Positions 1 through 64,000 of a stretch of DNA of 64,000 bases are shown in pieces. The notes beneath the pieces are model-generated. The model did not search any database, was not told the origin of the DNA, and saw nothing but the letters and a program-made list of their open reading frames with translations. The stretch comes from Pseudomonas sp. CFBP13508 (GTDB taxonomy: Bacteria; Pseudomonadota; Gammaproteobacteria; Pseudomonadales; Pseudomonadaceae). How positions within the stretch are numbered: the first letter of the stretch is position 1; the number at the start of each line of letters is the position of its first letter. The position numbers and the translations under genes were made by a program. The DNA lies in assembly GCF_005233515.1 (NCBI RefSeq), contig NZ_QFZZ01000003.1, positions 401,259-465,258 on the forward strand, written 5' to 3'.

Positions 1-115
1 GTGAAGAATTACTTAATAGAACGCACCGCTGTAACAATAAGGCACATATGTTTTAAGGCAAATTAAGTGCCATCACACCGGCGGTGATTAATTGCCTGAT
101 TGATATATAACCTAG

Positions 116-151
116 CGGTATTTATTCAATTACATAAATACCGATCGGCTA
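116..151. repeat. Hairpin in A+T-rich leader region at the window edge
   Basis: A perfect 10-bp inverted repeat (CGGTATTTAT at 116-125 and its complement at 134-143) encloses an 8-base loop, with partial further pairing to 151. A second short palindrome (ATCAC...GTGAT) lies at about 71-89. The first 175 bases are much richer in A+T than the rest and hold no credible gene. They could be a terminator or regulatory region of a gene outside the window. Confidence 0.4.
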
Positions 152-179
152 TAAGCGGAGTTATAACGCATAGAACCAA

Positions 180-269
180 TGTGGGAGCGAGCTTGCTCGC
201 GAAAGCAATCTGTCAGGCGACGTCAATGGTGACTGAAAAACGGCATTCGCGAGCAAGCTCGCTCCCACA
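180..269. repeat. REP pair (GAGC family)
   Basis: Two copies of the 24-base REP TGTGGGAGCGAGC(T/C)TGCTCGCGAA lie in inverted orientation at 180-203 and 246-269. This copy carries the GCTTGC variant of the centre in both arms, while all other pairs in the window carry GCCTGC. It lies just downstream of the reductase gene stop. Confidence 0.9.
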
Positions 270-272
270 TTT

Positions 273-1241
273 TCAAGAGCGCGGCGCATAGGCGAACACA
301 TCGGCGCGCATCTGATGCGCATCCATGCCCGCCTCGACCAGCGCATCCAGGGTGCCGTAAACCATCGCTGGCGAACCGCTGGCATAGACATGTAGCGGCT
401 TCAGATCGGGGAAATCCTCGCAAACCGCCTCGTGCAGCATGCCGCAGCGCCCTTCCCAGCCGCACTGGTCACTGACCACTTTGTGCAGGAACAGATTGGG
501 CAGCTTCAGCCATTCGTCCCAGTGTTCGATCTGATAAAAATCTTCCGGGCGGCGCACGCCCCAGTACAGATGCACCGGATGCTTGAAACCTTCAGCGCGG
601 CAATGCTCGATCAAGGCATGAATCTGGCCCATGCCGGTGCCAGCGGCGATCAGCACCAGCGGACCGTCAGGCAATTCGGCCAAGTGGGTATCGCCAAAGG
701 GCAGCTCGACACGCACCAGCGGGTTGCGTTGCAGCTGTTCGATCAGGCTCAACGCACTGGCTTCGCGCGCCAGCACGTGAATTTCCAGATCACGCCCGCC
801 GTGGGGTGCCGAAGCCATCGAGAAGGCGGATTTCTCGCCGCTCTCGCGCTCGATCATCAAATACTGCCCGGCGTGATAGCGCGGCGGCTTGCCGGCCGGT
901 GCACGCAGACGCACGCGCCAGGTGTCGCCACCGACCTCGCGACACTCGATGACCTGACACGACAGGCTGCGCACCGGCAATTCACCGAGTGCGAGCACGC
1001 CATCCCACAACAGCACGCAGTCTTCCAGCGGTGCGGCGATGCAGGTGTAGAACTCGCCATGATCGTGGACTTTGCCGGCCTGCTCGACGCGGCCCTCGAC
1101 CAGCAGCGCTGCACACACGTGGCAATTGCCGTTGCGGCAGCTTTGCGGGCAGTCATAGCCCAGGCGCCGCGCGCCGTCGAGAATCCGCTCACCGGGTTGG
1201 ATCTCGAGCACGGCTCCGGAAGGCTGCAGGGTTACACGCAT
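273..1241 (-). CDS. 2Fe-2S/FAD/NAD reductase, CDP-6-deoxy-glucoseen-reductase type
   Basis: The protein has 322 residues. An N-terminal plant-type 2Fe-2S ferredoxin domain shows the cysteine cluster C35-x4-C40-x2-C43 with a further Cys near 67. An FAD domain carries SAFS near residue 139, and an NAD-binding domain carries the AAGTGMGQ motif near 193. In the family these proteins move electrons from NAD(P)H through FAD to the iron-sulfur centre. The start is ATG at 1241, which shares one base with the ubiD stop (TGATG), so the two are translationally coupled. An upstream in-frame ATG at 1343 lies inside ubiD and is rejected. The name CDP-6-deoxy-delta-3,4-glucoseen reductase is the usual automatic label; the real electron acceptor is unknown. 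Coupling to ubiD suggests a role in quinone or aromatic metabolism, which is inference. Confidence 0.85.
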   Translation of the reverse strand: MRVTLQPSGAVLEIQPGERILDGARRLGYDCPQSCRNGNCHVCAALLVEGRVEQAGKVHDHGEFYTCIAAPLEDCVLLWDGVLALGELPVRSLSCQVIECREVGGDTWRVRLRAPAGKPPRYHAGQYLMIERESGEKSAFSMASAPHGGRDLEIHVLAREASALSLIEQLQRNPLVRVELPFGDTHLAELPDGPLVLIAAGTGMGQIHALIEHCRAEGFKHPVHLYWGVRRPEDFYQIEHWDEWLKLPNLFLHKVVSDQCGWEGRCGMLHEAVCEDFPDLKPLHVYASGSPAMVYGTLDALVEAGMDAHQMRADVFAYAPRS

Positions 1242-2707
1242 CAATCTATTCCTAACTGATTCCAGATGGCATCGATCCGCTGGGTGACGGCGTCGTCCTT
1301 GACGATCACGCGGCCCCACTCGCGGGTGGTTTCGCCCGGCCACTTGTGGGTGGCATCCAGGCCCATTTTCGAGCCCAGGCCGGAAATCGGCGAGGCGAAG
1401 TCGAGGTAGTCGATCGGCGTGTTGTCGATCATCACCGTGTCGCGCTTGGGGTCCATGCGCGTGGTGATGGCCCAGATCACGTCGTTCCAGTCGCGGGCGT
1501 TGATATCGTCGTCAGTGACGATAACGAACTTGGTGTACATGAACTGTCGCAAAAACGACCAGACGCCGAGCATCACGCGCTTGGCATGCCCCGGATACGA
1601 CTTCTTCATCGTCACCACAGCCATGCGGTACGAGCAACCTTCCGGCGGCAGGTAGAAGTCGGTGATCTCCGGAAACTGCTTCTGCAGGATCGGCACGAAC
1701 ACTTCGTTCAGCGCCACGCCGAGAATCGCCGGCTCATCCGGCGGACGGCCGGTGTAAGTGCTGTGATAGATCGGTTTGATCCGGTGAGTAATGCGCTCGA
1801 CGGTGAACACCGGGAAGCTGTCGACTTCGTTGTAGTAACCGGTGTGGTCGCCATACGGGCCTTCGTCGGCCATCTCGCCCGGATGAATCACGCCTTCAAG
1901 AATGATTTCGGCGGTGGCCGGCACTTGCAGATCGTTGCCACGGCACTTGACCAGTTCGGTGCGGTTACCCCGCAGCAGACCGGCGAAAGCATATTCCGAA
2001 AGGCTGTCCGGCACCGGCGTCACGGCACCGAGAATCGTCGCCGGATCGGCGCCCAGGGCCACGGACACCGGGAACGGCTGGCCCGGGTGCTTCTCGCACC
2101 ACTCGCGGAAATCGAGGGCACCACCACGGTGGCTGAGCCAGCGCATGATCACCTTGTTGCGGCCGATCACTTGCTGGCGGTAGATACCGAGGTTCTGGCG
2201 TTCCTTGTTCGGACCTTTGGTAACGGTCAGGCCCCAGGTGATCAGCGGGCCGACGTCGCCGGGCCAGCAGGTCTGCACCGGCAACATCGCCAGATCGACA
2301 TCGTCGCCTTCGATGACCACTTCCTGGCACACCGCGTCTTTGACGACTTTTGGCGCCATCGAAATGATCTTGCGGAAGATCGGCAGTTTCGACCACGCGT
2401 CCTTCAAGCCCTTCGGCGGCTCCGGCTCCTTGAGAAAGGCCAGCAGCTTGCCGATTTCGCGCAGCTCGCTGACCGACTCGGCGCCCATGCCCATGGCCAC
2501 GCGCTCGGGGGTGCCGAACAGATTGCCGAGCACCGGAATGTCGTAACCGGTGGGCTTCTCGAACAACAGTGCCGGGCCTTTGGCCCGCAGCGTGCGGTCG
2601 CACACCTCAGTCATCTCCAGCACCGGCGAGACGGGAATCTGGATGCGTTTCAACTCTCCGCGCTGCTCAAGCTGCTGCACGAAATCCCGAAGATCCTTGA
2701 ATTTCAT
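1241..2707 (-). CDS. ubiD: 4-hydroxy-3-polyprenylbenzoate decarboxylase UbiD
   Basis: A 488-residue UbiD-family decarboxylase that removes the ring carboxyl group of 3-polyprenyl-4-hydroxybenzoate in ubiquinone biosynthesis. It uses the prenylated FMN made by UbiX. The UbiD hallmark [11 protein letters not shown] lies near residue 280, and the N-terminus MKFKDLRDF is typical of the family. The start at 2707 is preferred over an upstream ATG at 2725, which would add six residues (MRVPSS) outside the family. Length matches the proteobacterial family. The gene is first in a two-gene unit with the downstream reductase, which overlaps it by one base. Confidence 0.96.
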
Positions 2708-2896
2708 TGACGATGGCACCCTCAAAATAGGCGTACATCCTACCTGCTCTGACGGGCAAACAGCAGCCCGTCATCGCTCGATTGTGGCCCCCGCACTGCG
2801 GCGAAGGCGCAGGCCTTGAACTCGGGAGTGCGCTGCCGACGCCGCAAAATCGGCCCATGAACAGATATCCGTGATGGCCGCGAGATTTTTCGGGGC

Positions 2897-2924
2897 AAAA
2901 AAAACGCCCCCTCGCGGGAGCGTC
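2897..2924 (-). terminator. Rho-independent terminator of rho
   Basis: Read on the minus strand, a G+C-rich stem (ACGCTCCC paired with GGGGGCGT) is followed by eight T residues, about 20 bases after the rho stop codon. Confidence 0.85.
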
Positions 2925-2945
2925 CTTTGTTGAAACGCCAGCGTA

Positions 2946-4205
2946 TTACTTGCGCTTCATCGACAAGAAGAACTCGTCGTTGGTCTTGGTCGTTTTCAGC
3001 TTGTCGACCAGGAACTCGATGGCGGCAACTTCGTCCATCGGGTGCAGCAGCTTGCGCAGAATCCACATGCGCTGCAGTTCGTCGTCGGCGGTCAGCAACT
3101 CTTCGCGGCGGGTGCCGGAGCGGTTGATGTTGATAGCCGGGAACACACGCTTCTCGGCGATCTTGCGATCCAGAGGCAGCTCCATGTTGCCGGTACCCTT
3201 GAACTCTTCGTAGATCACTTCGTCCATCTTCGAGCCGGTTTCAACCAGCGCGGTGGCGATAATGGTCAGCGAGCCGCCTTCTTCGATGTTACGCGCGGCA
3301 CCGAAGAAACGTTTCGGCTTCTCGAGGGCATGGGCATCGACACCACCGGTCAATACCTTGCCGGAGCTCGGGATCACGGTGTTGTAGGCACGGGCCAGAC
3401 GAGTGATGGAGTCGAGCAGGATCACCACGTCTTTCTTGTGTTCGACCAGGCGCTTGGCCTTCTCGATGACCATTTCAGCAACCTGCACGTGACGGGTCGG
3501 CGGCTCGTCGAAGGTCGAGGCAACCACTTCGCCGCGCACGGTGCGCTGCATTTCGGTCACTTCTTCCGGACGCTCGTCGATCAACAGCACGATCAGGTGA
3601 ACTTCAGGATTGTTACGGGCGATGTTCGCTGCGATGTTCTGCAGCATGATCGTTTTACCGGCTTTCGGCGGTGCGACGATCAGGCCACGCTGGCCTTTGC
3701 CGATCGGCGCGCACAGGTCGATCACGCGACCGGTCAAGTCTTCGGTGGAACCGTTGCCGGCTTCCATCTTCATGCGCACGGTCGGGAACAGCGGCGTCAG
3801 GTTCTCGAAGAGAATCTTGTTTTTCGCGTTCTCCGGACGATCGAAGTTGATCGTGTCGACCTTGAGCAGGGCGAAATACCGCTCGCCTTCCTTCGGAGGG
3901 CGGATCTTGCCAACGATGGTGTCACCGGTGCGCAAGTTGAAGCGGCGGATCTGGCTCGGCGAGACGTAGATGTCGTCAGGGCCGGCGAGGTAGGAAGCGT
4001 CTGCGGAGCGCAGGAAGCCGAAGCCGTCCTGGAGAATCTCCAGCACGCCATCACCGGAGATTTCCTCGCCGCTTTTCGCGTGCTTTTTCAGCAGGGAGAA
4101 AATCACGTCCTGCTTGCGCGAACGGGCCATATTTTCTATGCCCATCTGTTCGGCCAATTCGAGCAGTTCGGTAATCGGCTTTTGCTTGAGTTCAGTCAGA
4201 TTCAT
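2946..4205 (-). CDS. rho: Transcription termination factor Rho
   Basis: The 419-residue hexameric RNA helicase that ends transcription at Rho-dependent sites. An N-terminal helical domain and a cold-shock RNA-binding domain (DGFGFLRS near residue 61) precede the RecA-like ATPase. The P-loop PPKAGKT lies near residue 179 and the Walker B stretch [12 protein letters not shown] near 260. Length equals the usual proteobacterial 418-420. No clear Shine-Dalgarno is visible before the ATG (the adjacent bases read GTCATTCCTAT), which fits special control through the long leader. It has its own terminator and is separated from trxA by a two-way hairpin. Confidence 0.98.
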
Positions 4206-4345
4206 ATAGGAATGACGTAATCATTTATGGAGGGGGGGAAATTAAGCTTTTGGCTTAATGAGGCCGCGCCGCGGAGAAGGCGACAGGATCGCGAACTAAT
4301 TCGAAAAGGAGTGCGTCGGCGACGGCTAGCAGGGGGCATTGGAGA
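4206..4345 (-). promoter_or_regulatory. Structured 5' leader of rho (candidate Pseudomon-Rho RNA)
   Basis: The roughly 140 bases before rho hold no ORF. They contain a perfect 7-bp stem with a short loop (ATTAAGC...GCTTAAT, 4241-4259), followed on the minus strand by a C-rich run and G+C-rich complementary stretches further upstream. An RNA motif called Pseudomon-Rho has been described in rho leaders of pseudomonads. Position fits, but I could not test the covariance model. It is probably an autoregulatory leader. Confidence 0.5.
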
Positions 4346-4403
4346 AACCAGTGCGGGGCCGAATGTACCACCTGAGTTTCGGAGCGTCTAGCCCTGAATA
4401 CGC

Positions 4404-4434
4404 AAAAAGCCCCGCGATTTGCGGGGCTTTTTTT
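4404..4434. terminator. Bidirectional terminator downstream of trxA
   Basis: The stem AAGCCCCGC/GCGGGGCTT has an A-run on the left and a T-run on the right, so it can act in both directions. It lies 20 bases past the trxA stop and isolates trxA from the rho leader. Confidence 0.85.
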
Positions 4435-4453
4435 CAGCGTTTTACTGCGACGC

Positions 4454-4783
4454 TCAGATGTTGGCGTCGAGGAACGCCGCCAGCTGCGACTTCGACAGTG
4501 CGCCGACCTTGGTCGCTTCAACGTTGCCGTTCTTGAACAGCATCAGCGTCGGGATACCACGCACGCCATGCTTGGCCGGGGTTTCCTGGTTTTCGTCGAT
4601 GTTCAGTTTGGCGACGGTCAGCTTGCCTTTGTAAGTCTCGGCAATCTCGTCCAGAACCGGTGCGATCATTTTGCAAGGGCCGCACCATTCAGCCCAGTAG
4701 TCGACCAGGACAGCGCCTTCGGCCTTGAGTACGTCGGCTTCGAAGCTAGCGTCGCTAACGTGTTTGATCAGATCGCTGCTCAT
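4454..4783 (-). CDS. trxA: Thioredoxin 1
   Basis: A 109-residue cytoplasmic thioredoxin with the active site WCGPC at residues 33-37 and the conserved cis-proline loop GIPTLM. It reduces protein disulfides, including those of ribonucleotide reductase and PAPS/methionine sulfoxide reductases, and is recharged by thioredoxin reductase. Length is that of classical TrxA. The ATG at 4783 follows a good purine-rich site (CTGGAGAATTCC). It is a single-gene unit with its own terminator, next to rho as in other pseudomonads. Confidence 0.98.
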
Positions 4784-4903
4784 GGAATTCTCCAGGTTGT
4801 AAGCAAAAAAACGTGGCCCATCATAGCCGCCCTTCCCTTGTTCAGGAAGCCGCAGATGATTGAGTGTTGCTATGGCCCTTGATGAGTTTGGGTATAGCTC
4901 AAG

Positions 4904-5611
4904 TCACGCCGTGGCGGGAGCGATGAAGGCGATTCCGGTACGCAGGGCGGCGTTGCGCACATGTTCCTGCATGGCTTTTTGCGCTGCTCCCGACGCACGG
5001 CGCGCTAGTGCGCGGAGGATCTTGCGGTGTTCCTGCCAGGTTTCCATGGCGCGCTCGGCGCGGATGAACGGCAGTTTCTGGCTCTCGAGAAAAATCTCGG
5101 CGCTGGCGGTGAGGATGCTCAGCATCGCTTGATTGCCGCTGGCGAGGAGGATGCGCCGGTGAAATTCGAAGTCGAGTTTCGCCGCCGCTTCAAAGTCGCC
5201 GAGCTTCAGTTGCTCGCGCATGGCCGCAACGTTGTCTTCCAGCGCATCCAGATCGAACGTGCTCAACGTCACCGCCGCCAACCCTGCTGCAAACCCTTCG
5301 AGCGCATAGCGCAGTTGAAAGATATCCAGCGGTGATGCCTGCGCCGCAAACGACCAGCCTGGCGCGTTGTCGCCGCGCGACAATTCGACCGGCGACTGCA
5401 CGAACACGCCCTTGCCCGGCTGAATGCTGACCACGCCCAGTGCACTGAGCGACGACAACGCTTCACGCAACGATGCCCGGCTGACGCCCAGTTGCAGCGC
5501 CAGATCCCGTTGCGAAGGCAACGCGTCACCGGCACCGAAGCCCTGCTCGGTGATCAGTTTGCGGATCGCTTGCAGCGCCACTTCGGGTACGGCGCGGGAG
5601 ATCGAATTCAT
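4904..5611 (-). CDS. FadR/GntR-family transcriptional regulator (FCD domain)
   Basis: A 235-residue regulator. An N-terminal GntR winged helix holds PSQRDLALQLGVSRASLREA (about residues 33-52), followed by GVVSIQPGKGVFV, the wing. The C-terminal alpha-helical FCD ligand domain has the family histidines (for example FHRRILLASGN). The chosen ATG at 5611 begins MNSISRAVP; an upstream ATG at 5674 would add 21 unlike residues. It is divergent from the amino-acid ABC importer, so it most likely controls that operon. A FadR-like 15-bp palindrome lies in the shared region at 5739-5753. Ligand unknown, probably the transported compound or a catabolite. Confidence 0.88.
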   Translation of the reverse strand: MNSISRAVPEVALQAIRKLITEQGFGAGDALPSQRDLALQLGVSRASLREALSSLSALGVVSIQPGKGVFVQSPVELSRGDNAPGWSFAAQASPLDIFQLRYALEGFAAGLAAVTLSTFDLDALEDNVAAMREQLKLGDFEAAAKLDFEFHRRILLASGNQAMLSILTASAEIFLESQKLPFIRAERAMETWQEHRKILRALARRASGAAQKAMQEHVRNAALRTGIAFIAPATA

Positions 5612-5710
5612 GATGTGCGGACGCGTCAGGGCCAAGGTGCGGCTAGTTGTAAAGCTATTCGTCGAGTCCGGCAAGTCGTGCCCCAGCGGGGTTCGGCGCG
5701 TGCAGCCGAT

Positions 5711-5725
5711 GCGCCATCGCAGTGC
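5711..5725. promoter_or_regulatory. NtrC-like upstream activating site
   Basis: GCGC-N7-GTGC, one base from the enteric NtrC core GCAC-N7-GTGC. It is centred about 115 bases upstream of the start point predicted from the sigma-54 promoter at 5807-5822, a typical enhancer distance. A single site only; moderate confidence. Confidence 0.4.
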
Positions 5726-5738
5726 GAAAACCGAGCTG

Positions 5739-5753
5739 ACTGTTCAGACCAGT
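5739..5753. promoter_or_regulatory. Predicted operator of the divergent FadR-type regulator
   Basis: The 15-mer ACTGTTCAGACCAGT is an inverted repeat with one mismatch. It fits the FadR-subfamily pattern ACTGGTCNGACCAGT at all but one position. It lies between the regulator and the ABC transporter genes, about 87 bases upstream of the predicted sigma-54 start point. Confidence 0.5.
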
Positions 5754-5806
5754 AAGACCGAACGAAGCCGCTGGTGCCGCGGCCTGCCGGGGCGAAATCC
5801 GCCTGT

Positions 5807-5822
5807 TGGCACGGGCCATGCT
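5807..5822 (+). promoter_or_regulatory. Sigma-54 (RpoN) promoter of the ABC importer operon
   Basis: TGGCACG-N4-ATGCT matches the sigma-54 consensus TGGCACG-N4-TTGCW at all but one base. It has GG and GC at the required 10-base spacing (GG 5808-5809, GC 5820-5821). The predicted transcript would start near 5833, about 35 bases before the ATG of the binding-protein gene. Confidence 0.72.
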
Positions 5823-5867
5823 CTGTCCGATCGCAGCAACCACTTCCCGCCGATCCGGAGATAGTCC

Positions 5868-6653
5868 ATGACCCAGCGTTACAGCGCCCTCCTCGCTTCC
5901 CTGTTTACCGGCCTGCTGCTGTGCCAGGCCCCCGCTCACGCCGACGGTCTGGACGACGTGGTCAAACGCGGCACGCTGAAAGTTGCCGTGCCCCAGGACT
6001 TCCCGCCGTTCGGCTCGGTCGGCCCGGACATGAAGCCGCGCGGCCTGGATATCGACACGGCGAAACTGCTCGCTGACCAACTCAAGGTCAAACTCGAACT
6101 GACCCCGGTCAACAGCACCAACCGCATCCCGTTCCTCACCACCGGCAAGGTCGATCTGGTGATTTCCAGCCTCGGCAAAAACGCCGAGCGCGAGAAGGTC
6201 ATCGACTTCTCCCGCGCCTATGCGCCGTTCTATCTCGCCGTGTTCGGCCCGCCCGACGCTGCGATCACCAGCCTCGACGACCTCAAGGGCAAGACCATCA
6301 GCGTCACCCGTGGCGCCATCGAAGACATCGAGCTGAGCAAAGTCGCCCCCGAAGGCGTGACCATCAAACGTTTCGAAGACAACAACTCGACCATCGCCGC
6401 TTATCTGGCAGGCCAGGTCGATCTGATCGCCAGCGGCAACGTGGTAATGGTGGCCATCAGCGAGAAGAACCCCAAGCGCGTACCGGCGCTGAAAGTGAAG
6501 CTCAAGGATTCGCCGGTCTACGTCGGTGTGAACAAGAACGAAGCGGCGCTGCTGACCAAGGTCAACGACATCCTCAACACCGCCAAGGCTGACGGCGCAC
6601 TGGAAAAGAACTCGCAAACCTGGCTGAAAGAGCCGCTGCCGGCCGATCTCTGA
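5868..6653 (+). CDS. Amino-acid ABC transporter, periplasmic substrate-binding protein
   Basis: A 261-residue family-3 solute-binding protein. The Sec signal peptide spans about residues 1-25 (hydrophobic ASLFTGLLLCQAPAHA). The mature part opens with the family pattern GTLKVAVPQDFPPFG. Later conserved blocks are DLVISSLGKNAEREKVIDFSRAY and GKTISVTRGAIED (given here as landmarks). It should capture a polar amino acid or similar compound in the periplasm and deliver it to the two permeases encoded downstream. It is first in a four-gene operon behind a near-consensus sigma-54 promoter, which points to nitrogen control. The exact ligand cannot be read from the sequence. Confidence 0.9.
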   Translation: MTQRYSALLASLFTGLLLCQAPAHADGLDDVVKRGTLKVAVPQDFPPFGSVGPDMKPRGLDIDTAKLLADQLKVKLELTPVNSTNRIPFLTTGKVDLVISSLGKNAEREKVIDFSRAYAPFYLAVFGPPDAAITSLDDLKGKTISVTRGAIEDIELSKVAPEGVTIKRFEDNNSTIAAYLAGQVDLIASGNVVMVAISEKNPKRVPALKVKLKDSPVYVGVNKNEAALLTKVNDILNTAKADGALEKNSQTWLKEPLPADL

Positions 6654-6674
6654 TCGACTGCGCGGGAGACCTTC

Positions 6675-7343
6675 ATGGCTTATCAGTTCGATTTTTTGCC
6701 GGTGGTGGAAAACACCGACCTGCTGCTGCGCGGCGCTTTGTTCACGCTGGAGCTGACCGCCATCGGCGCGCTGCTCGGGGTCGGCGTGGGCATTGTCGGG
6801 GCGCTGGTGCGGGCGTGGCAGATTCGCCCGTTCTCGGCGATCTTCGGCGTCTACGTCGAGTTGATCCGCAACACGCCGTTTCTGGTGCAACTGTTCTTCA
6901 TCTTCTTCGGCCTGCCGTCGCTCGGCATGCAGATCTCCGAGTGGCAGGCGGCGGTGCTGGCGATGGTGATCAACCTTGGCGCCTATTCGACCGAAATCAT
7001 CCGCGCCGGCATCCAGGCGATTCCGCGCGGGCAACTGGAAGCGGCTGCGGCACTGGCGATGACCCGCTTCGAAGCGTTCCGCCACGTCGTCCTGCTGCCG
7101 GCGCTGGGCAAGGTCTGGCCGGCGCTGAGCAGCCAGATCATCATTGTCATGCTCGGTTCGGCGGTGTGTTCGCAGATCGCCACGGAAGAATTGAGCTTCG
7201 CCGCCAACTTCATTCAGTCACGCAACTTCCGCGCCTTTGAAACCTACGCGCTGACCACCCTGATCTACCTGTGCATGGCGCTGCTGATCCGCCAATTGCT
7301 CAACTGGTTCGGCCGGCGGTTCATTGCGAGGAGCAGCCAATGA
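6675..7343 (+). CDS. Amino-acid ABC transporter permease (HisM/GlnP type), subunit 1
   Basis: A 222-residue inner-membrane permease with about five hydrophobic segments. The EAA-type loop that docks the ATPase is seen as EAAAALAMTRFEAFRHVVLPA-like sequence near residues 117-138, after the family stretch GAYSTEIIRAGIQAIPRGQ. It should form a heterodimeric channel with the next gene product. A ribosome site (GGGAGA) precedes the ATG. It overlaps the next gene by four bases (ATGA). Confidence 0.9.
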   Translation: MAYQFDFLPVVENTDLLLRGALFTLELTAIGALLGVGVGIVGALVRAWQIRPFSAIFGVYVELIRNTPFLVQLFFIFFGLPSLGMQISEWQAAVLAMVINLGAYSTEIIRAGIQAIPRGQLEAAAALAMTRFEAFRHVVLLPALGKVWPALSSQIIIVMLGSAVCSQIATEELSFAANFIQSRNFRAFETYALTTLIYLCMALLIRQLLNWFGRRFIARSSQ

Positions 7344-7990
7344 GCGATTTCACTTTCTGGGACATCCTGCGCAACCTGCTCACCGGCCTGCAATGGACGC
7401 TGGCGCTGTCGCTGGTGGCATTCATCGGCGGCGGCCTCGTCGGCCTGCTGATTCTGGTGATGCGCATTTCGAAGAACACCCTGCCAAGCAGCATCGCCCG
7501 CACCTGGATCGAGCTGTTTCAGGGCACGCCACTATTGATGCAACTGTTTCTGGTGTTCTTCGGTGTGGCGCTGGCCGGGATCGAGATTTCGCCGTGGATG
7601 GCCGCCGCGATCGCTTTGACCTTGTTCACCAGCGCCTATCTGGCAGAGATCTGGCGCGGCTGCGTCGAGGCCATTCCCCACGGTCAGTGGGAAGCCTCGT
7701 CGAGCCTGGCGCTCAATCCGCTGGAGCAGCTGCGCTACGTAATTCTGCCGCAAGCGCTGCGCATCGCCGTGGCGCCGACCGTGGGCTTCTCGGTGCAAGT
7801 GGTCAAGGGCACAGCGGTGACCTCGATCATCGGCTTCACCGAACTGACCAAGACCGGCGGCATGCTCGCCAACGCCACGTTCGAACCGTTCATGGTCTAC
7901 GGCCTCGTCGCCCTCGGCTACTTCCTGCTCTGCTACCCCTTGTCCCTCAGTGCGCGCTACCTGGAAAGGAGACTGCATGCCTCTGCTTAG
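7340..7990 (+). CDS. Amino-acid ABC transporter permease, subunit 2
   Basis: A 216-residue second permease of the same HisM/GlnP class. It contains the conserved AYLAEIWRGCVEAIPHGQW segment followed by an EAA-like loop (ASSSLALNPLEQLRYVILPQA in outline). The start is ATG at 7340, inside the ATGA overlap with the preceding permease and behind AGGAGC; an upstream in-frame ATG at 7271 lies within the other permease. The presence of two different permeases is usual for polar amino-acid importers. Confidence 0.9.
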   Translation: MSDFTFWDILRNLLTGLQWTLALSLVAFIGGGLVGLLILVMRISKNTLPSSIARTWIELFQGTPLLMQLFLVFFGVALAGIEISPWMAAAIALTLFTSAYLAEIWRGCVEAIPHGQWEASSSLALNPLEQLRYVILPQALRIAVAPTVGFSVQVVKGTAVTSIIGFTELTKTGGMLANATFEPFMVYGLVALGYFLLCYPLSLSARYLERRLHASA

Positions 7991-8714
7991 AATTTCCGCC
8001 CTGCATAAATACTACGGCGATCACCACGTACTCAAAGGCATCGACCTCAGCGTCGAGGAAGGTCAGGTCGTGGCGATCATCGGCCGCAGCGGCTCGGGCA
8101 AATCGACTCTGTTGCGCACACTCAACGGCCTGGAGTCGATCAACGACGGCGTGATCGAAGTCGACGGCGAATACCTCGACGCCGCCCGCGCCGATCTGCG
8201 CAGTCTGCGACAGAAGGTCGGCATGGTCTTCCAGCAGTTCAACCTGTTCCCGCACCTGACCGTCGGGGAGAACGTCATGCTCGCGCCGCAAGTGGTGCAG
8301 AAGGTGCCCAAAGCCAAGGCAGCCGAACTGGCGCGGGAAATGCTCGAGCGAGTCGGACTCGGGGAGAAATTCGATGCCTTTCCGGATCGCCTGTCCGGCG
8401 GGCAGCAACAGCGGGTGGCGATCGCCCGGGCTTTGGCGATGTCGCCGAAGGTGCTGCTGTGCGATGAAATCACCTCGGCGCTCGACCCTGAGCTGGTCAA
8501 TGAAGTGCTCAGCGTGGTTCGGCAACTGGCCAAGGAAGGCATGACGCTGATCATGGTCACCCACGAGATGCGCTTTGCCCGGGAAGTCGGCGATAAATTG
8601 GTCTTCATGCACCACGGCAAGGTGCACGAGGTGGGCGATCCGAAGGTGTTATTTGCCAATCCGCAGACGGCGGAGCTGGCGAACTTTATTGGCACGGTGG
8701 AAGCGACAGCCTGA
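7977..8714 (+). CDS. Amino-acid ABC transporter ATP-binding protein (GlnQ/HisP type)
   Basis: A 245-residue ATPase that powers the importer. Walker A GRSGSGKST lies near residues 36-44, the Q-loop in MVFQQFNLFPH, the signature LSGGQQQRVAIARAL near 140, Walker B VLLCDEITSALD and the H-loop VTHEM. The start at 7977 (MPLLRISAL) overlaps the end of the permease by 14 bases and follows GGAAAGGAG; the ATG at 7950 is less likely. It is the last gene of the operon; a REP pair follows. Confidence 0.93.
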   Translation: MPLLRISALHKYYGDHHVLKGIDLSVEEGQVVAIIGRSGSGKSTLLRTLNGLESINDGVIEVDGEYLDAARADLRSLRQKVGMVFQQFNLFPHLTVGENVMLAPQVVQKVPKAKAAELAREMLERVGLGEKFDAFPDRLSGGQQQRVAIARALAMSPKVLLCDEITSALDPELVNEVLSVVRQLAKEGMTLIMVTHEMRFAREVGDKLVFMHHGKVHEVGDPKVLFANPQTAELANFIGTVEATA

Positions 8715-8740
8715 AGATTCTCTGAAGCAGTGATGCCCTC

Positions 8741-8804
8741 TTCGCGAGCAGGCTCGCTCCCACAGGGGAATGCGCTCATCTGTGGGAGCGAGCCTGCTCG
8801 CGAA
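8741..8804. repeat. REP pair (GAGC family)
   Basis: Two 24-base REP copies in inverted orientation (8741-8764 and 8781-8804), separated by 16 bases, between the ABC importer operon and ppx. Confidence 0.9.
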
Positions 8805-8921
8805 TGGCCGCGCCGCGATCCCCAGACTTTCTACGCTGAATCAACGGTTTGAACCATGCGCGTTGGCGCCAGCGTTTGATCGTGGCACGATGTCGGGGTT
8901 ATCGACCGAGACCCCCTGACC

Positions 8922-10424
8922 ATGCCGCAATCCCAAGCCAAGAATCTGTCCCTGATCGCCGCAATCGACCTGGGCTCCAACAGCTTTCACATGGTCGTGG
9001 CCAAGGCCCAGAACGGCGAAATCCGCATTCTCGAGCGCCTCGGCGAGAAGGTGCAACTGGCCGCCGGCATCGACGATGCGCGCCAGCTCAACGAAGAATC
9101 GATGCAGCGCGGCCTCGATTGCCTCAAGCGCTTTGCGCAACTGATCAACGGTATGCCGCTCGGCGCCGTGCGCATCGTCGGCACCAACGCCCTGCGTGAA
9201 GCGCGCAACCGTGGCGAATTCATCCGCCGCGCCGAGGAAATCCTCGGCCACACGGTTGAAGTCATCTCCGGCCGTGAAGAAGCGCGCCTGATCTATCTCG
9301 GTGTTTCGCACACGCTCGCCGATACCCCGGGCAAACGTTTGGTCGCCGACATCGGCGGCGGCAGTACCGAATTCATCATCGGCCAGCGCTTCGAGCCTTT
9401 ATTGCGCGAAAGCCTGCAAATGGGCTGCGTGAGTTTCACCCAGCGCTACTTCAAGGACGGCAAGATCACCCCGGCGCGCTACGCCCAGGCTTACACGGCG
9501 GCGCGCCTGGAAATCATGAGCATCGAGCACGCCCTGCATCGCCTGACCTGGGATGAAGCCATCGGCTCCTCCGGTACGATTCGCGCCATCGGCCTGGCCC
9601 TGAAGGCTGGCGGCCACGGCAGCGGCGAGGTCAACGCCGAAGGCCTGGCATGGCTCAAGCGCAAGCTGTTCAAGCTGGGCGACGCCGACAAGATCGATTT
9701 CGAAGGCATCAAGCCTGATCGTCGGGCAATTTTCCCGGCGGGCCTGGCGATTCTCGAAGCGATCTTCGACGCCCTCGAACTGCAACGCATGGATCACTGC
9801 GAAGGCGCGCTGCGTGAAGGCGTGCTGTATGACCTGCTCGGACGTCATCATCACGAAGACGTGCGCGAACGCACCCTGACCTCGCTGATGGAGCGCTATC
9901 ACGTCGACCTGGAACAGGCGGCGCGGGTCGAGCGCAAGGCCCTGCACGCCTTCGATCAGGTCGCCGTGGACTGGGAACTGGACGACGGCATCTGGCGCGA
10001 ACTGCTCGGCTGGGCGGCGAAAGTGCACGAAGTCGGCCTCGACATCGCTCACTATCACTACCACAAGCATGGCGCCTACCTGATCGAGCACTCGGACCTG
10101 GCCGGCTTCTCCCGCGAGGATCAGCAGATGCTCGCGCTATTGGTGCGCGGGCACCGGCGCAATATTCCCAAGGACAAGTTCGCCGAATTCGGCGATGACG
10201 GCATCAAACTGATTCGCCTGTGCGTGCTGCTGCGGTTCGCCATTCTGTTCCATCACATTCGCGGAACCCAGGCGATGCCGCAGGTGGTGCTACATGCCAA
10301 TGGCGACCATCTCGATGTGGAATTCCCGGAGAACTGGCTGGATGAAAATCAGCTGACTCAGGCGGATTTCGGCCTCGAGGCCGATTGGTTGACGCGGGTG
10401 GGGATTATTCTCACGGTGCACTGA
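8922..10424 (+). CDS. ppx: Exopolyphosphatase
   Basis: A 500-residue Ppx/GppA phosphatase that removes terminal phosphate from polyphosphate. An ASKHA-type ATPase fold is shown by [14 protein letters not shown] near residue 14 and by [10 protein letters not shown] near 144. The C-terminal half is the HD-like helical domain. Length agrees with long-form proteobacterial Ppx. It is convergent with ppk1, the synthase for the same polymer, with a terminator and a repeat element between them. Confidence 0.97.
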
Positions 10425-10439
10425 GTAACTGGCTGGCAC

Positions 10440-10471
10440 AAAAAAGGCGATCCGTTAGGATCGCCTTTTTA
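10440..10471. terminator. Terminator after ppx
   Basis: A perfect stem (AAAAAGGCGATCC and its complement around GTTA) ending in a T-run begins 16 bases after the ppx stop. The A-run on the other side may also serve leftward transcription. Confidence 0.88.
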
Positions 10472-10504
10472 TTGGGTTTGGTTTGAGAGCGGCGGTGTAG
10501 CTCT

Positions 10505-10652
10505 CCCCTCACCCCAGCCCTCTCCCGAGGGAGAGGGAGCCGATTTGTACTAGCGTTGAGGCCAGAGTTCGATCAGGTATTTCAGGTCAATGTATGACGC
10601 AAGACACCTCGGTCAGTCCCCTCTCCCTCCGGGAGAGGGCTAGGGTGAGGGG
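10505..10652. repeat. Composite palindromic element, CCCCTCACCC...GGGTGAGGGG
   Basis: Two outer arms (CCCCTCACCCCAGCCCTCTCCC at 10505-10526 and its near-complement ending at 10652) flank about 90 bases. Each arm also forms its own small hairpin (CTCTCCC-GGGAGAG). This is the REPIN-like layout of a mobile palindromic element family that recurs in pseudomonads. It sits between the convergent ppx and ppk1 genes. Confidence 0.75.
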
Positions 10653-10672
10653 CTTTTGCTCTTGGCTTTGCT

Positions 10673-12898
10673 TTAGCTGCTGACAGGCAGTATCGGGCTA
10701 CCCAGCCGCTCCAGCAACGTCGCCTGCGCACTGCGCGGGTTCTGGTTGCCGGTGGGTGTGTTGCGGATGTAGCGGCCGTCCGACTGCAGACTCCAGCTGT
10801 GGGTGTTGTCGGTCAGGTACAGCTCCAGCTCTTTCTTCACTCGGGTCAGCAGCTTCTTGCCTTCCACCGGGAAGCAGGTCTCGACACGCTTGTCGAGGTT
10901 GCGCTCCATCCAGTCGGCGCTGGAGAGGAACATCTGCTCGTCGCCGCCGTTGAGGAAGTAGAACACCCGCGTGTGCTCGAGGAAGCGGCCGATGATCGAG
11001 CGCACATGAATGTTGTGCGAGACCCCGGCGATGCCCGGACGCAGGCAGCACATGCCGCGCACCACCAGATCGATGCGCACGCCGGACTGGCTGGCCTTGT
11101 ACAGCGCGCGGATGATCTTCGGATCGGTCAGCGAGTTGAACTTGGCGATGATGTGCGCCGGTTTGCCTTCGAGGGCGAACTGGGTTTCGCGGGCAATCAT
11201 GTCGAGCATGCCCTTCTTCAGGGTGAACGGCGCATGCAGCAGCTTTTTCATGCGCAGTGTCTTGCCCATGCCGATCAACTGGCTGAACAGTTTGCCGACG
11301 TCTTCGCACAAGGCGTCGTCGGAGGTCAGCAGGCTGTAGTCGGTGTAGAGCTTGGCGTTACCGGCGTGGTAGTTGCCGGTGCCAAGGTGCGCGTAGCGGA
11401 CGATTTCGCCAGCCTCACGGCGCAGGATCAGCATCATCTTGGCGTGGGTCTTGAAGCCGACCACTCCGTAGATCACCACCGCACCGGCCGCTTGCAGACG
11501 GCTGGCCAGTTGCAGGTTGGATTCTTCGTCGAAGCGCGCACGCAGCTCGATCACCGCGGTGACTTCCTTGCCGTTACGCGCGGCATCCACCAGCGCATCG
11601 ACGATCTCGGAGTTGGCCCCGGAGCGGTACAGCGTTTGCCGTACGGCGAGTACGTGCGGGTCTTTCGCGGCCTGACGCAGCAGGTCGACCACCGGCGTGA
11701 ACGACTCGAACGGGTGCAGCAGGAGGATGTCCTGCTTGCTGACCACACTGAAGATGTTTTCGCTGTTCTGCAGCAGTTTCGGGATCTGCGGGGTGAACGG
11801 CGTGTATTGCAGCTCCGGATGGCTGTCCAGACCGGTGATGCTGAACAGGCGCGTCAGGTTGACCGGGCCGTTGACCTGGTACAGCTCGGTCTCGCTCAGG
11901 TTGAACTGCTTGAGCAGATAGTCCGAGAGGTGTTTCGGGCAGGTGTCGGCGACTTCCAGACGCACCGCGTCACCGTAACGCCGCGAGAACAACTCGCCAC
12001 GCAGAGCGCGGGCCAAGTCTTCGACGTCTTCGGAATCGAGCGCCAGGTCGGCGTTGCGGGTCAGACGGAACTGGTAGCAGCCTTTGACCTTCATGCCCTG
12101 GAACAGGTCATCGGCGTGGGCGTGGATCATCGACGACAGGAATACATAGTTGTCGCCGGCGCCGCCGACTTCTTCCGGCACCTTGATGATCCGTGGCAGC
12201 AGACGCGGCGCCGGGATGATCGCCAGACCGGAGTCGCGCCCGAAGGCGTCGATGCCTTCGAGCTCGACAATGAAGTTCAGGCTCTTGTTCACCAGCAGCG
12301 GGAACGGGTGCGTCGGGTCGAGGCCGATCGGGGTGATGATCGGCGCGATCTCGTCGCGGAAATAGCGGCGTACCCAGGTCTTGAGCTTGGTTGTCCAGTT
12401 GCGCCGACGGATGAAGCGCACCTGATGCTTTTCCAGCTCCGGCAGGAGGATGTCGTTGAGGATCGCGTACTGGCGGTCAACGTGACCGTGGACCAGTTCG
12501 CTGATCCGCGCCAGCGCCTGATGCGGCTGCAAGCCGTCAGCGCCGGCCTGTTCGCGGGCAAAAGTGATCTGCTTTTTCAGCCCGGCGACGCGGATCTCGA
12601 AGAATTCGTCGAGGTTGCTGGAGAAGATCAGCAGGAACTTCAGCCGCTCCAGCAACGGGTAGGACTCGTCCAGCGCCTGTTCCAGCACGCGGATGTTGAA
12701 CTGCAATTGCGAAAGCTCGCGGTGGATGTACAGGCTGCTGTCATCCAGGCCGGGAATGGCGATCGCCGGCACCGCCACAGCGGTTTCGGCAACCGGCGCG
12801 GGTGGCGCAGGCTCCAGTTCCGGCGGGGTTTCGGTGATTTGCTCGACCACCGGCTGAGCTTCTTTTACGGCAACTTCAGTGAGTCCTTCGGTATTCAT
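10673..12898 (-). CDS. ppk1: Polyphosphate kinase 1
   Basis: A 741-residue enzyme that builds polyphosphate from ATP and can run in reverse. After a 50-residue Pro/Ala/Glu-rich N-terminal tail not part of the core fold come the N, head and two catalytic domains. The landmarks [11 protein letters not shown] and HLGTGNYH (containing the phosphorylated histidine region) are intact, and the second catalytic domain reads [16 protein letters not shown]. It begins 18 bases after hemB and shares its direction, so the two are probably co-transcribed. Placement opposite ppx is conserved in Pseudomonas. Confidence 0.97.
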
Positions 12899-12916
12899 GG
12901 AATGTTCCTGGGAGGG

Positions 12917-14056
<1,140 letters not shown>

Positions 14057-14137
14057 TCACGTCGAGACACATTTGGACACTTTCATGAATGTGCCCGAAG
14101 GGTTAGGCTGCGCGTTCATTTCGCCAGCACCCAGACA

Positions 14138-14797
14138 ATGCTCCAACAATTTCTGCACGACTTTGGCTACTTTGCCTTGTTTCTCGGCACGTTCTTCGAA
14201 GGCGAAACCATTCTGGTGCTCGCAGGCTTTCTTGCGTTCCGTGGATACATGGACATCAACCTGGTGGTGGTCGTGGCGTTCTTCGGCAGTTATGCCGGCG
14301 ACCAGCTGTGGTACTTCCTGGGGCGCAAGCACGGGCGCAAATTGCTTGCGCGCAAACCGCGCTGGCAGATGATGGGCGACCGTGCGCTGGAGCACATCCG
14401 CAAACATCCGGACATCTGGGTCCTGAGCTTCCGCTTCGTTTATGGCCTGCGCACGGTGATGCCGGTGGCGATCGGCCTGTCCGGTTATCCACCGGGACGT
14501 TACTTGCTGCTCAATGGCATCGGCGCGGCGATCTGGGCCACCGCGCTGGCTGCGGCGGCTTACCACTTCGGCGCAGTGCTGGAAGGCATGCTCGGCAGCA
14601 TCAAGAAGTACGAGCTGTGGGTGCTCGGCGCCTTGCTTATTCTCGGGCTGGGCCTGTGGCTGCGGCGCCGCTTCAAGAATGCGCAACTGGCGAAGAAAAT
14701 CTACCAGGACGAGCAACTCGCCAAGGCCGCCGAGGCAGAGCAGTTGCGCCAGGCCGAAGCGACCCCTCCTGCCGGCCCGAAAACGCCAGCCGAATAA
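14138..14797 (+). CDS. DedA-family membrane protein
   Basis: A 219-residue inner-membrane protein of the DedA/VTT family. The hallmark regions are FFEGETILVLAGFLA near residue 20 and FRFVYGLRTVMPVAIGLSG near residue 107, with several membrane segments and a basic, Ala/Glu-rich cytoplasmic C-tail after residue 185. Family members affect proton-motive force and undecaprenyl-phosphate or lipid flipping. A strong ribosome site is not evident before ATG 14138. Confidence 0.9.
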   Translation: MLQQFLHDFGYFALFLGTFFEGETILVLAGFLAFRGYMDINLVVVVAFFGSYAGDQLWYFLGRKHGRKLLARKPRWQMMGDRALEHIRKHPDIWVLSFRFVYGLRTVMPVAIGLSGYPPGRYLLLNGIGAAIWATALAAAAYHFGAVLEGMLGSIKKYELWVLGALLILGLGLWLRRRFKNAQLAKKIYQDEQLAKAAEAEQLRQAEATPPAGPKTPAE

Positions 14798-14964
14798 GCC
14801 ATTCGCTGGCGGCTGCCATGCGCAGTCCAGGCAAATAATGAACACCCCGCCGCCGTTGTGATCCATTGAGAGAGCGCTCTGTTCCCGCGCGCGCCAGCCA
14901 TGCCCCTATGGCCACACGCGACGATTTGAGGGACATTGAGCGCCATGAATCTGGAGAGAAGCCC

Positions 14965-15633
14965 ATGAGCAAAAAAGTTGCAGTGATCCTGTCCGGCAGT
15001 GGCGTGTACGACGGCGCCGAAATCCAGGAAAGTGTCATCACCCTGCTGCGCCTCGACCAGCGCGGCGCACAGGTGCAGTGCTTCGCGCCGAACATCGCGC
15101 AATTGCATGTGATCAATCACCTGACCGGCGAAGAAATGCCGGAATCGCGCAACGTGCTGGTGGAGTCGGCGCGCATTGCCCGGGGCAACGTCAAGGATAT
15201 CCGCGATGCCGACGTCGAGGACTTCGACGCACTGATCGTGCCCGGCGGATTTGGCGCAGCGAAGAACCTGTCGAACTTCGCCATCGAAGGCGCCGGCTGC
15301 ACCGTGCAACCCGAAGTGCTGGCCCTGGCCGAAGCATTTGCCGAAGCGGGCAAACCGGTCGGGCTGATCTGCATCTCCCCGGCGCTGGCGGCGAAAATCT
15401 ATGGCCCGGGGGTGACCTGCACCATCGGTAACGACGCCGACACCGCTGCGGCCATGAACAAGATGGGCGCTACCCACGAAGAGTGCGCCGTGACCGAAAT
15501 CGTCGAAGACAAGGCGCGCAAACTGGTCACCACCCCGGCGTACATGCTGGCGCAGACCATCAGTGAAGCGGCTTCGGGGATCAACAAACTGGTCGACCGC
15601 GTGCTCGAACTGACTCACGAAAACGACGCTTGA
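14965..15633 (+). CDS. elbB: Isoprenoid biosynthesis glyoxalase ElbB
   Basis: A 222-residue DJ-1/PfpI-type protein. The family N-terminus KVAVILSGSGVYDGAEI, the loop FDALIVPGGFGAAKN and the nucleophile-elbow cysteine in GLICISPAL (near residue 137) are present. E. coli ElbB has glyoxalase activity and was linked to isoprenoid synthesis. The start at 14965 follows GGAGAGAAGC; the longer frame from 14866 adds an unrelated 33 residues. Confidence 0.92.
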   Translation: MSKKVAVILSGSGVYDGAEIQESVITLLRLDQRGAQVQCFAPNIAQLHVINHLTGEEMPESRNVLVESARIARGNVKDIRDADVEDFDALIVPGGFGAAKNLSNFAIEGAGCTVQPEVLALAEAFAEAGKPVGLICISPALAAKIYGPGVTCTIGNDADTAAAMNKMGATHEECAVTEIVEDKARKLVTTPAYMLAQTISEAASGINKLVDRVLELTHENDA

Positions 15634-15656
15634 TCCCTCGCCGTACGTGAAACAAA

Positions 15657-15745
15657 TGTGGGAGCGAGCCTGCTCGCGAATGCGTTGTATCAGCCAACAT
15701 CAGGTTGTATGACACACAGATTTCGCGAGCAGGCTCGCTCCCACA
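15657..15745. repeat. REP pair (GAGC family)
   Basis: Inverted REP copies at 15657-15680 and 15722-15745, between convergent elbB and the UPF0178 gene. Confidence 0.9.
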
Positions 15746-15760
15746 GCGATTGTGCAAGAC

Positions 15761-16216
15761 TCAGGGCTTGCGAGTGAGTCGGGTCAGAATCCGATCCAGC
15801 GCATTGGCAAACGCCTGCTTTTCACGCTCGCCAAACGGCGCCGGGCCGCCGCTCATCTGGCCCTGCTCCCTCAGATCGGTAAACAGGTTACGCACCGCCA
15901 GGCGTTCGCCCATGTTCTGCGCATCGAACTCCTTGCCGCGCGGATCCAGCGCCGCCACGCCCTTCTTCACCAGCCGATCGGCCAGCGGAATATCGCTGCA
16001 GATCACCAGCTCGCCCGGCACCGCATGCTCGACCAGATAATCATCCGCCGCATCCGGCCCGCTCGGCACCACAATCAGTTTGACGATCGCCAGCCCCGGC
16101 TTGATCTGCGGCTGCCCGGCCACCAGCACCACTTCGAACTGGCGCTTTAACGCGAACTTCACCACCAGATCCTTCGCCGCCCGCGGACAGGCGTCGGCAT
16201 CGATCCATACACGCAT
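15761..16216 (-). CDS. YaiI/YqxD family protein (UPF0178)
   Basis: A 151-residue conserved protein of unknown function. The family opening WIDADACPRAAKD and the internal pattern GELVICSDIPLADRLVKKG are clear, and the latter resembles PIN-like nuclease folds with conserved acidic residues. It is cytoplasmic, with no signal peptide. REP pairs lie on both sides and it stands alone as a transcription unit. Confidence 0.93.
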   Translation of the reverse strand: MRVWIDADACPRAAKDLVVKFALKRQFEVVLVAGQPQIKPGLAIVKLIVVPSGPDAADDYLVEHAVPGELVICSDIPLADRLVKKGVAALDPRGKEFDAQNMGERLAVRNLFTDLREQGQMSGGPAPFGEREKQAFANALDRILTRLTRKP

Positions 16217-16234
16217 GTTCTTGCCTCCAAAAAA

Positions 16235-16298
16235 TTCGCGAGCAGGCTCGCTCCCACAGGATACATACCGAACCTGTGGGAGCGAGCCTGCTCGCGAA
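16235..16298. repeat. REP pair (GAGC family)
   Basis: Inverted REP copies at 16235-16258 and 16275-16298, between the UPF0178 gene start and the end of the FTR1 gene. Confidence 0.9.
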
Positions 16299-16318
16299 TA
16301 TGAGCGCAGCGAATGCCT

Positions 16319-18217
16319 TTATGCAGCCGAAACCCGACGCTTCTCCGCCACCCAACTGCGCCCATACAGCACAGCAATCGCCACAATCGCCACCACCTGC
16401 GCGGTCAGCGAATAGGCATCGGCATGGATCCCCAGCCAGTCGAATTCAAAGAACGCCACCGGCCGTGTGCCGAAGATCCCGGCTTCCTGCAAGGCCTTCA
16501 CGCCATGCCCGGCAAATACCACCGACAACGCGCACAACAGCGCGGCGTTGATGCTGAAGAACAAGGTCAGCGGCAGTTTCGCCGAGCCGCGCAGGATCAC
16601 CCACGCCAGGCCGACCAGCAGCACCAGCGCCGTCGCGCCGCCGGCCAGCACGGCGTTGTGCCCGGCCGGCCCGGCCTGCAGCCACAGGGTTTCGTAGAAC
16701 AGGATCACTTCGAACAATTCGCGGTAGACCGAGAAGAACGCCAGGATCGCAAAACCGAAGCGACCACCGCCGCCGACCAGGCTGCTTTTGATGTAATCCT
16801 GCCAGGCCGCCGCGTGACGGCGGTCATGCATCCACACGCCGAGCCACAACACCATGACGCTGGCAAACAGCGCGGTGGCGCCTTCGAGCAACTCACGCTG
16901 CGAACCGCTGACGTCGATCACATACGCCGCCAGCGCCCAGGTGCCCAAGCCTGCCAGCAAGGCCAGGCCCCAACCGACGTTGACGCTGCGCACCGCCGAT
17001 TGCTGGCCAGTGTTACGCAGGAAGGCGAGGATCGCCGCCAGCACCAGAATCGCTTCCAGACCTTCGCGTAGCAGAATCAACAGACCGGAGATGTAGCTCA
17101 GCGACCAGCTCAGACCATCGCTGCCCAGCAGGCCGGCGGATTCCTTGAGTTTGGCCTTGGCCGCGTCCAGACGCTGCTCGGCCTGCTCGACGGGCAGACC
17201 GTCCTGCAGCGACTGCCGGTACGCCATCAGTGATTTTTCGGTGTCCTTGCGCACGTTGGCATCGACGTTATCCAGCGAGCTTTCGACCAGTTCGAAGCCT
17301 TCCAGATACGCCGCTACCGACAGGTCATAGGCCTGATCATGTTCACCGGCGCGGTAGGCCGCGAGGCTCTTGTCCAACGTGGCGGCGGTGTAATCGAGCA
17401 ACTGCGCTGGACCGCGCTTGACCTGCGGCGGTTGCGCGCGCTGAGCCCGGAACGTTGCCGCGACCTCTGCGCCCTCGGCAGCCTGCACTTCGGCCGGGGT
17501 CTGGCGGGCCAGGTCGGCGATGTTGTAGACCTTGTCGGACTTGGCGGCCGCCGCATCGGCACTGAAGCCGGCGATGTAGGTGGCCAGATCCCAGCGCTGG
17601 CGATCATCGAGCTGATCGGCGAACGCCGGCATGTCGGTGCCTTCGACGCCCTGGCCGAGGGTGCTGTAGATCGCGTACAGGCTCAGGTGATCCATGCGCG
17701 CCGCATCACGAAGGTTGGCAGGCGCGGGGGTCAGACCGACACCGGCCGGGCCGTCGCCAGCACCTGTATCGCCGTGGCACACCGAGCAGTTCTGCGCATA
17801 CAGCGGCGCGCCGCGTGTCGGGTCTGGAGTGATGATCGGTGCCTGACTGACTTCATAAGCCACCGCCAGTTTCGCCCCCAGCTGTCGGGCCTGACGGGCG
17901 ACATCAGCACCGTCCTGCTTCGCACTGATGGCTGCGTGCAAAGACTCCACGCCCTGTTCCAGCGCGACTTTTTCCGGTTTGGCTGGCAAGGAAGTGATCA
18001 AGCCTTGCAGAACCTGGGTGAATTCCAGCTGCTCGCGGTATTCGCCATCGTCGATGACTTTGCCTGCCGCGACCGTTGGCGGGTAATCGGCACTGATGTA
18101 ATCGAGCAGGTGCAACGCTTGCGGCGCGCCTTCCACGGTATCGGCCAGCAGCGGCAGGCTGCTCAGGGACAATAACGGGAACAGCAGCCAGGCCAGCAAT
18201 CGGGACGAGGCAGTCAT
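16319..18217 (-). CDS. Cytochrome c/FTR1-family iron permease fusion
   Basis: A 632-residue membrane protein. Signal peptide about residues 1-25; a periplasmic helical segment; a cytochrome c domain with heme motif CSVCH near residue 144 and a methionine ligand candidate in GTDMPAF; a second periplasmic helical region; then a C-terminal FTR1 permease with about seven membrane segments. Iron-binding REXXE motifs are visible as LREGLEAIL and YRELFEVIL. FTR1 proteins import iron coupled to oxidation, and a fused cytochrome could take the electrons. An 8-bp inverted repeat lies just upstream of the start; no clear Fur box was found. The domain order is known in pseudomonads. Confidence 0.88.
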   Translation of the reverse strand: MTASSRLLAWLLFPLLSLSSLPLLADTVEGAPQALHLLDYISADYPPTVAAGKVIDDGEYREQLEFTQVLQGLITSLPAKPEKVALEQGVESLHAAISAKQDGADVARQARQLGAKLAVAYEVSQAPIITPDPTRGAPLYAQNCSVCHGDTGAGDGPAGVGLTPAPANLRDAARMDHLSLYAIYSTLGQGVEGTDMPAFADQLDDRQRWDLATYIAGFSADAAAAKSDKVYNIADLARQTPAEVQAAEGAEVAATFRAQRAQPPQVKRGPAQLLDYTAATLDKSLAAYRAGEHDQAYDLSVAAYLEGFELVESSLDNVDANVRKDTEKSLMAYRQSLQDGLPVEQAEQRLDAAKAKLKESAGLLGSDGLSWSLSYISGLLILLREGLEAILVLAAILAFLRNTGQQSAVRSVNVGWGLALLAGLGTWALAAYVIDVSGSQRELLEGATALFASVMVLWLGVWMHDRRHAAAWQDYIKSSLVGGGGRFGFAILAFFSVYRELFEVILFYETLWLQAGPAGHNAVLAGGATALVLLVGLAWVILRGSAKLPLTLFFSINAALLCALSVVFAGHGVKALQEAGIFGTRPVAFFEFDWLGIHADAYSLTAQVVAIVAIAVLYGRSWVAEKRRVSAA

Positions 18218-18237
18218 GAACGAATCTCAAATGGAAA

Positions 18238-18265
18238 TGCGAAGTTACATATTGTTCACTTCGCA
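18238..18265. promoter_or_regulatory. Inverted repeat upstream of the FTR1 gene
   Basis: A perfect 8-bp inverted repeat TGCGAAGT-N12-ACTTCGCA begins 21 bases before the FTR1 start codon. It could be an operator or a leader hairpin; it does not match the Fur consensus. Confidence 0.4.
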
Positions 18266-18385
18266 GACGTTTCTCTCAAGCTTTGTCGGTGTCGGCAGGG
18301 AATGATTCATATCGCTGAAGCGATGTGCCACCATCGACTCCAATAACGTAAATGCTCCCCATTTGCTCAAGGAAGCCCCCTTTCA

Positions 18386-19789
18386 ATGCGCCACTGCCTG
18401 CTGCTTCCCCTGCTGTTGACCACCATTACACAACTGGCGGGTTGCGCGGCTTATCGCAATTACGATCTGGAGCTGGAACAGACCACCGAGCAATTGAAGC
18501 AAGGCAATGTCGCCGGCTCGCTGGCCTTGATCGAAGCGCATAACCCGGACGAGCAAAAGGATCTGCTCTATTACTTCGAGAAAGGTGCGGTGTTGAGTGC
18601 GGGCGGCGAACTGCCGCAGAGTCAGGCGGCATGGCGCAGTGCCGAGCAAATGGTGGTCGAACGCCAGGACACCATTGAAACCACCGGCGACAAACTCTTG
18701 GCTGCCATGGGTAATCACTGGGGCAGCATCATCAATGACAAGTTGCGCCGCTACGACGGCTATGACTATGAAAAAGTCATGCTGACCACGCAGATGGCCC
18801 TCAACCAGCTGGCCGTGAATGATTTCGACGGCGCCCGCGCCGACATCAAGAAAACCCATGAGCGCGAAGCGCTGATCGCACGGCAGCGCGAGCTCGAATA
18901 TGAGCGCGTCGAAGAGGTAGCGAAAAAGCAGGGTGTGCGCGTGCATTACAAGGATTTGCAGGGTTATCCGGTAGTCATGCTGGACGCGCCGGCGGTGATC
19001 GCCTTGAAGAACGGCTACCAAAGCGCGTTCAGTCACTACCTCGCGGGCTTTACATATGAAGCGCTCGGGGAAAAGAATCTCGCCGCGCCAGGCTATCGCC
19101 AAGCCATCGAATTACGCCCGGATCTGCCGTTCTTCCAGCAGGCATTGCGTGACCTCGACAGTCCCGGCCTCAAGGGTGACGAAAGCGACGTGCTGATCAT
19201 CGTGCAAAGCGGCCTCGCTCCCGCACGCAGTTCGCTGCGTGTGCCGTACCCGGTGAAGCTGGCAGACGGTCAGGTCATTGTCGCCAACATCTCGTTCCCT
19301 GTGATGGTGCCCGACACTTCAACGCCGTCGTTCAATCAGATCGGCATCGATGGACGGCAGAAGAAACTGATACCGGTCAACAGCATCACCGACATGTCCT
19401 TGCGTACGCTGCGCGATGACATGCCCGGCATCATCCAGCGCACCACCTACCGAGCCTTTCTGGCCGCCGATGTGCAAGCCACCGACAACCGACGCGACCC
19501 GAGCAAAGCATCGTACGTGACCCATTGGGATGGTTTCGAACAAGCCGATACGCGTACCTGGCGCACCCTGCCCAATCTGACTCAGGTAATGCGCCTGCGC
19601 CTGAAGAAAGGTGAACATGCGATCACCCTGCCCCACGTCAATAACGCCGCGCCGCTGACTATCCGGATCGATCAGAACCGCCAGGTCATCACCCTGCGCG
19701 CCCTAGGCGATCGAGTTTTCGCCAATGGCAGCGCGTTCGCGCCCGGCAAAACAGCGGCCGAACGCGTCGTGAACAACTTGACCAAATGA
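18386..19789 (+). CDS. COG3014-family outer-membrane lipoprotein, copy 1
   Basis: A 467-residue lipoprotein with signal peptide and lipobox LAGC (Cys20); Ala at +2 predicts outer-membrane sorting. The N-terminal half looks like helical repeats (LYYFEKGAVL, EKVMLTTQMALNQLA). The middle carries YQSAFSHYLAGFTYEALGEK and a C-terminal half is richer in beta strands (IIVQSGLAPARSS, MRLRLKKGEHAITLP). It is a clear paralogue of the product at 19996-21390, sharing these blocks nearly unchanged. Molecular function is unknown. It precedes the ycfL/lpoB-like genes, suggesting a role at the cell envelope. A 206-base gap with its own promoter-like sequence separates it from copy 2. Confidence 0.85.
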   Translation: MRHCLLLPLLLTTITQLAGCAAYRNYDLELEQTTEQLKQGNVAGSLALIEAHNPDEQKDLLYYFEKGAVLSAGGELPQSQAAWRSAEQMVVERQDTIETTGDKLLAAMGNHWGSIINDKLRRYDGYDYEKVMLTTQMALNQLAVNDFDGARADIKKTHEREALIARQRELEYERVEEVAKKQGVRVHYKDLQGYPVVMLDAPAVIALKNGYQSAFSHYLAGFTYEALGEKNLAAPGYRQAIELRPDLPFFQQALRDLDSPGLKGDESDVLIIVQSGLAPARSSLRVPYPVKLADGQVIVANISFPVMVPDTSTPSFNQIGIDGRQKKLIPVNSITDMSLRTLRDDMPGIIQRTTYRAFLAADVQATDNRRDPSKASYVTHWDGFEQADTRTWRTLPNLTQVMRLRLKKGEHAITLPHVNNAAPLTIRIDQNRQVITLRALGDRVFANGSAFAPGKTAAERVVNNLTK

Positions 19790-19823
19790 TGGCACGAGCC
19801 TTCGTTAGGCCACTAAAAAGACA

Positions 19824-19852
19824 TTACATCGCCATCACCCCGCGCTTATAAT
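19824..19852 (+). promoter_or_regulatory. Sigma-70-type promoter before COG3014 copy 2
   Basis: TTACAT-N17-TATAAT with a perfect -10 box at 19847-19852. It suggests that copy 2 and the downstream ycfL, lpoB-like and CsgG-like genes can be transcribed independently of copy 1. The long leader (about 135 bases) before 19996 carries no gene. Confidence 0.5.
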
Positions 19853-19995
19853 GCCGCGCCCTCGCCCAGCGAGCCGGCATCAAAAGCTCCTCACCCATGA
19901 GGAATTGGCAGGAGGCCAGCGCCGCCGTCGATAGGTCACACCAGCCCGACCAGCACACGCGGCTGCAAGTTTTGTTACTCAGGGAAGAAGTACCC

Positions 19996-21390
19996 ATGGC
20001 ATTCCGCGCTCCCATGCTGCTCGCGCTCAGCGCCGTCACGCTGTTGTCCGGCTGCGCAGCGTTTCGCAACTACGATTCCGAACTGGCCCAGACCAATCAG
20101 CAACTGGCTTCCGGCAACGTCGACGCGGCGCTGACCCTGCTGGAAAAGAACAACACCGGCACCGACAAAGACCTGCTCTATTACTTCGAGAAAGGTGAAC
20201 TGCTGCGCGCCAAGGGCGATCTGTCGGGCAGCCAGAACGCTTGGGGCAGTGCCGACCAGGTAGTCGGTCAGTGGGAAGACGCGGTCAAGCTTGACTCGGC
20301 CAAGTACCTGGCGCAGTTCGGCAGCTTCATCGTCAACGACAAGGTGCGTCGCTACGAAGGCTATGACTACGAAAAAGTCATGCTGACCACGCAGATGGCC
20401 CTGAACCTGTTGGCAGTCAACGATTTCGATGGTGCCCGCACGGCGATCAAAAAGACCCACGAACGCGAAGCGGTGATCGCTGACCTGCGCGACAAGGAAT
20501 ACCTCAAGAGCGAAGAACAGGCCGAAAAAGAAGGCATCAAGACCCAGTACAAGGATCTGCAGGGTTATCCGGTGGCCAGCCTCGACGCACCGGAAGTGGT
20601 CGGCCTGAAAAACAGCTACCAGAGTGCGTTCAGCCATTACCTGGCCGGTTTCGTTTACGAAGCCCTGGGCGAGAAGGATCTGGCCGCGCCGGGTTATCGC
20701 AAGGCTGCCGAACTGCGCCCGAACACGCCGCTGCTCGAGCAGGCGCTGGTCAATCTCGACAAGCCTTCCAAATCCGATGACAGCGACATTCTCATCGTCG
20801 TGCAGAGCGGTCTGGCCCCGGCCCGCGACTCGATTCGCGTACCGCTGCCGCTGCCGATTTCCAACAACGTGGTGATCACTCCGCTGTCGTTCCCGATCAT
20901 CAAACCGGACACCTCCACCGCGCCTTTTGCGCAGATCGGCGTCGACGGCAAGCAGGTCGACCTGACCGCGCTGAACAGCACCACCGCCATGTCCCGCCGC
21001 GCTCTACGCGATGACATGCCGGGGATCATCGTGCGCACCACCGTGCGCGCAATCACCAAAGGCGTGGCGCAAAAGCAGATCAACGAGACCAATCCGCTGG
21101 CCGGTCTCGCCGTGGGTATTTCTTCAGCGGTGCTTGAAGGTGCCGATACCCGTACATGGCGCACCCTGCCGGACAACACCCAAGTGGTGCGTCTGCGCCT
21201 GAAAAAAGGTGAGCATCAGGTTACCCTGCCGAGCGCCGTCGGCGGCTCGGTGGTCAAGGTCACTGTCGACCAGCGCTACCAAGTGATCAGCCTGCGTGCC
21301 GTGGGCAACCAGGTATTCGCTGGCGGCATCGCTGCTCACGTAATGCCGAGCGCTGCCGCGACCAACGTCGCCAGCCTCAAACAACCTTAA
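19996..21390 (+). CDS. COG3014-family outer-membrane lipoprotein, copy 2
   Basis: A 464-residue paralogue of the preceding protein. Lipobox LSGC with Cys20 and Ala at +2. Shared blocks include LLYYFEKGELL, GYDYEKVMLTTQMALN, KKTHEREA, YKDLQGYPV, YQSAFSHYLAGF and RLRLKKGEH. It differs in the region before the ADTRTWRTLP block, where it has a more hydrophobic, glycine-containing stretch (LAGLAVGISSAVLEGADTR). The start ATG at 19996 follows GGGAAGAAG; an upstream ATG at 19897 adds 33 residues without a signal sequence. The next gene begins 16 bases downstream, so this is the head of a four-gene unit. Confidence 0.87.
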   Translation: MAFRAPMLLALSAVTLLSGCAAFRNYDSELAQTNQQLASGNVDAALTLLEKNNTGTDKDLLYYFEKGELLRAKGDLSGSQNAWGSADQVVGQWEDAVKLDSAKYLAQFGSFIVNDKVRRYEGYDYEKVMLTTQMALNLLAVNDFDGARTAIKKTHEREAVIADLRDKEYLKSEEQAEKEGIKTQYKDLQGYPVASLDAPEVVGLKNSYQSAFSHYLAGFVYEALGEKDLAAPGYRKAAELRPNTPLLEQALVNLDKPSKSDDSDILIVVQSGLAPARDSIRVPLPLPISNNVVITPLSFPIIKPDTSTAPFAQIGVDGKQVDLTALNSTTAMSRRALRDDMPGIIVRTTVRAITKGVAQKQINETNPLAGLAVGISSAVLEGADTRTWRTLPDNTQVVRLRLKKGEHQVTLPSAVGGSVVKVTVDQRYQVISLRAVGNQVFAGGIAAHVMPSAAATNVASLKQP

Positions 21391-21406
21391 GAACGGAGTC
21401 TTTGCA

Positions 21407-21778
21407 ATGCGCTTGAAGATCATCGCCGTCGCCGCCCTCGCCTTGCTGGCCGGCTGCGCCACCCCGCCACCGCCGGAGCCGGGCAGCGCCGCGAGCAAAG
21501 TCGTGGCCATGGGCCCGCAGAAACACATCGTCGTCGGCGCCATGCGCGTGGCTCGTGAAAACGGCTTCATGACCGTCAACGTGCAGTTGAGCAACACCCT
21601 CAACAGCAACAAGATTTTCTACTACCGCTTCGCCTGGCTTGGCGCCGAAGGTTTCCCGGTTGCCGAAGAAGAAGTGTGGAAAAGCCAGATGATGTACGGC
21701 GCCCAGACCAGCTTCATTCAGGCCATCGCGCCGACCCCGAAAGCCGTGGATTTCCGTCTGGAAATCAAGACGCCGTAA
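21407..21778 (+). CDS. YcfL family lipoprotein
   Basis: A 123-residue lipoprotein with lipobox LAGC (Cys17), followed by a Pro-rich stretch (ATPPPPEPG) and a compact beta-rich domain. Visible family-like features are MTVNVQLSNTLNS and YYRFAWLGAEGF. In E. coli, ycfL lies directly before lpoB, and the same order is seen here (lpoB-like gene 36 bases downstream). The function of YcfL is not established; a role close to LpoB in the periplasm is inferred from neighbours. Confidence 0.85.
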   Translation: MRLKIIAVAALALLAGCATPPPPEPGSAASKVVAMGPQKHIVVGAMRVARENGFMTVNVQLSNTLNSNKIFYYRFAWLGAEGFPVAEEEVWKSQMMYGAQTSFIQAIAPTPKAVDFRLEIKTP

Positions 21779-21814
21779 ACCCGCCACCCTATTTCTGATT
21801 GAGAGAGCTTTCTC

Positions 21815-22402
21815 ATGTTTGCACGCTTTTCCTGCATCGCCGTCATCGCCCTGCTCGCCTCCGGTTGCGCCAACACCTCGCCGACCCTGGGCAGCAAGAA
21901 CATCAGCTATGGCGACACCAAGGCTGTTGAAACCGTGACCAACGAATTCGGTTCGACCGACCTGCAAATGATCGCCGAGTCGATGACCCGCTCGCTGGCC
22001 CAGTCCGGCATCCTGCAGGGTCGTCCGGTAGTTCAGGTCTACGATGTGAAGAACAAGACCAGCGAGTACATCGACACCCGCGAAATCACCACCAGCATCA
22101 AGACTCAGTTGATGAAGACCGGTGTTGCGCGCTTCGCCAGCGACAACAATGCGATGCAGAGCCAGGTTGACCAGCTCAAGCTGCAAAACCAGAGCGGCTT
22201 GTACAAGAAAAGCACCGTGGCCAAGACCGGCAACATGGTTGCCGCCAAGTACCGCATCGAAGGCTCGATCAGCTCGATCGTCAAGCGCAGCAGCGACTAC
22301 AAGGACGTCTTCTACAAATTCAGCCTGCAGTTGATCGACGTCGAAAGCGGTCTGGCCGAGTGGATGGACGAAAAAGAGATCCGCAAAACCACGGAGCGTT
22401 AA
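21815..22402 (+). CDS. LpoB-like penicillin-binding-protein activator lipoprotein
   Basis: A 195-residue lipoprotein with lipobox ASGC (Cys18) and an LpoB/CsgG-like globular domain: DLQMIAESMTRSLAQSGIL, RPVVQVYDVKNKTSEYIDT and AAKYRIEGSISSIVKR. In E. coli LpoB is an outer-membrane lipoprotein that reaches through the periplasm to activate PBP1B. This protein lacks the long Pro-rich linker of E. coli LpoB: the folded domain starts about 25 residues after the lipid anchor. P. aeruginosa is known to use an unrelated activator, LpoP, so the partner of this LpoB-like protein is uncertain. Three bases separate it from the next gene. Confidence 0.87.
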   Translation: MFARFSCIAVIALLASGCANTSPTLGSKNISYGDTKAVETVTNEFGSTDLQMIAESMTRSLAQSGILQGRPVVQVYDVKNKTSEYIDTREITTSIKTQLMKTGVARFASDNNAMQSQVDQLKLQNQSGLYKKSTVAKTGNMVAAKYRIEGSISSIVKRSSDYKDVFYKFSLQLIDVESGLAEWMDEKEIRKTTER

Positions 22403-22405
22403 TCG

Positions 22406-23152
22406 ATGCGCACATGGATTGGCATGATGGCCCTGGCTTGCGCGTTCAGCGCGCAGGCGGCCCCGAAAGTGGCGGTGACGGATCTGGCGTATCAGGAGCG
22501 CGTGGAGCAATACATCCACATCGTTTCGGCGCAGAGCAATCACCGCGAGAGTTACTACAGCGCCAGCGGTTCTTCGAGCTACAACGAGATCGAAGCGACC
22601 ACCAGCTACATCGAACAGGGCGAGTTGCGCAAATTCACCGGCGACATCAAGGGTGAAATCCTGCGTACCGGCATGTTCCAGCTGGTGCAGGGCACGCCGT
22701 ATACCGCCTCATCCAAAGGCGATGTGTATGACGTGATCAAGCGCATCAAGGCCGGCAACTTCAAAGGCGCCGACTACGTGCTGTTCGGCACCGTGTCCGA
22801 CATCGACTTCACCCAGGACATCAATGAGCTGGCGCACACCGACAGCTACTCGGCGGTGCTGGGCCTGACGCTGGTGGCGGATTTCAGCCTGATCAACACC
22901 AAGACCTACGAGATCACCTCGGCCTTCACGGCGATGGGCGAAGCGCAGGACACCAAACTGGTGAACCATCGCGACATCAAGATCTCGCTGAACCGTCCGC
23001 GGGTGGTGCGCGAGGTGTCGAAGGCCTTGGGCGAAGACGTGGCCGGGCAACTGAGCATGCAGCTCGGTGGTGGTGACGGTTACGAGCAGCCGCGTGAAGC
23101 GCCGCAGCGCAACAATCTGCCGCGTGACACGGCGCCGGTGATTTTACGCTGA
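22406..23152 (+). CDS. CsgG/LpoB-like periplasmic protein of unknown function
   Basis: A 248-residue protein with a Sec signal peptide (MMALACAFSAQA, cleavage near residue 19) and no canonical lipobox, so probably soluble in the periplasm. After the signal, PKVAVTDLAYQERV and later ADYVLFGTVSDIDF followed by YEITSAFTAMGEAQ recall the CsgG/LpoB-type alpha-beta fold. Residues 30-60 are Ser/Tyr-rich, and the C-tail after about 225 is polar and Pro/Arg-rich. It is three bases after the lpoB-like gene and so is certainly co-transcribed. A separate, divergent copy of the LpoB fold in the same operon is unusual. Function unknown. Confidence 0.75.
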   Translation: MRTWIGMMALACAFSAQAAPKVAVTDLAYQERVEQYIHIVSAQSNHRESYYSASGSSSYNEIEATTSYIEQGELRKFTGDIKGEILRTGMFQLVQGTPYTASSKGDVYDVIKRIKAGNFKGADYVLFGTVSDIDFTQDINELAHTDSYSAVLGLTLVADFSLINTKTYEITSAFTAMGEAQDTKLVNHRDIKISLNRPRVVREVSKALGEDVAGQLSMQLGGGDGYEQPREAPQRNNLPRDTAPVILR

Positions 23153-23185
23153 GCCGGATCTGACAACTTTTGTGGCGAAGGGCTC

Positions 23186-23292
23186 TGTGGCGAGGGGATT
23201 TATCCCCGTTGGGTCGCGAAGCGGCCCTCGTTATTGATGCAAGACGATTGGGACTGCTGCGCAGTCCAACGGGGATAAATCCCCTCGCCACA
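23186..23292. repeat. Palindromic repeat, GGCGAGGGGATTTATCCCC family
   Basis: Inverted copies of TGTGGCGAGGGGATTTATCC at 23186 and ending at 23292, with a shorter additional half-copy at 23171. A second example of this family lies at 42811-42905. Confidence 0.85.
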
Positions 23293-23325
23293 AAAGCTCG
23301 CTTGCCCCGATGTCTCGGTAGACAT

Positions 23326-23357
23326 GAAAAAGGCGACCTCTTGAGGTCGCCTTTTTT
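23326..23357. terminator. Bidirectional terminator between the lipoprotein operon and lysE
   Basis: The stem AAAAAGGCGACCTC/GAGGTCGCCTTTTT with a very short loop and a T-run lies between convergent genes. Confidence 0.88.
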
Positions 23358-23369
23358 TGCCCGAGCGGT

Positions 23370-24002
23370 TTACGCCGCCGCTTTGCGCAACGTCGCCATG
23401 AACGCCGCCGCGCCAATGAACAATCCGGCAAAGGTGCGGTTCATGCGCTTCTGCTGCTTGGGCGTGCGCAGCAGGCGCAGCACCTTCGACGCCAGTCCGG
23501 TGTAGCCGGCCATGACAATCAGGTCGACGAACACCATGGTCACGCCGATCACCAGATACTGAATCAGCAGCGGCGCATGGGGATTGATGAACTGCGGCAA
23601 CACCGCGAGCATGAACACCAACGCCTTGGGGTTGCTGATGTTCACCAGAAAGCCGCGAAACACCAGGGCCAGTGGCTTGCCGATCGGCCGCACTGCGGCG
23701 TCATCGCTCATGTCCATGGGCAGCGCGCGCCATTGCTTGATCGCCAGGTAAACCAGATAGGCGACACCGAACCATTTGATCGCATGGAACGCTGTGGCCG
23801 AAGCGGTAAGCACAGCGCCAACACCCGCGCCGACGATCGCGATCTGCACCGCCAGACCGATCTGCAGGCCCAGTGCGTTCCAATAGCCGCGCCAGAATCC
23901 GTATTGCAGACCGCTGGACATCGACGCGATGGCGCCCGCGCCCGGGGACAGGCTGATCACCCAGCAGGCGGCAAAGAATGCCAGCCATGTTTGAAGCTCC
24001 AT
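23370..24002 (-). CDS. LysE/RhtB-family amino-acid exporter
   Basis: A 210-residue inner-membrane protein with six predicted hydrophobic segments. The family signature SLSPGAGAIASMSSGLQYG lies near residues 18-36, and an internal KPLALVFRGFLVNISNPKA pattern near 110-128. Members export amino acids or homoserine-lactone-like compounds; the substrate cannot be deduced. It is a single gene facing the lipoprotein operon, with a REP pair behind its promoter region. Confidence 0.92.
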   Translation of the reverse strand: MELQTWLAFFAACWVISLSPGAGAIASMSSGLQYGFWRGYWNALGLQIGLAVQIAIVGAGVGAVLTASATAFHAIKWFGVAYLVYLAIKQWRALPMDMSDDAAVRPIGKPLALVFRGFLVNISNPKALVFMLAVLPQFINPHAPLLIQYLVIGVTMVFVDLIVMAGYTGLASKVLRLLRTPKQQKRMNRTFAGLFIGAAAFMATLRKAAA

Positions 24003-24104
24003 CGCATACCTCGGCCGATGCTTGTGACAAATGCCTAAGCTAATGCGGCTTCGTGTGGATGACTACCAGTTTTTTGCTAAATATTGCGGGAAGCTGAGGG
24101 CCCC

Positions 24105-24169
24105 TTCGCGAGCAGGCTCGCTCCCACAGGAGGAACGCATTCCAATGTGGGAGCGAGCCTGCTCGCGAA
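24105..24169. repeat. REP pair (GAGC family)
   Basis: Inverted REP copies at 24105-24128 and 24146-24169, between lysE and the small mechanosensitive-channel gene. Confidence 0.9.
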
Positions 24170-24194
24170 GGCGTCGGAACAGACGACGTAGAAA

Positions 24195-24776
24195 TTACTT
24201 CTCAAACCCGCTGGAAGGAAACACATCGGTCCCGCGCCAACGCCGCACCGAACGCTGGAAGAACAGGCTGTTCGGCACCTGCACCATGGCGCTGCCGGTA
24301 CCGAGTTCTTCGGCCTCGACCAGCGTGGTGTAGAGCAGATTGATCGCGATCACCCGGCCTTTGACGCCAGGCTTGTCGGTGGTGTCCACCAGCTCGACCA
24401 CGTCGCCGAGGCGGAACGGCCCGACGGTGAAGATCAGAATCGCGCAGAGCAAATTCGACAGCACACTCCACATGGCAAAGAACGCCACCGCCGCCACCGC
24501 GACAAATCCCGACAGCGCCGTCCACAGCACCGTGGCCGAAACGCCGAGGCGCTCAAGCACGAAGAGCAGCGCGCTGCCCATGATCAGCCAGCGCAACACG
24601 CCGCGCAACGGCATCAGCAACTGCGGCGGAAACGGATAGCGCTCACCCAGGCGAGTCAGGCCTTTGGCGACGAAACGCTGGGTCAGGTAACCGGCCAGCA
24701 GAATCAGCAGAATCTGCGCGGTGAACCACAACGGTTCGACCCACACCGCCGCAAAGGGCAGCTTGAAGGCTTCCAT
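24195..24776 (-). CDS. Small MscS-family mechanosensitive channel protein
   Basis: A 193-residue protein, short for the family. Three hydrophobic segments (about residues 15-30, 55-75, 85-120) lead into the MscS beta domain, shown by GPFRLGDVVELVDTT and GRVIAINLLYTTL. The C-terminal cage domain of full-length MscS is absent; the product ends about 35 residues after the beta domain. Its ATG overlaps the stop of the upstream ABC-F gene by one base (TGATG), so the two are translationally coupled. The short form is expected in this locus of Pseudomonas. Confidence 0.88.
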   Translation of the reverse strand: MEAFKLPFAAVWVEPLWFTAQILLILLAGYLTQRFVAKGLTRLGERYPFPPQLLMPLRGVLRWLIMGSALLFVLERLGVSATVLWTALSGFVAVAAVAFFAMWSVLSNLLCAILIFTVGPFRLGDVVELVDTTDKPGVKGRVIAINLLYTTLVEAEELGTGSAMVQVPNSLFFQRSVRRWRGTDVFPSSGFEK

Positions 24777-26686
24777 CAGGACAACGCCTCCAGCTCCGCC
24801 TGCATGCTTTCCAGGGTTTCCAGCGCTTCCATCCAGGCTTCTTCCAGCTCGGCTTCACGCACCTTCAACTTGGCCTGTTCGGCGAGCAGATCACGCAATT
24901 CATTCTTGCGTGCCGGCTCGTAGATATCGCTGTCACCCAGGCTGGCATCGACCTTGGCCAGTTTCTCGTGCAGCTTGCCCAGTTCGGCTTCGAGCTTGTC
25001 GGCCTCGCGCTTGTGCGGCGCCAGTTGCTGACGCAACGCTGCCGCCGCTTGGCGTTGCGCTTTCTTGTCGGTCTTGTCCGGGTTGATCGGCGTGTTGCTG
25101 ACCGGCGCATTGCGCTGACGGTATTCCACCAGCCAACGTGCGTAGTCTTCGAGATCGCCATCGAACTCTTCGACCTTGCCGTCAGCAACCAGATAGAAGT
25201 TGTCGGTGGTGCTCTTGAGCAAGTGCCGATCGTGAGAGACCACCAGCACCGCGCCGCTGAATTCCTGCAGGGCCATGGTCAGCGCCAGGCGCATTTCCAG
25301 GTCGAGGTGGTTGGTCGGTTCGTCGAGCAGCAACAGGTTCGGCCGCTCCCAGGCGATCAGCGCGAGGGCCAGACGGGCCTTCTCGCCACCAGAGAAATTC
25401 AGCACCGGCTCATCGATGCGTGCGCCCCGGAAGTCGAAGCCGCCGAGGAAGTCGCGCAGGGTCTGCTCGCGCTCACCCGGCGCCAGACGCTGCAAATGCA
25501 ACAATGGGCTGGCCTTGGAGTCGAGCGAGTCGAGCTGATGCTGGGCAAAGTAGCCGACCACGGTGTTTTCGCCACGGGTCAGGCGCCCGGCCAGCGGTTC
25601 GAGCTCGCCGGCGAGGTTCTTGATCAGCGTCGATTTACCCGCACCGTTCGGCCCAAGCAGACCGATCCGCGCACCCGGGGTCAGTTGCAGCTTGACCTTC
25701 TCGAGGATGGTCTTGTCGCCATAACCCAAGCGCGCATCGGACAGGTCGATCAGCGGACTGGAGATCTTGGTCGACTCGCGGAAGACGAAGTCGAACGGCG
25801 AATCGACGTGGGCCGCCGACAATTCTTCCATGCGCTCCAGCGCCTTGATCCGGCTCTGCGCCTGACGGGCCTTGGTCGCTTGCGCCTTGAAGCGAGCGAT
25901 GTAGCTCTCCATGTGCGCACGCTGCGCCTGCTGCTTCTCGTAGGCTTGTTGCTGCTGGGCCAGACGCTCGGCGCGAGCGCGCTCAAACGCGGTGTAGCCG
26001 CCCCGGTAGAGGGTCAGTTTGCGCTGATCGACATGGGCGACGTGATCGACCACTTCGTCGAGAAAATCCCGGTCGTGGGAAATAAGCAGCAAGGTGCCCG
26101 GATAACTCTTCAGCCACTCTTCGAGCCAGATGATCGCATCGAGGTCCAAGTGGTTGGTCGGTTCGTCGAGCAGCAGCAGATCCGATGGGCACATGAGTGC
26201 CTGCGCCAGATTCAGACGCATCCGCCAGCCACCGGAGAAATCGCCTACCTGACGGTCCATCTGCTCATTGGTGAAACCCAGGCCGGCGAGCAGCTTTCGC
26301 GCCCGCGCATCGGCGGTGTAACCGTCGGCGCTGTCGAGTTCCGCGTGCAGGCGCGCCAGTGCGGTGCCGTCGTGGGCCTCCTCGGCGGCGGCAAGCTCGC
26401 GCTGCACCTCGCGCAGACGCAGGTCGCCATCGAGCACATAATCAACCGCCAGGCGCTCAAGAGTGTCGACCTCCTGGCGCATATGCGCGATACGCCAGTC
26501 GGCCGGCAGCAGGCAGTCGCCCGAATCCGGGTGCAACTCGCCGCGCAGCAGGGCGAACAGGCTGGATTTGCCGGCACCATTGGCGCCGATGAGGCCGGCT
26601 TTGTGGCCGGCGTGCAGGGTCAGCTCGGCGTCTTCTAGCAGACGTTGCGGGCCACGCTGTAAAGTCAGGTTCTGAAGTCGGATCAT
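24776..26686 (-). CDS. ABC-F family ATPase (YheS/Uup type)
   Basis: A 636-residue soluble protein with two ABC domains and no membrane part. The first Walker A is GANGAGKSS near residue 36 and the second GPNGAGKST near 345. Signatures FSGGWRMRLNLA and FSGGEKARLALA and two LLLLDEPTNHLDL Walker B motifs are intact. The interdomain linker is charged, and a coiled-coil C-terminal tail (about residues 540-636) is rich in Glu, Lys and Leu. ABC-F proteins act on the ribosome rather than as transporters. The coiled-coil tail and order of domains resemble YheS. It heads a two-gene unit with the MscS-like gene. Confidence 0.92.
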   Translation of the reverse strand: MIRLQNLTLQRGPQRLLEDAELTLHAGHKAGLIGANGAGKSSLFALLRGELHPDSGDCLLPADWRIAHMRQEVDTLERLAVDYVLDGDLRLREVQRELAAAEEAHDGTALARLHAELDSADGYTADARARKLLAGLGFTNEQMDRQVGDFSGGWRMRLNLAQALMCPSDLLLLDEPTNHLDLDAIIWLEEWLKSYPGTLLLISHDRDFLDEVVDHVAHVDQRKLTLYRGGYTAFERARAERLAQQQQAYEKQQAQRAHMESYIARFKAQATKARQAQSRIKALERMEELSAAHVDSPFDFVFRESTKISSPLIDLSDARLGYGDKTILEKVKLQLTPGARIGLLGPNGAGKSTLIKNLAGELEPLAGRLTRGENTVVGYFAQHQLDSLDSKASPLLHLQRLAPGEREQTLRDFLGGFDFRGARIDEPVLNFSGGEKARLALALIAWERPNLLLLDEPTNHLDLEMRLALTMALQEFSGAVLVVSHDRHLLKSTTDNFYLVADGKVEEFDGDLEDYARWLVEYRQRNAPVSNTPINPDKTDKKAQRQAAAALRQQLAPHKREADKLEAELGKLHEKLAKVDASLGDSDIYEPARKNELRDLLAEQAKLKVREAELEEAWMEALETLESMQAELEALS

Positions 26687-26736
26687 AATGGCGGCGGAGT
26701 CTACCAGCTTCGCTCACAACTGGCGCGAGTAGCACG

Positions 26737-27198
26737 ATGTCCTCTGACCTGTGGAGCTTTGCCCTTGATGTCTACGCCCGACCGGGCGTGGAAGATGCCT
26801 GCCTGCAGTTGCAAACGGCGGGCGCCAATGTCTGCCTGTTGCTCTGCGGTTTATGGCTGGAGCAGCGTGCGGTGACCTGCGATGAACCGCGCGTACGTCT
26901 GCTCAAGGCCTTGACCGCGCCGTGGGATGTCGAGGTGGTGCAGCCTCTGCGAACCCTGCGCATGCAATGGAAAGCGCGGGCCGTCGATGATGCGGTGGTG
27001 GCAGGCATGCGCGAGCAGATCAAGTCACTGGAGCTTGAAGCTGAGCGAACCTTGCTGTCACGGCTGGAAGGTGTGGCGCAGGAGTGGACGCGCAACGATG
27101 CAGGTTCGGTGACCTGGCTTGAGGGCTTGGCCGGCAATGCCGCCAGCCTGAGCCGCGACGCGCTGCAAGTGCTGCGCGTCGCGGCGACCGGCACTTAG
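26737..27198 (+). CDS. TIGR02444 family protein
   Basis: A 153-residue cytoplasmic protein of unknown function that matches the family I know as TIGR02444. Landmarks are LWSFALDVYARPGVEDACL and VCLLLCGLWLE near the N-terminus. It has a helical, Leu-rich composition. It is divergent from the ABC-F gene and convergent with algP: its TAG stop overlaps the algP TAA stop within the four bases TTAG at 27195-27198. This position beside algP is conserved in Pseudomonas. Confidence 0.88.
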   Translation: MSSDLWSFALDVYARPGVEDACLQLQTAGANVCLLLCGLWLEQRAVTCDEPRVRLLKALTAPWDVEVVQPLRTLRMQWKARAVDDAVVAGMREQIKSLELEAERTLLSRLEGVAQEWTRNDAGSVTWLEGLAGNAASLSRDALQVLRVAATGT

Positions 27199-28388
27199 GA
27201 AGCGCTGGTCGGGGTGCTGCTGACATTCGACGAGGCGGCTGGCGCTGGCGCAGTCGAAGGGGTCGAGTGAGTGGCGGACGACGGTGCCGAGGCAGCTGGG
27301 GCAGCCGGGGTCGCCACAGGTGCAGGCTTGGCTGCTGGAGCGGCAGCCGGTTTGGTCGCGGCTGGCTTGGCAGCTGCAGGCTTTTTCACCGCTGGTTTTG
27401 CGGCTGGCTTGGCGGCCGGCTTTGCAGCAGCGGTCGCAGGCTTGGCAGCAGCGGGTTTCGCAGCTGGCTTGGCGGCCGGTTTCGCAGCGGTTTTTGCCGC
27501 AGGTTTTGCTGCCGATGTTGCGGCTGGTTTGGCAGCCGGTTTTACCGCCACTTTCGCAGCAGGTTTGGCGGCGGCCGGCTTGGCCGCAGTTTTGGCAGCA
27601 GGCTTCGCAGCGGCAGTCTTGGCAGCAGGTTTTGCTGCTGGTTTCGCTGCTGCTTTGGCAGCAGGTTTGGCGGCTGCGGTTTTTGCCGGTGCAGCTTTGC
27701 TCGCGGCCGGTTTTGCCGCGGCTTTGGCAGGGGTGGCTTTCACTGCTGGCTTGGCTGCAGCAGGTTTGGCTGCGGTGGTTTTAGCCGCCGGTTTTGCCGC
27801 GCTCGCCGCCGGCTTCTTCGCTGCAGTTTTTGCCGCTGGTTTGGCAGCCGCTTTCACTGGCGCCTTGGCCGCTGGTTTGGCGGCGGTTTTCGCAACAGCA
27901 GGTTTCGCCGCAGCGGTCTTCGCCGGGGCTTTGCTTGCAGCAGGCTTGGCAGCGACTTTCTTCGCTGGTGCTGCTGCCGGTTTGGCCGAACGCGACGACA
28001 GAACCTTGCCCACTGCTTCCTGCACGCGACCAACACCTTGGGCCAGTTTCAGGCTTTCCTGGGCATCGCGCTTGAGCTGCAGAATGTAGCTGCGGGTCTC
28101 GGATTGACGATCTTTCAAAGCGTCCAGCAGGTCTTCGAGTTCTTTCACGGCAGCCTTGGCCTTGTTCTGTGCCTTGGCTTTGCCGGCGGTGGCGGCGTCC
28201 TGCAATTTGGTGCGCGATTTGTGCAGTTTTTCCTGCGCCTTGCCACGCTGTTTTTCCAGCTTGGCGAGCAGTTTTTCAGCATCAGCCAAGGCTTGCGAGC
28301 AAGCGTTTTCCAAATGCTCGAGCAGGCTGCCCGACAACTGTTGGAGTAAGTGCAACGGAGTATTTACAGGCTTCTTGGTGGCCGACAT
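27195..28388 (-). CDS. algP: AlgP, histone H1-like DNA-binding regulator
   Basis: A 397-residue protein. The N-terminal 115 residues form a helical, coiled-coil-like region (LEHLENACSQALADAEKLL), followed by about 260 residues of degenerate Lys-Pro-Ala-Ala repeats like the tail of histone H1, and an Ala/Pro/Ser-rich C-terminus. In P. aeruginosa AlgP (AlgR3) binds DNA through such repeats and affects alginate gene expression. The repeat DNA (about 27290-27990) is prone to slippage, so copy number may vary between strains. The end overlaps the TIGR02444 gene. Confidence 0.95.
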   Translation of the reverse strand: MSATKKPVNTPLHLLQQLSGSLLEHLENACSQALADAEKLLAKLEKQRGKAQEKLHKSRTKLQDAATAGKAKAQNKAKAAVKELEDLLDALKDRQSETRSYILQLKRDAQESLKLAQGVGRVQEAVGKVLSSRSAKPAAAPAKKVAAKPAASKAPAKTAAAKPAVAKTAAKPAAKAPVKAAAKPAAKTAAKKPAASAAKPAAKTTAAKPAAAKPAVKATPAKAAAKPAASKAAPAKTAAAKPAAKAAAKPAAKPAAKTAAAKPAAKTAAKPAAAKPAAKVAVKPAAKPAATSAAKPAAKTAAKPAAKPAAKPAAAKPATAAAKPAAKPAAKPAVKKPAAAKPAATKPAAAPAAKPAPVATPAAPAASAPSSATHSTPSTAPAPAASSNVSSTPTSAS

Positions 28389-28580
28389 GGTTTACCTCCT
28401 GGCTGACGTGAGTGCGGCTCATACTAGACCTCTGCTGATACCGCCGCTAGGGCATGTTGACAGTATCTGCACCGTTGCGTTGCACCGAAGCCGAAATGTT
28501 CTGCGCGCGGGAAAAAGCAGTTCACCGATGCAGACGTTTGCACTGGCATAATCCCCCGCATCCCAGGTCGGAGAGTGCCC

Positions 28581-29246
28581 ATGTCGCGCTACTTTATTTT
28601 GTCCCTCTGCGTGTTTTTTTCGACGGCGTATGCCGATGAAAAAAACACGGCGAACGATGCTCATGATCTGGCTTACAGCCTCGGTGCCAGCCTCGGCGAA
28701 CGGCTGCGTCAGGAGGTGCCGCAGTTGCAGATCCAGGCGCTGATCGAAGGTCTGCAACAGGCGTATCAGGGCAAGCCGCTGGCGCTGAGTGAAGCGCGTA
28801 TCGAACAGATTCTGGCCGACCACGAATCGCGCAATGCCGAGCAGGCATCACGGCAATCGAGCGACGCGGCGATGGAAAACGAGCAACGCTTTCTCAGTGC
28901 GGAAAAAGCCAAACCGGGGGTGAAGGAACTGGCCGACGGCATCCTTCTGACTGAACTGGTTCCGGGCACTGGCGCCAAGGCCGGCCCGGACGGCAAAGTG
29001 CAGGTGCTGTATGTCGGCAAGCTGCCGGATGGTACCGTGTTCGATCAGAACACCCAGCCGCAATGGTTCAACCTCGACAGCGTAATCGCCGGTTGGCGCA
29101 CCGCCTTGCAGAACATGCCGGTGGGGGCGAAATGGCGACTGGTGATTCCATCGGATCAGGCCTATGGCGCCGACGGTGCCGGCGACCTGATTGCGCCATT
29201 CACGCCACTGGTTTTTGAAGTGGAATTGCGCGGCGCGACGAGCTGA
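28581..29246 (+). CDS. FKBP-type peptidyl-prolyl cis-trans isomerase, exported
   Basis: A 221-residue periplasmic isomerase. Signal peptide about residues 1-18 (FILSLCVFFSTAYA), then a dimerising FKBP-N domain (LAYSLGASLGERL) and a C-terminal FKBP domain holding VQVLYVGKLPDGTVFD and the tail PFTPLVFEVELR. This is the FkpA/Mip layout: chaperone plus prolyl isomerase for envelope proteins. The second in-frame start at 28581 is chosen because it follows GGAGAGTGCCC. It is convergent with algQ, sharing a two-way terminator. Confidence 0.93.
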   Translation: MSRYFILSLCVFFSTAYADEKNTANDAHDLAYSLGASLGERLRQEVPQLQIQALIEGLQQAYQGKPLALSEARIEQILADHESRNAEQASRQSSDAAMENEQRFLSAEKAKPGVKELADGILLTELVPGTGAKAGPDGKVQVLYVGKLPDGTVFDQNTQPQWFNLDSVIAGWRTALQNMPVGAKWRLVIPSDQAYGADGAGDLIAPFTPLVFEVELRGATS

Positions 29247-29253
29247 TCAGGCA

Positions 29254-29289
29254 TAAAAAAACGGTGCGCTTTCGGGCGCACCGTTTTTT
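29254..29289. terminator. Bidirectional terminator between the FKBP gene and algQ
   Basis: The stem ACGGTGCGC/GCGCACCGT with an A-run on the left and a T-run on the right, 8 bases after the isomerase stop and 16 bases beyond the algQ stop. Confidence 0.88.
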
Positions 29290-29304
29290 CATGAAGGACG
29301 TGGA

Positions 29305-29763
29305 TCAGGCCTGAACCGGATCTTCTTCCTTGTGTGCCGTGTGCAGCACTTCGATCAGGCAATCTTCAAGTTCAAAGCGCTCGTGCAACAAGCCGCCCAA
29401 TTCCTTGAATTTCTCCGCAACGCATTTGCCTTCATCGCACAGGTCGTTGAACGCGAGCAGCTTCTCGGTAATGACGTCAATGCGCGGGTAGATCGTTTCG
29501 GCGAGCTCCAGACCGCGCTTGTCGTTGAACGCCTTGGCTTCGCCAGTCAGCTGTTCATAGATTTCGAAGTGCCCCGCCGATACGTAATCGACCAGCACCC
29601 CGCAGAATTCCTGCAAAGGCTTGCGGCTCTCGGACAGCGACTCAGGCTGCGCACCGAGCTTGTCGTAGGCGCCGATCAGCTCTTCACGCTCCTGCAACCA
29701 GCGGTCGATCAGCAGATGAACCCCACCCCAACGTTCCTGAGCATTCTGACAACTTTCGAGCAT
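29305..29763 (-). CDS. algQ: AlgQ, Rsd-type anti-sigma-70 regulator
   Basis: A 152-residue protein of the Rsd/AlgQ family that binds region 4 of sigma-70 and frees RNA polymerase for alternative sigma factors. The family opening [14 protein letters not shown] and the following [15 protein letters not shown] match. The start at 29763 is preferred over ATG 29790, which would add nine residues not in the family. In P. aeruginosa AlgQ affects alginate and virulence gene control. Located in the expected algP-FKBP-algQ-dsbB order. Confidence 0.95.
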
Positions 29764-29943
29764 GGCGATCTCTCTTCCCTTGTGGGTCATGCTGCTCTAC
29801 ACCCGCGCCCTGTTCTGATTTGACTGGTGGACGATCGGGCAGAGCGTCATCGAGCAACATAAATCCAATGACACGTGCCGGCCAGATTATGCCCGCACGC
29901 CTATGGCTTCAAGGTACGCAGGAGATAAAGTTCATACAAGTGT

Positions 29944-30495
29944 TTAATCCCTGACCAGCATGTGGTGCGACGCTTCGTCGCTGACCGGTCGTTGCAGAGC
30001 GCTCCAGATCAGACGCAACAACTGACAAACAGCAAGAATCGACACGCCGACAAAAAACAGCAGACTCCATTCAGGGATGCTCAAATCGAACAGCGTCCAA
30101 GAGATGTCCGCACAATCGGCGCCGCCGTTGAACATCCGTTGTAATGCGCAGATCCACGGCAAACCACTGAAGAGTGACTCCACGGTTGGCGAGCATCTGA
30201 CCAGTTGCAGCATGGAGTCGCTCTGGATCAGGACCTGCCGCCACGCAGCGGTGGTTCCGCCCAGACTGGCGCCCAGCGCAAACAGCCAGTACCACCATAA
30301 TCCGCCGCGCCGGGGGCCATGCACCGCCGCCACGCCGCAGCCAATGCACAGCAGGGTGAGGAACAACCGCTGCACCAGGCACAGACTGCAAGGCGTCAGG
30401 CCGACCGCGTATTCGAGGTAATAGGAAGCTCCCAGAGCAAAGGCCCCCGCAATGAAAGCCATGAAGAACAAGGAGCGTGAGCAGGCCAACGACAT
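29944..30495 (-). CDS. dsbB: Disulfide bond formation protein DsbB
   Basis: A 183-residue, four-helix inner-membrane protein that reoxidises periplasmic DsbA and passes electrons to quinone. The first periplasmic cysteine pair lies in TPCSLCLVQR (Cys36/Cys39). The second loop holds cysteines in VRCSP, WICAL and ADCADI, from which the DsbA-reactive pair is drawn. Length and topology are typical. This locus in Pseudomonas carries one of two DsbB homologues, so the name DsbH/DsbB2 may also be used. Confidence 0.92.
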   Translation of the reverse strand: MSLACSRSLFFMAFIAGAFALGASYYLEYAVGLTPCSLCLVQRLFLTLLCIGCGVAAVHGPRRGGLWWYWLFALGASLGGTTAAWRQVLIQSDSMLQLVRCSPTVESLFSGLPWICALQRMFNGGADCADISWTLFDLSIPEWSLLFFVGVSILAVCQLLRLIWSALQRPVSDEASHHMLVRD

Positions 30496-30711
30496 GGCTT
30501 TTCCGTAACAGTAGAGACAGACGGTTACGGTAGAGGAAAGCGTGTCAGCCTTTCAAGGCAAGGACCTGCCGACAGTTCACCACAGGTGTAGGGAAAACCC
30601 GACAGGCTCGATAGGAAATGGTGAAGCGCTCTGTAGGACTTTGTCTCTTGAGCGCAAAGAAGGGGAATTTTCGGTCATCGAAGTTCGCGAGGGAGCATCC
30701 TCCCCCGCCCT

Positions 30712-31950
30712 TCAGACCTTCGCCACAACCGGCAAAGGCGCCGCCAGCAAGCGTTCATCCAGCAGCCCGAGACCTTCCTGGAACAACTGGTTGCTGCGCT
30801 CGGTATCGCCAAGCTGAGCAAGCAGGCGGGCCAGTTCCGCACAGGTCTCCGGATTGCGCTGCACACGCAGACTGCTTTCCAGATAGTCACGGGCCTTGCC
30901 CCACAGACTGGTTTGCAGACACAAACGGCCCAGGGTCAGCAACAGGCTCGCATCGGCCGGATGCTCCTTTAGCCAGCCTTCAGCAGTCTGCAGCTGACGC
31001 GCGGGATCGCTGCCACGAACCAGACCATACAGACGCGCCAGATGGCTGTCGTACTTGCGCTTGAGCGCTGTGCGCAGCACTTCTTCGGCCTCGACCTGAG
31101 CGCCAAGCTGGCGCAGTTGCTCAGCATAGGCCAGCACCAAAGGCGCTTCCTGACGCTGCGCCGAAGTCAGCTGTTCCCACGCCCGCTTGAGCGATTGTAG
31201 ACCCACGGTACCGTCTTCTTCGCGTTGCGCTGCCAGGGACAGATTCTCACCCCAGGCGCGACGCTCGAGTTCGGCCAGCTCGGCCGGCGGCAGGACTTTG
31301 TCCTTGCGCAACTCAGGCAGCAAACGAATCACCGCCGACCATTCGCCACGCTGCTGATGCAGACGTTGCAATTGACGCAATGTCTGCGCGCTGCGCGGAT
31401 GCCGTTCATGCATCGCCTGCAAGGTCACCAGCGCACCGTCGGTGTCGCCACGATCGGTCTGCAACTGTGCGTGACTGAGGGCGATCGCCAATTCGGCTTG
31501 CGGCTGACGCTCCAGCGCGCGTTCAAGCAAACGATCACTTTCTTCGTACTGGCCTTGCTCGTTCGCCGCACGGGCGGCGCCGAGGTAATACAGCAGCGGC
31601 TGACGCTCGGCTTCCGCTGCGCGGGTCAGATGCCGTTGCGCGCTGGCCCAGCGACCTTCAGCCAGATCCAGTTGTCCGTGTTCGATCGCCACTTGCACGC
31701 GGCGGCTGCGATTGCGTCGCGACCACGGATTGACCACGCCGGTGGAGGTCATCACCAGCTCGACCAGCACCTTGATGCCCCAGAACAGCAGCCACAGCAC
31801 CGCTATCACCGCCAGTGTCGCCCACAGGCTCGATTCGTAGCGGAAGCTCTTGTACGCCACCAGCACGTAACCGGAATGCTCGGCAATCGCCAGGCCCAGT
31901 GCTGCCGTCGCGGCGATGACCAGAAACACGATTACATAGAGGCGCTTCAT
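30712..31950 (-). CDS. hemY: HemY-like heme-biosynthesis-associated TPR membrane protein
   Basis: A 412-residue protein with two N-terminal membrane segments (about residues 4-24 and 42-65) and a long TPR-like domain facing the periplasm or cytoplasm edge (LLYYLGAARAANEQGQYEES, SLLLTLGRLCLQTSLWGKA). It corresponds to the gamma-proteobacterial HemY of the hemCDXY operon, not the protoporphyrinogen oxidase of Bacillus. Exact role unresolved. Its ATG overlaps the hemX stop by four bases. It is the last gene of the heme operon. Confidence 0.9.
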   Translation of the reverse strand: MKRLYVIVFLVIAATAALGLAIAEHSGYVLVAYKSFRYESSLWATLAVIAVLWLLFWGIKVLVELVMTSTGVVNPWSRRNRSRRVQVAIEHGQLDLAEGRWASAQRHLTRAAEAERQPLLYYLGAARAANEQGQYEESDRLLERALERQPQAELAIALSHAQLQTDRGDTDGALVTLQAMHERHPRSAQTLRQLQRLHQQRGEWSAVIRLLPELRKDKVLPPAELAELERRAWGENLSLAAQREEDGTVGLQSLKRAWEQLTSAQRQEAPLVLAYAEQLRQLGAQVEAEEVLRTALKRKYDSHLARLYGLVRGSDPARQLQTAEGWLKEHPADASLLLTLGRLCLQTSLWGKARDYLESSLRVQRNPETCAELARLLAQLGDTERSNQLFQEGLGLLDERLLAAPLPVVAKV

Positions 31951-33872
31951 GGGGTCGCCTCCTGCGCAGCATTGGCGGCAGGCTTGGCGAACGGTTTCAC
32001 CGATTCCTCGGCATTGACGTTACGTCGCTCCAGATATCCCTGCACCGCACTCAAGGTGCCGGTCAGATCCGGAGTCTTGACGGTGACCGGTTCCTTGCTC
32101 AGCTCGGCGACCTGTTCCAGCATGACTTTGCTTTGCGGGTTGTCCGGATTGAAATTGCCCTTGAGCACATCGCGCGCCTCGGCCAACGCCTGGGTGTATA
32201 CCGGCGCCTGACCGTTGAGCGCGGCCCACTGCGCCTGCTCCAGCGCCAGGCTCAGGGCCAGGCGCACCTGGCTCAGGCTCTGTCCGGCCAGCAACGGTTT
32301 GACGTTCTTGTCAGCATTGAAGTCGATGCGGATATAGCGCGAAACCTTGTCCCACCACTGCGCCCAGCGACTGGCGCCATCGCCATCGCTGGTCAGGCCC
32401 AGCAGCGACTCGCCGCGATCCTTGTACTCCGGCGCCAGCTCGGTGAGGTCGATGACTTGATCGCGCAGCGCGCCGAGACGCAGGAACAGCCCGGTGCGAT
32501 CAGGCTGTTCGGTGCTGCGCAAGGCGACCAGGGTTTTCGCCACTTGTTCGCGCGCGGCGAAGGAACCCGGATCGTTCTGTTCACGGAGGATTTCATCGGC
32601 GCCCTGCACCAGCGCCTGCGCACTGCTGATGTCCTGCAACGCCGAGAGGCGCAGGCTGGCCAGACGCAGCAAGTGTTCGGCCTCGGCCAGACGCCAGTCC
32701 TTGCGGCTGGCGCCGAGGACGGTTTCCAGACGTTGATTGAGGCGCTGCTGATCGCCCTGCAATTGCGTGACCAGACGCTGGCGTTCGGCGAGTTCGTCAG
32801 CACCGGGCAACTGCGCCAGGCGCTCGGTCAGACGCTGTTCGTTGAGCTTCAGACTCTGCGCCTGATCGTTCAACGCCTGCACCTGACTCGACTGTTGCTG
32901 CGTGTTGCTTTGCAGGTGGCGCACCTGCCAGACACCCCAGCCACCGATGGCGACACCGGCGGCGCCGAGCAGCAAGGCGACAATCGCCAGTCCATTGCCT
33001 CGGCGCGGCTCTTTGGCCGGTGGTGGAGTTTCAACCTGGGCATCGAGCGCAGGCTGGACGTCATCTTTTGGCAAGGCTGTTTCGCTCACGTATCCATCCT
33101 TTGCATTAGAAAACGGCACGGGACATTCCCGTAACGCCGTCAGCAAAGCCGCGGCACTCGCGCCGCGGCAATCCACAACTGTTTGAGCCCCGGCGGCACG
33201 TGCCAGCTCGGCGACCCTCGGGCTTGGAACAAACAACGGCAACTGCGCGATCTTCGGCCAGGCATCGCCGGCCAACTGCCGCAGGTGCTCGAAACCCTGT
33301 CCACTGCTGACCACCAGCCCGTTCAAGCGTTCCGCTTCGATCCGCCGTGGCAGCTCGTTTGACGGGTAGGCTGGCAGGTCGCGGCGATACAACTCCAGAT
33401 ACTCGACACTAGCACCAAGCGCGCGCAGGCGCTCGGCGAGCAGTTCACGACCGCCCTCGCCGCGCAGGATCATCACCTGCGCACCGGGCTGGCTCACCGC
33501 CTCGCGCAGACGCGGCAATTGCAGCAGGGCTTCACTGTCATCGCCATCAGCCGGGAAGCTGACATCGAGACCATGCTCGCGAAGAATGCCTGCGGTCGCC
33601 GCGCCGACGCTGAACCACGGCATGCCCGATAAGGCCGCGCCTGCGGACTTGAGCAGATCCACCGCGATCCGCGCCGCCGGTTTGCTGACCACAATCACCG
33701 CGCTGCAATCGGGCAATCGCGAAATCGCCTGGCGAATAGTCTCAGAGAGCGGCAGCGGAACGATGTCCAAAAGCGGCAGACAACTGCTGAAAATCCCGTG
33801 CCCGGCCAACTGTTCGGCCAGCGCCGCGCAATCATCCGCAGGGCGCGTCAACAGCAGGCGCCAGGCCGTCAC
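31947..33872 (-). CDS. hemDX: Uroporphyrinogen-III synthase HemD fused in frame to HemX
   Basis: One open frame of 641 codons. Residues 1-261 are HemD ([31 protein letters not shown]), which closes and flips the D ring of the tetrapyrrole. Residues 262-641 are HemX, a membrane-anchored protein with a single hydrophobic segment ([20 protein letters not shown], near fusion residue 297) and a long coiled coil. No stop separates the parts. An internal GTG at 33089, preceded by AAGGATGG at proper spacing, marks the normal start of hemX, so HemX may also be made separately. One extra T in the short run at 33110-33113 would restore a TAA end for HemD. A sequencing or real one-base deletion is possible. 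Confidence 0.85.
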
Positions 33873-34810
33873 TCGTGACCCGCCTCGCCGTACACCGCTT
33901 TGAGAATGTCGTCGGCGCCTTGCTTGAGCAGGTCTTCAGCGACCTGCACGCCCAAGGTCTCAGCGTCCGCGCGCGGCGCGCGGGCTTCGGCACTGAGCAG
34001 CCTGCCGCCGCTCGGCTCACCGACCAGGCCGCGCAACCACAGTTGCTCGCCTTCGAGCACCGCGTAGCAGGCGATGGGCACTTGGCAGCCGCCGTTCAAG
34101 TGTTTGTTGAGGGCGCGTTCGGCGTTCACCCGCGAAGCGGTATCGGCGTGATGCAAAGGCGCGAGCAAGGCGTGAATTTCGTGGTCGGCGCTGCGGCATT
34201 CTATGCCGACCGCGCCCTGGCCACCGGCCGGCAAGCTGTCATCGACACTGATCGCCGAAGTGATGCGATCCTCGAAACCGAGGCGGATCAAACCGGCGGC
34301 GGCGAGGATGATCGCGTCGTACTCGCCGGCGTCGAGTTTGGCCAGACGGGTGTTGACGTTGCCGCGCAGGAAACGGATCTGCAGGTCGGGACGCCGCGCC
34401 AGCAATTGCGTTTGCCGACGCAGGCTCGAAGTGCCGACGATGGCCCCGGCAGGCAGCGCTTCAAGACTGGCGTAGGTGTTGGAGACGAAAGCATCGCGCG
34501 GGTCTTCACGCTCACAGATGCAGAACAGACCCAGGCCTTGCGGGAAGTCCATCGGCACGTCTTTCATCGAATGCACGGCGATATCGGCTTGATTTTCCAG
34601 CAGCGCGGTTTCCAGTTCCTTGACGAACAGGCCCTTGCCGCCGATCTTCGACAGTGGCGAGTCGAGCAGCTTGTCGCCGCGACTGACCATGGGCACCAGC
34701 GTCACCAGCAGGCCCGGGTGGGCCGCTTCCAGACGGGCTTTAACGTATTCGGCCTGCCAGAGGGCCAGCGCACTTTTACGGGTGGCGATGCGGATTTCGC
34801 GAGGGGACAT
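33869..34810 (-). CDS. hemC: Hydroxymethylbilane synthase (porphobilinogen deaminase)
   Basis: A 313-residue enzyme that links four porphobilinogen units into the linear tetrapyrrole. The cofactor-carrying cysteine lies in [10 protein letters not shown] (about residue 245). Earlier landmarks are [15 protein letters not shown] and the hinge pattern [11 protein letters not shown]. Overlap with hemD is four bases (ATGA), consistent with the hemC-hemD-hemX-hemY operon. The gap to algR upstream is 137 bases. Confidence 0.97.
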
Positions 34811-34947
34811 GGAACAATCCGTACTGAATAGATACGGCGGATAATAACAGCTCAGTCAATTTCACTTTGACCTGAATCAGAACCGGCGCGGCCTCCCTGG
34901 CCTGCCATGCCGGATAAAAGAACACGAAAAGGCCGGTGAGGACTGGG

Positions 34948-35694
34948 TCAAAGCCCCTGCATCATCTTGCGCACACCGGCAACATGCCGACGGCTGACAA
35001 TCAGTGCGTCGCCATTGAGGCCTTTGAGGAACAACTGGAAATGTCCCAGCGGTGTGCGCTGCAATCGCTCGATGCGGTCGCGGGCGACCAGCGCATTGCG
35101 GTGGATACGCACAAAGCGTTCGCCGAATTCGTCTTCAAGGGCTTTGAGGGGTTCGTCGAGCAGCACCTCGCCGGCTTCGTGACGCAGGGTCACGTATTTG
35201 TGGTCGGCGATGAAGTAGACCACCTGATCCAGCGGAATCAGCTCGATGCCTTTACGGGTCCGTGCGCTGATGTGGCTGCGTGGGCCGTTGCCACTTTCGG
35301 CAGCGGGACGGGTCAGGGCCGAGAGTTGCGCCCGGTTGGGACGTTCAGCCCGCTTCAGGGCTTCATTCAAGTGTTCGGTTCGCACAGGTTTCACCACATA
35401 GCCCACGGCGCTGGCCTGCAGGGCTTCCACGGCAAATTCATCGGGACTGGTGCAAAACACCACGGCCGGCGGCGTCTCTCGTTCGCACAGTCGGGCAGCA
35501 ACCTGCAGGCCATCGAGGCCCGGCATGCGGATATCGAGCAGCACGATATCCGGCCTGTGGCTGTCGATCAGCGCTAACGCCTCCTCGCCATTCGTGGCAC
35601 TGGGCTCCAGGACTGTGTAACCCTCGAGTTCGCTCACCATACGGCTTATGCGCTCGCGAGCCAGGGGTTCGTCATCAACGATCAGGACATTCAT
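34948..35694 (-). CDS. algR: AlgR, LytTR-type response regulator
   Basis: A 248-residue response regulator, the length of P. aeruginosa AlgR. The receiver domain has the acidic pocket at D7/D8, phosphoacceptor D54 in LLDIRMPG, and the conserved Lys in VVKPVRTEHL. A LytTR DNA-binding domain follows (LIPLDQVVYFIADHKYVTL, LRTPLGHFQLFLKG-like tail). It controls alginate, twitching and other genes in P. aeruginosa, with the histidine kinase AlgZ (FimS) as partner. Here the ATG at 35694 overlaps the stop of a truncated algZ remnant, so the usual kinase is missing from its normal place. Confidence 0.95.
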   Translation of the reverse strand: MNVLIVDDEPLARERISRMVSELEGYTVLEPSATNGEEALALIDSHRPDIVLLDIRMPGLDGLQVAARLCERETPPAVVFCTSPDEFAVEALQASAVGYVVKPVRTEHLNEALKRAERPNRAQLSALTRPAAESGNGPRSHISARTRKGIELIPLDQVVYFIADHKYVTLRHEAGEVLLDEPLKALEDEFGERFVRIHRNALVARDRIERLQRTPLGHFQLFLKGLNGDALIVSRRHVAGVRKMMQGL

Positions 35695-35840
35695 ATTGCG
35701 CTGGATTCCTGCGTGAGTCTCGCACAAGGATAGCGTAGACAGGTGTAGTGACCTGCGTCACCGCGATCCACGCTAAGACTAGCCCGAGCGCCAAAAAGTG
35801 CCGTACGTCGGCCAGCAATATTTGCCAGCGTCCGGGTCGT
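35691..35840 (-). pseudogene. algZ: Remnant of algZ (fimS) histidine kinase, C-terminal end only
   Basis: The open frame ending at 35691 has a final 45-50 codons that read like the end of a LytS-type kinase ATPase domain (TLANIAGRRTALFGARASLS followed by a conserved YTCLRYP-type strand). It stops in an ATGA overlap with algR, exactly where algZ ends in other pseudomonads. A complete algZ needs about 1.05 kb; only about 470 bases lie between algR and argH. No N-terminal membrane part or phospho-histidine box is visible, so most of the gene appears deleted. Inference from a short alignment by eye. Confidence 0.6.
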
Positions 35841-36100
35841 ACCGCTCAGAGCCCACTGTTTCCTGCGTTTCTCACGGTGGTTGGCCGTTGGACAACTCAC
35901 CCGCCCCCTCTTCTTATAGTCGGTGGCCAGACCTTTGCATGATCCGCAATCGCACCGACCCTTATGTCCACTGTAGACGTTCGTCGGAACGATATTGCTC
36001 AATCAAAAAATATCCTTTTGTAAATTCCTTGCAGACCGCGCCGGACATGCCTGACACATCCGCGAAAAAAACGTATCGACCGGTGTCAGCGACAGGATTG
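35841..36100. other. Argon of the argH-algR gap without recognised gene
   Basis: About 260 bases between the algZ remnant and the argH promoter. No credible ORF; A+T content is a little higher than in neighbouring genes. It may be the old algZ promoter region joined to the remnant by the deletion. Confidence 0.4.
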
Positions 36101-36107
36101 GCAACCC

Positions 36108-36116
36108 TGTTATTAT
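36108..36116 (+). promoter_or_regulatory. Extended -10 promoter of argH
   Basis: TGTTATTAT, an extended -10 element (TG-N-TATTAT), lies 49 bases before the argH start codon. No good -35 box at 17 bases, as is common for extended -10 promoters. Confidence 0.4.
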
Positions 36117-36164
36117 CCGCGCCAGCGTTTCACGCCATTTCTTCAAGCCGATACGAGCGAATTC

Positions 36165-37559
36165 ATGAGCACTGACAAGACCAATCAGTCCTGGGGCGGC
36201 CGCTTCAGTGAACCCGTCGACGCCTTCGTCGCCCGCTTCACCGCCTCCGTCACTTTCGACCAGCGCCTGTATCGCCACGACATCATGGGCTCGATCGCCC
36301 ACGCCACCATGCTGGCCAAGGTCGGCGTGCTGACCGATGCCGAGCGCGACAGCATCATCGATGGCCTGAACACCATTCAGGGCGAAATCGAGGCCGGCCA
36401 GTTCGACTGGCGCGTCGACCTCGAAGACGTGCACATGAACATCGAAGCGCGCCTGACCGACCGCATCGGCGTCACCGGTAAAAAGCTCCACACCGGGCGC
36501 AGCCGCAACGACCAGGTCGCCACCGATATCCGCCTGTGGCTGCGCGATGAAATCGACCTGATCCTCGCCGAGATCACCCGCCTGCAAAAAGGCCTGCTGG
36601 AGCAAGCCGAGCGTGAGGCCGCGAGTATCATGCCGGGCTTCACTCACCTGCAGACCGCACAGCCAGTGACCTTCGGGCACCACATGCTGGCCTGGTTCGA
36701 AATGCTCAGCCGCGACTACGAGCGTCTGGTCGACTGCCGCAAGCGCACCAACCGCATGCCGTTGGGCAGCGCCGCGCTGGCCGGCACCACTTACCCGATC
36801 GACCGCGAATACACCGCGCAACTGCTCGGCTTCGACGCCGTCGGCGGCAACTCGCTGGACAACGTTTCCGATCGCGACTTCGCCATCGAATTCTGCTCGG
36901 CCGCGAGCATCGCGATGATGCACCTGTCGCGCTTCTCCGAAGAGCTGGTGCTGTGGACCAGCGCGCAGTTCCAGTTCATCGATCTGCCGGATCGTTTCTG
37001 CACCGGCAGCTCGATCATGCCGCAAAAGAAAAACCCCGACGTGCCCGAACTGGTGCGCGGCAAGACCGGCCGCGTGTTCGGCGCGCTGATGGGCCTGTTG
37101 ACCCTGATGAAAGGCCAGCCGCTGGCGTACAACAAGGATAACCAGGAAGACAAGGAACCGCTGTTCGACGCCGCCGACACCCTGCGCGATTCGCTGCGCG
37201 CGTTCGCCGACATGATCCCGGCGATCAAGCCGAAACACGCGATCATGCGTGAAGCGGCACTGCGCGGTTTCTCCACTGCGACTGACCTGGCGGATTATCT
37301 GGTGCGCCGTGGCCTGCCGTTCCGCGACTGCCATGAAATCGTTGGCCACGCGGTGAAATACGGCGTCGACAGCGGCAAGGATCTGGCCGAGATGAGCCTG
37401 GAAGAACTGCGTCAGTTCAGCGATCAGATCGAGCAGGACGTGTTTGCCGTGCTGACCCTCGAAGGCTCGGTGAATGCACGCGACCATATCGGCGGGACTG
37501 CGCCGGCGCAGGTCAAGGCTGCGGTGGCGCGCGGTCAGGCGTTGATCGCCAGCCGCTAG
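36165..37559 (+). CDS. argH: Argininosuccinate lyase
   Basis: A 464-residue fumarase-superfamily enzyme that splits argininosuccinate into arginine and fumarate, the last step of arginine synthesis. The superfamily signature [12 protein letters not shown] (about residue 281) and the N-terminal [20 protein letters not shown] are intact. Length matches the family. It is divergent from algR and followed by a REP pair. Confidence 0.98.
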
Positions 37560-37572
37560 AAGCCAAAAAAGC

Positions 37573-37664
37573 TTCGCGAGCAGGCTCGCTCCCACAGGGA
37601 TTCTGGATGTTCACAAAATTTGTGTTCACCACCGGCTCAATGTGGGAGCGAGCCTGCTCGCGAA
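37573..37664. repeat. REP pair (GAGC family)
   Basis: Inverted REP copies at 37573-37596 and 37641-37664, between convergent argH and the GST gene. Confidence 0.9.
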
Positions 37665-37689
37665 GGCTTCCTTCAGAGCGCTACAAAAT

Positions 37690-38349
37690 TCACTTCTTGG
37701 CAGCAATCATTGCCAAAAACGCCGGCATCGCCGCGTCCTTGTCCGCCGCAATCTTCTGCACGTGCGGATTCTGCTCAAGCCGCTCCAGCAGCGCTCTCGC
37801 CTGCGGCATCTCGGCCAGCAGATCGATCCCGAACAGCTTCTGCCCGACCGCAAAGGCCAGCGGCACGCTGTAGAGGAAATACAAATCGGCAATGCTCAGG
37901 CTGTCACCCGCCACGTACGGAGCGAACTTGCCATGACGGCCCAGCGCGGCGAAGCCCAGCAGCAGCTCGGTCCGGGTCTTCTCCTTGATCGCCTCCGGCA
38001 ATGTCATACCGAAAAACGCTTCGCCATAGCAGGCACGCCCCGGCAACTCGATGTACAACTCGATCTCCTTGGCAATCGCCAATACCTGCGCGCGCTCGAA
38101 CGGATCGCTGGGCAGGAGCGGCGTGCCCTTTTGTGATTGTTCGAGGTATTCGAGGATGATCGCGGTTTCGTTGATGTAACCGGCGTCGACACCCAGCACC
38201 GGGACCTTTCCGCGCGGGCTGATGGCCAGTGATTCCGGGGTTTGTGTCGGGTAGAAGGTCACCTCTTCGAAGGCCAGGCCTTTTTCCAGCAGTGCCAGTT
38301 TGACCATGTTGTAGTAGTTGCTGACAGCGAATCCGTAGAGCTTGAACAT
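37690..38349 (-). CDS. Glutathione S-transferase family protein
   Basis: A 219-residue cytosolic GST. The thioredoxin-like N-domain begins MFKLYGFAVSNYYNMVK and has the cis-Pro glutathione loop GKVPVLGVDAGYINETAIIL (NET/SNAIL-like site). The all-helical C-domain follows (YVAGDSLSIADLY). The serine or tyrosine near residue 11-13 is the likely catalytic position. The start at 38349 is chosen because GGAGG sits seven bases upstream; a GTG directly before it is an alternative. Substrate unknown. Confidence 0.9.
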   Translation of the reverse strand: MFKLYGFAVSNYYNMVKLALLEKGLAFEEVTFYPTQTPESLAISPRGKVPVLGVDAGYINETAIILEYLEQSQKGTPLLPSDPFERAQVLAIAKEIELYIELPGRACYGEAFFGMTLPEAIKEKTRTELLLGFAALGRHGKFAPYVAGDSLSIADLYFLYSVPLAFAVGQKLFGIDLLAEMPQARALLERLEQNPHVQKIAADKDAAMPAFLAMIAAKK

Positions 38350-38472
38350 CACAGAGCCTCCAGGCCGTGCGGGGTGGGCAGTGCCTGTTTATAGATCGCC
38401 GCGGCGTTTCCCGCCAGCAGCATCACGCCGCTGAATGCGGGTAAACTGGCGCCTTTCCCTGAGGAGCCTGCA

Positions 38473-38760
38473 ATGAGCGAGCCGACAGATATCGTCAACG
38501 ATGACGACGAAGAAGCATTCACCGAAGCGACCCTGATCGAAGCCATCGAGAACCAGATCGAAAGCGACAACCCGCCGGCGGCGAAGGCGACGTTGAACAA
38601 GCTGACTTTGGTCGGCATGGACCGTGAGGAGATCCTCAACCTCATGGCTCACGTGCTTGCCTATGAGATTGACGCGATGCTCGATGAAGACCGCCCGTTC
38701 GACACCGAATGGTACGAAACGGCATTGCGCAAGCTGCCAGAGCTGCCACCGGAAAAATAA
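38473..38760 (+). CDS. Conserved hypothetical protein, acidic, 95 residues
   Basis: A small acidic protein with an Asp/Glu-rich N-terminus (DIVNDDDEEAFTEATL) and a helical body (LNLMAHVLAYEIDAML). A good GAGGAG ribosome site precedes the ATG. I recognise it as conserved at this locus in pseudomonads but know no function. No signal peptide or membrane segment. A hairpin repeat follows the stop by eight bases and may end its transcript. Confidence 0.85.
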   Translation: MSEPTDIVNDDDEEAFTEATLIEAIENQIESDNPPAAKATLNKLTLVGMDREEILNLMAHVLAYEIDAMLDEDRPFDTEWYETALRKLPELPPEK

Positions 38761-38767
38761 TAAAATC

Positions 38768-38838
38768 AAAAGATCGCAGCCTTCGGCAGCTCCTGCACCA
38801 ATCTCTCGTAGGAGCTGCCGAAGGCTGCGATCTTTTTT
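38768..38838. repeat. Palindromic repeat, GATCGCAGCCTTCGGCAGCTCC family
   Basis: Two inverted arms of about 27 bases (AAAAGATCGCAGCCTTCGGC at 38768 and its complement ending in a T-run at 38838). The long hairpin with flanking A/T runs can serve as a two-way terminator. A second copy lies at 60974-61049. Confidence 0.85.
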
Positions 38839-38960
38839 ATGCGGACTACACTGGAATTCGCCTCAAGACAAAATCCCCTGATCTGAGCACTGGACATGCC
38901 GCACCAGCGGGTTCACCTTAGGGGCGCTGTCGTCCAATTCCTAGAAAGTCTGGAGTCCTT

Positions 38961-39206
38961 ATGTCGCTTACCCCTGAGTTGGTTGCCGAACTGGAAGTCC
39001 TTGCACTCTTCAACCTGGACAGTTCCCAGGAAGGTCTGAAAATTCATCAGACCGCTGCCCCGAAACACATCGCTGCGGCCCAGCGCCTCTTTGAAAAAGA
39101 ACTCACCGACCAGCCCGATGGCGGTTATCTGACCAGCCTCGGTCGCGATGCCGCGCAAAACGTGCAGACCGTACTGACGATTTTGAAAGAACAGGAAACC
39201 GCCTGA
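38961..39206 (+). CDS. TIGR02647 family protein
   Basis: An 81-residue conserved protein. The opening LTPELVAELEVLALFNL and the later AAQRLFEKELTDQPDGGYLT match the family I know as TIGR02647, sometimes called DNA-binding, without proof. It is helical and cytoplasmic. An AGGAG-like site (TGGAGTCC) precedes the ATG. It lies between the small acidic protein gene and cyaA, as in other Pseudomonas. Confidence 0.88.
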   Translation: MSLTPELVAELEVLALFNLDSSQEGLKIHQTAAPKHIAAAQRLFEKELTDQPDGGYLTSLGRDAAQNVQTVLTILKEQETA

Positions 39207-39387
39207 TTTCTCTGACTTTGCCCACGGAAACTCCTGCCACGGGATTTCCGCGGGCCAGCCTGAACGCTGTCGATAAAAATCTGCCGTCAAAAAACAAATT
39301 CAGCTTAAACGTCCTGCTGCGCAGAGGCTAAACTGCGGCCAATCCGAGACCCTCTACATCCGAGCCTGCAAGCCGGTTTGAGCTGAC

Positions 39388-42225
39388 ATGACGCGCACCC
39401 ACGAAATCCGCCCCGACCTGGACGAAGGCATCGACCGCAAGGTACTCAGCCAACTGCGCGCACGTTTTCTCAAACTCAATGAAGGCCGCCTCGGCCGCGC
39501 ACTCGAAGGGTTGTCGACGCGCCAGCAAAGCGTGCTGACGCTGTTGCCGCTGTTCTTTCACGTCAATCATCCGTTGCTGCCTGGCTATGTCTCGGGCAGT
39601 ACGCCGGCCGGGCTCTCGAATTATGAGCCGGACGCCAATGCGCTGACTGAGGCGCAGCGCCTGACTCGCTCGTTCTCTTATAGGCCGCGCCATGGCAGTA
39701 ACCCGCCGCGACCGATCCACGGCCTGTTCCTGATGGGCAGCCTCGGCACGCTGGCCCAGGCCGATCAGAGCGATATGGACGTGTGGGTCTGCCATGGGCC
39801 GGATCTGAGCGAGAGCGAGCTCGCCGAGCTGAGCAAGAAGTGCCAATTGCTGGAAGCCTGGGCTGCGAGCCAGGGTGCCGAAGCGCATTTCTTCCTGATC
39901 GACCCGGCGCGCTTCGTCAAAGGCGAACGAGATTCCAAGCTCAGTTCGGACAACTGCGGCAGCACCCAGCACTATCTGCTGCTCGACGAGTTTTATCGCA
40001 CGGCGATCTGGCTGGCCGGGCGCACGCCGATCTGGTGGTTGGTGCCGGTCTATGAAGAAACAGCCTACGACGCGTACACCCACACCCTACTGTCCAAACG
40101 CTTTATTCGCGCCGACGAAACCCTCGATCTCGGGCCGATGGCGACCATTCCGCCCGGAGAATTCATCGGCGCCGGGTTGTGGCAGTTGTTCAAAGGCATC
40201 GAGTCGCCCTACAAGTCAGTGCTCAAACTGCTGCTGACCGAGGTGTACGCCAGCGAACACCCGCACGTGCAGTGCCTGAGCCTGCGCTTCAAGAAAGCCG
40301 TGTTCGCCAATCAGCTCGATCTTGATGAACTGGACCCGTACATGGTCGTGTACCGCCGTATCGAGGAATACCTGCTCGCACGCAACGAACCGGAGCGTCT
40401 TGAACTGGTGCGCCGCGCGCTGTATCTGAAGGTCAACCGCAAGCTCACCGGCAACAGCCGCAGCCAAGGTTGGCAACGCGCGTTGCTCGAACGCCTGGCC
40501 GGCGAGTGGCACTGGGATCAGCGCCAATTGGCGCTGCTCGACAGTCGCAGTCAATGGAAAGTCCGCCAGGTCAGCGCCGAGCGACGCGCGCTGGTCAACG
40601 AACTCAATTACAGCTATCGCTTCCTGACGCAATTCGCCCGCAACGAACAGACTGTCAGCCTGATCAACAAGCGCGACCTCAATGTGCTCGGCCGGCGCCT
40701 GTACGCGGCGTTCGAGCGCAAGGCCGACAAGGTCGAATTCATCAATCCGGGCATCGCCCCGGACTTGGCCGAAGACACCCTGACCTTGGTGCAATCGCCG
40801 AACAAAAAAGAGCCGGGGCAGACCCAGTGGGGTTTGTACAACGGCAGCCTGACGGCGCTGGAGTGGGAACACTTCGCGCCAATCAAGCGCAGTCGCGAGC
40901 TGCTTGAACTGCTGACCTGGTGCCACCGCAACGGCGTGATCGACAGCAGTACGCGTCTGGCCCTGCATCCGGGCACCAGCGACTTGAGCGAGTTCGAGCT
41001 GTTCAACCTGCTCGGCAGCCTGCAGCAGTGCATCGCCCTGCCCTTGTCCACCGTCGCCGAAGAGCCCTTGCTGCGCGCCGCCGTGCCCAGCGAAGTGCTG
41101 ATGCTGATTAACGTCGGCGTCGACCCGCTCAAGCATCACCGCGATCTGAACATCCTGATGACCACCGAGCGCACCGACTCGCTGAGCTATGCCGGTGTGC
41201 GCGAGAACCTGGTGCTGACCCTCGATCAGGTCACGCTCAACAGCTGGAACGAAGTGCTGGTCAATCGTTTCGACGGCCCGCATGCGCTGCTCGATTGCCT
41301 GCGCGATTACCTCAACAACCTGCCGCGCGGGCCTGTGCAGCCATCCCTGAAAGTACGCTGCTTCTGCCACAACCGCGCGCAGTTCATTGCCCGCCGCGTC
41401 GAGGAAATCGTCGACACCGCGCAGACCCTGTTGCTCAGCAATTTGAATCATCGCTACCTGATTCAAGTGCAGCAGCACTATCACGTGCTGGAGCTGGTGC
41501 CGGGTCAGGTCAACCATGTCGCCCTCGCCACTCTGCCGGCACTGCTCGATTATCTGGGCGAAGAACAACCGCGCTACAGCCCGCTGCACCTCGACCCGAT
41601 GGCACTGGAGGACCATGACCTCGCGCTGATCCTGCCGATGGGTCAGCCGGAGTGCATTCAGGTGTTCTACCGCATCAGCGAGCAGCAGGCCGAGCTGTAC
41701 GTGCTGGATGAATTCAATGCGCTGTGGCAGCAGCAACTGCCGTACCACGACGAGCAGAGTCTGCTGGTACCGCTGCAGCGTTTTCTGCAATCGATCCAGT
41801 ACCGCCGTGAAGCGCAATTGCCGATGGACGGTGGCCCTGCGGGCAGCCCCGAGACTTTGTATTACCAGCTGTCAGGCCCGGGGCGCTCACGCAGGGTCGA
41901 AACCCGGCCAGCACCGCAGACACCGGTGAACAAACCGTTCTATGACGTACAGGCGATCATCGGCAAAGCCGCGCCGGGCGAAGTGCAGGTCACCTTGTAT
42001 TGCAATCAGCGCGAATTCAGCGAGCTGGAGCATGGCGACCAGTTGTTCAGCGTGGTCGCCCGGGAGATCGTCGAGCAGCGCCGCGAGACCGAGCGCTATC
42101 GCTGCTACATCACAGACCTCGATCTCTCGGGGCTGCTCGGTGACGGGCACAGTTCAAGCAATCTCTATCTGCGCTACAAGGCGGACCTGGAGCGCTCGTT
42201 GAATGAAGCGCTCGAACAGGTTTGA
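39388..42225 (+). CDS. cyaA: Class I adenylate cyclase
   Basis: A 945-residue cytosolic enzyme that makes cyclic AMP from ATP. The catalytic half is N-terminal: the nucleotidyltransferase motif GSLGTLAQADQSDMDVW (about residues 118-134) has the metal-binding aspartates. The C-terminal half is the regulatory region. Length is in the range for Pseudomonas and somewhat longer than the E. coli enzyme (848). In Pseudomonas cAMP acts through Vfr. It ends nine bases from the convergent rnk stop with no hairpin between. Confidence 0.97.
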   Translation: MTRTHEIRPDLDEGIDRKVLSQLRARFLKLNEGRLGRALEGLSTRQQSVLTLLPLFFHVNHPLLPGYVSGSTPAGLSNYEPDANALTEAQRLTRSFSYRPRHGSNPPRPIHGLFLMGSLGTLAQADQSDMDVWVCHGPDLSESELAELSKKCQLLEAWAASQGAEAHFFLIDPARFVKGERDSKLSSDNCGSTQHYLLLDEFYRTAIWLAGRTPIWWLVPVYEETAYDAYTHTLLSKRFIRADETLDLGPMATIPPGEFIGAGLWQLFKGIESPYKSVLKLLLTEVYASEHPHVQCLSLRFKKAVFANQLDLDELDPYMVVYRRIEEYLLARNEPERLELVRRALYLKVNRKLTGNSRSQGWQRALLERLAGEWHWDQRQLALLDSRSQWKVRQVSAERRALVNELNYSYRFLTQFARNEQTVSLINKRDLNVLGRRLYAAFERKADKVEFINPGIAPDLAEDTLTLVQSPNKKEPGQTQWGLYNGSLTALEWEHFAPIKRSRELLELLTWCHRNGVIDSSTRLALHPGTSDLSEFELFNLLGSLQQCIALPLSTVAEEPLLRAAVPSEVLMLINVGVDPLKHHRDLNILMTTERTDSLSYAGVRENLVLTLDQVTLNSWNEVLVNRFDGPHALLDCLRDYLNNLPRGPVQPSLKVRCFCHNRAQFIARRVEEIVDTAQTLLLSNLNHRYLIQVQQHYHVLELVPGQVNHVALATLPALLDYLGEEQPRYSPLHLDPMALEDHDLALILPMGQPECIQVFYRISEQQAELYVLDEFNALWQQQLPYHDEQSLLVPLQRFLQSIQYRREAQLPMDGGPAGSPETLYYQLSGPGRSRRVETRPAPQTPVNKPFYDVQAIIGKAAPGEVQVTLYCNQREFSELEHGDQLFSVVAREIVEQRRETERYRCYITDLDLSGLLGDGHSSSNLYLRYKADLERSLNEALEQV

Positions 42226-42234
42226 AGCGGGGAT

Positions 42235-42654
42235 TTATTCGGGAAAGGCGCCGCCGTTGACCGGTTGCGATTCCACTTCCAGCAAGGTCAGTTTCAGCGA
42301 CTTGCCGCCCGGCGCCGGCCAGTCGATGTGCTGACCGACCTTCAGGCCCAGCAGCGCACTGCCGACCGGTGCCAGGATCGAGATCTTGCCTTCGTCGGCG
42401 TTGGCCTCCTTGGGATAGACCAGCGTCAGGTGGTAATCCTTGCCACTGCCTTCTTCGCGGCAATGCACGCGGGAATTCATGGTCACGACATCGGCGGGCA
42501 CTTCATCGTGGCCGACCACGGTATCGGCGCGGTCCAGCTCGGTTTGCAGCGCAATCACGCCCGGCGCAGCCTGGTCTTTCTCGCTCAGGCTGTCGATCAG
42601 GCGCTCCAGACGTTGCACGTCCAGACGGGTAAGGGTGATGGAAGGTGCGGTCAT
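42235..42654 (-). CDS. rnk: Regulator of nucleoside diphosphate kinase, Rnk
   Basis: A 139-residue GreA/GreB-like RNA-polymerase-binding protein. A short N-terminal coiled coil (LDVQRLERLIDSLSEKD) is followed by the FKBP-like C-domain (KISILAPVGSALLGLKVG and IDWPAPGG). It affects nucleoside diphosphate kinase levels and, in P. aeruginosa, alginate. The ATG at 42654 is chosen; an ATG at 42768 would run through a terminator-like hairpin in the leader. Confidence 0.94.
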   Translation of the reverse strand: MTAPSITLTRLDVQRLERLIDSLSEKDQAAPGVIALQTELDRADTVVGHDEVPADVVTMNSRVHCREEGSGKDYHLTLVYPKEANADEGKISILAPVGSALLGLKVGQHIDWPAPGGKSLKLTLLEVESQPVNGGAFPE

Positions 42655-42680
42655 GATCCAGGCAGACTCCTTTCTTCTGC

Positions 42681-42719
42681 ACAAAAAAAGCAAAACCCCG
42701 CCAAAAAAGACGGGGTTTT
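42681..42719 (-). promoter_or_regulatory. Terminator-like hairpin in the rnk leader (candidate rnk leader RNA)
   Basis: On the minus strand, the stem AAAACCCCGTC/GGCGGGGTTTT is followed by a T-rich run (GCTTTTTTT), ending about 27 bases before the rnk ATG. It could attenuate rnk expression or end the cyaY-DUF1289 transcript. An rnk-leader RNA motif has been described in pseudomonads; I could not test the match. Confidence 0.6.
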
Positions 42720-42810
42720 CACCGTGCCTCGGTGGTTTGAGGCGTTCGCGGACACTATCACAGCTCAAAAAATATACAAGTCACGCCCTTTTTTGCCTGG
42801 GTGAAACCCT

Positions 42811-42905
42811 TGTGGCGAGGGGATTTATCCCCGTTCGGCTGCGCAGCAGCCGTATAGATTTTGGGGCCGCTACGCGACCCAACGGGGATAAATCCCCTCG
42901 CCACG
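42811..42905. repeat. Palindromic repeat, GGCGAGGGGATTTATCCCC family
   Basis: Inverted arms TGTGGCGAGGGGATTTATCC at 42811 and ending at 42905. It is the same family as 23186-23292 and lies between the DUF1289 gene and the rnk leader. Confidence 0.85.
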
Positions 42906-42908
42906 ATA

Positions 42909-43130
42909 TCAACAGGCTTGGGATTTTCGTGCGGCAGCCTGCTGGCATATCACCCGGCGCCGCTGATCATCCGCCGAGCGCCATTCGCGAATGTCTTCGA
43001 CGTGGCGCGCGCAGCCGAGGCAGACCTTCTGCTCGTCCAGACGACAGACGCCCGTGCACGGCGAAGGCACCGCCGGGCTGACGTTGCTGTAGAGCGGTTT
43101 CGGCGGGCGAACAGGCGCTGCATCAGCCAC
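42909..43130 (-). CDS. DUF1289 domain protein
   Basis: A 73-residue protein with a four-cysteine pattern typical of DUF1289 (SPCTGVCRLDEQKVCLGCAR, Cys pairs at about residues 24, 28, 36 and 39), likely a metal- or iron-sulfur-binding site. It starts three bases after the cyaY stop, so it belongs to the cyaY operon. Function unknown; the pairing with frataxin suggests iron-sulfur metabolism, which is inference. Confidence 0.88.
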   Translation of the reverse strand: MADAAPVRPPKPLYSNVSPAVPSPCTGVCRLDEQKVCLGCARHVEDIREWRSADDQRRRVICQQAAARKSQAC

Positions 43131-43133
43131 GAA

Positions 43134-43466
43134 TCACAGACCTTCGAAATCGAATTCGGCGCCAGCCTGCTGTTTGACGAGGCGCTGAAGCATTTCGCCC
43201 AATTGCTCTTCGCTCTTGTCGCACATCCAGCGCTCGCTTTCTTCGTCGTAGTCGAAGTGGAAACCACCGGACACGGCCGCCAGCCACAGCTGACGCAATG
43301 GCTCCTGGCGGCTGAAGATCAACTGGCTGCCGTTTTCGAATTTGACCGTCAGCACGCCGGCCGAGCTTTCCAGATCGATGTCCAGATCGCTTTCGTCAAA
43401 TATGTCTTCCAGTTTTTCCTGGGTTTCATCGACCAGATCGTGGAAACGGGCTTCGGACAAACTCAT
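43134..43466 (-). CDS. cyaY: Iron donor protein CyaY (frataxin)
   Basis: A 110-residue bacterial frataxin. An acidic N-terminal helix (VDETQEKLEDIFDESDLDID) supplies the iron-binding face, and the strand pattern VLTVKFENGSQLIFSRQEPL with the conserved WLAAVSGGFHF is typical. It modulates iron-sulfur cluster assembly on IscU. It is first in a two-gene unit with DUF1289 and divergent from lptM. Confidence 0.95.
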   Translation of the reverse strand: MSLSEARFHDLVDETQEKLEDIFDESDLDIDLESSAGVLTVKFENGSQLIFSRQEPLRQLWLAAVSGGFHFDYDEESERWMCDKSEEQLGEMLQRLVKQQAGAEFDFEGL

Positions 43467-43578
43467 TGCGGCAACCTCAAAAATGTCTGATCAGGCTCAA
43501 GCGCCGAAAGATACGGACGCTGCCGGCCGATTGCAAAGATTAACGACCAAGCACCTGTCGCCTATTCAACACCGCCCC

Positions 43579-43668
43579 TGTGGGAGCGAGCCTGCTCGCG
43601 AAAGCGGTGTGTCAGGCAACGAGCCTGTTGAATTTGCCGACGCCTTCGCGAGCAGGCTCGCTCCCACA
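43579..43668. repeat. REP pair (GAGC family)
   Basis: Inverted REP copies at 43579-43602 and 43645-43668, in the 313-base gap between the divergent cyaY and lptM genes. The only other thing seen in this gap is the lptM promoter. Confidence 0.9.
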
Positions 43669-43716
43669 GGGATGATGCGCTTCTCAGGAGCCCCGCCGGA
43701 CGGGAACCCCCTCGCA

Positions 43717-43745
43717 TAGGCAAGCTGCCGGGTGGCCGGTATACT
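43717..43745 (+). promoter_or_regulatory. Sigma-70-type promoter of the lptM-lysA-dapF operon
   Basis: TAGGCA-N17-TATACT, a good -10 and fair -35, predicts a start near 43752, about 28 bases before the lptM ATG. Confidence 0.5.
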
Positions 43746-43779
43746 CCGGCGCAATTAACGCATTTTCAAGGATTTCGCC

Positions 43780-43950
43780 ATGAAGCGCCTGATCTCTTCC
43801 CTTGCTGCGCTCGTCGCGGTTGCCTGCCTGGTTTCGGCCTGTGGTCAAAAAGGCCCGCTGTACCTGCCCGATGACGACCAGGACCCGGCCGAACAAGCCC
43901 AGTCTTCGCAGAAGCAGCCATCCAAGGCTCACAAGCACGACGTTTACTAA
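43780..43950 (+). CDS. lptM: LPS translocon maturation chaperone LptM (LppL/YifL lipoprotein)
   Basis: A 56-residue lipoprotein. After the signal peptide the lipobox reads LVSAC (Cys21) followed by the family core GQKGPLYLP, then a polar, charged tail rich in Gln, Lys and Asp. In E. coli LptM assists correct disulfide formation of the LptD/LptE outer-membrane translocon. It lies ten bases before lysA in the conserved order and heads the operon. Confidence 0.93.
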
Positions 43951-43959
43951 GGGATCGCC

Positions 43960-45207
43960 ATGGACGCTTTTAACTACCGTGGCGGGGAGCTGTTCGCGGA
44001 AGGTGTGGCGCTGTCCGCCATCGCCGACCGCTTCGGCACGCCCACCTATGTCTACTCGCGCGCCCACATCGAAGCGCAGTATCTGGCCTACGCCGATGCG
44101 CTGGCCGGCATGCCGCATCTGGTCTGCTTCGCGGTCAAAGCCAACTCCAACCTCGGTGTACTGAATGTCCTGGCCCGTCTCGGCGCCGGTTTCGACATCG
44201 TTTCCCGTGGTGAGCTGGAACGTGTACTGGCCGCTGGTGGCAGCGCCGACAAGATCGTTTTCTCCGGCGTCGGCAAGACCCGTGACGACATGCGTCGCGC
44301 CCTCGAAGTCGGCGTGCACTGCTTCAACGTCGAATCCACCGACGAGCTCGAGCGCCTGCAAGTGGTCGCCGCCGAGCTGGGTGTTCGCGCCCCGGTTTCG
44401 CTGCGCGTGAACCCGGACGTCGATGCCGGCACCCACCCGTACATTTCCACCGGTCTGAAAGAGAACAAGTTCGGCATCGCCATTGCCGACGCCGAAGACG
44501 TGTACGTGCGCGCCGCGCATCTGCCGAACCTGGAAGTGGTCGGTGTCGACTGCCACATCGGTTCGCAACTGACCACCCTGCCGCCGTTCATTGATGCACT
44601 GGATCGCTTGCTCGATCTGGTCGACCGTCTCGGCGATTGTGGCATTCACCTGCGCCACATCGATCTCGGTGGCGGCCTGGGCGTGCGTTATCGCGATGAA
44701 GAGCCGCCGCTGGCTGCCGACTACATCAAAGCTGTACGCGAGCGCCTCAACGGACGTGATCTGGCGCTGGTATTCGAGCCGGGCCGCTTCATCGTCGCCA
44801 ATGGCGGCGTGCTGCTGACCCAGGTCGAGTACCTCAAGCACACCGAGCACAAGGATTTCGCCATTGTCGACGCGGCAATGAACGATCTGATCCGCCCGGC
44901 GCTTTATCAGGCGTGGATGGACGTCACCGCGGTGAAACCGCGCGACAGCGCCGCACGCAAGTACGACATCGTCGGCCCGATCTGCGAAACCGGCGACTTC
45001 CTCGCCAAGGACCGCGAGCTGGCGCTGGAAGAAGGCGACTTGCTGGCAGTGCATTCGGCCGGTGCCTACGGTTTCGTCATGAGCTCCAACTACAACACCC
45101 GCGGCCGTGCTGCTGAAGTGCTGGTGGATGGAGATCAGGTTTTTGAAGTGCGTCGCCGCGAAACCGTGGCCGAGCTGTTTGCCGGCGAAAGCCTGCTGCC
45201 GGAGTAA
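43960..45207 (+). CDS. lysA: Diaminopimelate decarboxylase
   Basis: A 415-residue PLP enzyme that makes L-lysine from meso-diaminopimelate. The PLP lysine is K60 in VCFAVKANSN. Further landmarks are HIGSQLT, the GGGLGVRY phosphate loop and the active-site cysteine in GPICETGDF. Typical length. It is followed after three bases by dapF, which makes its substrate. Confidence 0.98.
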   Translation: MDAFNYRGGELFAEGVALSAIADRFGTPTYVYSRAHIEAQYLAYADALAGMPHLVCFAVKANSNLGVLNVLARLGAGFDIVSRGELERVLAAGGSADKIVFSGVGKTRDDMRRALEVGVHCFNVESTDELERLQVVAAELGVRAPVSLRVNPDVDAGTHPYISTGLKENKFGIAIADAEDVYVRAAHLPNLEVVGVDCHIGSQLTTLPPFIDALDRLLDLVDRLGDCGIHLRHIDLGGGLGVRYRDEEPPLAADYIKAVRERLNGRDLALVFEPGRFIVANGGVLLTQVEYLKHTEHKDFAIVDAAMNDLIRPALYQAWMDVTAVKPRDSAARKYDIVGPICETGDFLAKDRELALEEGDLLAVHSAGAYGFVMSSNYNTRGRAAEVLVDGDQVFEVRRRETVAELFAGESLLPE

Positions 45208-45210
45208 CCC

Positions 45211-46041
45211 ATGCTGCTGCGTTTTACCAAAATGCACGGCCTGGGCAACGACTTCATGGTCCTCGACCTGGTCAGCCAGCACGCGCACATTCAGCCCAAA
45301 CACGCCAAGCAATGGGGCGACCGCCACACCGGTATCGGTTTCGACCAGTTGCTGATAGTCGAAGCGCCGAGCAACCCGGACGTGGATTTTCGCTACCGGA
45401 TCTTCAATTCCGACGGTTCGGAAGTGGAGCAATGCGGCAACGGTGCGCGCTGCTTCGCTCGCTTCGTGCTCGACAAACGTCTGACTGCCAAGCGGCAGAT
45501 CCGCGTCGAGACCAAGGGCGGCATCATCGAACTGGACGTGCGTAACGACGGCCAGATCGGCGTGAACATGGGCGCGCCGCGCCTGGTGCCAGCGGATATT
45601 CCATTCCAGGCGCCAGCCCAGGCCAGCAGTTATCAGCTGGACGTCGAAGGCGCCACGGTCGAGCTGGCCGCCGTGTCGATGGGCAATCCCCATGCGGTCA
45701 TACGCGTGGATGACATCAACAGTGCACCGGTGCATGAACTGGGGCCGAAGATAGAACACCATCCGCGCTTCCCGGCGCGGGTCAATGTCGGTTTCCTTCA
45801 GGTCATCGACCGCCATCGTGCGCAACTGCGCGTATGGGAACGCGGCGCCGGGGAAACCCAGGCCTGCGGCACCGGCGCCTGTGCGGCAGCGGTGGCGGCC
45901 ATCAGTCAGGGGTGGATGGATTCGCCGCTGTTGATCGACCTGCCCGGCGGGCGTCTGTCCATCGAGTGGGCCGGCCCGGGCGAACCGGTGTTGATGACCG
46001 GTCCGGCAGTGCGTGTATACGAAGGACAAGTGCGTCTTTGA
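45211..46041 (+). CDS. dapF: Diaminopimelate epimerase
   Basis: A 276-residue, cofactor-free epimerase that converts LL- to meso-diaminopimelate for lysine and peptidoglycan. Both catalytic cysteines are present: [10 protein letters not shown] (Cys75) and [11 protein letters not shown] (near residue 220). Opening [10 protein letters not shown] is standard. It is third in the lptM operon. Confidence 0.98.
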
Positions 46042-46054
46042 GCGAGCAGAAATC

Positions 46055-46780
46055 ATGACCGACAAGCCACAGGTACCCGCCCGACCAGTCGACGAATCAG
46101 CGTCCGAGAGCCTTGAGGCAGCCGCGGTTGCCGCCTACCTGGAGGCTCATCCGGACTTCTTCGTCGAGCACGAAGAACTGCTGCCGTCGTTGCGCATTCC
46201 GCACCGACGCGGCGACACCGTGTCGCTGGTCGAGCGGCAGATGACCATCCTGCGCGATCGCAATATCGAGATGCGCCATCGCCTTTCGCATCTGATGGAC
46301 GTGGCCCGCGACAACGATCGCCTGTTCGAAAAGACCCGCCGCCTGATCCTCGCGCTGATGGATGCATCGACCCTGGAAGACGTGGTCATCAGCGTTGAGG
46401 ACAGCCTGCGTCAGGATTTTCAGGTGCCTTTCGTCAGCCTGATCCTGCTCGGCGACAACCCGGCCCCGGTCGGCCGCTGGGTGACTCACGCCGACGCGCA
46501 AACCGCGATCGGTGGCCTGCTCACCGAAGGCAAAAGCGTCAGCGGCAGCCTGCGTGAACATGAGCTGGATTTCCTCTTCGGCGAAGAACAGCGCCAGCAG
46601 ATCGGCTCGACCGCCGTGGTTGCCGTCAGCCATCAAGGCATCCACGGCATTCTGGCCATCGCCAGCCGTGACCCGCAGCATTACAAGAGCTCGGTCGGCA
46701 CCCTGTTCCTCAGTTACATCGCCGAGGTCATGGGCCGCGTGCTGCCACGGGTCAACAGCTCGCTGCGCTCGGTACGCTGA
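46055..46780 (+). CDS. DUF484 family protein
   Basis: A 241-residue protein. A conserved N-terminal segment ([19 protein letters not shown]) leads to a coiled coil ([20 protein letters not shown]), then a GAF-like domain. It regularly lies between dapF and xerC in gamma-proteobacteria; function unknown. The ATG at 46055 is chosen since the longer frame from 46013 overlaps dapF by 29 bases with unlike residues. Two bases separate it from xerC. Confidence 0.92.
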
Positions 46781-46782
46781 CC

Positions 46783-47682
46783 ATGGAACGACAACTGGAC
46801 GCTTACTGCGAACATCTGCGCAGTGAGCGACAGGTGTCGCCGCACACCCTGTCGGCTTATCGCCGCGACCTCGATAAAGTCCTCGGCTGGTGCATCAAGC
46901 AGAACATCGGCAGTTGGGCCGCGCTGGACATCCAGCGTCTGCGCAGCCTGATCGCCCGATTGCATGCGCAAGGCCAGTCCTCGCGCAGCCTCGCCCGCCT
47001 GCTCTCGGCGGTGCGCGGGCTTTATCACTATTTGAATCGCGAAGGCCTGTGTGACCACGACCCGGCCACCGGCCTGGCCCCGCCGAAAGGCGAACGGCGC
47101 CTGCCGAAGACCCTCGATACTGACCGCGCCCTGCAATTGCTGGAAGGTGCGGTCGAGGATGACTTTCTCGCCCGCCGCGATCAGGCGATTCTCGAGCTGT
47201 TCTATTCGTCAGGCCTGCGTCTGTCCGAATTGACCGGGCTCAATCTCGATCAACTCGACCTCGCCGACGGCATGGTTCAGGTGCTCGGCAAGGGCAGCAA
47301 GACTCGGCTGTTGCCGGTTGGCACCAAGGCTCGCGAAGCCTTGGAACACTGGTTGCCGCTTAGAGCCATGACCAACCCGGCGGACGATGCGGTGTTTGTC
47401 AGCCAGCAAGGTCGTCGTCTCGGCCCGCGGGCGATTCAGGTGCGGGTCAAACTTGCTGGCGAGCGCGAGCTGGGGCAGAACCTGCATCCGCACATGCTGC
47501 GGCACTCGTTCGCCAGCCATTTGCTCGAGTCTTCACAGGATCTGCGCGCGGTGCAGGAATTGCTCGGTCACTCTGATATCAAAACCACACAGATCTATAC
47601 CCACCTCGACTTCCAGCATCTGGCGGCGGTCTACGACAGCGCCCATCCCCGGGCCAAACGCATGAAAGGCGATGATTCATGA
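46783..47682 (+). CDS. xerC: Tyrosine recombinase XerC
   Basis: A 299-residue site-specific recombinase that with XerD resolves chromosome dimers at dif. The catalytic set is intact: Arg in SSGLRLSEL (about residue 148), [12 protein letters not shown] (His/Arg), and [17 protein letters not shown] with the nucleophilic tyrosine. The N-terminal SAM-like domain opens [20 protein letters not shown]. It overlaps the next gene by four bases. It is the chromosomal housekeeping recombinase, not a phage integrase; the Pseudomonas name is Sss. Confidence 0.96.
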
Positions 47683-48386
47683 GCATTCAGTTGATCACCT
47701 TCGACCTCGACGACACCCTGTGGGACACCGCTCCGGTGATCGCCAGCGCCGAAACCGTGTTGCGCGAATGGCTGAGCGAGCATGCGTCGAACCTGGGCGC
47801 GGTGCCGGTGGAGCATTTGTGGTCGATTCGCGAGCGAGTGCTGGCGGGCGAACCGGGACTCAAACACCGCATCAGCGCGCTGCGCCGACGTGTGCTGTTC
47901 CATGCGCTCGAAGAAGCCGGGTATGCCCACGGCGAAGCGTCGGAGCTGGCTGACAAGGCTTTTGAAGTGTTCCTGCATGCGCGGCATCAGATCGAAGTGT
48001 TCCCGGAAGTCGAGCCGCTGCTGGAGCTGCTCGCCAATCATTACGCCCTCGGCGTGGTCACCAATGGCAATGCCGACGTGCGCCGGCTGGGGCTGGCGGA
48101 TTACTTCAAGTTTGCCTTGTGCGCCGAAGACATCGGCATCGCCAAACCGGATGCGCGGCTGTTTCATGAAGCCTTGCGGCGTGGCGATGTGAGTGCCGAA
48201 GCGGCGGTGCATGTCGGCGATCATCCCGGCGATGACATTGCCGGGGCGCAGCAGGCGGGATTGCGCGCGGTGTGGTTCAACCCGACGGGCAAGGTCTGGG
48301 AAGCGGAGCGCTTGCCGGATGCGGAGATTCGCAGTCTCACGGAATTGCCCGCCGTCCTCTCCCGCTGGAATGCTTCCTCGAACTGA
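47679..48386 (+). CDS. HAD-superfamily hydrolase
   Basis: A 235-residue haloacid-dehalogenase-like phosphatase, subfamily IA. Motif I is [10 protein letters not shown] (Asp9, Asp11), motif [10 protein letters not shown] and motif [19 protein letters not shown] helical cap lies between residues about 20 and 90. It resembles YigB, which dephosphorylates FMN and other small molecules. It is the last gene of the lptM-lysA-dapF-DUF484-xerC operon. Confidence 0.92.
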
Positions 48387-48396
48387 TCTACAGCCC

Positions 48397-48486
48397 TGTG
48401 GGAGCGAGCCTGCTCGCGAATGCGGTGTGTCATCCAACATGTATGTCGGCTGACATGCCCTCTTCGCGAGCAGGCTCGCTCCCACA
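48397..48486. repeat. REP pair (GAGC family)
   Basis: Inverted REP copies at 48397-48420 and 48463-48486, at the 3' end of the xerC-HAD operon. Confidence 0.9.
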
Positions 48487-48526
48487 GGGGACTGCATTTG
48501 TTTTCAACGGATTTATTTCAGACATG

Positions 48527-48555
48527 AAAAAGCCCGCAGCGACGGCGGGCTTTTT
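48527..48555. terminator. Bidirectional terminator between the HAD gene and sutA
   Basis: The stem AAAAAGCCCGC/GCGGGCTTTTT around a short loop, with A and T runs on both sides, lies between convergent genes. Confidence 0.87.
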
Positions 48556-48575
48556 CAGCAAGCGAGCGACGCGCC

Positions 48576-48902
48576 TCAGATAGGGCGGCTGCCGTACTTG
48601 TTGTCCGGCTTCTTGGGCGGATCGGCGACCACGTTGGCCTCCACTTCCTGCACCTTGCCGCCGCGCGCAAGGAATTCTTCCATGGCCTTGGCCAGGGCGT
48701 CACGCTCCTTGTTCTTGGCTTCGATGCTCGGCAACTCGTCGACCGAGACCGCAGCCTTGGCTTTGCCTTTGGCAGCCGGGGCCGGCGTGTCGTCACCGCC
48801 ATCATCTTCGGCAACGTCTTCCGCTGCCGCTTCCAGGCCTTCCTCGGCCTCGTCTTCGTCGCCTACTTCGAGGTCGTCGTTTTCCAGATCATCGTCGCTC
48901 AT
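48576..48902 (-). CDS. sutA: SutA, RNA-polymerase-binding transcriptional regulator
   Basis: A 108-residue, largely disordered, acidic protein. The N-terminus is highly acidic (SDDDLENDDLEVGDEDEAEE), a helical middle follows (ELPSIEAKNKERDALAKAM), then a short C-tail ending YGSRPI. It matches SutA of P. aeruginosa, which binds RNA polymerase during slow growth and raises transcription of ribosomal and housekeeping genes. Monocistronic with its own terminator. Confidence 0.9.
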   Translation of the reverse strand: MSDDDLENDDLEVGDEDEAEEGLEAAAEDVAEDDGGDDTPAPAAKGKAKAAVSVDELPSIEAKNKERDALAKAMEEFLARGGKVQEVEANVVADPPKKPDNKYGSRPI

Positions 48903-49003
48903 GTTCTACCTCATGACTTGCCAAAAGCAGATTAGTTATAGACCAGCTTTGGCGGCTGTCGAAGCCGCCGTTGAAAAATCTTCTGCCGCTGCCCGGCAGC
49001 GGC

Positions 49004-49429
49004 TCATGCCTGTTCACCGTGCAAGGTGGCGAGGACTTTACGGGCACCGCCATGATCACGGTGCTCGCCCAGATAAATCCCTTGCCAAGTACCCAGGGCC
49101 AGCCGCCCTGCCGCAACCGGCAGACTGATCTGGCAACCAAGCACGCTGGCCTTGAAGTGCGCCGGGAGATCATCCGGGCCTTCGTCGTTGTGCTCGTAGC
49201 CGTCTGTTCCTTGTGGGATCAGACGATTGAAAAATCGTTCGAAGTCGCGACGAACTGCCGGATCGGCGTTCTCGTTGATGGTCAACGACGCCGACGTGTG
49301 CTGCAGCCACAAATGCAACAGACCGACCCGACAGGTCTTGAGTTCAGGCAAGCCTGTGAGCAACTCGTCCGTCACCAGATGAAAGCCCCGGGGCCTTGCC
49401 CGCAGGGTTATCAGAGTCTGTTGCCACAT
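49004..49429 (-). CDS. YjbQ family protein (secondary thiamine-phosphate synthase type)
   Basis: A 141-residue conserved enzyme of the UPF0047/YjbQ family. The histidine-rich core is visible as [20 protein letters not shown] and [16 protein letters not shown]. Members show weak thiamine-phosphate synthase activity; the cellular role is unclear. The start at 49429 (MWQQTLITL) is chosen over an ATG at 49456. It is about 100 bases upstream of sutA and in the same direction. Confidence 0.93.
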
Positions 49430-49600
49430 ACAGTTCTCCGCTCGTTCGGGGCGCATTCTAGCGTGCTCTGAAAAAAAACAAAGGCCCTAATATTCCTGCA
49501 GCGATGTAAGCGATTGCCCGCAGAAAAAGCCTCGTCGTAAAGACGACCAAAGCCGTAAGAAAAATCCTTTCAGCCGCTCCCTGAATGACAAATCCCGGAC

Positions 49601-49633
49601 AAAAAAATGCCCGGCGAACCGGGCAATTTTTTT
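49601..49633. terminator. Terminator of the glnK-amtB operon
   Basis: The stem TGCCCGG-CGAA-CCGGGCA with A-run and T-run on either side begins 12 bases after the amtB stop on the minus strand. Confidence 0.88.
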
Positions 49634-49644
49634 ATCGCGCGTAC

Positions 49645-50982
49645 TTACAGGTTGTAGCCGCGTTCGTTGTGTTGTGCCAGATCGAGGCCGACCGACTCTT
49701 CTTCCTCGGTTACGCGCAGACCCATGACGGCGTCCAGCACCTTGAGGATGATGAAGGTGACGATCGCGGTGTAGATCACCGTGAAGCCGACGCCTTTGAT
49801 CTGGATCCAGACCTGCGCGCCAATGTCAGTCACGGTGCCGAAGCCGCCCAGTGCCGGTGCGGCAAACACACCGGTGAGGATCGCGCCGAGGATACCGCCG
49901 ATACCGTGCACGCCGAAGGCATCCAGGGAGTCGTCATAGCCGAGTTTGCGTTTCAGGGTGGTGGCGCAGAAGAAGCACACCACACCTGCAGCCAGACCGA
50001 TCACCAGTGCCCCCATCGGGCCCACGGTGCCAGCGGCCGGGGTGATCGCGACCAGACCGGCGACCACACCCGAAGCAATACCCAGTGCGCTTGGCTTGCC
50101 GTGGGTGACCCACTCGGCAAACATCCAGCCCAGTGCCGCAGCGGCAGTGGCGATCTGGGTAACCAGCATGGCCATACCGGCAGTGCCGTTGGCGGCAGCA
50201 GCGGAACCAGCGTTGAAGCCGAACCAGCCGACCCACAGCATCGCCGCGCCCATCAGCGTGTAGCCGAGGTTATGCGGAGCCATTGGTGTGGTCGGGAAGC
50301 CTTTGCGCTTGCCCAGCACCAGGCACGCGACCAGACCGGCGATACCGGCGTTGATGTGCACCACGGTGCCGCCAGCGAAGTCGAGCACGCCCCAGTCCCA
50401 CATCAGGCCGCCGTTACCGGACCAGACCATGTGCGCGATCGGTGCATAAACCAGCGTGAACCAGATGCCCATGAAGATCAGCATCGCGGAGAACTTCATG
50501 CGCTCGGCGAACGCACCGACGATCAGCGCCGGGGTGATGATCGCGAAGGTCATCTGGAAGGTGATGAACACCGCCTCAGGGAACAGCGCCGCCGGGCCGG
50601 TAATGCTCGAAGGCGTGACACCGGCGAGGAACGCCTTGCCCATGCCACCGAAGAACGAATTGAAGTTGACGACGCCCTGCTCCATGCCGGTGGTGTCGAA
50701 GGCAATGCTGTAGCCATAAATGACCCACAGGATGCTGATCAGACCGGTAATGGCGAAGCACTGCATCAGCACGGAAAGAATGTTTTTCGAGCGAACCATA
50801 CCGCCGTAGAACAGCGCCAGGCCGGGAATGGTCATGAACAGCACGAGCGCTGTCGAGGTGAGCATCCAGGCGGTGTCGCCGGAATTGAGGACTGGCGCTG
50901 CCACTTCGTCTGCCGCCATGGCGATGCCGGGCATTACGATGGACAACAGGGCGCCTAGCCCTGCGAATTTACGCAGAGTCAT
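49645..50982 (-). CDS. amtB: Ammonium transporter AmtB
   Basis: A 445-residue inner-membrane ammonium channel. Signal-type N-terminus (SIVMPGIAMAADEVA) followed by eleven membrane segments; landmarks GDTAWMLTSTALVLFMTIPG and DDSLDAFGVHGIGGILGAIL with the pore histidines (DWGVLDFAGGTVVHINAGIA for the first). It imports ammonium and is gated by unmodified GlnK. It is 37 bases downstream of glnK in one operon. The ATG at 50982 is chosen over an ATG at 51099 that lies in glnK. Confidence 0.97.
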   Translation of the reverse strand: MTLRKFAGLGALLSIVMPGIAMAADEVAAPVLNSGDTAWMLTSTALVLFMTIPGLALFYGGMVRSKNILSVLMQCFAITGLISILWVIYGYSIAFDTTGMEQGVVNFNSFFGGMGKAFLAGVTPSSITGPAALFPEAVFITFQMTFAIITPALIVGAFAERMKFSAMLIFMGIWFTLVYAPIAHMVWSGNGGLMWDWGVLDFAGGTVVHINAGIAGLVACLVLGKRKGFPTTPMAPHNLGYTLMGAAMLWVGWFGFNAGSAAAANGTAGMAMLVTQIATAAAALGWMFAEWVTHGKPSALGIASGVVAGLVAITPAAGTVGPMGALVIGLAAGVVCFFCATTLKRKLGYDDSLDAFGVHGIGGILGAILTGVFAAPALGGFGTVTDIGAQVWIQIKGVGFTVIYTAIVTFIILKVLDAVMGLRVTEEEESVGLDLAQHNERGYNL

Positions 50983-51019
50983 ATTGTTTTCTCCTGGGGC
51001 GTTGGGTTTGTGGCGGCGC

Positions 51020-51580
<561 letters not shown>

Positions 51581-51697
51581 TCAATCTCTTGGCCCCCGTT
51601 GCACGCGTTCCGGCAGAAAAGCCTTTGCCGATACGCACAACAACGGTGCGCCACCGTCCGTCCCCCTGCGCGAAAAGCGTGCATCCGTGCAACGGGA

Positions 51698-51724
51698 TTG
51701 ACTATAGACACTGCGTGATACACT
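51698..51724 (+). promoter_or_regulatory. Possible promoter of ubiK
   Basis: TTGACT-N15-TACACT, with a good -35 but short spacing, lies about 28 bases before the ubiK start codon. Confidence 0.35.
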
Positions 51725-51752
51725 GCCGGCCATTGTTTCCAGGACATTTCCC

Positions 51753-52013
51753 ATGCTCGCGCCCAAAGACTTCCTCGACGCCCTGAGCGGCACCGCCTCC
51801 CGCCTCTTCAACGGCGACACCCCGCTGCCGAAAGCCGAAATCGAAAGCCAGTTCAAGATGCTGCTGCAAAGTGCCTTCAGCAAACTCGATCTGGTCAGCC
51901 GGGAAGAGTTTGATAGTCAGATGGTGGTGTTGGCTCGCACGCGGGCCCGCCTCGAAAGTCTCGAAGCCAAAGTCGCCGAGATGGAAGCGAAGCTGACACC
52001 GCCCGCGGAATAA
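51753..52013 (+). CDS. ubiK: Ubiquinone biosynthesis accessory factor UbiK
   Basis: An 86-residue protein of the UbiK (YqiC) family. An amphipathic N-terminus (LAPKDFLDALSGTASRLF) is followed by KAEIESQFKMLLQSAFSKLD and a C-terminal coiled coil with heptads (ARTRARLESLEAKVAEME). It assists the soluble ubiquinone-synthesis complex with UbiJ. It lies between glnK and comM as I remember from other pseudomonads. Confidence 0.93.
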   Translation: MLAPKDFLDALSGTASRLFNGDTPLPKAEIESQFKMLLQSAFSKLDLVSREEFDSQMVVLARTRARLESLEAKVAEMEAKLTPPAE

Positions 52014-52028
52014 TCCGCTGCTATCCCC

Positions 52029-52054
52029 TGTGGGAGCAGCTAGCCTGCTAGCGA
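52029..52054. repeat. Single degenerate REP-like palindrome
   Basis: TGTGGGAGCAGCTAGCCTGCTAGCGA resembles the GAGC-family REP but with GCTAGC in place of GCGAGC in both stem halves, so the hairpin is kept. No inverted partner is nearby. Confidence 0.6.
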
Positions 52055-52286
52055 CTGAAGGTCGGCACTACCTTCAGCTTCATGTGTATGAATTAGCGCA
52101 GGCTGCGATCTTTTGATGCACAGCCCTGCAACAATCCCCACTGAAATGACCTTTTTGTGTCTTCGTTCCCCCACCCTGCTCCGAAATCCTCCACTCACAG
52201 AAGTAACGTCCTACAAAACGCGTCCGCCACGTCTGATTTCGCTGCCCCCTCTCTGCTGGCTATCTTCTGCGACCAGATCCAAACAG

Positions 52287-52832
52287 ATGAAAACAATGAG
52301 AAGAAAAGGCAAAGCAACGGATCTTCGTAACCAGACATTCAGATCAAATTCGCGAAAGATCGCCTACAAATTCTTTCTCAAGGACATTGCCCCGAGAATC
52401 CCAAATATTGATGCAGCAGCGGTCAAGTTTGAGCCAATTACCCCAGCAGCGATAAAGCAATACTTTCTCTGGGAGGGGCCAACAATTTTCCCTTGGGATG
52501 ACGTTGCAGACTGGAAAAGTAAAGATGCGAAAGGTCTGGATTTGGCGATATGGTACAAACAGATTCTTTGCGGCATGTGCTATGCGACCCCGCGCGCAAG
52601 CTCTATCTGCTTAAAGATTGTTTTGTTGGAAGGGCATCCGGATAGCGCGCACCCGCTTCGCGGCAGGATCGCGCCGATTGCTCTGCTTGTCGCAGATCAC
52701 TATGCGCGAGCGCTAGGATGCAAAGAAATCGAGATCCAGGATCCTGATCCGAATGTTGTTTTTTACTACCGGAAACTGGGGTTCGAGTTCGACCACACCA
52801 ACCGGCTTGTCATTTCTGTGAACGGTCAATAA
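52287..52832 (+). CDS. Putative GNAT-family N-acetyltransferase
   Basis: About 181 residues from the ATG at 52287 (52296 is an alternative; neither has a strong ribosome site). The C-terminal half has a GNAT-like strand-helix order: LKIVLLEGHPDSAHPLRG, IAPIALLVADHYARALGC and a closing VVFYYRKLGFEF, which is the typical end of the fold. The N-terminal part is Lys/Arg-rich. Composition is A+T-richer than the neighbours, with rarer codons, which suggests transfer. The substrate is unknown. Frame continues upstream to 52113, but that part looks non-coding. Confidence 0.65.
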   Translation: MKTMRRKGKATDLRNQTFRSNSRKIAYKFFLKDIAPRIPNIDAAAVKFEPITPAAIKQYFLWEGPTIFPWDDVADWKSKDAKGLDLAIWYKQILCGMCYATPRASSICLKIVLLEGHPDSAHPLRGRIAPIALLVADHYARALGCKEIEIQDPDPNVVFYYRKLGFEFDHTNRLVISVNGQ

Positions 52833-52867
52833 CATCGAAATCAACAACCCAATCGCACGAGGTGCGT

Positions 52868-53038
52868 ATGAGCCCAAAAAAGCGAAAGGAAAAGCTTCTT
52901 CAGATTGTTGAACTACATCTCGAAGCACTCCGGTTGGCTGGGGACATGTCAGCCAACCAACGGCGATTTATTGAAGTTGCTGTTACGTGTGGGCCAGAGC
53001 TTGAGCCAAGCGGCCCGCTGGCCGGTAGAAGATCCTGA
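52868..53038 (+). CDS. Small hypothetical ORF, 56 residues
   Basis: An ATG at 52868 with GAGGTG eight bases upstream opens a frame of 56 codons to TGA at 53036. The product starts MSPKKRKEKLLQIVELHLEA and is basic at the N-terminus, helical, then Pro/Gly-rich. It lies 35 bases after the acetyltransferase, in the same direction and ahead of a strong terminator, so the two would form one transcript. I do not recognise the protein. Confidence 0.45.
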   Translation: MSPKKRKEKLLQIVELHLEALRLAGDMSANQRRFIEVAVTCGPELEPSGPLAGRRS

Positions 53039-53044
53039 GTCAAA

Positions 53045-53078
53045 AATAAAAAGGCGTCCATAGGACGCCTTTATTGTG
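53045..53078 (+). terminator. Terminator after the acetyltransferase island
   Basis: The stem AAAGGCGTCC-ATA-GGACGCCTTT followed by a T-rich stretch begins a few bases after the 56-residue ORF. Confidence 0.85.
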
Positions 53079-53428
53079 TTTGGAGGAGTAGTCGCAGCGA
53101 TTCTTTAGCTCCTGGCTTCGCCGCCATGGGTTCAGAATCCGACGAGTCGGCCCGTCGTCACTACTTCAGAGAAACCAGCTGTCTCTGCTGCCAAAAATGC
53201 GGGGGAGCTTTTACTGGTGCCCAGTCCCGACGAATGCGCAGTTGCAGTCCTCGAGCGGGAGGATCCGTCAATGCCGGGCGAGAGTCAACGCTTCAATTCA
53301 GGCAAACAGTGACAGCCAATCGGGTCTGGATACGTCTTGTAAACCTCTATTTCAGCACTGAAGCCCGGCTCAACTACCCTTCAAAAACCCGCAGGAAGCG
53401 GCTCCCCGATTCAGCTCAAGGAACGACC
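53079..53428. other. 350-base gap before comM without recognised gene
   Basis: The comM frame stays open upstream to 53126, but the extra 101 residues do not belong to the ComM family. No other ORF, tRNA or palindrome stands out. It holds the comM promoter and possibly debris from the insertion event that brought the acetyltransferase. Confidence 0.5.
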
Positions 53429-54922
53429 ATGTCCCTCTCCATTGTCCACAGTCGCGCCCAGATTGGCGTGGAAGCCCCCGCCGTTACCGTCGAAGTCCAT
53501 CTGGCCAACGGTCTGCCGTCGCTGACCATGGTCGGCCTGCCTGAAGCGGCGGTGAAGGAGAGCAAGGATCGGGTGCGCAGCGCGATCATCAATTCCGGGC
53601 TGCAATTTCCGGCGCGGCGGATCACCTTGAATCTTGCGCCGGCGGATCTGCCCAAGGATGGCGGGCGCTTCGATCTGGCAATTGCCTTGGGGATCTTGTC
53701 GGCCAGTGTGCAAGTGCCGTGTCTGACGCTGGACGATGTGGAATGTCTGGGTGAGTTGGCGCTGTCTGGCGCCGTGCGACCGGTGCGTGGCGTGCTGCCG
53801 GCGGCACTGGCGGCGCGCAAGGCCGGGAGGGCGTTGGTGGTGCCACGGGCGAATGCGGAAGAGGCGTGTCTGGCATCCGGGCTGAAGGTGTTTGCGGTCG
53901 ATCACTTGCTGGAGGCGGTGGCCCATTTCAACGGGCACACGCCGGTGGAGCCTTACGTTTCCGACGGCTTGATGCATGCCGCCAAACCCTATCCCGACCT
54001 CAATGAGGTGCAGGGGCAGACAGCCGCCAAACGCGCACTGCTGATTGCCGCAGCGGGGGCGCATAACTTGCTGTTCAGTGGGCCACCGGGAACCGGCAAG
54101 ACGCTGCTGGCCAGTCGTCTGCCAGGATTACTGCCGCCGCTTTCCGAGTGTGAAGCGCTGGAAGTGGCAGCGATTCAATCGGTCGCCAGTGGTGTGCCTC
54201 TGACTCATTGGCCGCAACGCCCCTTCCGCCAACCGCATCACTCCGCTTCCGGACCGGCGCTGGTCGGTGGCAGTTCAAAGCCGCAACCCGGCGAAATCAC
54301 CCTCGCCCATCACGGCGTGCTGTTTCTAGATGAATTGCCAGAGTTTGATCGCAAGGTTCTCGAGGTGCTGCGCGAGCCGCTGGAATCCGGGCATATCGTC
54401 ATTGCTCGGGCCAAGGATCGCGTACGTTTCCCCGCGCGGTTTCAATTGGTGGCAGCGATGAATCCGTGTCCCTGTGGATATCTTGGCGAACCCAGTGGCA
54501 AATGCTCGTGCACACCGGACATGGTCCAGCGCTATCGCAACAAGCTCTCAGGGCCGCTACTCGACCGGATCGATCTGCACCTGACCGTGGCGCGTGAAGC
54601 GACCGCATTGAATCCGGCAGCCAAGCCCGGCGAGGACAGCGCCAGCGCTGCGGCGTTGGTCGCCGAAGCGCGGGAACGCCAGCAGAAACGTCAGGGCTGT
54701 GCCAATGCGTTTCTCGATCTGCCGGGGCTGAAGCATCACTGCAAGTTATCCACAGCCGATGAAAAATGGCTTGAAGCGGCCTGCGAGCGACTGATCCTGT
54801 CGCTGCGCTCGGCGCATCGCCTGCTCAAGGTCGCGCGCACGCTGGCGGATCTTGAACAGGCCGATGCGATTACCCGCGAGCATCTGGCCGAGGCACTGCA
54901 ATACCGGCCGGCGACACCTTAA
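53429..54922 (+). CDS. comM: ComM/YifB family AAA+ ATPase, Mg-chelatase-like
   Basis: A 497-residue hexameric helicase of the Mg-chelatase-like family. The N-terminal Lon-protease-like domain (GLPSLTMVGLPEAAVKES) is followed by the AAA+ core: Walker A SGPPGTGKTLLASRLP near residue 215, Walker B FLDELPEF, and a zinc-like PCPCGYLGEP region with later cysteines, then a C-terminal lid. ComM promotes branch migration during natural transformation. Start ATG 53429 follows AAGGAACG. Its TAA stop overlaps the stop of the convergent gene in the palindrome TTAA. Confidence 0.95.
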   Translation: MSLSIVHSRAQIGVEAPAVTVEVHLANGLPSLTMVGLPEAAVKESKDRVRSAIINSGLQFPARRITLNLAPADLPKDGGRFDLAIALGILSASVQVPCLTLDDVECLGELALSGAVRPVRGVLPAALAARKAGRALVVPRANAEEACLASGLKVFAVDHLLEAVAHFNGHTPVEPYVSDGLMHAAKPYPDLNEVQGQTAAKRALLIAAAGAHNLLFSGPPGTGKTLLASRLPGLLPPLSECEALEVAAIQSVASGVPLTHWPQRPFRQPHHSASGPALVGGSSKPQPGEITLAHHGVLFLDELPEFDRKVLEVLREPLESGHIVIARAKDRVRFPARFQLVAAMNPCPCGYLGEPSGKCSCTPDMVQRYRNKLSGPLLDRIDLHLTVAREATALNPAAKPGEDSASAAALVAEARERQQKRQGCANAFLDLPGLKHHCKLSTADEKWLEAACERLILSLRSAHRLLKVARTLADLEQADAITREHLAEALQYRPATP

Positions 54923-56133
54923 TGCTCAGTCAGATCAACCAGCGGTGCCTGGCGCACTTCGGTGTCGCGCCCGGCCTGGATATCGGTCACGCGCTTCAAC
55001 GCGTTATCCACCGCAGCTTTGTCGGCCAGCAGGCTGTAGCTGATCTGGAACTGTTTATGTTCTTTCGGCGCAATGGTCGGCACCAGATTCAACGGCCGCT
55101 GATAGCGACGGTTGTAGGAAAAACTGGTTCCCGGCTCCAGCCCGGTGACGTAGCCCTGCCCTTGGGTGTCGGTGTTTTTCCACAGCGAAAACACTGGCAA
55201 CTGCTGGGTATTGAAGCCAACAGATACGCCGAGACTACCGGCTTTGTTATGCAGCACGGTCAAGGTGTCGCCCTTGGCGTCCGCATACGGCACGACGTTG
55301 TAGACAGTTTCATCGTAGTCCTTGGTTGGCCCGCGATAGGTCTGCCAGTCGGGCAGATCACCCTTGGCCTTGTCGTTGAACGGCGACACCTGCTTCACCG
55401 GCGCAGCGAATTTCGCTCCTTGCTCAAGAAACGGCGTGCTGAAGTTGCTGTGATACAGCGCCTGGTATTCCTTTGGATAGTCGCCGTTGTTAGTCAGAGT
55501 GTCGTTGAGGGCAAAGCGTGCACTGCCCGGTTCGGTGACCAGTTCGGTCGCTACCGAGAAATCGACTTTCTTGAATGCCTGCTCTTTCAACTCGCCACGC
55601 AGCGTGATGGCATACGGCGGCTTCTCGTCGATGTGCAAAGTGACGGTGCTGGCCGGGATGTTGGCGGCGCGACCGTGCAAGGTCAGCAATTCGCCGTTGT
55701 CCATGCCGGGATGGCCAACCCACTCATAACCGCAACGGGTCACCAGCTCATTGAAGCCTTCGAGCCAGCCCAGGCCACCGCGACCGTTGAGTTCGATGAA
55801 CGCCGGGTTGACCACGTCCTTGACCGGCGAGTCCCAGCCCATCCGCACGTCGCCCACCGAAGCCTGCAACACATTCATGCCACGGGTCGGCACTACCGAG
55901 AGTTTCATCGTGCCGTTATCGATATCGACAATGCTGACGCCCTCCTGACGACCGCCATGCAGGGTACGCAGGGCCACGGAAAACGGTTTGGCAGTTTTTA
56001 CGCCGAGTTGCTCACTGGTGATCGTCCAGTTTTTTGCCGGAGTGTTGGCGTCGAGCAGGACATAGTCCCAAGCCATGGCATGAGAAGCGGCAGAGAATGC
56101 GCCGAGGGCGACGAGGAGTTTGAGCGGGGTCAT
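54919..56133 (-). CDS. DUF4432 family, exported aldose-epimerase-like protein
   Basis: A 404-residue protein of the galactose-mutarotase fold. Sec signal peptide about residues 1-19 (LKLLVALGAFSAASHAMA). Landmarks are TMKLSVVPTRGMNVLQASV, NELVTRCGYEWVGHPGMDNG and YQALYHSNFSTPFLEQGAKF. It binds a sugar or sugar-like compound in the periplasm; catalytic activity is not known. The ATG at 56133 is used; a longer frame to 56220 adds 29 residues ahead of the signal peptide. Confidence 0.88.
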   Translation of the reverse strand: MTPLKLLVALGAFSAASHAMAWDYVLLDANTPAKNWTITSEQLGVKTAKPFSVALRTLHGGRQEGVSIVDIDNGTMKLSVVPTRGMNVLQASVGDVRMGWDSPVKDVVNPAFIELNGRGGLGWLEGFNELVTRCGYEWVGHPGMDNGELLTLHGRAANIPASTVTLHIDEKPPYAITLRGELKEQAFKKVDFSVATELVTEPGSARFALNDTLTNNGDYPKEYQALYHSNFSTPFLEQGAKFAAPVKQVSPFNDKAKGDLPDWQTYRGPTKDYDETVYNVVPYADAKGDTLTVLHNKAGSLGVSVGFNTQQLPVFSLWKNTDTQGQGYVTGLEPGTSFSYNRRYQRPLNLVPTIAPKEHKQFQISYSLLADKAAVDNALKRVTDIQAGRDTEVRQAPLVDLTEH

Positions 56134-56219
56134 GGCAGCAGCCTTTATTGGAGTTATGCCATTTTTATAGCGCTGCGGAAACGTTTCAGCAAGTCCAAAG
56201 AAGCGGTGGCAGAAAAGCA

Positions 56220-56310
56220 TTCGCGAGCAGGCTCGCTCCCACAGGGATTTCGGGCCTTCACAATATTTGTGAATTACGCCGACTACTGTGGGAGCGAGCC
56301 TGCTCGCGAT
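56220..56310. repeat. REP pair (GAGC family)
   Basis: Inverted REP copies at 56220-56243 and 56287-56310, between the DUF4432 gene and the end of the chemoreceptor gene. Confidence 0.9.
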
Positions 56311-56328
56311 AGCTGTTTCAAAGATGCA

Positions 56329-58305
56329 TCAACGGAAGCGATCAACCTCGGAACGCAGATCCGCCGCCAGCTTCTCCAGCTCTTTCGCGGTGACAGCCAG
56401 GTTCGACACCACCTCACGCTGCTCGCTGTTGGCCAAGGCGATGCTCTGCAAATTGCTGCTCAGCAACGTCGCAGTGCTGCTTTGTTCCTGAGTGGCGGTG
56501 GTGATCGCAGCAAACTGCTGGCCTGCCGAACGGCTCTGCTCATCAATCCGCGCCAGCGCCGAGGCGACATTGGCGTTGCGCGACAGGCCTTCCTGCATCA
56601 GCACATTGCCCTGTTCCATGGTGCTGATCGCGTTGCCGGTTTCCTGTTGGATGCTGTGGATCATGCTGGAGATTTCGTCGGTCGCCTGGCGGGTACGCGA
56701 GGCGAGGCTGCGCACTTCGTCCGCGACCACGGCAAAACCGCGACCTTGTTCACCGGCACGCGCGGCTTCGATGGCAGCGTTGAGTGCCAACAGGTTGGTC
56801 TGCTCGGCGATCGAAGTGATCACGCCGACAATCCCACCGATTTCCTGCGAGCGCTGCCCCAGCGTGTTGATCACGCTGGCGGTGCTGTTCAGCGCGCCAG
56901 CGATCTGCTCCAGCGACGACGACGCTTCTTCCATCGAGCTGCGGCCAATCTGGGTCTGCTGCGCGTTTTCCTGCGCCAGGCGCTGGGTCGCGCCCATGTT
57001 GTCGGCAATGTTCAGCGAAGTGGCGCTGAACTCTTCCACGGCGCCGGCCATGCTGGTGATTTCGCCCGACTGTTGCTCCATGCCCTCATACGCACCACCG
57101 GACAAACCGGACAACGCCTGCGCGCGGCTGTTGACCTCTTCCGAGGCCCGGCGGATGTGCTCGACCATGGTCGACAGGGCCTGGCTCATCTGGTTGAACG
57201 CGCGGGACAGCTGACCGATTTCGTCGTGGCTCGATACGTTCAGACGCACGCTCAGATCACCGGCACCGAGGGCTTCAGCCTGACGCACCAGATCGCCCAG
57301 CGGGGCAAGTTTGCTGCGCAGCAGCCAGACCACGGAACCGACCGCGAGCAACATCGCCAGCAGGCTACCGATCGCCAGTTGCGTACCGACGCTCCAGGTC
57401 ACCGCGCGGATCTCGGCTTTCGGCATGCTCGCCACCACCGACCACGGGCCACCTTCGAACGGTACGGCGATGCTGTAGAAGTCCTCGCCCTTGTCGCTCC
57501 AGAACTCACCCTTACCCGGGGTTTTCACCAGGTTGTTGATGGTCGGTGCGGCTTGATCCAGGTTTTCGACGCCGGCAATCGGCACCAGCCATTTGTTCTG
57601 CTCGTCGAGCAGGGCCAGCGAGCCTGTCTTGCCAATGCGGAAGCGCTTGAGATTGGCGAACTGCGCGTTCTGCGCATCGGTGTAATCGAAGCCGACGTAC
57701 AGCACGGCGATGATCTTGCCGCCCGCATCGCGCACCGGTGTGTACTGCGACATGTAGTAGCGCTCGAACAGCAACGAGCGGCCGACATAACTCTGCCCCG
57801 CCATCAACTTCGCGTACGCCGGGTTGGCGTGGTCGAGCACAGTGCCGATGGCACGGGTGCCGTCCTGCTTGCTGACGTTGGTGCTGACGCGAATGAAGTC
57901 TTCGCCGCTGCGCACGAATACCGTGGCCACGCCGGCGGTCATCTGCTTGAACTCGTCAACTTCCTTGAAGTTGTTGTTCAGCACCTCGTTGCCCAGATGC
58001 AGGCCCGGGGTCTGCACGCCGGCCACGGTCACTGGCTGATCCGGGTGCACACTCAAACCACTGCCGAAGCGCTTTTCGAACAGTCCGCTCAGGCGCAGGG
58101 TGCTTTCGCGCAGCGTACCGTGAAAGGTGCTCAGTTGATCGGCCAGCAGCCGGGCCTCACTGGCCAAGTGCTCTTCACGGGTGGCGAGGTTGGCGGAATC
58201 CAGCGAACGCAAGGCAAAAACCGTACTGCCGCTGATGACTATCGCCAGTATCACAGCAAGGGCAAGGCCCAGCTGCGAGGCGATCCGAGCACGAGGTTGA
58301 GACAT
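56329..58305 (-). CDS. Methyl-accepting chemotaxis protein
   Basis: A 658-residue inner-membrane chemoreceptor. First membrane segment near residues 10-32 ([20 protein letters not shown]); a large periplasmic Cache_3-Cache_2-like sensor ([21 protein letters not shown]); second membrane segment near 312-332; HAMP ([20 protein letters not shown]); then the signalling domain with the hairpin tip [20 protein letters not shown]. The ligand is unknown; double-Cache sensors often bind small organic acids or amines. No pentapeptide CheR tether is seen at the C-terminus. Single transcription unit. Confidence 0.95.
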
Positions 58306-58494
58306 GAACAGCTCCTGGCCGAGCCACCGAATCCTCCTTGATCGCGGTAATTGCCCGGAAAATATTCTAATAATGGGGGTGTAGCGCGAAACCGGCACGA
58401 CGGTTCCACATGCTCGTAGTCGGCGGTAAAACCGAATACTTGAGCGTGTTGCGTGGGCATGGCGCAGTGATGGCATTGTGCCGGCTCGAACGTT

Positions 58495-59415
58495 TCAGCT
58501 CAAGCGCTCTACTGTGGGCAGTCGCATGGCGCGGACTTCACCTTGCAGGAAGTCGCTGAGGCGGCGCAAACGTTCACCTCCCGGACGGGTTTTTGGCCAC
58601 ACCAGGTAATAATTCAGGCCACTGGCGACGGCGGTTGGCCAGGGCAGGCTCAAGCGCCCTTGTGCGACATCCTCGGCGACCATCAACAGATCACCCATCG
58701 AAACGCCGTAGCCGCGCGCCGCGGCGATCATGCCCAGCTCCAGCGTATCGAACACTTGCCCGCCCTTGAGCGAAACCTTATCGGACAGGCCCATGCGCTC
58801 CAGCCAACTGCGCCAATCGCGGCGATCCGGGGTCGGGTGCAGCAGTTCAGCAGCCGCCAGACGCGCTACATCCCAAGGTTGATCATTGAGCAGGTTCGGC
58901 GCGCCGACCGGAATCAATTCCTCGGGAAACAGCAGGCTCGCTTCCCAGTCCGGCGGGAAATGCCCGTCACTGAGCAAAACTGCGCAATCGAATGGTTCGT
59001 TGTTGAAGTCCACCGAATCGATATCCATCCATGCGCTGGTCAGTTGCACCTCATTGCCCGGCTGCAAATGGCGGAAGCGACTCAACCGCGCCAGCAGCCA
59101 ACGCATGGTCAGGGTCGATGGCGCTTTCATGCGCAGGATGTCGTCCTCGGCGCGCAAGGTATTGCAGGCGCGCTCAAGGGCGGCGAAGCCTTCGCGGATA
59201 CCGGGTAACAGCAGCCGCGCCGATTCGGTCAGTTGCAGGTTGCGCCCGCTGCGATGAAACAGCCGGCAGGCGAAGTGTTCTTCAAGAGTGCGCATGTGCC
59301 GACTGACCGCGCTCTGGGTGATCGACAGTTCTTCCGCCGCGCGGGTAAACGAGCTGTGTCGCGCTGCAGCTTCGAATGCGCGCAGGGCATACAACGGCGG
59401 AAGGCGTCGGGACAT
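58495..59415 (-). CDS. LysR-family transcriptional regulator (GcvA-like)
   Basis: A 306-residue regulator. The N-terminal winged helix (LYALRAFEAAARHSSFTRAAEELSITQSAVSRHM, quoted in parts, residues 8-41) is of the GcvA/AmpR sort, followed by a two-lobed effector domain (SAWMDIDSVDFNNEPFDCAV). The ATG at 59415 is chosen. The open frame runs far upstream to 61014 across the opposite MATE gene, which is only an artefact of high G+C. It is divergent from the MATE gene and probably regulates it. Confidence 0.93.
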   Translation of the reverse strand: MSRRLPPLYALRAFEAAARHSSFTRAAEELSITQSAVSRHMRTLEEHFACRLFHRSGRNLQLTESARLLLPGIREGFAALERACNTLRAEDDILRMKAPSTLTMRWLLARLSRFRHLQPGNEVQLTSAWMDIDSVDFNNEPFDCAVLLSDGHFPPDWEASLLFPEELIPVGAPNLLNDQPWDVARLAAAELLHPTPDRRDWRSWLERMGLSDKVSLKGGQVFDTLELGMIAAARGYGVSMGDLLMVAEDVAQGRLSLPWPTAVASGLNYYLVWPKTRPGGERLRRLSDFLQGEVRAMRLPTVERLS

Positions 59416-59574
59416 ACACAAAGCTCCAATAGCGGGGATACAGCCAATTCGGCAGGACGATTCAGGATGAGTATTAATCATGCCACCCATCCTTTTTATC
59501 CCTTTGTGCAAAGCCTGCCAAGCGCCGAGAATCGACGCTCTTCTGCTTCCTCTGATATTTGGGTGGTGATGACC

Positions 59575-60969
59575 ATGCAGCATCCTGTGCGTACCGAACT
59601 CTGGGCCATTCTGCGGCTGGCGGGGCCGCTGATTGCTTCGCAGTTGGCGCACATGCTGATGGTGCTGACCGACACCCTGATGATGGCGCGCCTCAGCCCC
59701 GAAGCGCTGGCCGGTGGCGGCCTCGGTGCCGCGAGCTACTCGTTCGTGTCGATTTTCTGCATCGGCGTGATTGCAGCGGTCGGCACACTGGTGGCGATCC
59801 GTCAGGGTGCCGGCGACATCATCGGTGCCGCGCGCCTGACCCAGGCCGGGTTGTGGCTGGCCTGGCTGATGGCCCTCGGCGCCGGGCTGTTGTTGTGGAA
59901 CCTCAAACCCGTGTTGCTGCTGTTCGGCCAAACCGAAACCAACGTCAACGCCGCCGGGCAATTTCTCATCGCCCTGCCCTTCGCCCTGCCCGGCTACCTG
60001 AGCTTCATGGCCCTGCGCGGTTTTACCAGTGCAATCGGCCGGGCGACGCCAGTGATGGTCATCAGCCTCGCCGGTACGGTGGCCAACTTCCTGCTCAACT
60101 ACGCGCTGATCACCGGCATGTTCGGCCTGCCACAACTGGGCCTGACCGGTATCGGTCTGGTCACGGCGATTGTCGCCAACTGCATGGCACTGGCGCTGGC
60201 CTGGCATATCCGCCGGCATCCGGCGTATGACGCTTATCCGTTGCGCGCCGGTCTGTCGCGGCCGAACCGGCAATACCTGAAAGAACTGTGGCGTCTGGGC
60301 CTGCCGATTGGCGGCACCTATGCGGTGGAAGTCGGGCTGTTTGCCTTTGCCGCGTTGTGCATGGGCACCATGGGCAGTACGCAGATGGGCGCGCATCAAA
60401 TCGCCCTGCAGATCGTGTCGGTGGCCTTCATGGTCCCGGCCGGGATGTCTTACGCCATCACCATGCGCGTCGGCCAACACTATGGCGCCGGGCAATTGGT
60501 CGATGCGCGCATGTCCGGGCGTGTCGGCATCGCCTTCGGCGCCGTGGTGATGCTCGGTTTTGCCCTGGTGTTCTGGCTGTGGCCGAACCAGTTGGTCGGC
60601 CTGTTCCTCGACCACAACGATCCGGCGTTTGCCGAAGTGATCCGTCTGGCGGTGAGCCTGCTGGCCGTAGCGGCGTGGTTCGAGCTGTTCGACGGCACGC
60701 AGACGATTGCCATGGGCTGTATTCGTGGGCTCAAGGATGCCAAGACTACGTTTCTCGTGGGGCTCGCTTGCTATTGGCTGATCGGCGCACCAGCGGCGTG
60801 GTGGATGGCGTTCCATCTCAATTGGGGGCCGACGGGCGTCTGGTGGGGTCTGGCGTTGGGCCTGGCGTGCGCGGCGGTGAGCCTGACGCTGGCGTTCGAA
60901 TGGAAGATGCAGCGGATGATTCGGCGCGAGCCAGTTGCAGAGAGGTTCGAGGCCATCGGCGCGGATTAA
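59575..60969 (+). CDS. MATE family multidrug/sodium efflux transporter (NorM type)
   Basis: A 464-residue inner-membrane antiporter with 12 predicted segments in two homologous halves. Landmarks are LRLAGPLIASQLAHMLMVLTD near the N-terminus and GLPIGGTYAVEVGLFAFAAL at the start of the second half. MATE proteins of this group expel cationic drugs with Na+ or H+. The ATG at 59575 lies six bases after an in-frame ATG at 59569; the later one has a better-spaced ribosome site (GGTGGTG). A divergent LysR gene shares the promoter region. Confidence 0.93.
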   Translation: MQHPVRTELWAILRLAGPLIASQLAHMLMVLTDTLMMARLSPEALAGGGLGAASYSFVSIFCIGVIAAVGTLVAIRQGAGDIIGAARLTQAGLWLAWLMALGAGLLLWNLKPVLLLFGQTETNVNAAGQFLIALPFALPGYLSFMALRGFTSAIGRATPVMVISLAGTVANFLLNYALITGMFGLPQLGLTGIGLVTAIVANCMALALAWHIRRHPAYDAYPLRAGLSRPNRQYLKELWRLGLPIGGTYAVEVGLFAFAALCMGTMGSTQMGAHQIALQIVSVAFMVPAGMSYAITMRVGQHYGAGQLVDARMSGRVGIAFGAVVMLGFALVFWLWPNQLVGLFLDHNDPAFAEVIRLAVSLLAVAAWFELFDGTQTIAMGCIRGLKDAKTTFLVGLACYWLIGAPAAWWMAFHLNWGPTGVWWGLALGLACAAVSLTLAFEWKMQRMIRREPVAERFEAIGAD

Positions 60970-60973
60970 GATC

Positions 60974-61049
60974 AAAAGATCGCAGCCTTCGGCGGCTCCT
61001 ACAAAGGAACACATTCCAAGGTAGGAGCTGCCGAAGGCTGCGATCTTTT
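60974..61049. repeat. Palindromic repeat, GATCGCAGCCTTCGGC family
   Basis: Inverted arms (AAAAGATCGCAGCCTTCGGC at 60974 and its complement ending in TTTT at 61049). The final T-run overlaps the TAA stop codon of the GGDEF/EAL gene. The hairpin lies between two convergent genes and likely ends both transcripts. Confidence 0.85.
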
Positions 61050-62718
61050 AAATGGCTTCCACCGAAGCCTGCTGACTGGCTCCAAAGGTCAGATATTCCA
61101 CCAACTCATCCAGCGGCAGCGGTCGGCTGATCAGGTAACCCTGCACCTGATCGCAGCCGAACCCGCGCAGCAACTCCAGTTGCTCCGGCGTCTCGACCCC
61201 TTCCGCGACTACTTCCAGATGCAGGTTGTGCGCGAGGTTGATCATCGCGTGCACCAGTTTGCGGTTCTCTTCGCGCTGTTCCATGCCGCCGACAAAACTC
61301 TTGTCGATCTTCAACAAGGTGATCGGCAGGCTGTTGAGGTGCACGAACGAGGAAAACCCGGTGCCGAAATCGTCCAGCGAGAAGCGCACACCGAGGCGGC
61401 CGAGGGCGTCCATGGTTTGCTTGACCAGATCGCTGCGCCGCATCACCGCGGTTTCGGTCAGTTCGAATTCCAGCCACTGCGCTTCGACGCCGCGCTCGGC
61501 AATCAGGCGGCTGAGCGTCGGCAGCAACTGGCTGTCCTGAAACTGGCGGAACGACAGGTTGATCGCCATGTGCAGCGCCGGCAGCCCCTGCTCGCGCAAG
61601 GCCTGCATATCGCGCAAGGCGCGGGAAATGACCCAGTAGCCCAGCGGCACGATCAGACCGCTCTGCTCGGCCAGAGGCACGAATTCGCTCGGTGGCAACA
61701 GACCGCGCTCGCCATGACGCCAGCGCACCAGCGCTTCGAGGCCGACAATCTGGCCGTCTTCAAGATTCAGGCGTGGCTGGTAATGCAGTTCCAGCTCATC
61801 GCGGCGCAAAGCCCGGCGCAGTTCGCTTTCGAGGTCGGCCATGCTGCGCGCGTTGCGGTTGATGCGTTCGTTGAAGATATGAAAGGTGCAGCCCTGTGTG
61901 CTCTTGGCCTGCTGCATGGCTATATGGGCGTGCCACATCAAAGGATCGGCACCGCCATTGGCGCGGGCGTGGGCGATGCCGAGGCTGGAGCCGATCAGCA
62001 GGCTTTCGCCGTCAACCCAATAAGGTTCGGCCAACGCCTCAGTAATGCGTTCGGCCATCCACTCGGCGCGTTGCGGCGCGCGGCGGGTATCGATCAGCAG
62101 AGCGAATTCATCGCTGCCCAGCCGTGCCAGTTGATCGCCGGCCTCCAGCTGACTTTTCAGCCGCGCGACGACCTGCAGAATCAGACGATCCCCGGCCTGA
62201 TGCCCGAGGGCGTCGTTGGCATGGCGAAAATTGTCGAGATCGAGATGGCCGAGGGCGAGACCGCGACCGTCGCCTTCGGCAAGGCGCGCCGTGAGCAGAG
62301 TCTGGAAGCCCTGACGGTTGGCGATACCGGTCAGCGGGTCCTGTTCGGCGAGGCGCTGAAGAGTGTTTTCCAGCACGCCGCGCTCGCGCACATGGCGCAG
62401 GCAACGCTGGAGCATGCCGGCGTCGAGGGCGTCGAACACCAGCCAGTCGCTGACACCGACCGGCGCGGTGGCCGGCTCGTGCTCCAGCAGCAGAACGGTC
62501 GGCAGGCTGCAACGCCCGGGCGGCGGCTGCAACGCTGGCAGGGTCAGCAGTACCGCGTGGCGGTTGTCTTCGAACAGGCGGCTGACCGAATCCCAGTTCG
62601 GCGCGCTGATCAGCACCGCCGCGCTCCCCATCGGAGCCAGACACTCACGCAACAACGCTGTCCACGCTGGCTCTTCGGCCAGTAGCAGCAAACGCAAGGG
62701 TTCGACAGGCGTAGACAA
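61048..62718 (-). CDS. GGDEF/EAL bifunctional signalling protein
   Basis: A 556-residue cytoplasmic cyclic-di-GMP protein without membrane segments. An N-terminal receiver-like or response-regulator-derived region (residues 1-115, lacking a clear acceptor Asp), a GGDEF domain in which the signature reads GSDEF, then an EAL domain with intact catalytic residues (GLEALVRW, NLSFRQFQ, ELTET, LDDFGTGFS, LKIDKSFV, EGVETPEQ). It should hydrolyse c-di-GMP; the altered GGDEF may be inactive or only GTP-binding. Its stop codon lies in a repeat hairpin. It is divergent from rep. Confidence 0.93.
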   Translation of the reverse strand: MSTPVEPLRLLLLAEEPAWTALLRECLAPMGSAAVLISAPNWDSVSRLFEDNRHAVLLTLPALQPPPGRCSLPTVLLLEHEPATAPVGVSDWLVFDALDAGMLQRCLRHVRERGVLENTLQRLAEQDPLTGIANRQGFQTLLTARLAEGDGRGLALGHLDLDNFRHANDALGHQAGDRLILQVVARLKSQLEAGDQLARLGSDEFALLIDTRRAPQRAEWMAERITEALAEPYWVDGESLLIGSSLGIAHARANGGADPLMWHAHIAMQQAKSTQGCTFHIFNERINRNARSMADLESELRRALRRDELELHYQPRLNLEDGQIVGLEALVRWRHGERGLLPPSEFVPLAEQSGLIVPLGYWVISRALRDMQALREQGLPALHMAINLSFRQFQDSQLLPTLSRLIAERGVEAQWLEFELTETAVMRRSDLVKQTMDALGRLGVRFSLDDFGTGFSSFVHLNSLPITLLKIDKSFVGGMEQREENRKLVHAMINLAHNLHLEVVAEGVETPEQLELLRGFGCDQVQGYLISRPLPLDELVEYLTFGASQQASVEAI

Positions 62719-62945
62719 GCTGACTCCCTAGACTCTGCAATGATGTAGGCGGGGCATTATGCCGGTGTGCTGAACAATGACCAATGCGTTGTCTGATGAC
62801 AACGGCATCGAAACGTTATTTTGTGTCACGAATGAGAACATTAGCCGCAAAATCCCCGCGTATCCTGCGTGAAAGTAACAAAACCGGCAAATCTGAATCG
62901 CGCGCTGCGTCACAAGTCGGACAGAGCAGCAGAAATCGCTGAGCC

Positions 62946-62954
62946 TGTTAAAAT
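62946..62954 (+). promoter_or_regulatory. Extended -10 promoter of rep
   Basis: TGTTAAAAT (TG-N-TAAAAT) lies about 36 bases before the rep ATG. The 272-base region shared with the divergent GGDEF/EAL gene holds no ORF and is A+T-richer than its flanks. Confidence 0.45.
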
Positions 62955-62990
62955 GCCGGCCCATTTCGTCAACGACTCCCGAATTTTCGT

Positions 62991-64000
62991 ATGTCCCGAC
63001 TCAATCCCCGGCAGCAAGAAGCCGTGAACTACGTCGGCGGCCCTCTATTGGTGCTCGCCGGTGCTGGCTCCGGCAAGACCAGCGTGATCACGCGCAAGAT
63101 CGCGCACCTGATCCAGAACTGCGGCATTCGCGCCCAGTACATCGTCGCCATGACCTTTACCAACAAGGCCGCGCGCGAGATGAAAGAGCGGGTCGGCACC
63201 CTGTTGCGTGCCGGCGAAGGGCGCGGCCTGACCGTCTGCACCTTCCACAACCTGGGCCTGAACATCATCCGCAAGGAGCATGCGCGGCTGGGCTACAAAC
63301 CCGGTTTCTCGATCTTCGACGAGACCGACGTCAAGGCCCTGATGACCGACATCATGCAGAAGGAATACGCAGGCGACGACGGCGTCGACGAGATCAAGAA
63401 CATGATCGGCGCCTGGAAAAACGACCTGATCCTGCCCGCCCAGGCCTTGGAAAACGCGCGCAATCCCAAAGAACAGACCGCTGCCATCGTCTACACCCAC
63501 TATCAGCGCACGCTCAAGGCGTTCAACGCGGTGGACTTCGACGACCTGATCCTGCTGCCGGTAAAACTCTTCGAAGAACACGCCGACATTCTCGAAAAGT
63601 GGCAGAACAAGGTGCGTTACCTGCTGGTCGACGAATACCAGGACACCAACGCCAGCCAGTATTTACTGGTGAAGATGCTCATCGGCAAGCGCAACCAGTT
63701 CACCGTGGTCGGCGACGACGACCAGTCGATCTACGCCTGGCGTGGCGCGCGCCCGGAAAACCTGATGCTGCTCAAGGACGACTATCCGTCCTTGAAAGTG
63801 GTGATGCTCGAGCAGAACTACCGCTCCACCAGCCGCATCCTGCGCTGCGCCAACGTACTGATCTCGAACAATCCGCACGAATTCGAAAAACAGTTGTGGA
63901 GCGAGATGGGCCACGGCGACGAGATCCGCGTGATCCGCTGCCGCAACGAGGACGCCGAAGCCGAGCGCGTGGCCATGGAAATCCTCAGCCTGCATTTGCG
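62991..64000 (+). CDS. rep: ATP-dependent DNA helicase Rep, partial
   Basis: The first 336 codons of a superfamily 1 DNA helicase, cut by the window end. The Rep opening MSRLNPRQQEAVNYV, Walker A LAGAGSGKTSVITRK near residue 22, motif Ia MTFTNKAAREMKERV, motif II YLLVDEYQDTN and motif III VVGDDDQSIYAWRGA, motif IV-like LEQNYRST are present. Rep removes proteins ahead of replication forks. The full protein should be about 670 residues. Confidence 0.96.
   Translation, partial: MSRLNPRQQEAVNYVGGPLLVLAGAGSGKTSVITRKIAHLIQNCGIRAQYIVAMTFTNKAAREMKERVGTLLRAGEGRGLTVCTFHNLGLNIIRKEHARLGYKPGFSIFDETDVKALMTDIMQKEYAGDDGVDEIKNMIGAWKNDLILPAQALENARNPKEQTAAIVYTHYQRTLKAFNAVDFDDLILLPVKLFEEHADILEKWQNKVRYLLVDEYQDTNASQYLLVKMLIGKRNQFTVVGDDDQSIYAWRGARPENLMLLKDDYPSLKVVMLEQNYRSTSRILRCANVLISNNPHEFEKQLWSEMGHGDEIRVIRCRNEDAEAERVAMEILSLHL

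Follow-up and report, generated by a model that had tools for sequence, protein, structure and literature searches.

LpoB is a textbook example of how wall synthesis can be governed from the outer membrane. According to the available parts of two publications, the E. coli protein has a reach of 145 Å (PMC6220978, PMC4632607), and the accessible text of a third describes TPRs as recurrent in regulators of class A PBPs (PMC7267771). TPRs also occur in the PelB-PelC system, in which two PelB TPRs sit inside the PelC ring, as stated in the available portion of the source (PMC12141448). Among the matches listed from the literature on LpoB, YcfL and related lipoproteins, no description of the module reported here was recognised, and COG3014 was absent from the LpoB literature among the matches listed.

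This study analyzed a window of 64,000 nucleotides (the whole stretch examined) from Pseudomonas sp. CFBP13508, to which all positions below refer. Genes 2-5 of the locus represent, in Pseudomonas, a module that is old within the Gammaproteobacteria; its constant core is a TPR lipoprotein and an LpoB with a short linker, with YcfL, LPP20 or CsgG-family proteins as further members.

Results

The locus comprises five genes, all on the + strand. Gene 1 (18386-19789, 467 aa) and gene 2 (19996-21390, 464 aa) encode two copies of the TPR lipoprotein, the second being the core copy; COG3014 was a tentative label given to both by the sequence-only reading. Gene 3 (21407-21778, 123 aa) encodes a YcfL (DUF1425) lipoprotein, gene 4 (21815-22402, 195 aa) a lipoprotein of the LpoB family, and gene 5 (22406-23152, 248 aa) a periplasmic protein that probably contains an LpoB/CsgG-like domain. 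The intergenic gaps are 206, 16, 36 and 3 bases in order. The lipoboxes of genes 1-4, read by eye, are LAGC-A, LSGC-A, LAGC-A and ASGC-A, and gene 5 has, also by eye, a signal-like start and no lipobox. The sequence-only reading of a five-gene cluster with four lipoboxes and short gaps between genes 2-5 was thus borne out. A promoter-like site matching 10 of 12 consensus positions lies between the two TPR lipoprotein genes (19823-19852, + strand); it is a weak call because three such sites were observed in the region against 1.4 expected. Genes 2-3-4-5 were present in all 80 Pseudomonas loci (the best 80 of 278 retrieved with gene 2), and the arrangement therefore exceeds chance.

The longest open reading frame of gene 2 opens at 19897, and the ATG at 19996 yields a lipoprotein signal. 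The AlphaFold2 model of this protein (mean pLDDT 74, pTM 0.79) revealed a TPR superhelix at approximately residues 26-255, followed by a mixed beta/helix part at residues 263-450, and the matches in both sequence and fold searches were TPR chains. A designed TPR protein matched the TPR lipoprotein profile (E 2.4e-9). Taken singly, genes 1 and 2 scored under the cut-offs of the Pfam TPR models, the match of gene 1 being weak; the profile match and the gene 2 model identify the superhelix, and gene 1 was classed as a TPR protein because it is 57% identical to gene 2. Gene 1 was found in 45 of the same best 80 loci, in two classes of 26 and 19, and in a tree of 62 sequences its copies formed a sister clade to the second copy. 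Gene 1 is an exchangeable cassette of two classes at a fixed site, a feature that the sequence-only reading did not contain.

Genes 3 and 4 were confirmed as the ycfL-lpoB pair that had been proposed from the sequence. Gene 3 scored 69 bits against PF07233 (cut-off 28.3, E 3.3e-19), compared with 91.3 bits for E. coli YcfL, and gene 4 scored 141 bits against both PF13036 (cut-off 22.3, E 2.6e-41) and TIGR02722 (cut-off 110.55). Some module LpoBs of other genomes fell under the latter cut-off (86.7 and 73.9 bits). The LpoB profile matched the solved E. coli-type LpoB (E 1.5e-11) as well as structures 5t10 and 5t11, which are listed as uncharacterised and which we take to be PelC; in profile comparison, LpoB and CsgG-like proteins were related (probability 97.5). 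A PBP1B activator of the E. coli type would be expected to have a long, disordered linker that can reach PBP1B, whereas gene 4 has 31 residues between its lipidated Cys and a fixed column of the domain, compared with 59 in E. coli LpoB. All 68 module LpoBs examined (one from the window, 4 from other Pseudomonas and 63 others; the lipobox of L161 was assigned by eye) had linkers of 22-31 residues.

Gene 5 scored 19 bits against PF13036, under the cut-off of 22.3, and had no match to the CsgG model PF03783 at E up to 1. Its hhalign probabilities were 75.7 with LpoB and 78.9 with a CsgG-like set, compared with 9.1 for an unrelated control. The claim for its fold rests on these profiles because the AlphaFold2 model, built with 31 close relatives, reached a pLDDT of only 33 and was unusable. 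Gene 5 occupies the place that CsgG-family proteins hold in the order TPR-YcfL-LpoB-CsgG (8 loci). Measured between the same two landmarks, with the second included in full, its insert is 50 residues, compared with 39 in LpoB here and 31 in E. coli LpoB; in the CsgG-like proteins it was 48-50 residues in seven of 11 and 25 in one, with no value in three and none in E. coli CsgG. The insert lengths are not decisive for a CsgG hairpin in gene 5.

We surveyed 274 genomes of the class, with a best E value of 1e-20 or lower required for the TPR lipoprotein and at least 75 bits for LpoB. The TPR lipoprotein was found in 51 genomes, LpoB in 52 and both in 49 (Fisher p 5.7e-48, relatedness ignored; the genomes are related and hence not independent samples). 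The lack of co-occurrence outside close relatives had been named in advance as grounds for abandoning the proposal; co-occurrence in fact extends well beyond close relatives, and across the class the two genes lay within 5 kb on one contig in 46 of the 49 genomes. In two of the five exceptions (G230 and G409), reading the region revealed a diverged partner next door. At a looser LpoB threshold, where many weak partial matches also fall, G423 (64 bits) and G308 (55 bits) had a full-length LpoB without the TPR lipoprotein. Within the genus, the TPR lipoprotein and gene 5 were present in an identical set of 77 of 149 Pseudomonas genomes, and the module was absent from about half; G507 was left out of both surveys (E 4.2e-5 and 2.2e-4, at different places). 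Such co-occurrence is evidence of shared function, not of a complex.

The content of 57 loci was then compared, some of them chosen partly as exceptions and two (L214 and L215) from one genome; L100 (own genus), L112 (without LpoB) and L219 (from the genome of L118) were left out. The TPR lipoprotein was present in 50, YcfL in 24, LPP20 in 20 and a CsgG-family protein in 15. LPP20 and CsgG never occurred together, and 22 loci had neither; YcfL was found in no locus with LPP20 and in 12 of the 15 with CsgG. Pfam matches among the third members were to CsgG, LPP20 and FlgT domains. The emphasis that the sequence-only reading placed on the ycfL-lpoB pair was therefore misplaced, since the core is the TPR lipoprotein with LpoB.

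In this genome, LpoP adjoins PBP1B at a different place from the cluster, which supports the earlier view that an LpoB-like protein here needs another partner. Of the 76 genomes of the order with LpoB, 41 had an LpoP-like gene no more than 4 kb from PBP1B; because the two co-occur in this way, LpoB as a replacement for LpoP was ruled out. Six of the remaining genomes had an LpoP-like match that was not counted (G021, G025, G028, G063 and G102, not near PBP1B; G049, unplaced, its UB2H position not being listed), and 29 had no match. Seventeen LpoB genomes, picked partly for a weak or absent UB2H match, were tested for PBP1B, which was absent from five with a completeness of 96-100%; LpoB does not, then, occur only with PBP1B. 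The TPR partner stood beside LpoB in three of these five (G004, G042 and G102). PBP1B was also absent from G119 and G142 (completeness 74% and 84%), and four full-length proteins just under the cut-off (695-713 bits; G088, G097, G026 and G065) were counted as PBP1B. UB2H was over the cut-off in 171 of 194 genomes of the order (183 at E up to 0.001), so the module LpoB could still have a role at PBP1B. The link between the two looks weak. Since the regular companion of the LpoB-type protein is a helical-repeat protein and not PBP1B, the wall enzyme known to be activated by LpoB, the usual label 'penicillin-binding protein activator' may mislead.

Discussion

We tentatively propose, at slightly less than an even chance, that the products of genes 2-5 form an outer-membrane lipoprotein assembly of a TPR arm and CsgG-fold subunits, not a dedicated PBP1B activator. 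The module's products would form one periplasmic assembly anchored in the outer membrane, with the CsgG-fold subunits (the LpoB-type protein and, here, gene 5) at its inner face, probably as an oligomeric ring like those of PelC and CsgG. The large lipoprotein might dock on this ring through its TPR arm, as the PelB TPRs dock in the PelC ring, with the arm extending towards the peptidoglycan, and gene 1 would provide a second, swappable arm. Such an assembly would give the envelope a structural or sorting platform instead of a dedicated PBP1B switch. TPR and CsgG folds are common to many unrelated systems.

LpoB could instead remain a wall-synthesis regulator, with the TPR lipoprotein supplying the reach across the periplasm that its short linker lacks, as TPRs do in LpoA, or it could serve a synthase other than PBP1B. 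The gene 4 score over the NCBIfam cut-off, the profile match to the solved E. coli-type LpoB, the retention of ycfL-lpoB in E. coli, the presence of PBP1B in this genome and the recurrence of TPRs in class A PBP regulators are consistent with this explanation, which we nonetheless consider rather unlikely: near-complete genomes carry the module without PBP1B, PBP1B here is already paired with LpoP, the linker is short, and the module's partners include LPP20 and CsgG proteins, for which we know of no PBP link. An export pore, with gene 5 or elsewhere a CsgG-family protein as an outer-membrane channel resembling CsgG and the lipoproteins as its assembly factors, is improbable. The presence of a CsgG-family protein in 15 of the 57 loci, the alignment of gene 5 with CsgG-like proteins and its 50-residue insert point to a pore, but gene 5 lacks both a CsgG model match and a lipobox, 20 of the 57 modules have LPP20 without CsgG and 22 have neither, no cargo gene was recognised, and the CsgG-like inserts include the value of 25 and those without a value. 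A flagellar accessory ring in the outer membrane, similar to FlgO/FlgP/FlgT, is more improbable still. FlgP is an LPP20 member, and the CsgG, LPP20 and FlgT domain matches among the third members agree with such a ring; however, no flagellar genes were noticed next to the module when neighbours were clustered across loci and a few of them annotated, and although Pseudomonas is mostly flagellated, about half of its 149 genomes lack the module.

The proposed outer-membrane assembly can be extended to a joint reading, which is possible but doubtful. The ancestral and still commonest role of LpoB would be that of a CsgG-fold subunit in a TPR-lipoprotein assembly, its origin not being as a PBP1B activator; E. 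coli LpoB would have been derived late, with its TPR partner lost, YcfL retained and the linker lengthened so as to reach PBP1B. In Pseudomonas the assembly would carry gene 1 as an additional, exchangeable TPR arm under diversifying selection, for example by phages or rivals exploiting it. If this ancestral role is correct, many 'penicillin-binding protein activator LpoB' annotations are wrong. If most LpoB-family genes serve another machine, automatic annotation is assigning an incorrect function to genes in many genomes, and the question of how control of PBP1B originated becomes testable. The module also provides a shared context for poorly characterised lipoprotein families (the TPR lipoprotein, YcfL, LPP20 and CsgG-like proteins), and the division of gene 1 into two classes offers a natural way into the question of what the assembly encounters.

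Comparison with known systems

In E. coli K-12 (hinT-ycfL-lpoB-thiK-nagZ), the DUF1425 gene lies immediately 5' of the LpoB gene, as in this locus and as the sequence-only reading had stated, and both LpoBs exceed the TIGR02722 and PF13036 cut-offs. The E. coli protein differs in the 59 residues ahead of its domain column, compared with 31 in gene 4, and the 7 kb surrounding lpoB contain no annotated TPR lipoprotein gene. Pseudomonas LpoP resembles the gene 2 product in being an outer-membrane lipoprotein with TPRs, and the TPR part of gene 2 superimposed on 6w5q with Z 11.7 and an rmsd of 2.0 over 105 residues, a result with which many TPR chains tied; LpoP differs in being encoded beside PBP1B elsewhere in the genome, and gene 2 has an extra C-terminal part. 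The module loci share LPP20, CsgG and FlgT-domain matches in their third members with FlgO/FlgP/FlgT and CsgG, but they were not recognised as flagellar or curli loci, and their constant partner is the TPR lipoprotein. PelC presumably has an LpoB-like fold, which fits the LpoB profile match if 5t10 and 5t11 are PelC. PelB has a beta-barrel, whereas gene 2 encodes a lipoprotein in the model of which no barrel was recognised. The PelB-PelC system, as described in the available part of its source, nevertheless shares with this locus the combination of a TPR protein and a probable ring of outer-membrane lipoproteins, the ring being described for PelC and putative here (PMC12141448).

Composition of the gene cluster

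The window carries five open reading frames on one shared strand (+) at positions 18386-23152, as the sequence-only reading had claimed, namely two TPR lipoprotein genes (gene 1, 18386-19789; gene 2, 19996-21390), ycfL (gene 3, 21407-21778), lpoB (gene 4, 21815-22402), and a gene for a periplasmic protein (gene 5, 22406-23152). The claimed spacing of genes 2-5 (16, 36, and 3 bases) was confirmed, and genes 1 and 2 are separated by 206 bases holding a promoter-like site; this site fits, and hints weakly at, a single transcription unit of genes 2-5 with gene 1 apart. In G+C content, the cluster (0.597) resembles the window (0.609). The genome comprises 5,998,808 bases, and the gene 2 protein is identical to its counterpart in Pseudomonas siliginis SWRI31. 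Just past gene 5, an inverted pair of GTGGCGAGGGGATTTATCCCC-type stretches occupies positions 23165-23300; we take this to be a repeat element widespread among P. fluorescens-group strains.

Pfam and NCBIfam assigned gene 3 to DUF1425/YcfL and gene 4 to LpoB, which bears out the proposed ycfL-lpoB pair. For genes 1 and 2, the putative COG3014 lipoproteins of the sequence-only reading, TPR models were the sole Pfam matches and fell below the cut-off. A profile of 20 relatives matched TPR chains in the PDB (E 2.4e-9). Modelled with AlphaFold2 (pLDDT 74, pTM 0.79), gene 2 has a TPR superhelix and, C-terminal to it, a part of mixed beta and helix structure. In the tree, genes 1 and 2 formed sister clades within a clade of Pseudomonas sequences (support values 1.0, 0.97, and 0.89), and from this topology they look like products of a duplication in the genus. 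The gene 5 profile scored 75.7 against LpoB, 78.9 against CsgG-like proteins, and 9.1 against a control; by this profile comparison, its predicted structure being unusable, gene 5 is probably kin to both families. Read by eye, four products carry a lipid-anchor motif with Ala at +2, matching the expectation of four lipoboxes without Asp at that position, and the gene 5 product has a signal-like start only, in keeping with the exported, lipobox-free protein expected.

Conservation and architecture of the module

All 80 Pseudomonas loci compared, the best 80 of 278 that a search with gene 2 yielded, contain genes 2-3-4-5. Of 149 Pseudomonas genomes, 77 have the TPR lipoprotein and the same 77 have gene 5, with G507, a chance match in each search, left out. 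Class-wide, 51 of 274 genomes contained the TPR lipoprotein (best match at E 1e-20 or below), 52 contained LpoB (75 bits or more), and 49 contained both; the two genes lay within 5 kb in 46 of the 49 and on separate contigs in the remaining 3. In two of the five exceptions to co-occurrence (G230 and G409), diverged partners were found to adjoin once the region was read. LpoB matches without the TPR lipoprotein in G423 (64 bits) and G308 (55 bits) are outside these counts. In the order sample, PF13036 matched in 81 of 194 genomes, at 71 bits or more in 76.

Outside Pseudomonas, the TPR lipoprotein belonged to the same module in 50 of 57 LpoB loci. The commonest orders were TPR-YcfL-LpoB (10), TPR-YcfL-LpoB-CsgG (8), TPR-LpoB-LPP20 (8), and LPP20-LpoB-TPR-LPP20 (7), with family assignments verified with Pfam on examples. 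LPP20 (20/57) and CsgG (15/57) were mutually exclusive, both occurring together in 0 loci and neither in 22, and YcfL accompanied LPP20 in 0 of the 20 LPP20 loci. The window order, TPR-TPR-YcfL-LpoB-gene 5, is of the TPR-YcfL-LpoB-CsgG type, with gene 5 filling the CsgG slot.

Several variants were also observed. Locus L208 (G409:C1:96000-110000) combines diverged LpoB, YcfL, and TPR lipoprotein with two CsgG-family proteins, one of them in a frame of ~940 residues. Gene 5 is split over two frames at G529:C20:36157-36893, and an extra TPR lipoprotein copy at G495:C1:719825-721142 is broken into several frames; both are possibly decaying copies or assembly errors. Downstream of the cluster at L032:11323-12226 and G474:C4:1359802-1361210 lie 2-3 tandem partial copies of the gene 5 C-terminal half (residues 135-247), ~535 bases apart.

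Gene 1 as a probable exchangeable cassette

Aligned in 300-base bins to the P. siliginis locus L013, the window had 93-98% DNA identity over the upstream gene and 96-99% over gene 2, with 84% in the bin at the boundary (18100-18399) and 61-70% within gene 1. Comparison with another Pseudomonas locus, L015, revealed the reverse pattern (gene 1, 93-97%; upstream, 85-91%). Gene 1 was present in 45 of the best 80 of 278 loci and fell into two deep classes of 26 and 19 at a 75% threshold, the window copy being closest to members of the class of 19, such as L015. Among the 455 locus pairs from this best 80 whose gene 2 was at least 95% identical, gene 1 was less than 75% identical in 287, whereas the upstream neighbor had a median of 94.0 and a minimum of 87.3. 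The class difference was smallest at residues 121-160 and 201-240, inside the TPR part, and greatest at the C-terminal end.

The gene 1 site is fixed: the upstream gene ends 0.1-0.4 kb before gene 2 in 34 of 35 loci without gene 1, and ~1.7-1.9 kb (37/45) or 2.7-3.5 kb (8/45) before it in loci with gene 1. The simplest reading of these alignments is that whole gene 1 alleles may have been exchanged between lineages, and the class swaps between close relatives likely reflect allele exchange under diversifying selection.

Relation of the module LpoB to PBP1B

The homology of the module LpoB to the LpoB family speaks for PBP1B activation, as does UB2H, which scored above cut-off in 171 of the 194 genomes sampled from the order. 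Four results nevertheless speak against activation as the main role. In the window genome, PBP1B lies on a different contig with LpoP as its neighbor (E 2.6e-53 to the solved LpoP). Of the 76 LpoB genomes of the order, 41 also have an LpoP-like gene no more than 4 kb from PBP1B, so LpoB is no plain substitute for LpoP. Moreover, among 17 LpoB genomes tested, chosen partly for weak UB2H, five that are 96-100% complete (G004, G042, G079, G102, and G016) gave only PBP1B model matches under 215 bits (cut-off 717.75); a reading of the locus in three of them (G004, G042, and G102) placed the TPR partner next to LpoB. Finally, the lipid Cys and a fixed domain column are separated by 31 residues in five sequences, consistent with the window and four other Pseudomonas, and by 22-26 in 63 others, in contrast to 59 in E. 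coli LpoB, which is described as contacting PBP1B by a 145 A disordered reach (PMC6220978, PMC4632607). The module is loosened from PBP1B. Its LpoBs may still influence a synthase via the TPR partner. Among the matches listed, the PBP1B (UB2H) noticed closest to an lpoB module shares a contig with it at a distance of ~7 kb (G084:C105:84102-91594, locus L219).

Comparison with known assemblies

The ycfL-lpoB pair is already known in E. coli, and every member family is known or named; no description of a module of TPR lipoprotein and LpoB with alternative third members was recognised in the openly licensed literature searched. FlgP is an LPP20 protein, and PelC presumably has the LpoB/CsgG fold, a PDB search with the LpoB profile being in support. 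PelB-PelC is described as a ring of twelve lipoproteins below the outer membrane with two PelB TPRs inside it (PMC12141448), and FlgP as forming discs beneath the outer membrane (PMC11756786). On the model of this ring and these discs, we propose that the module products may form an assembly anchored in the outer membrane, in which CsgG-fold subunits would sit at the membrane and the TPR arm would face the cell wall; ring formation, docking, and a platform role are likewise proposed. The closest pairing known to us is PelB-PelC.
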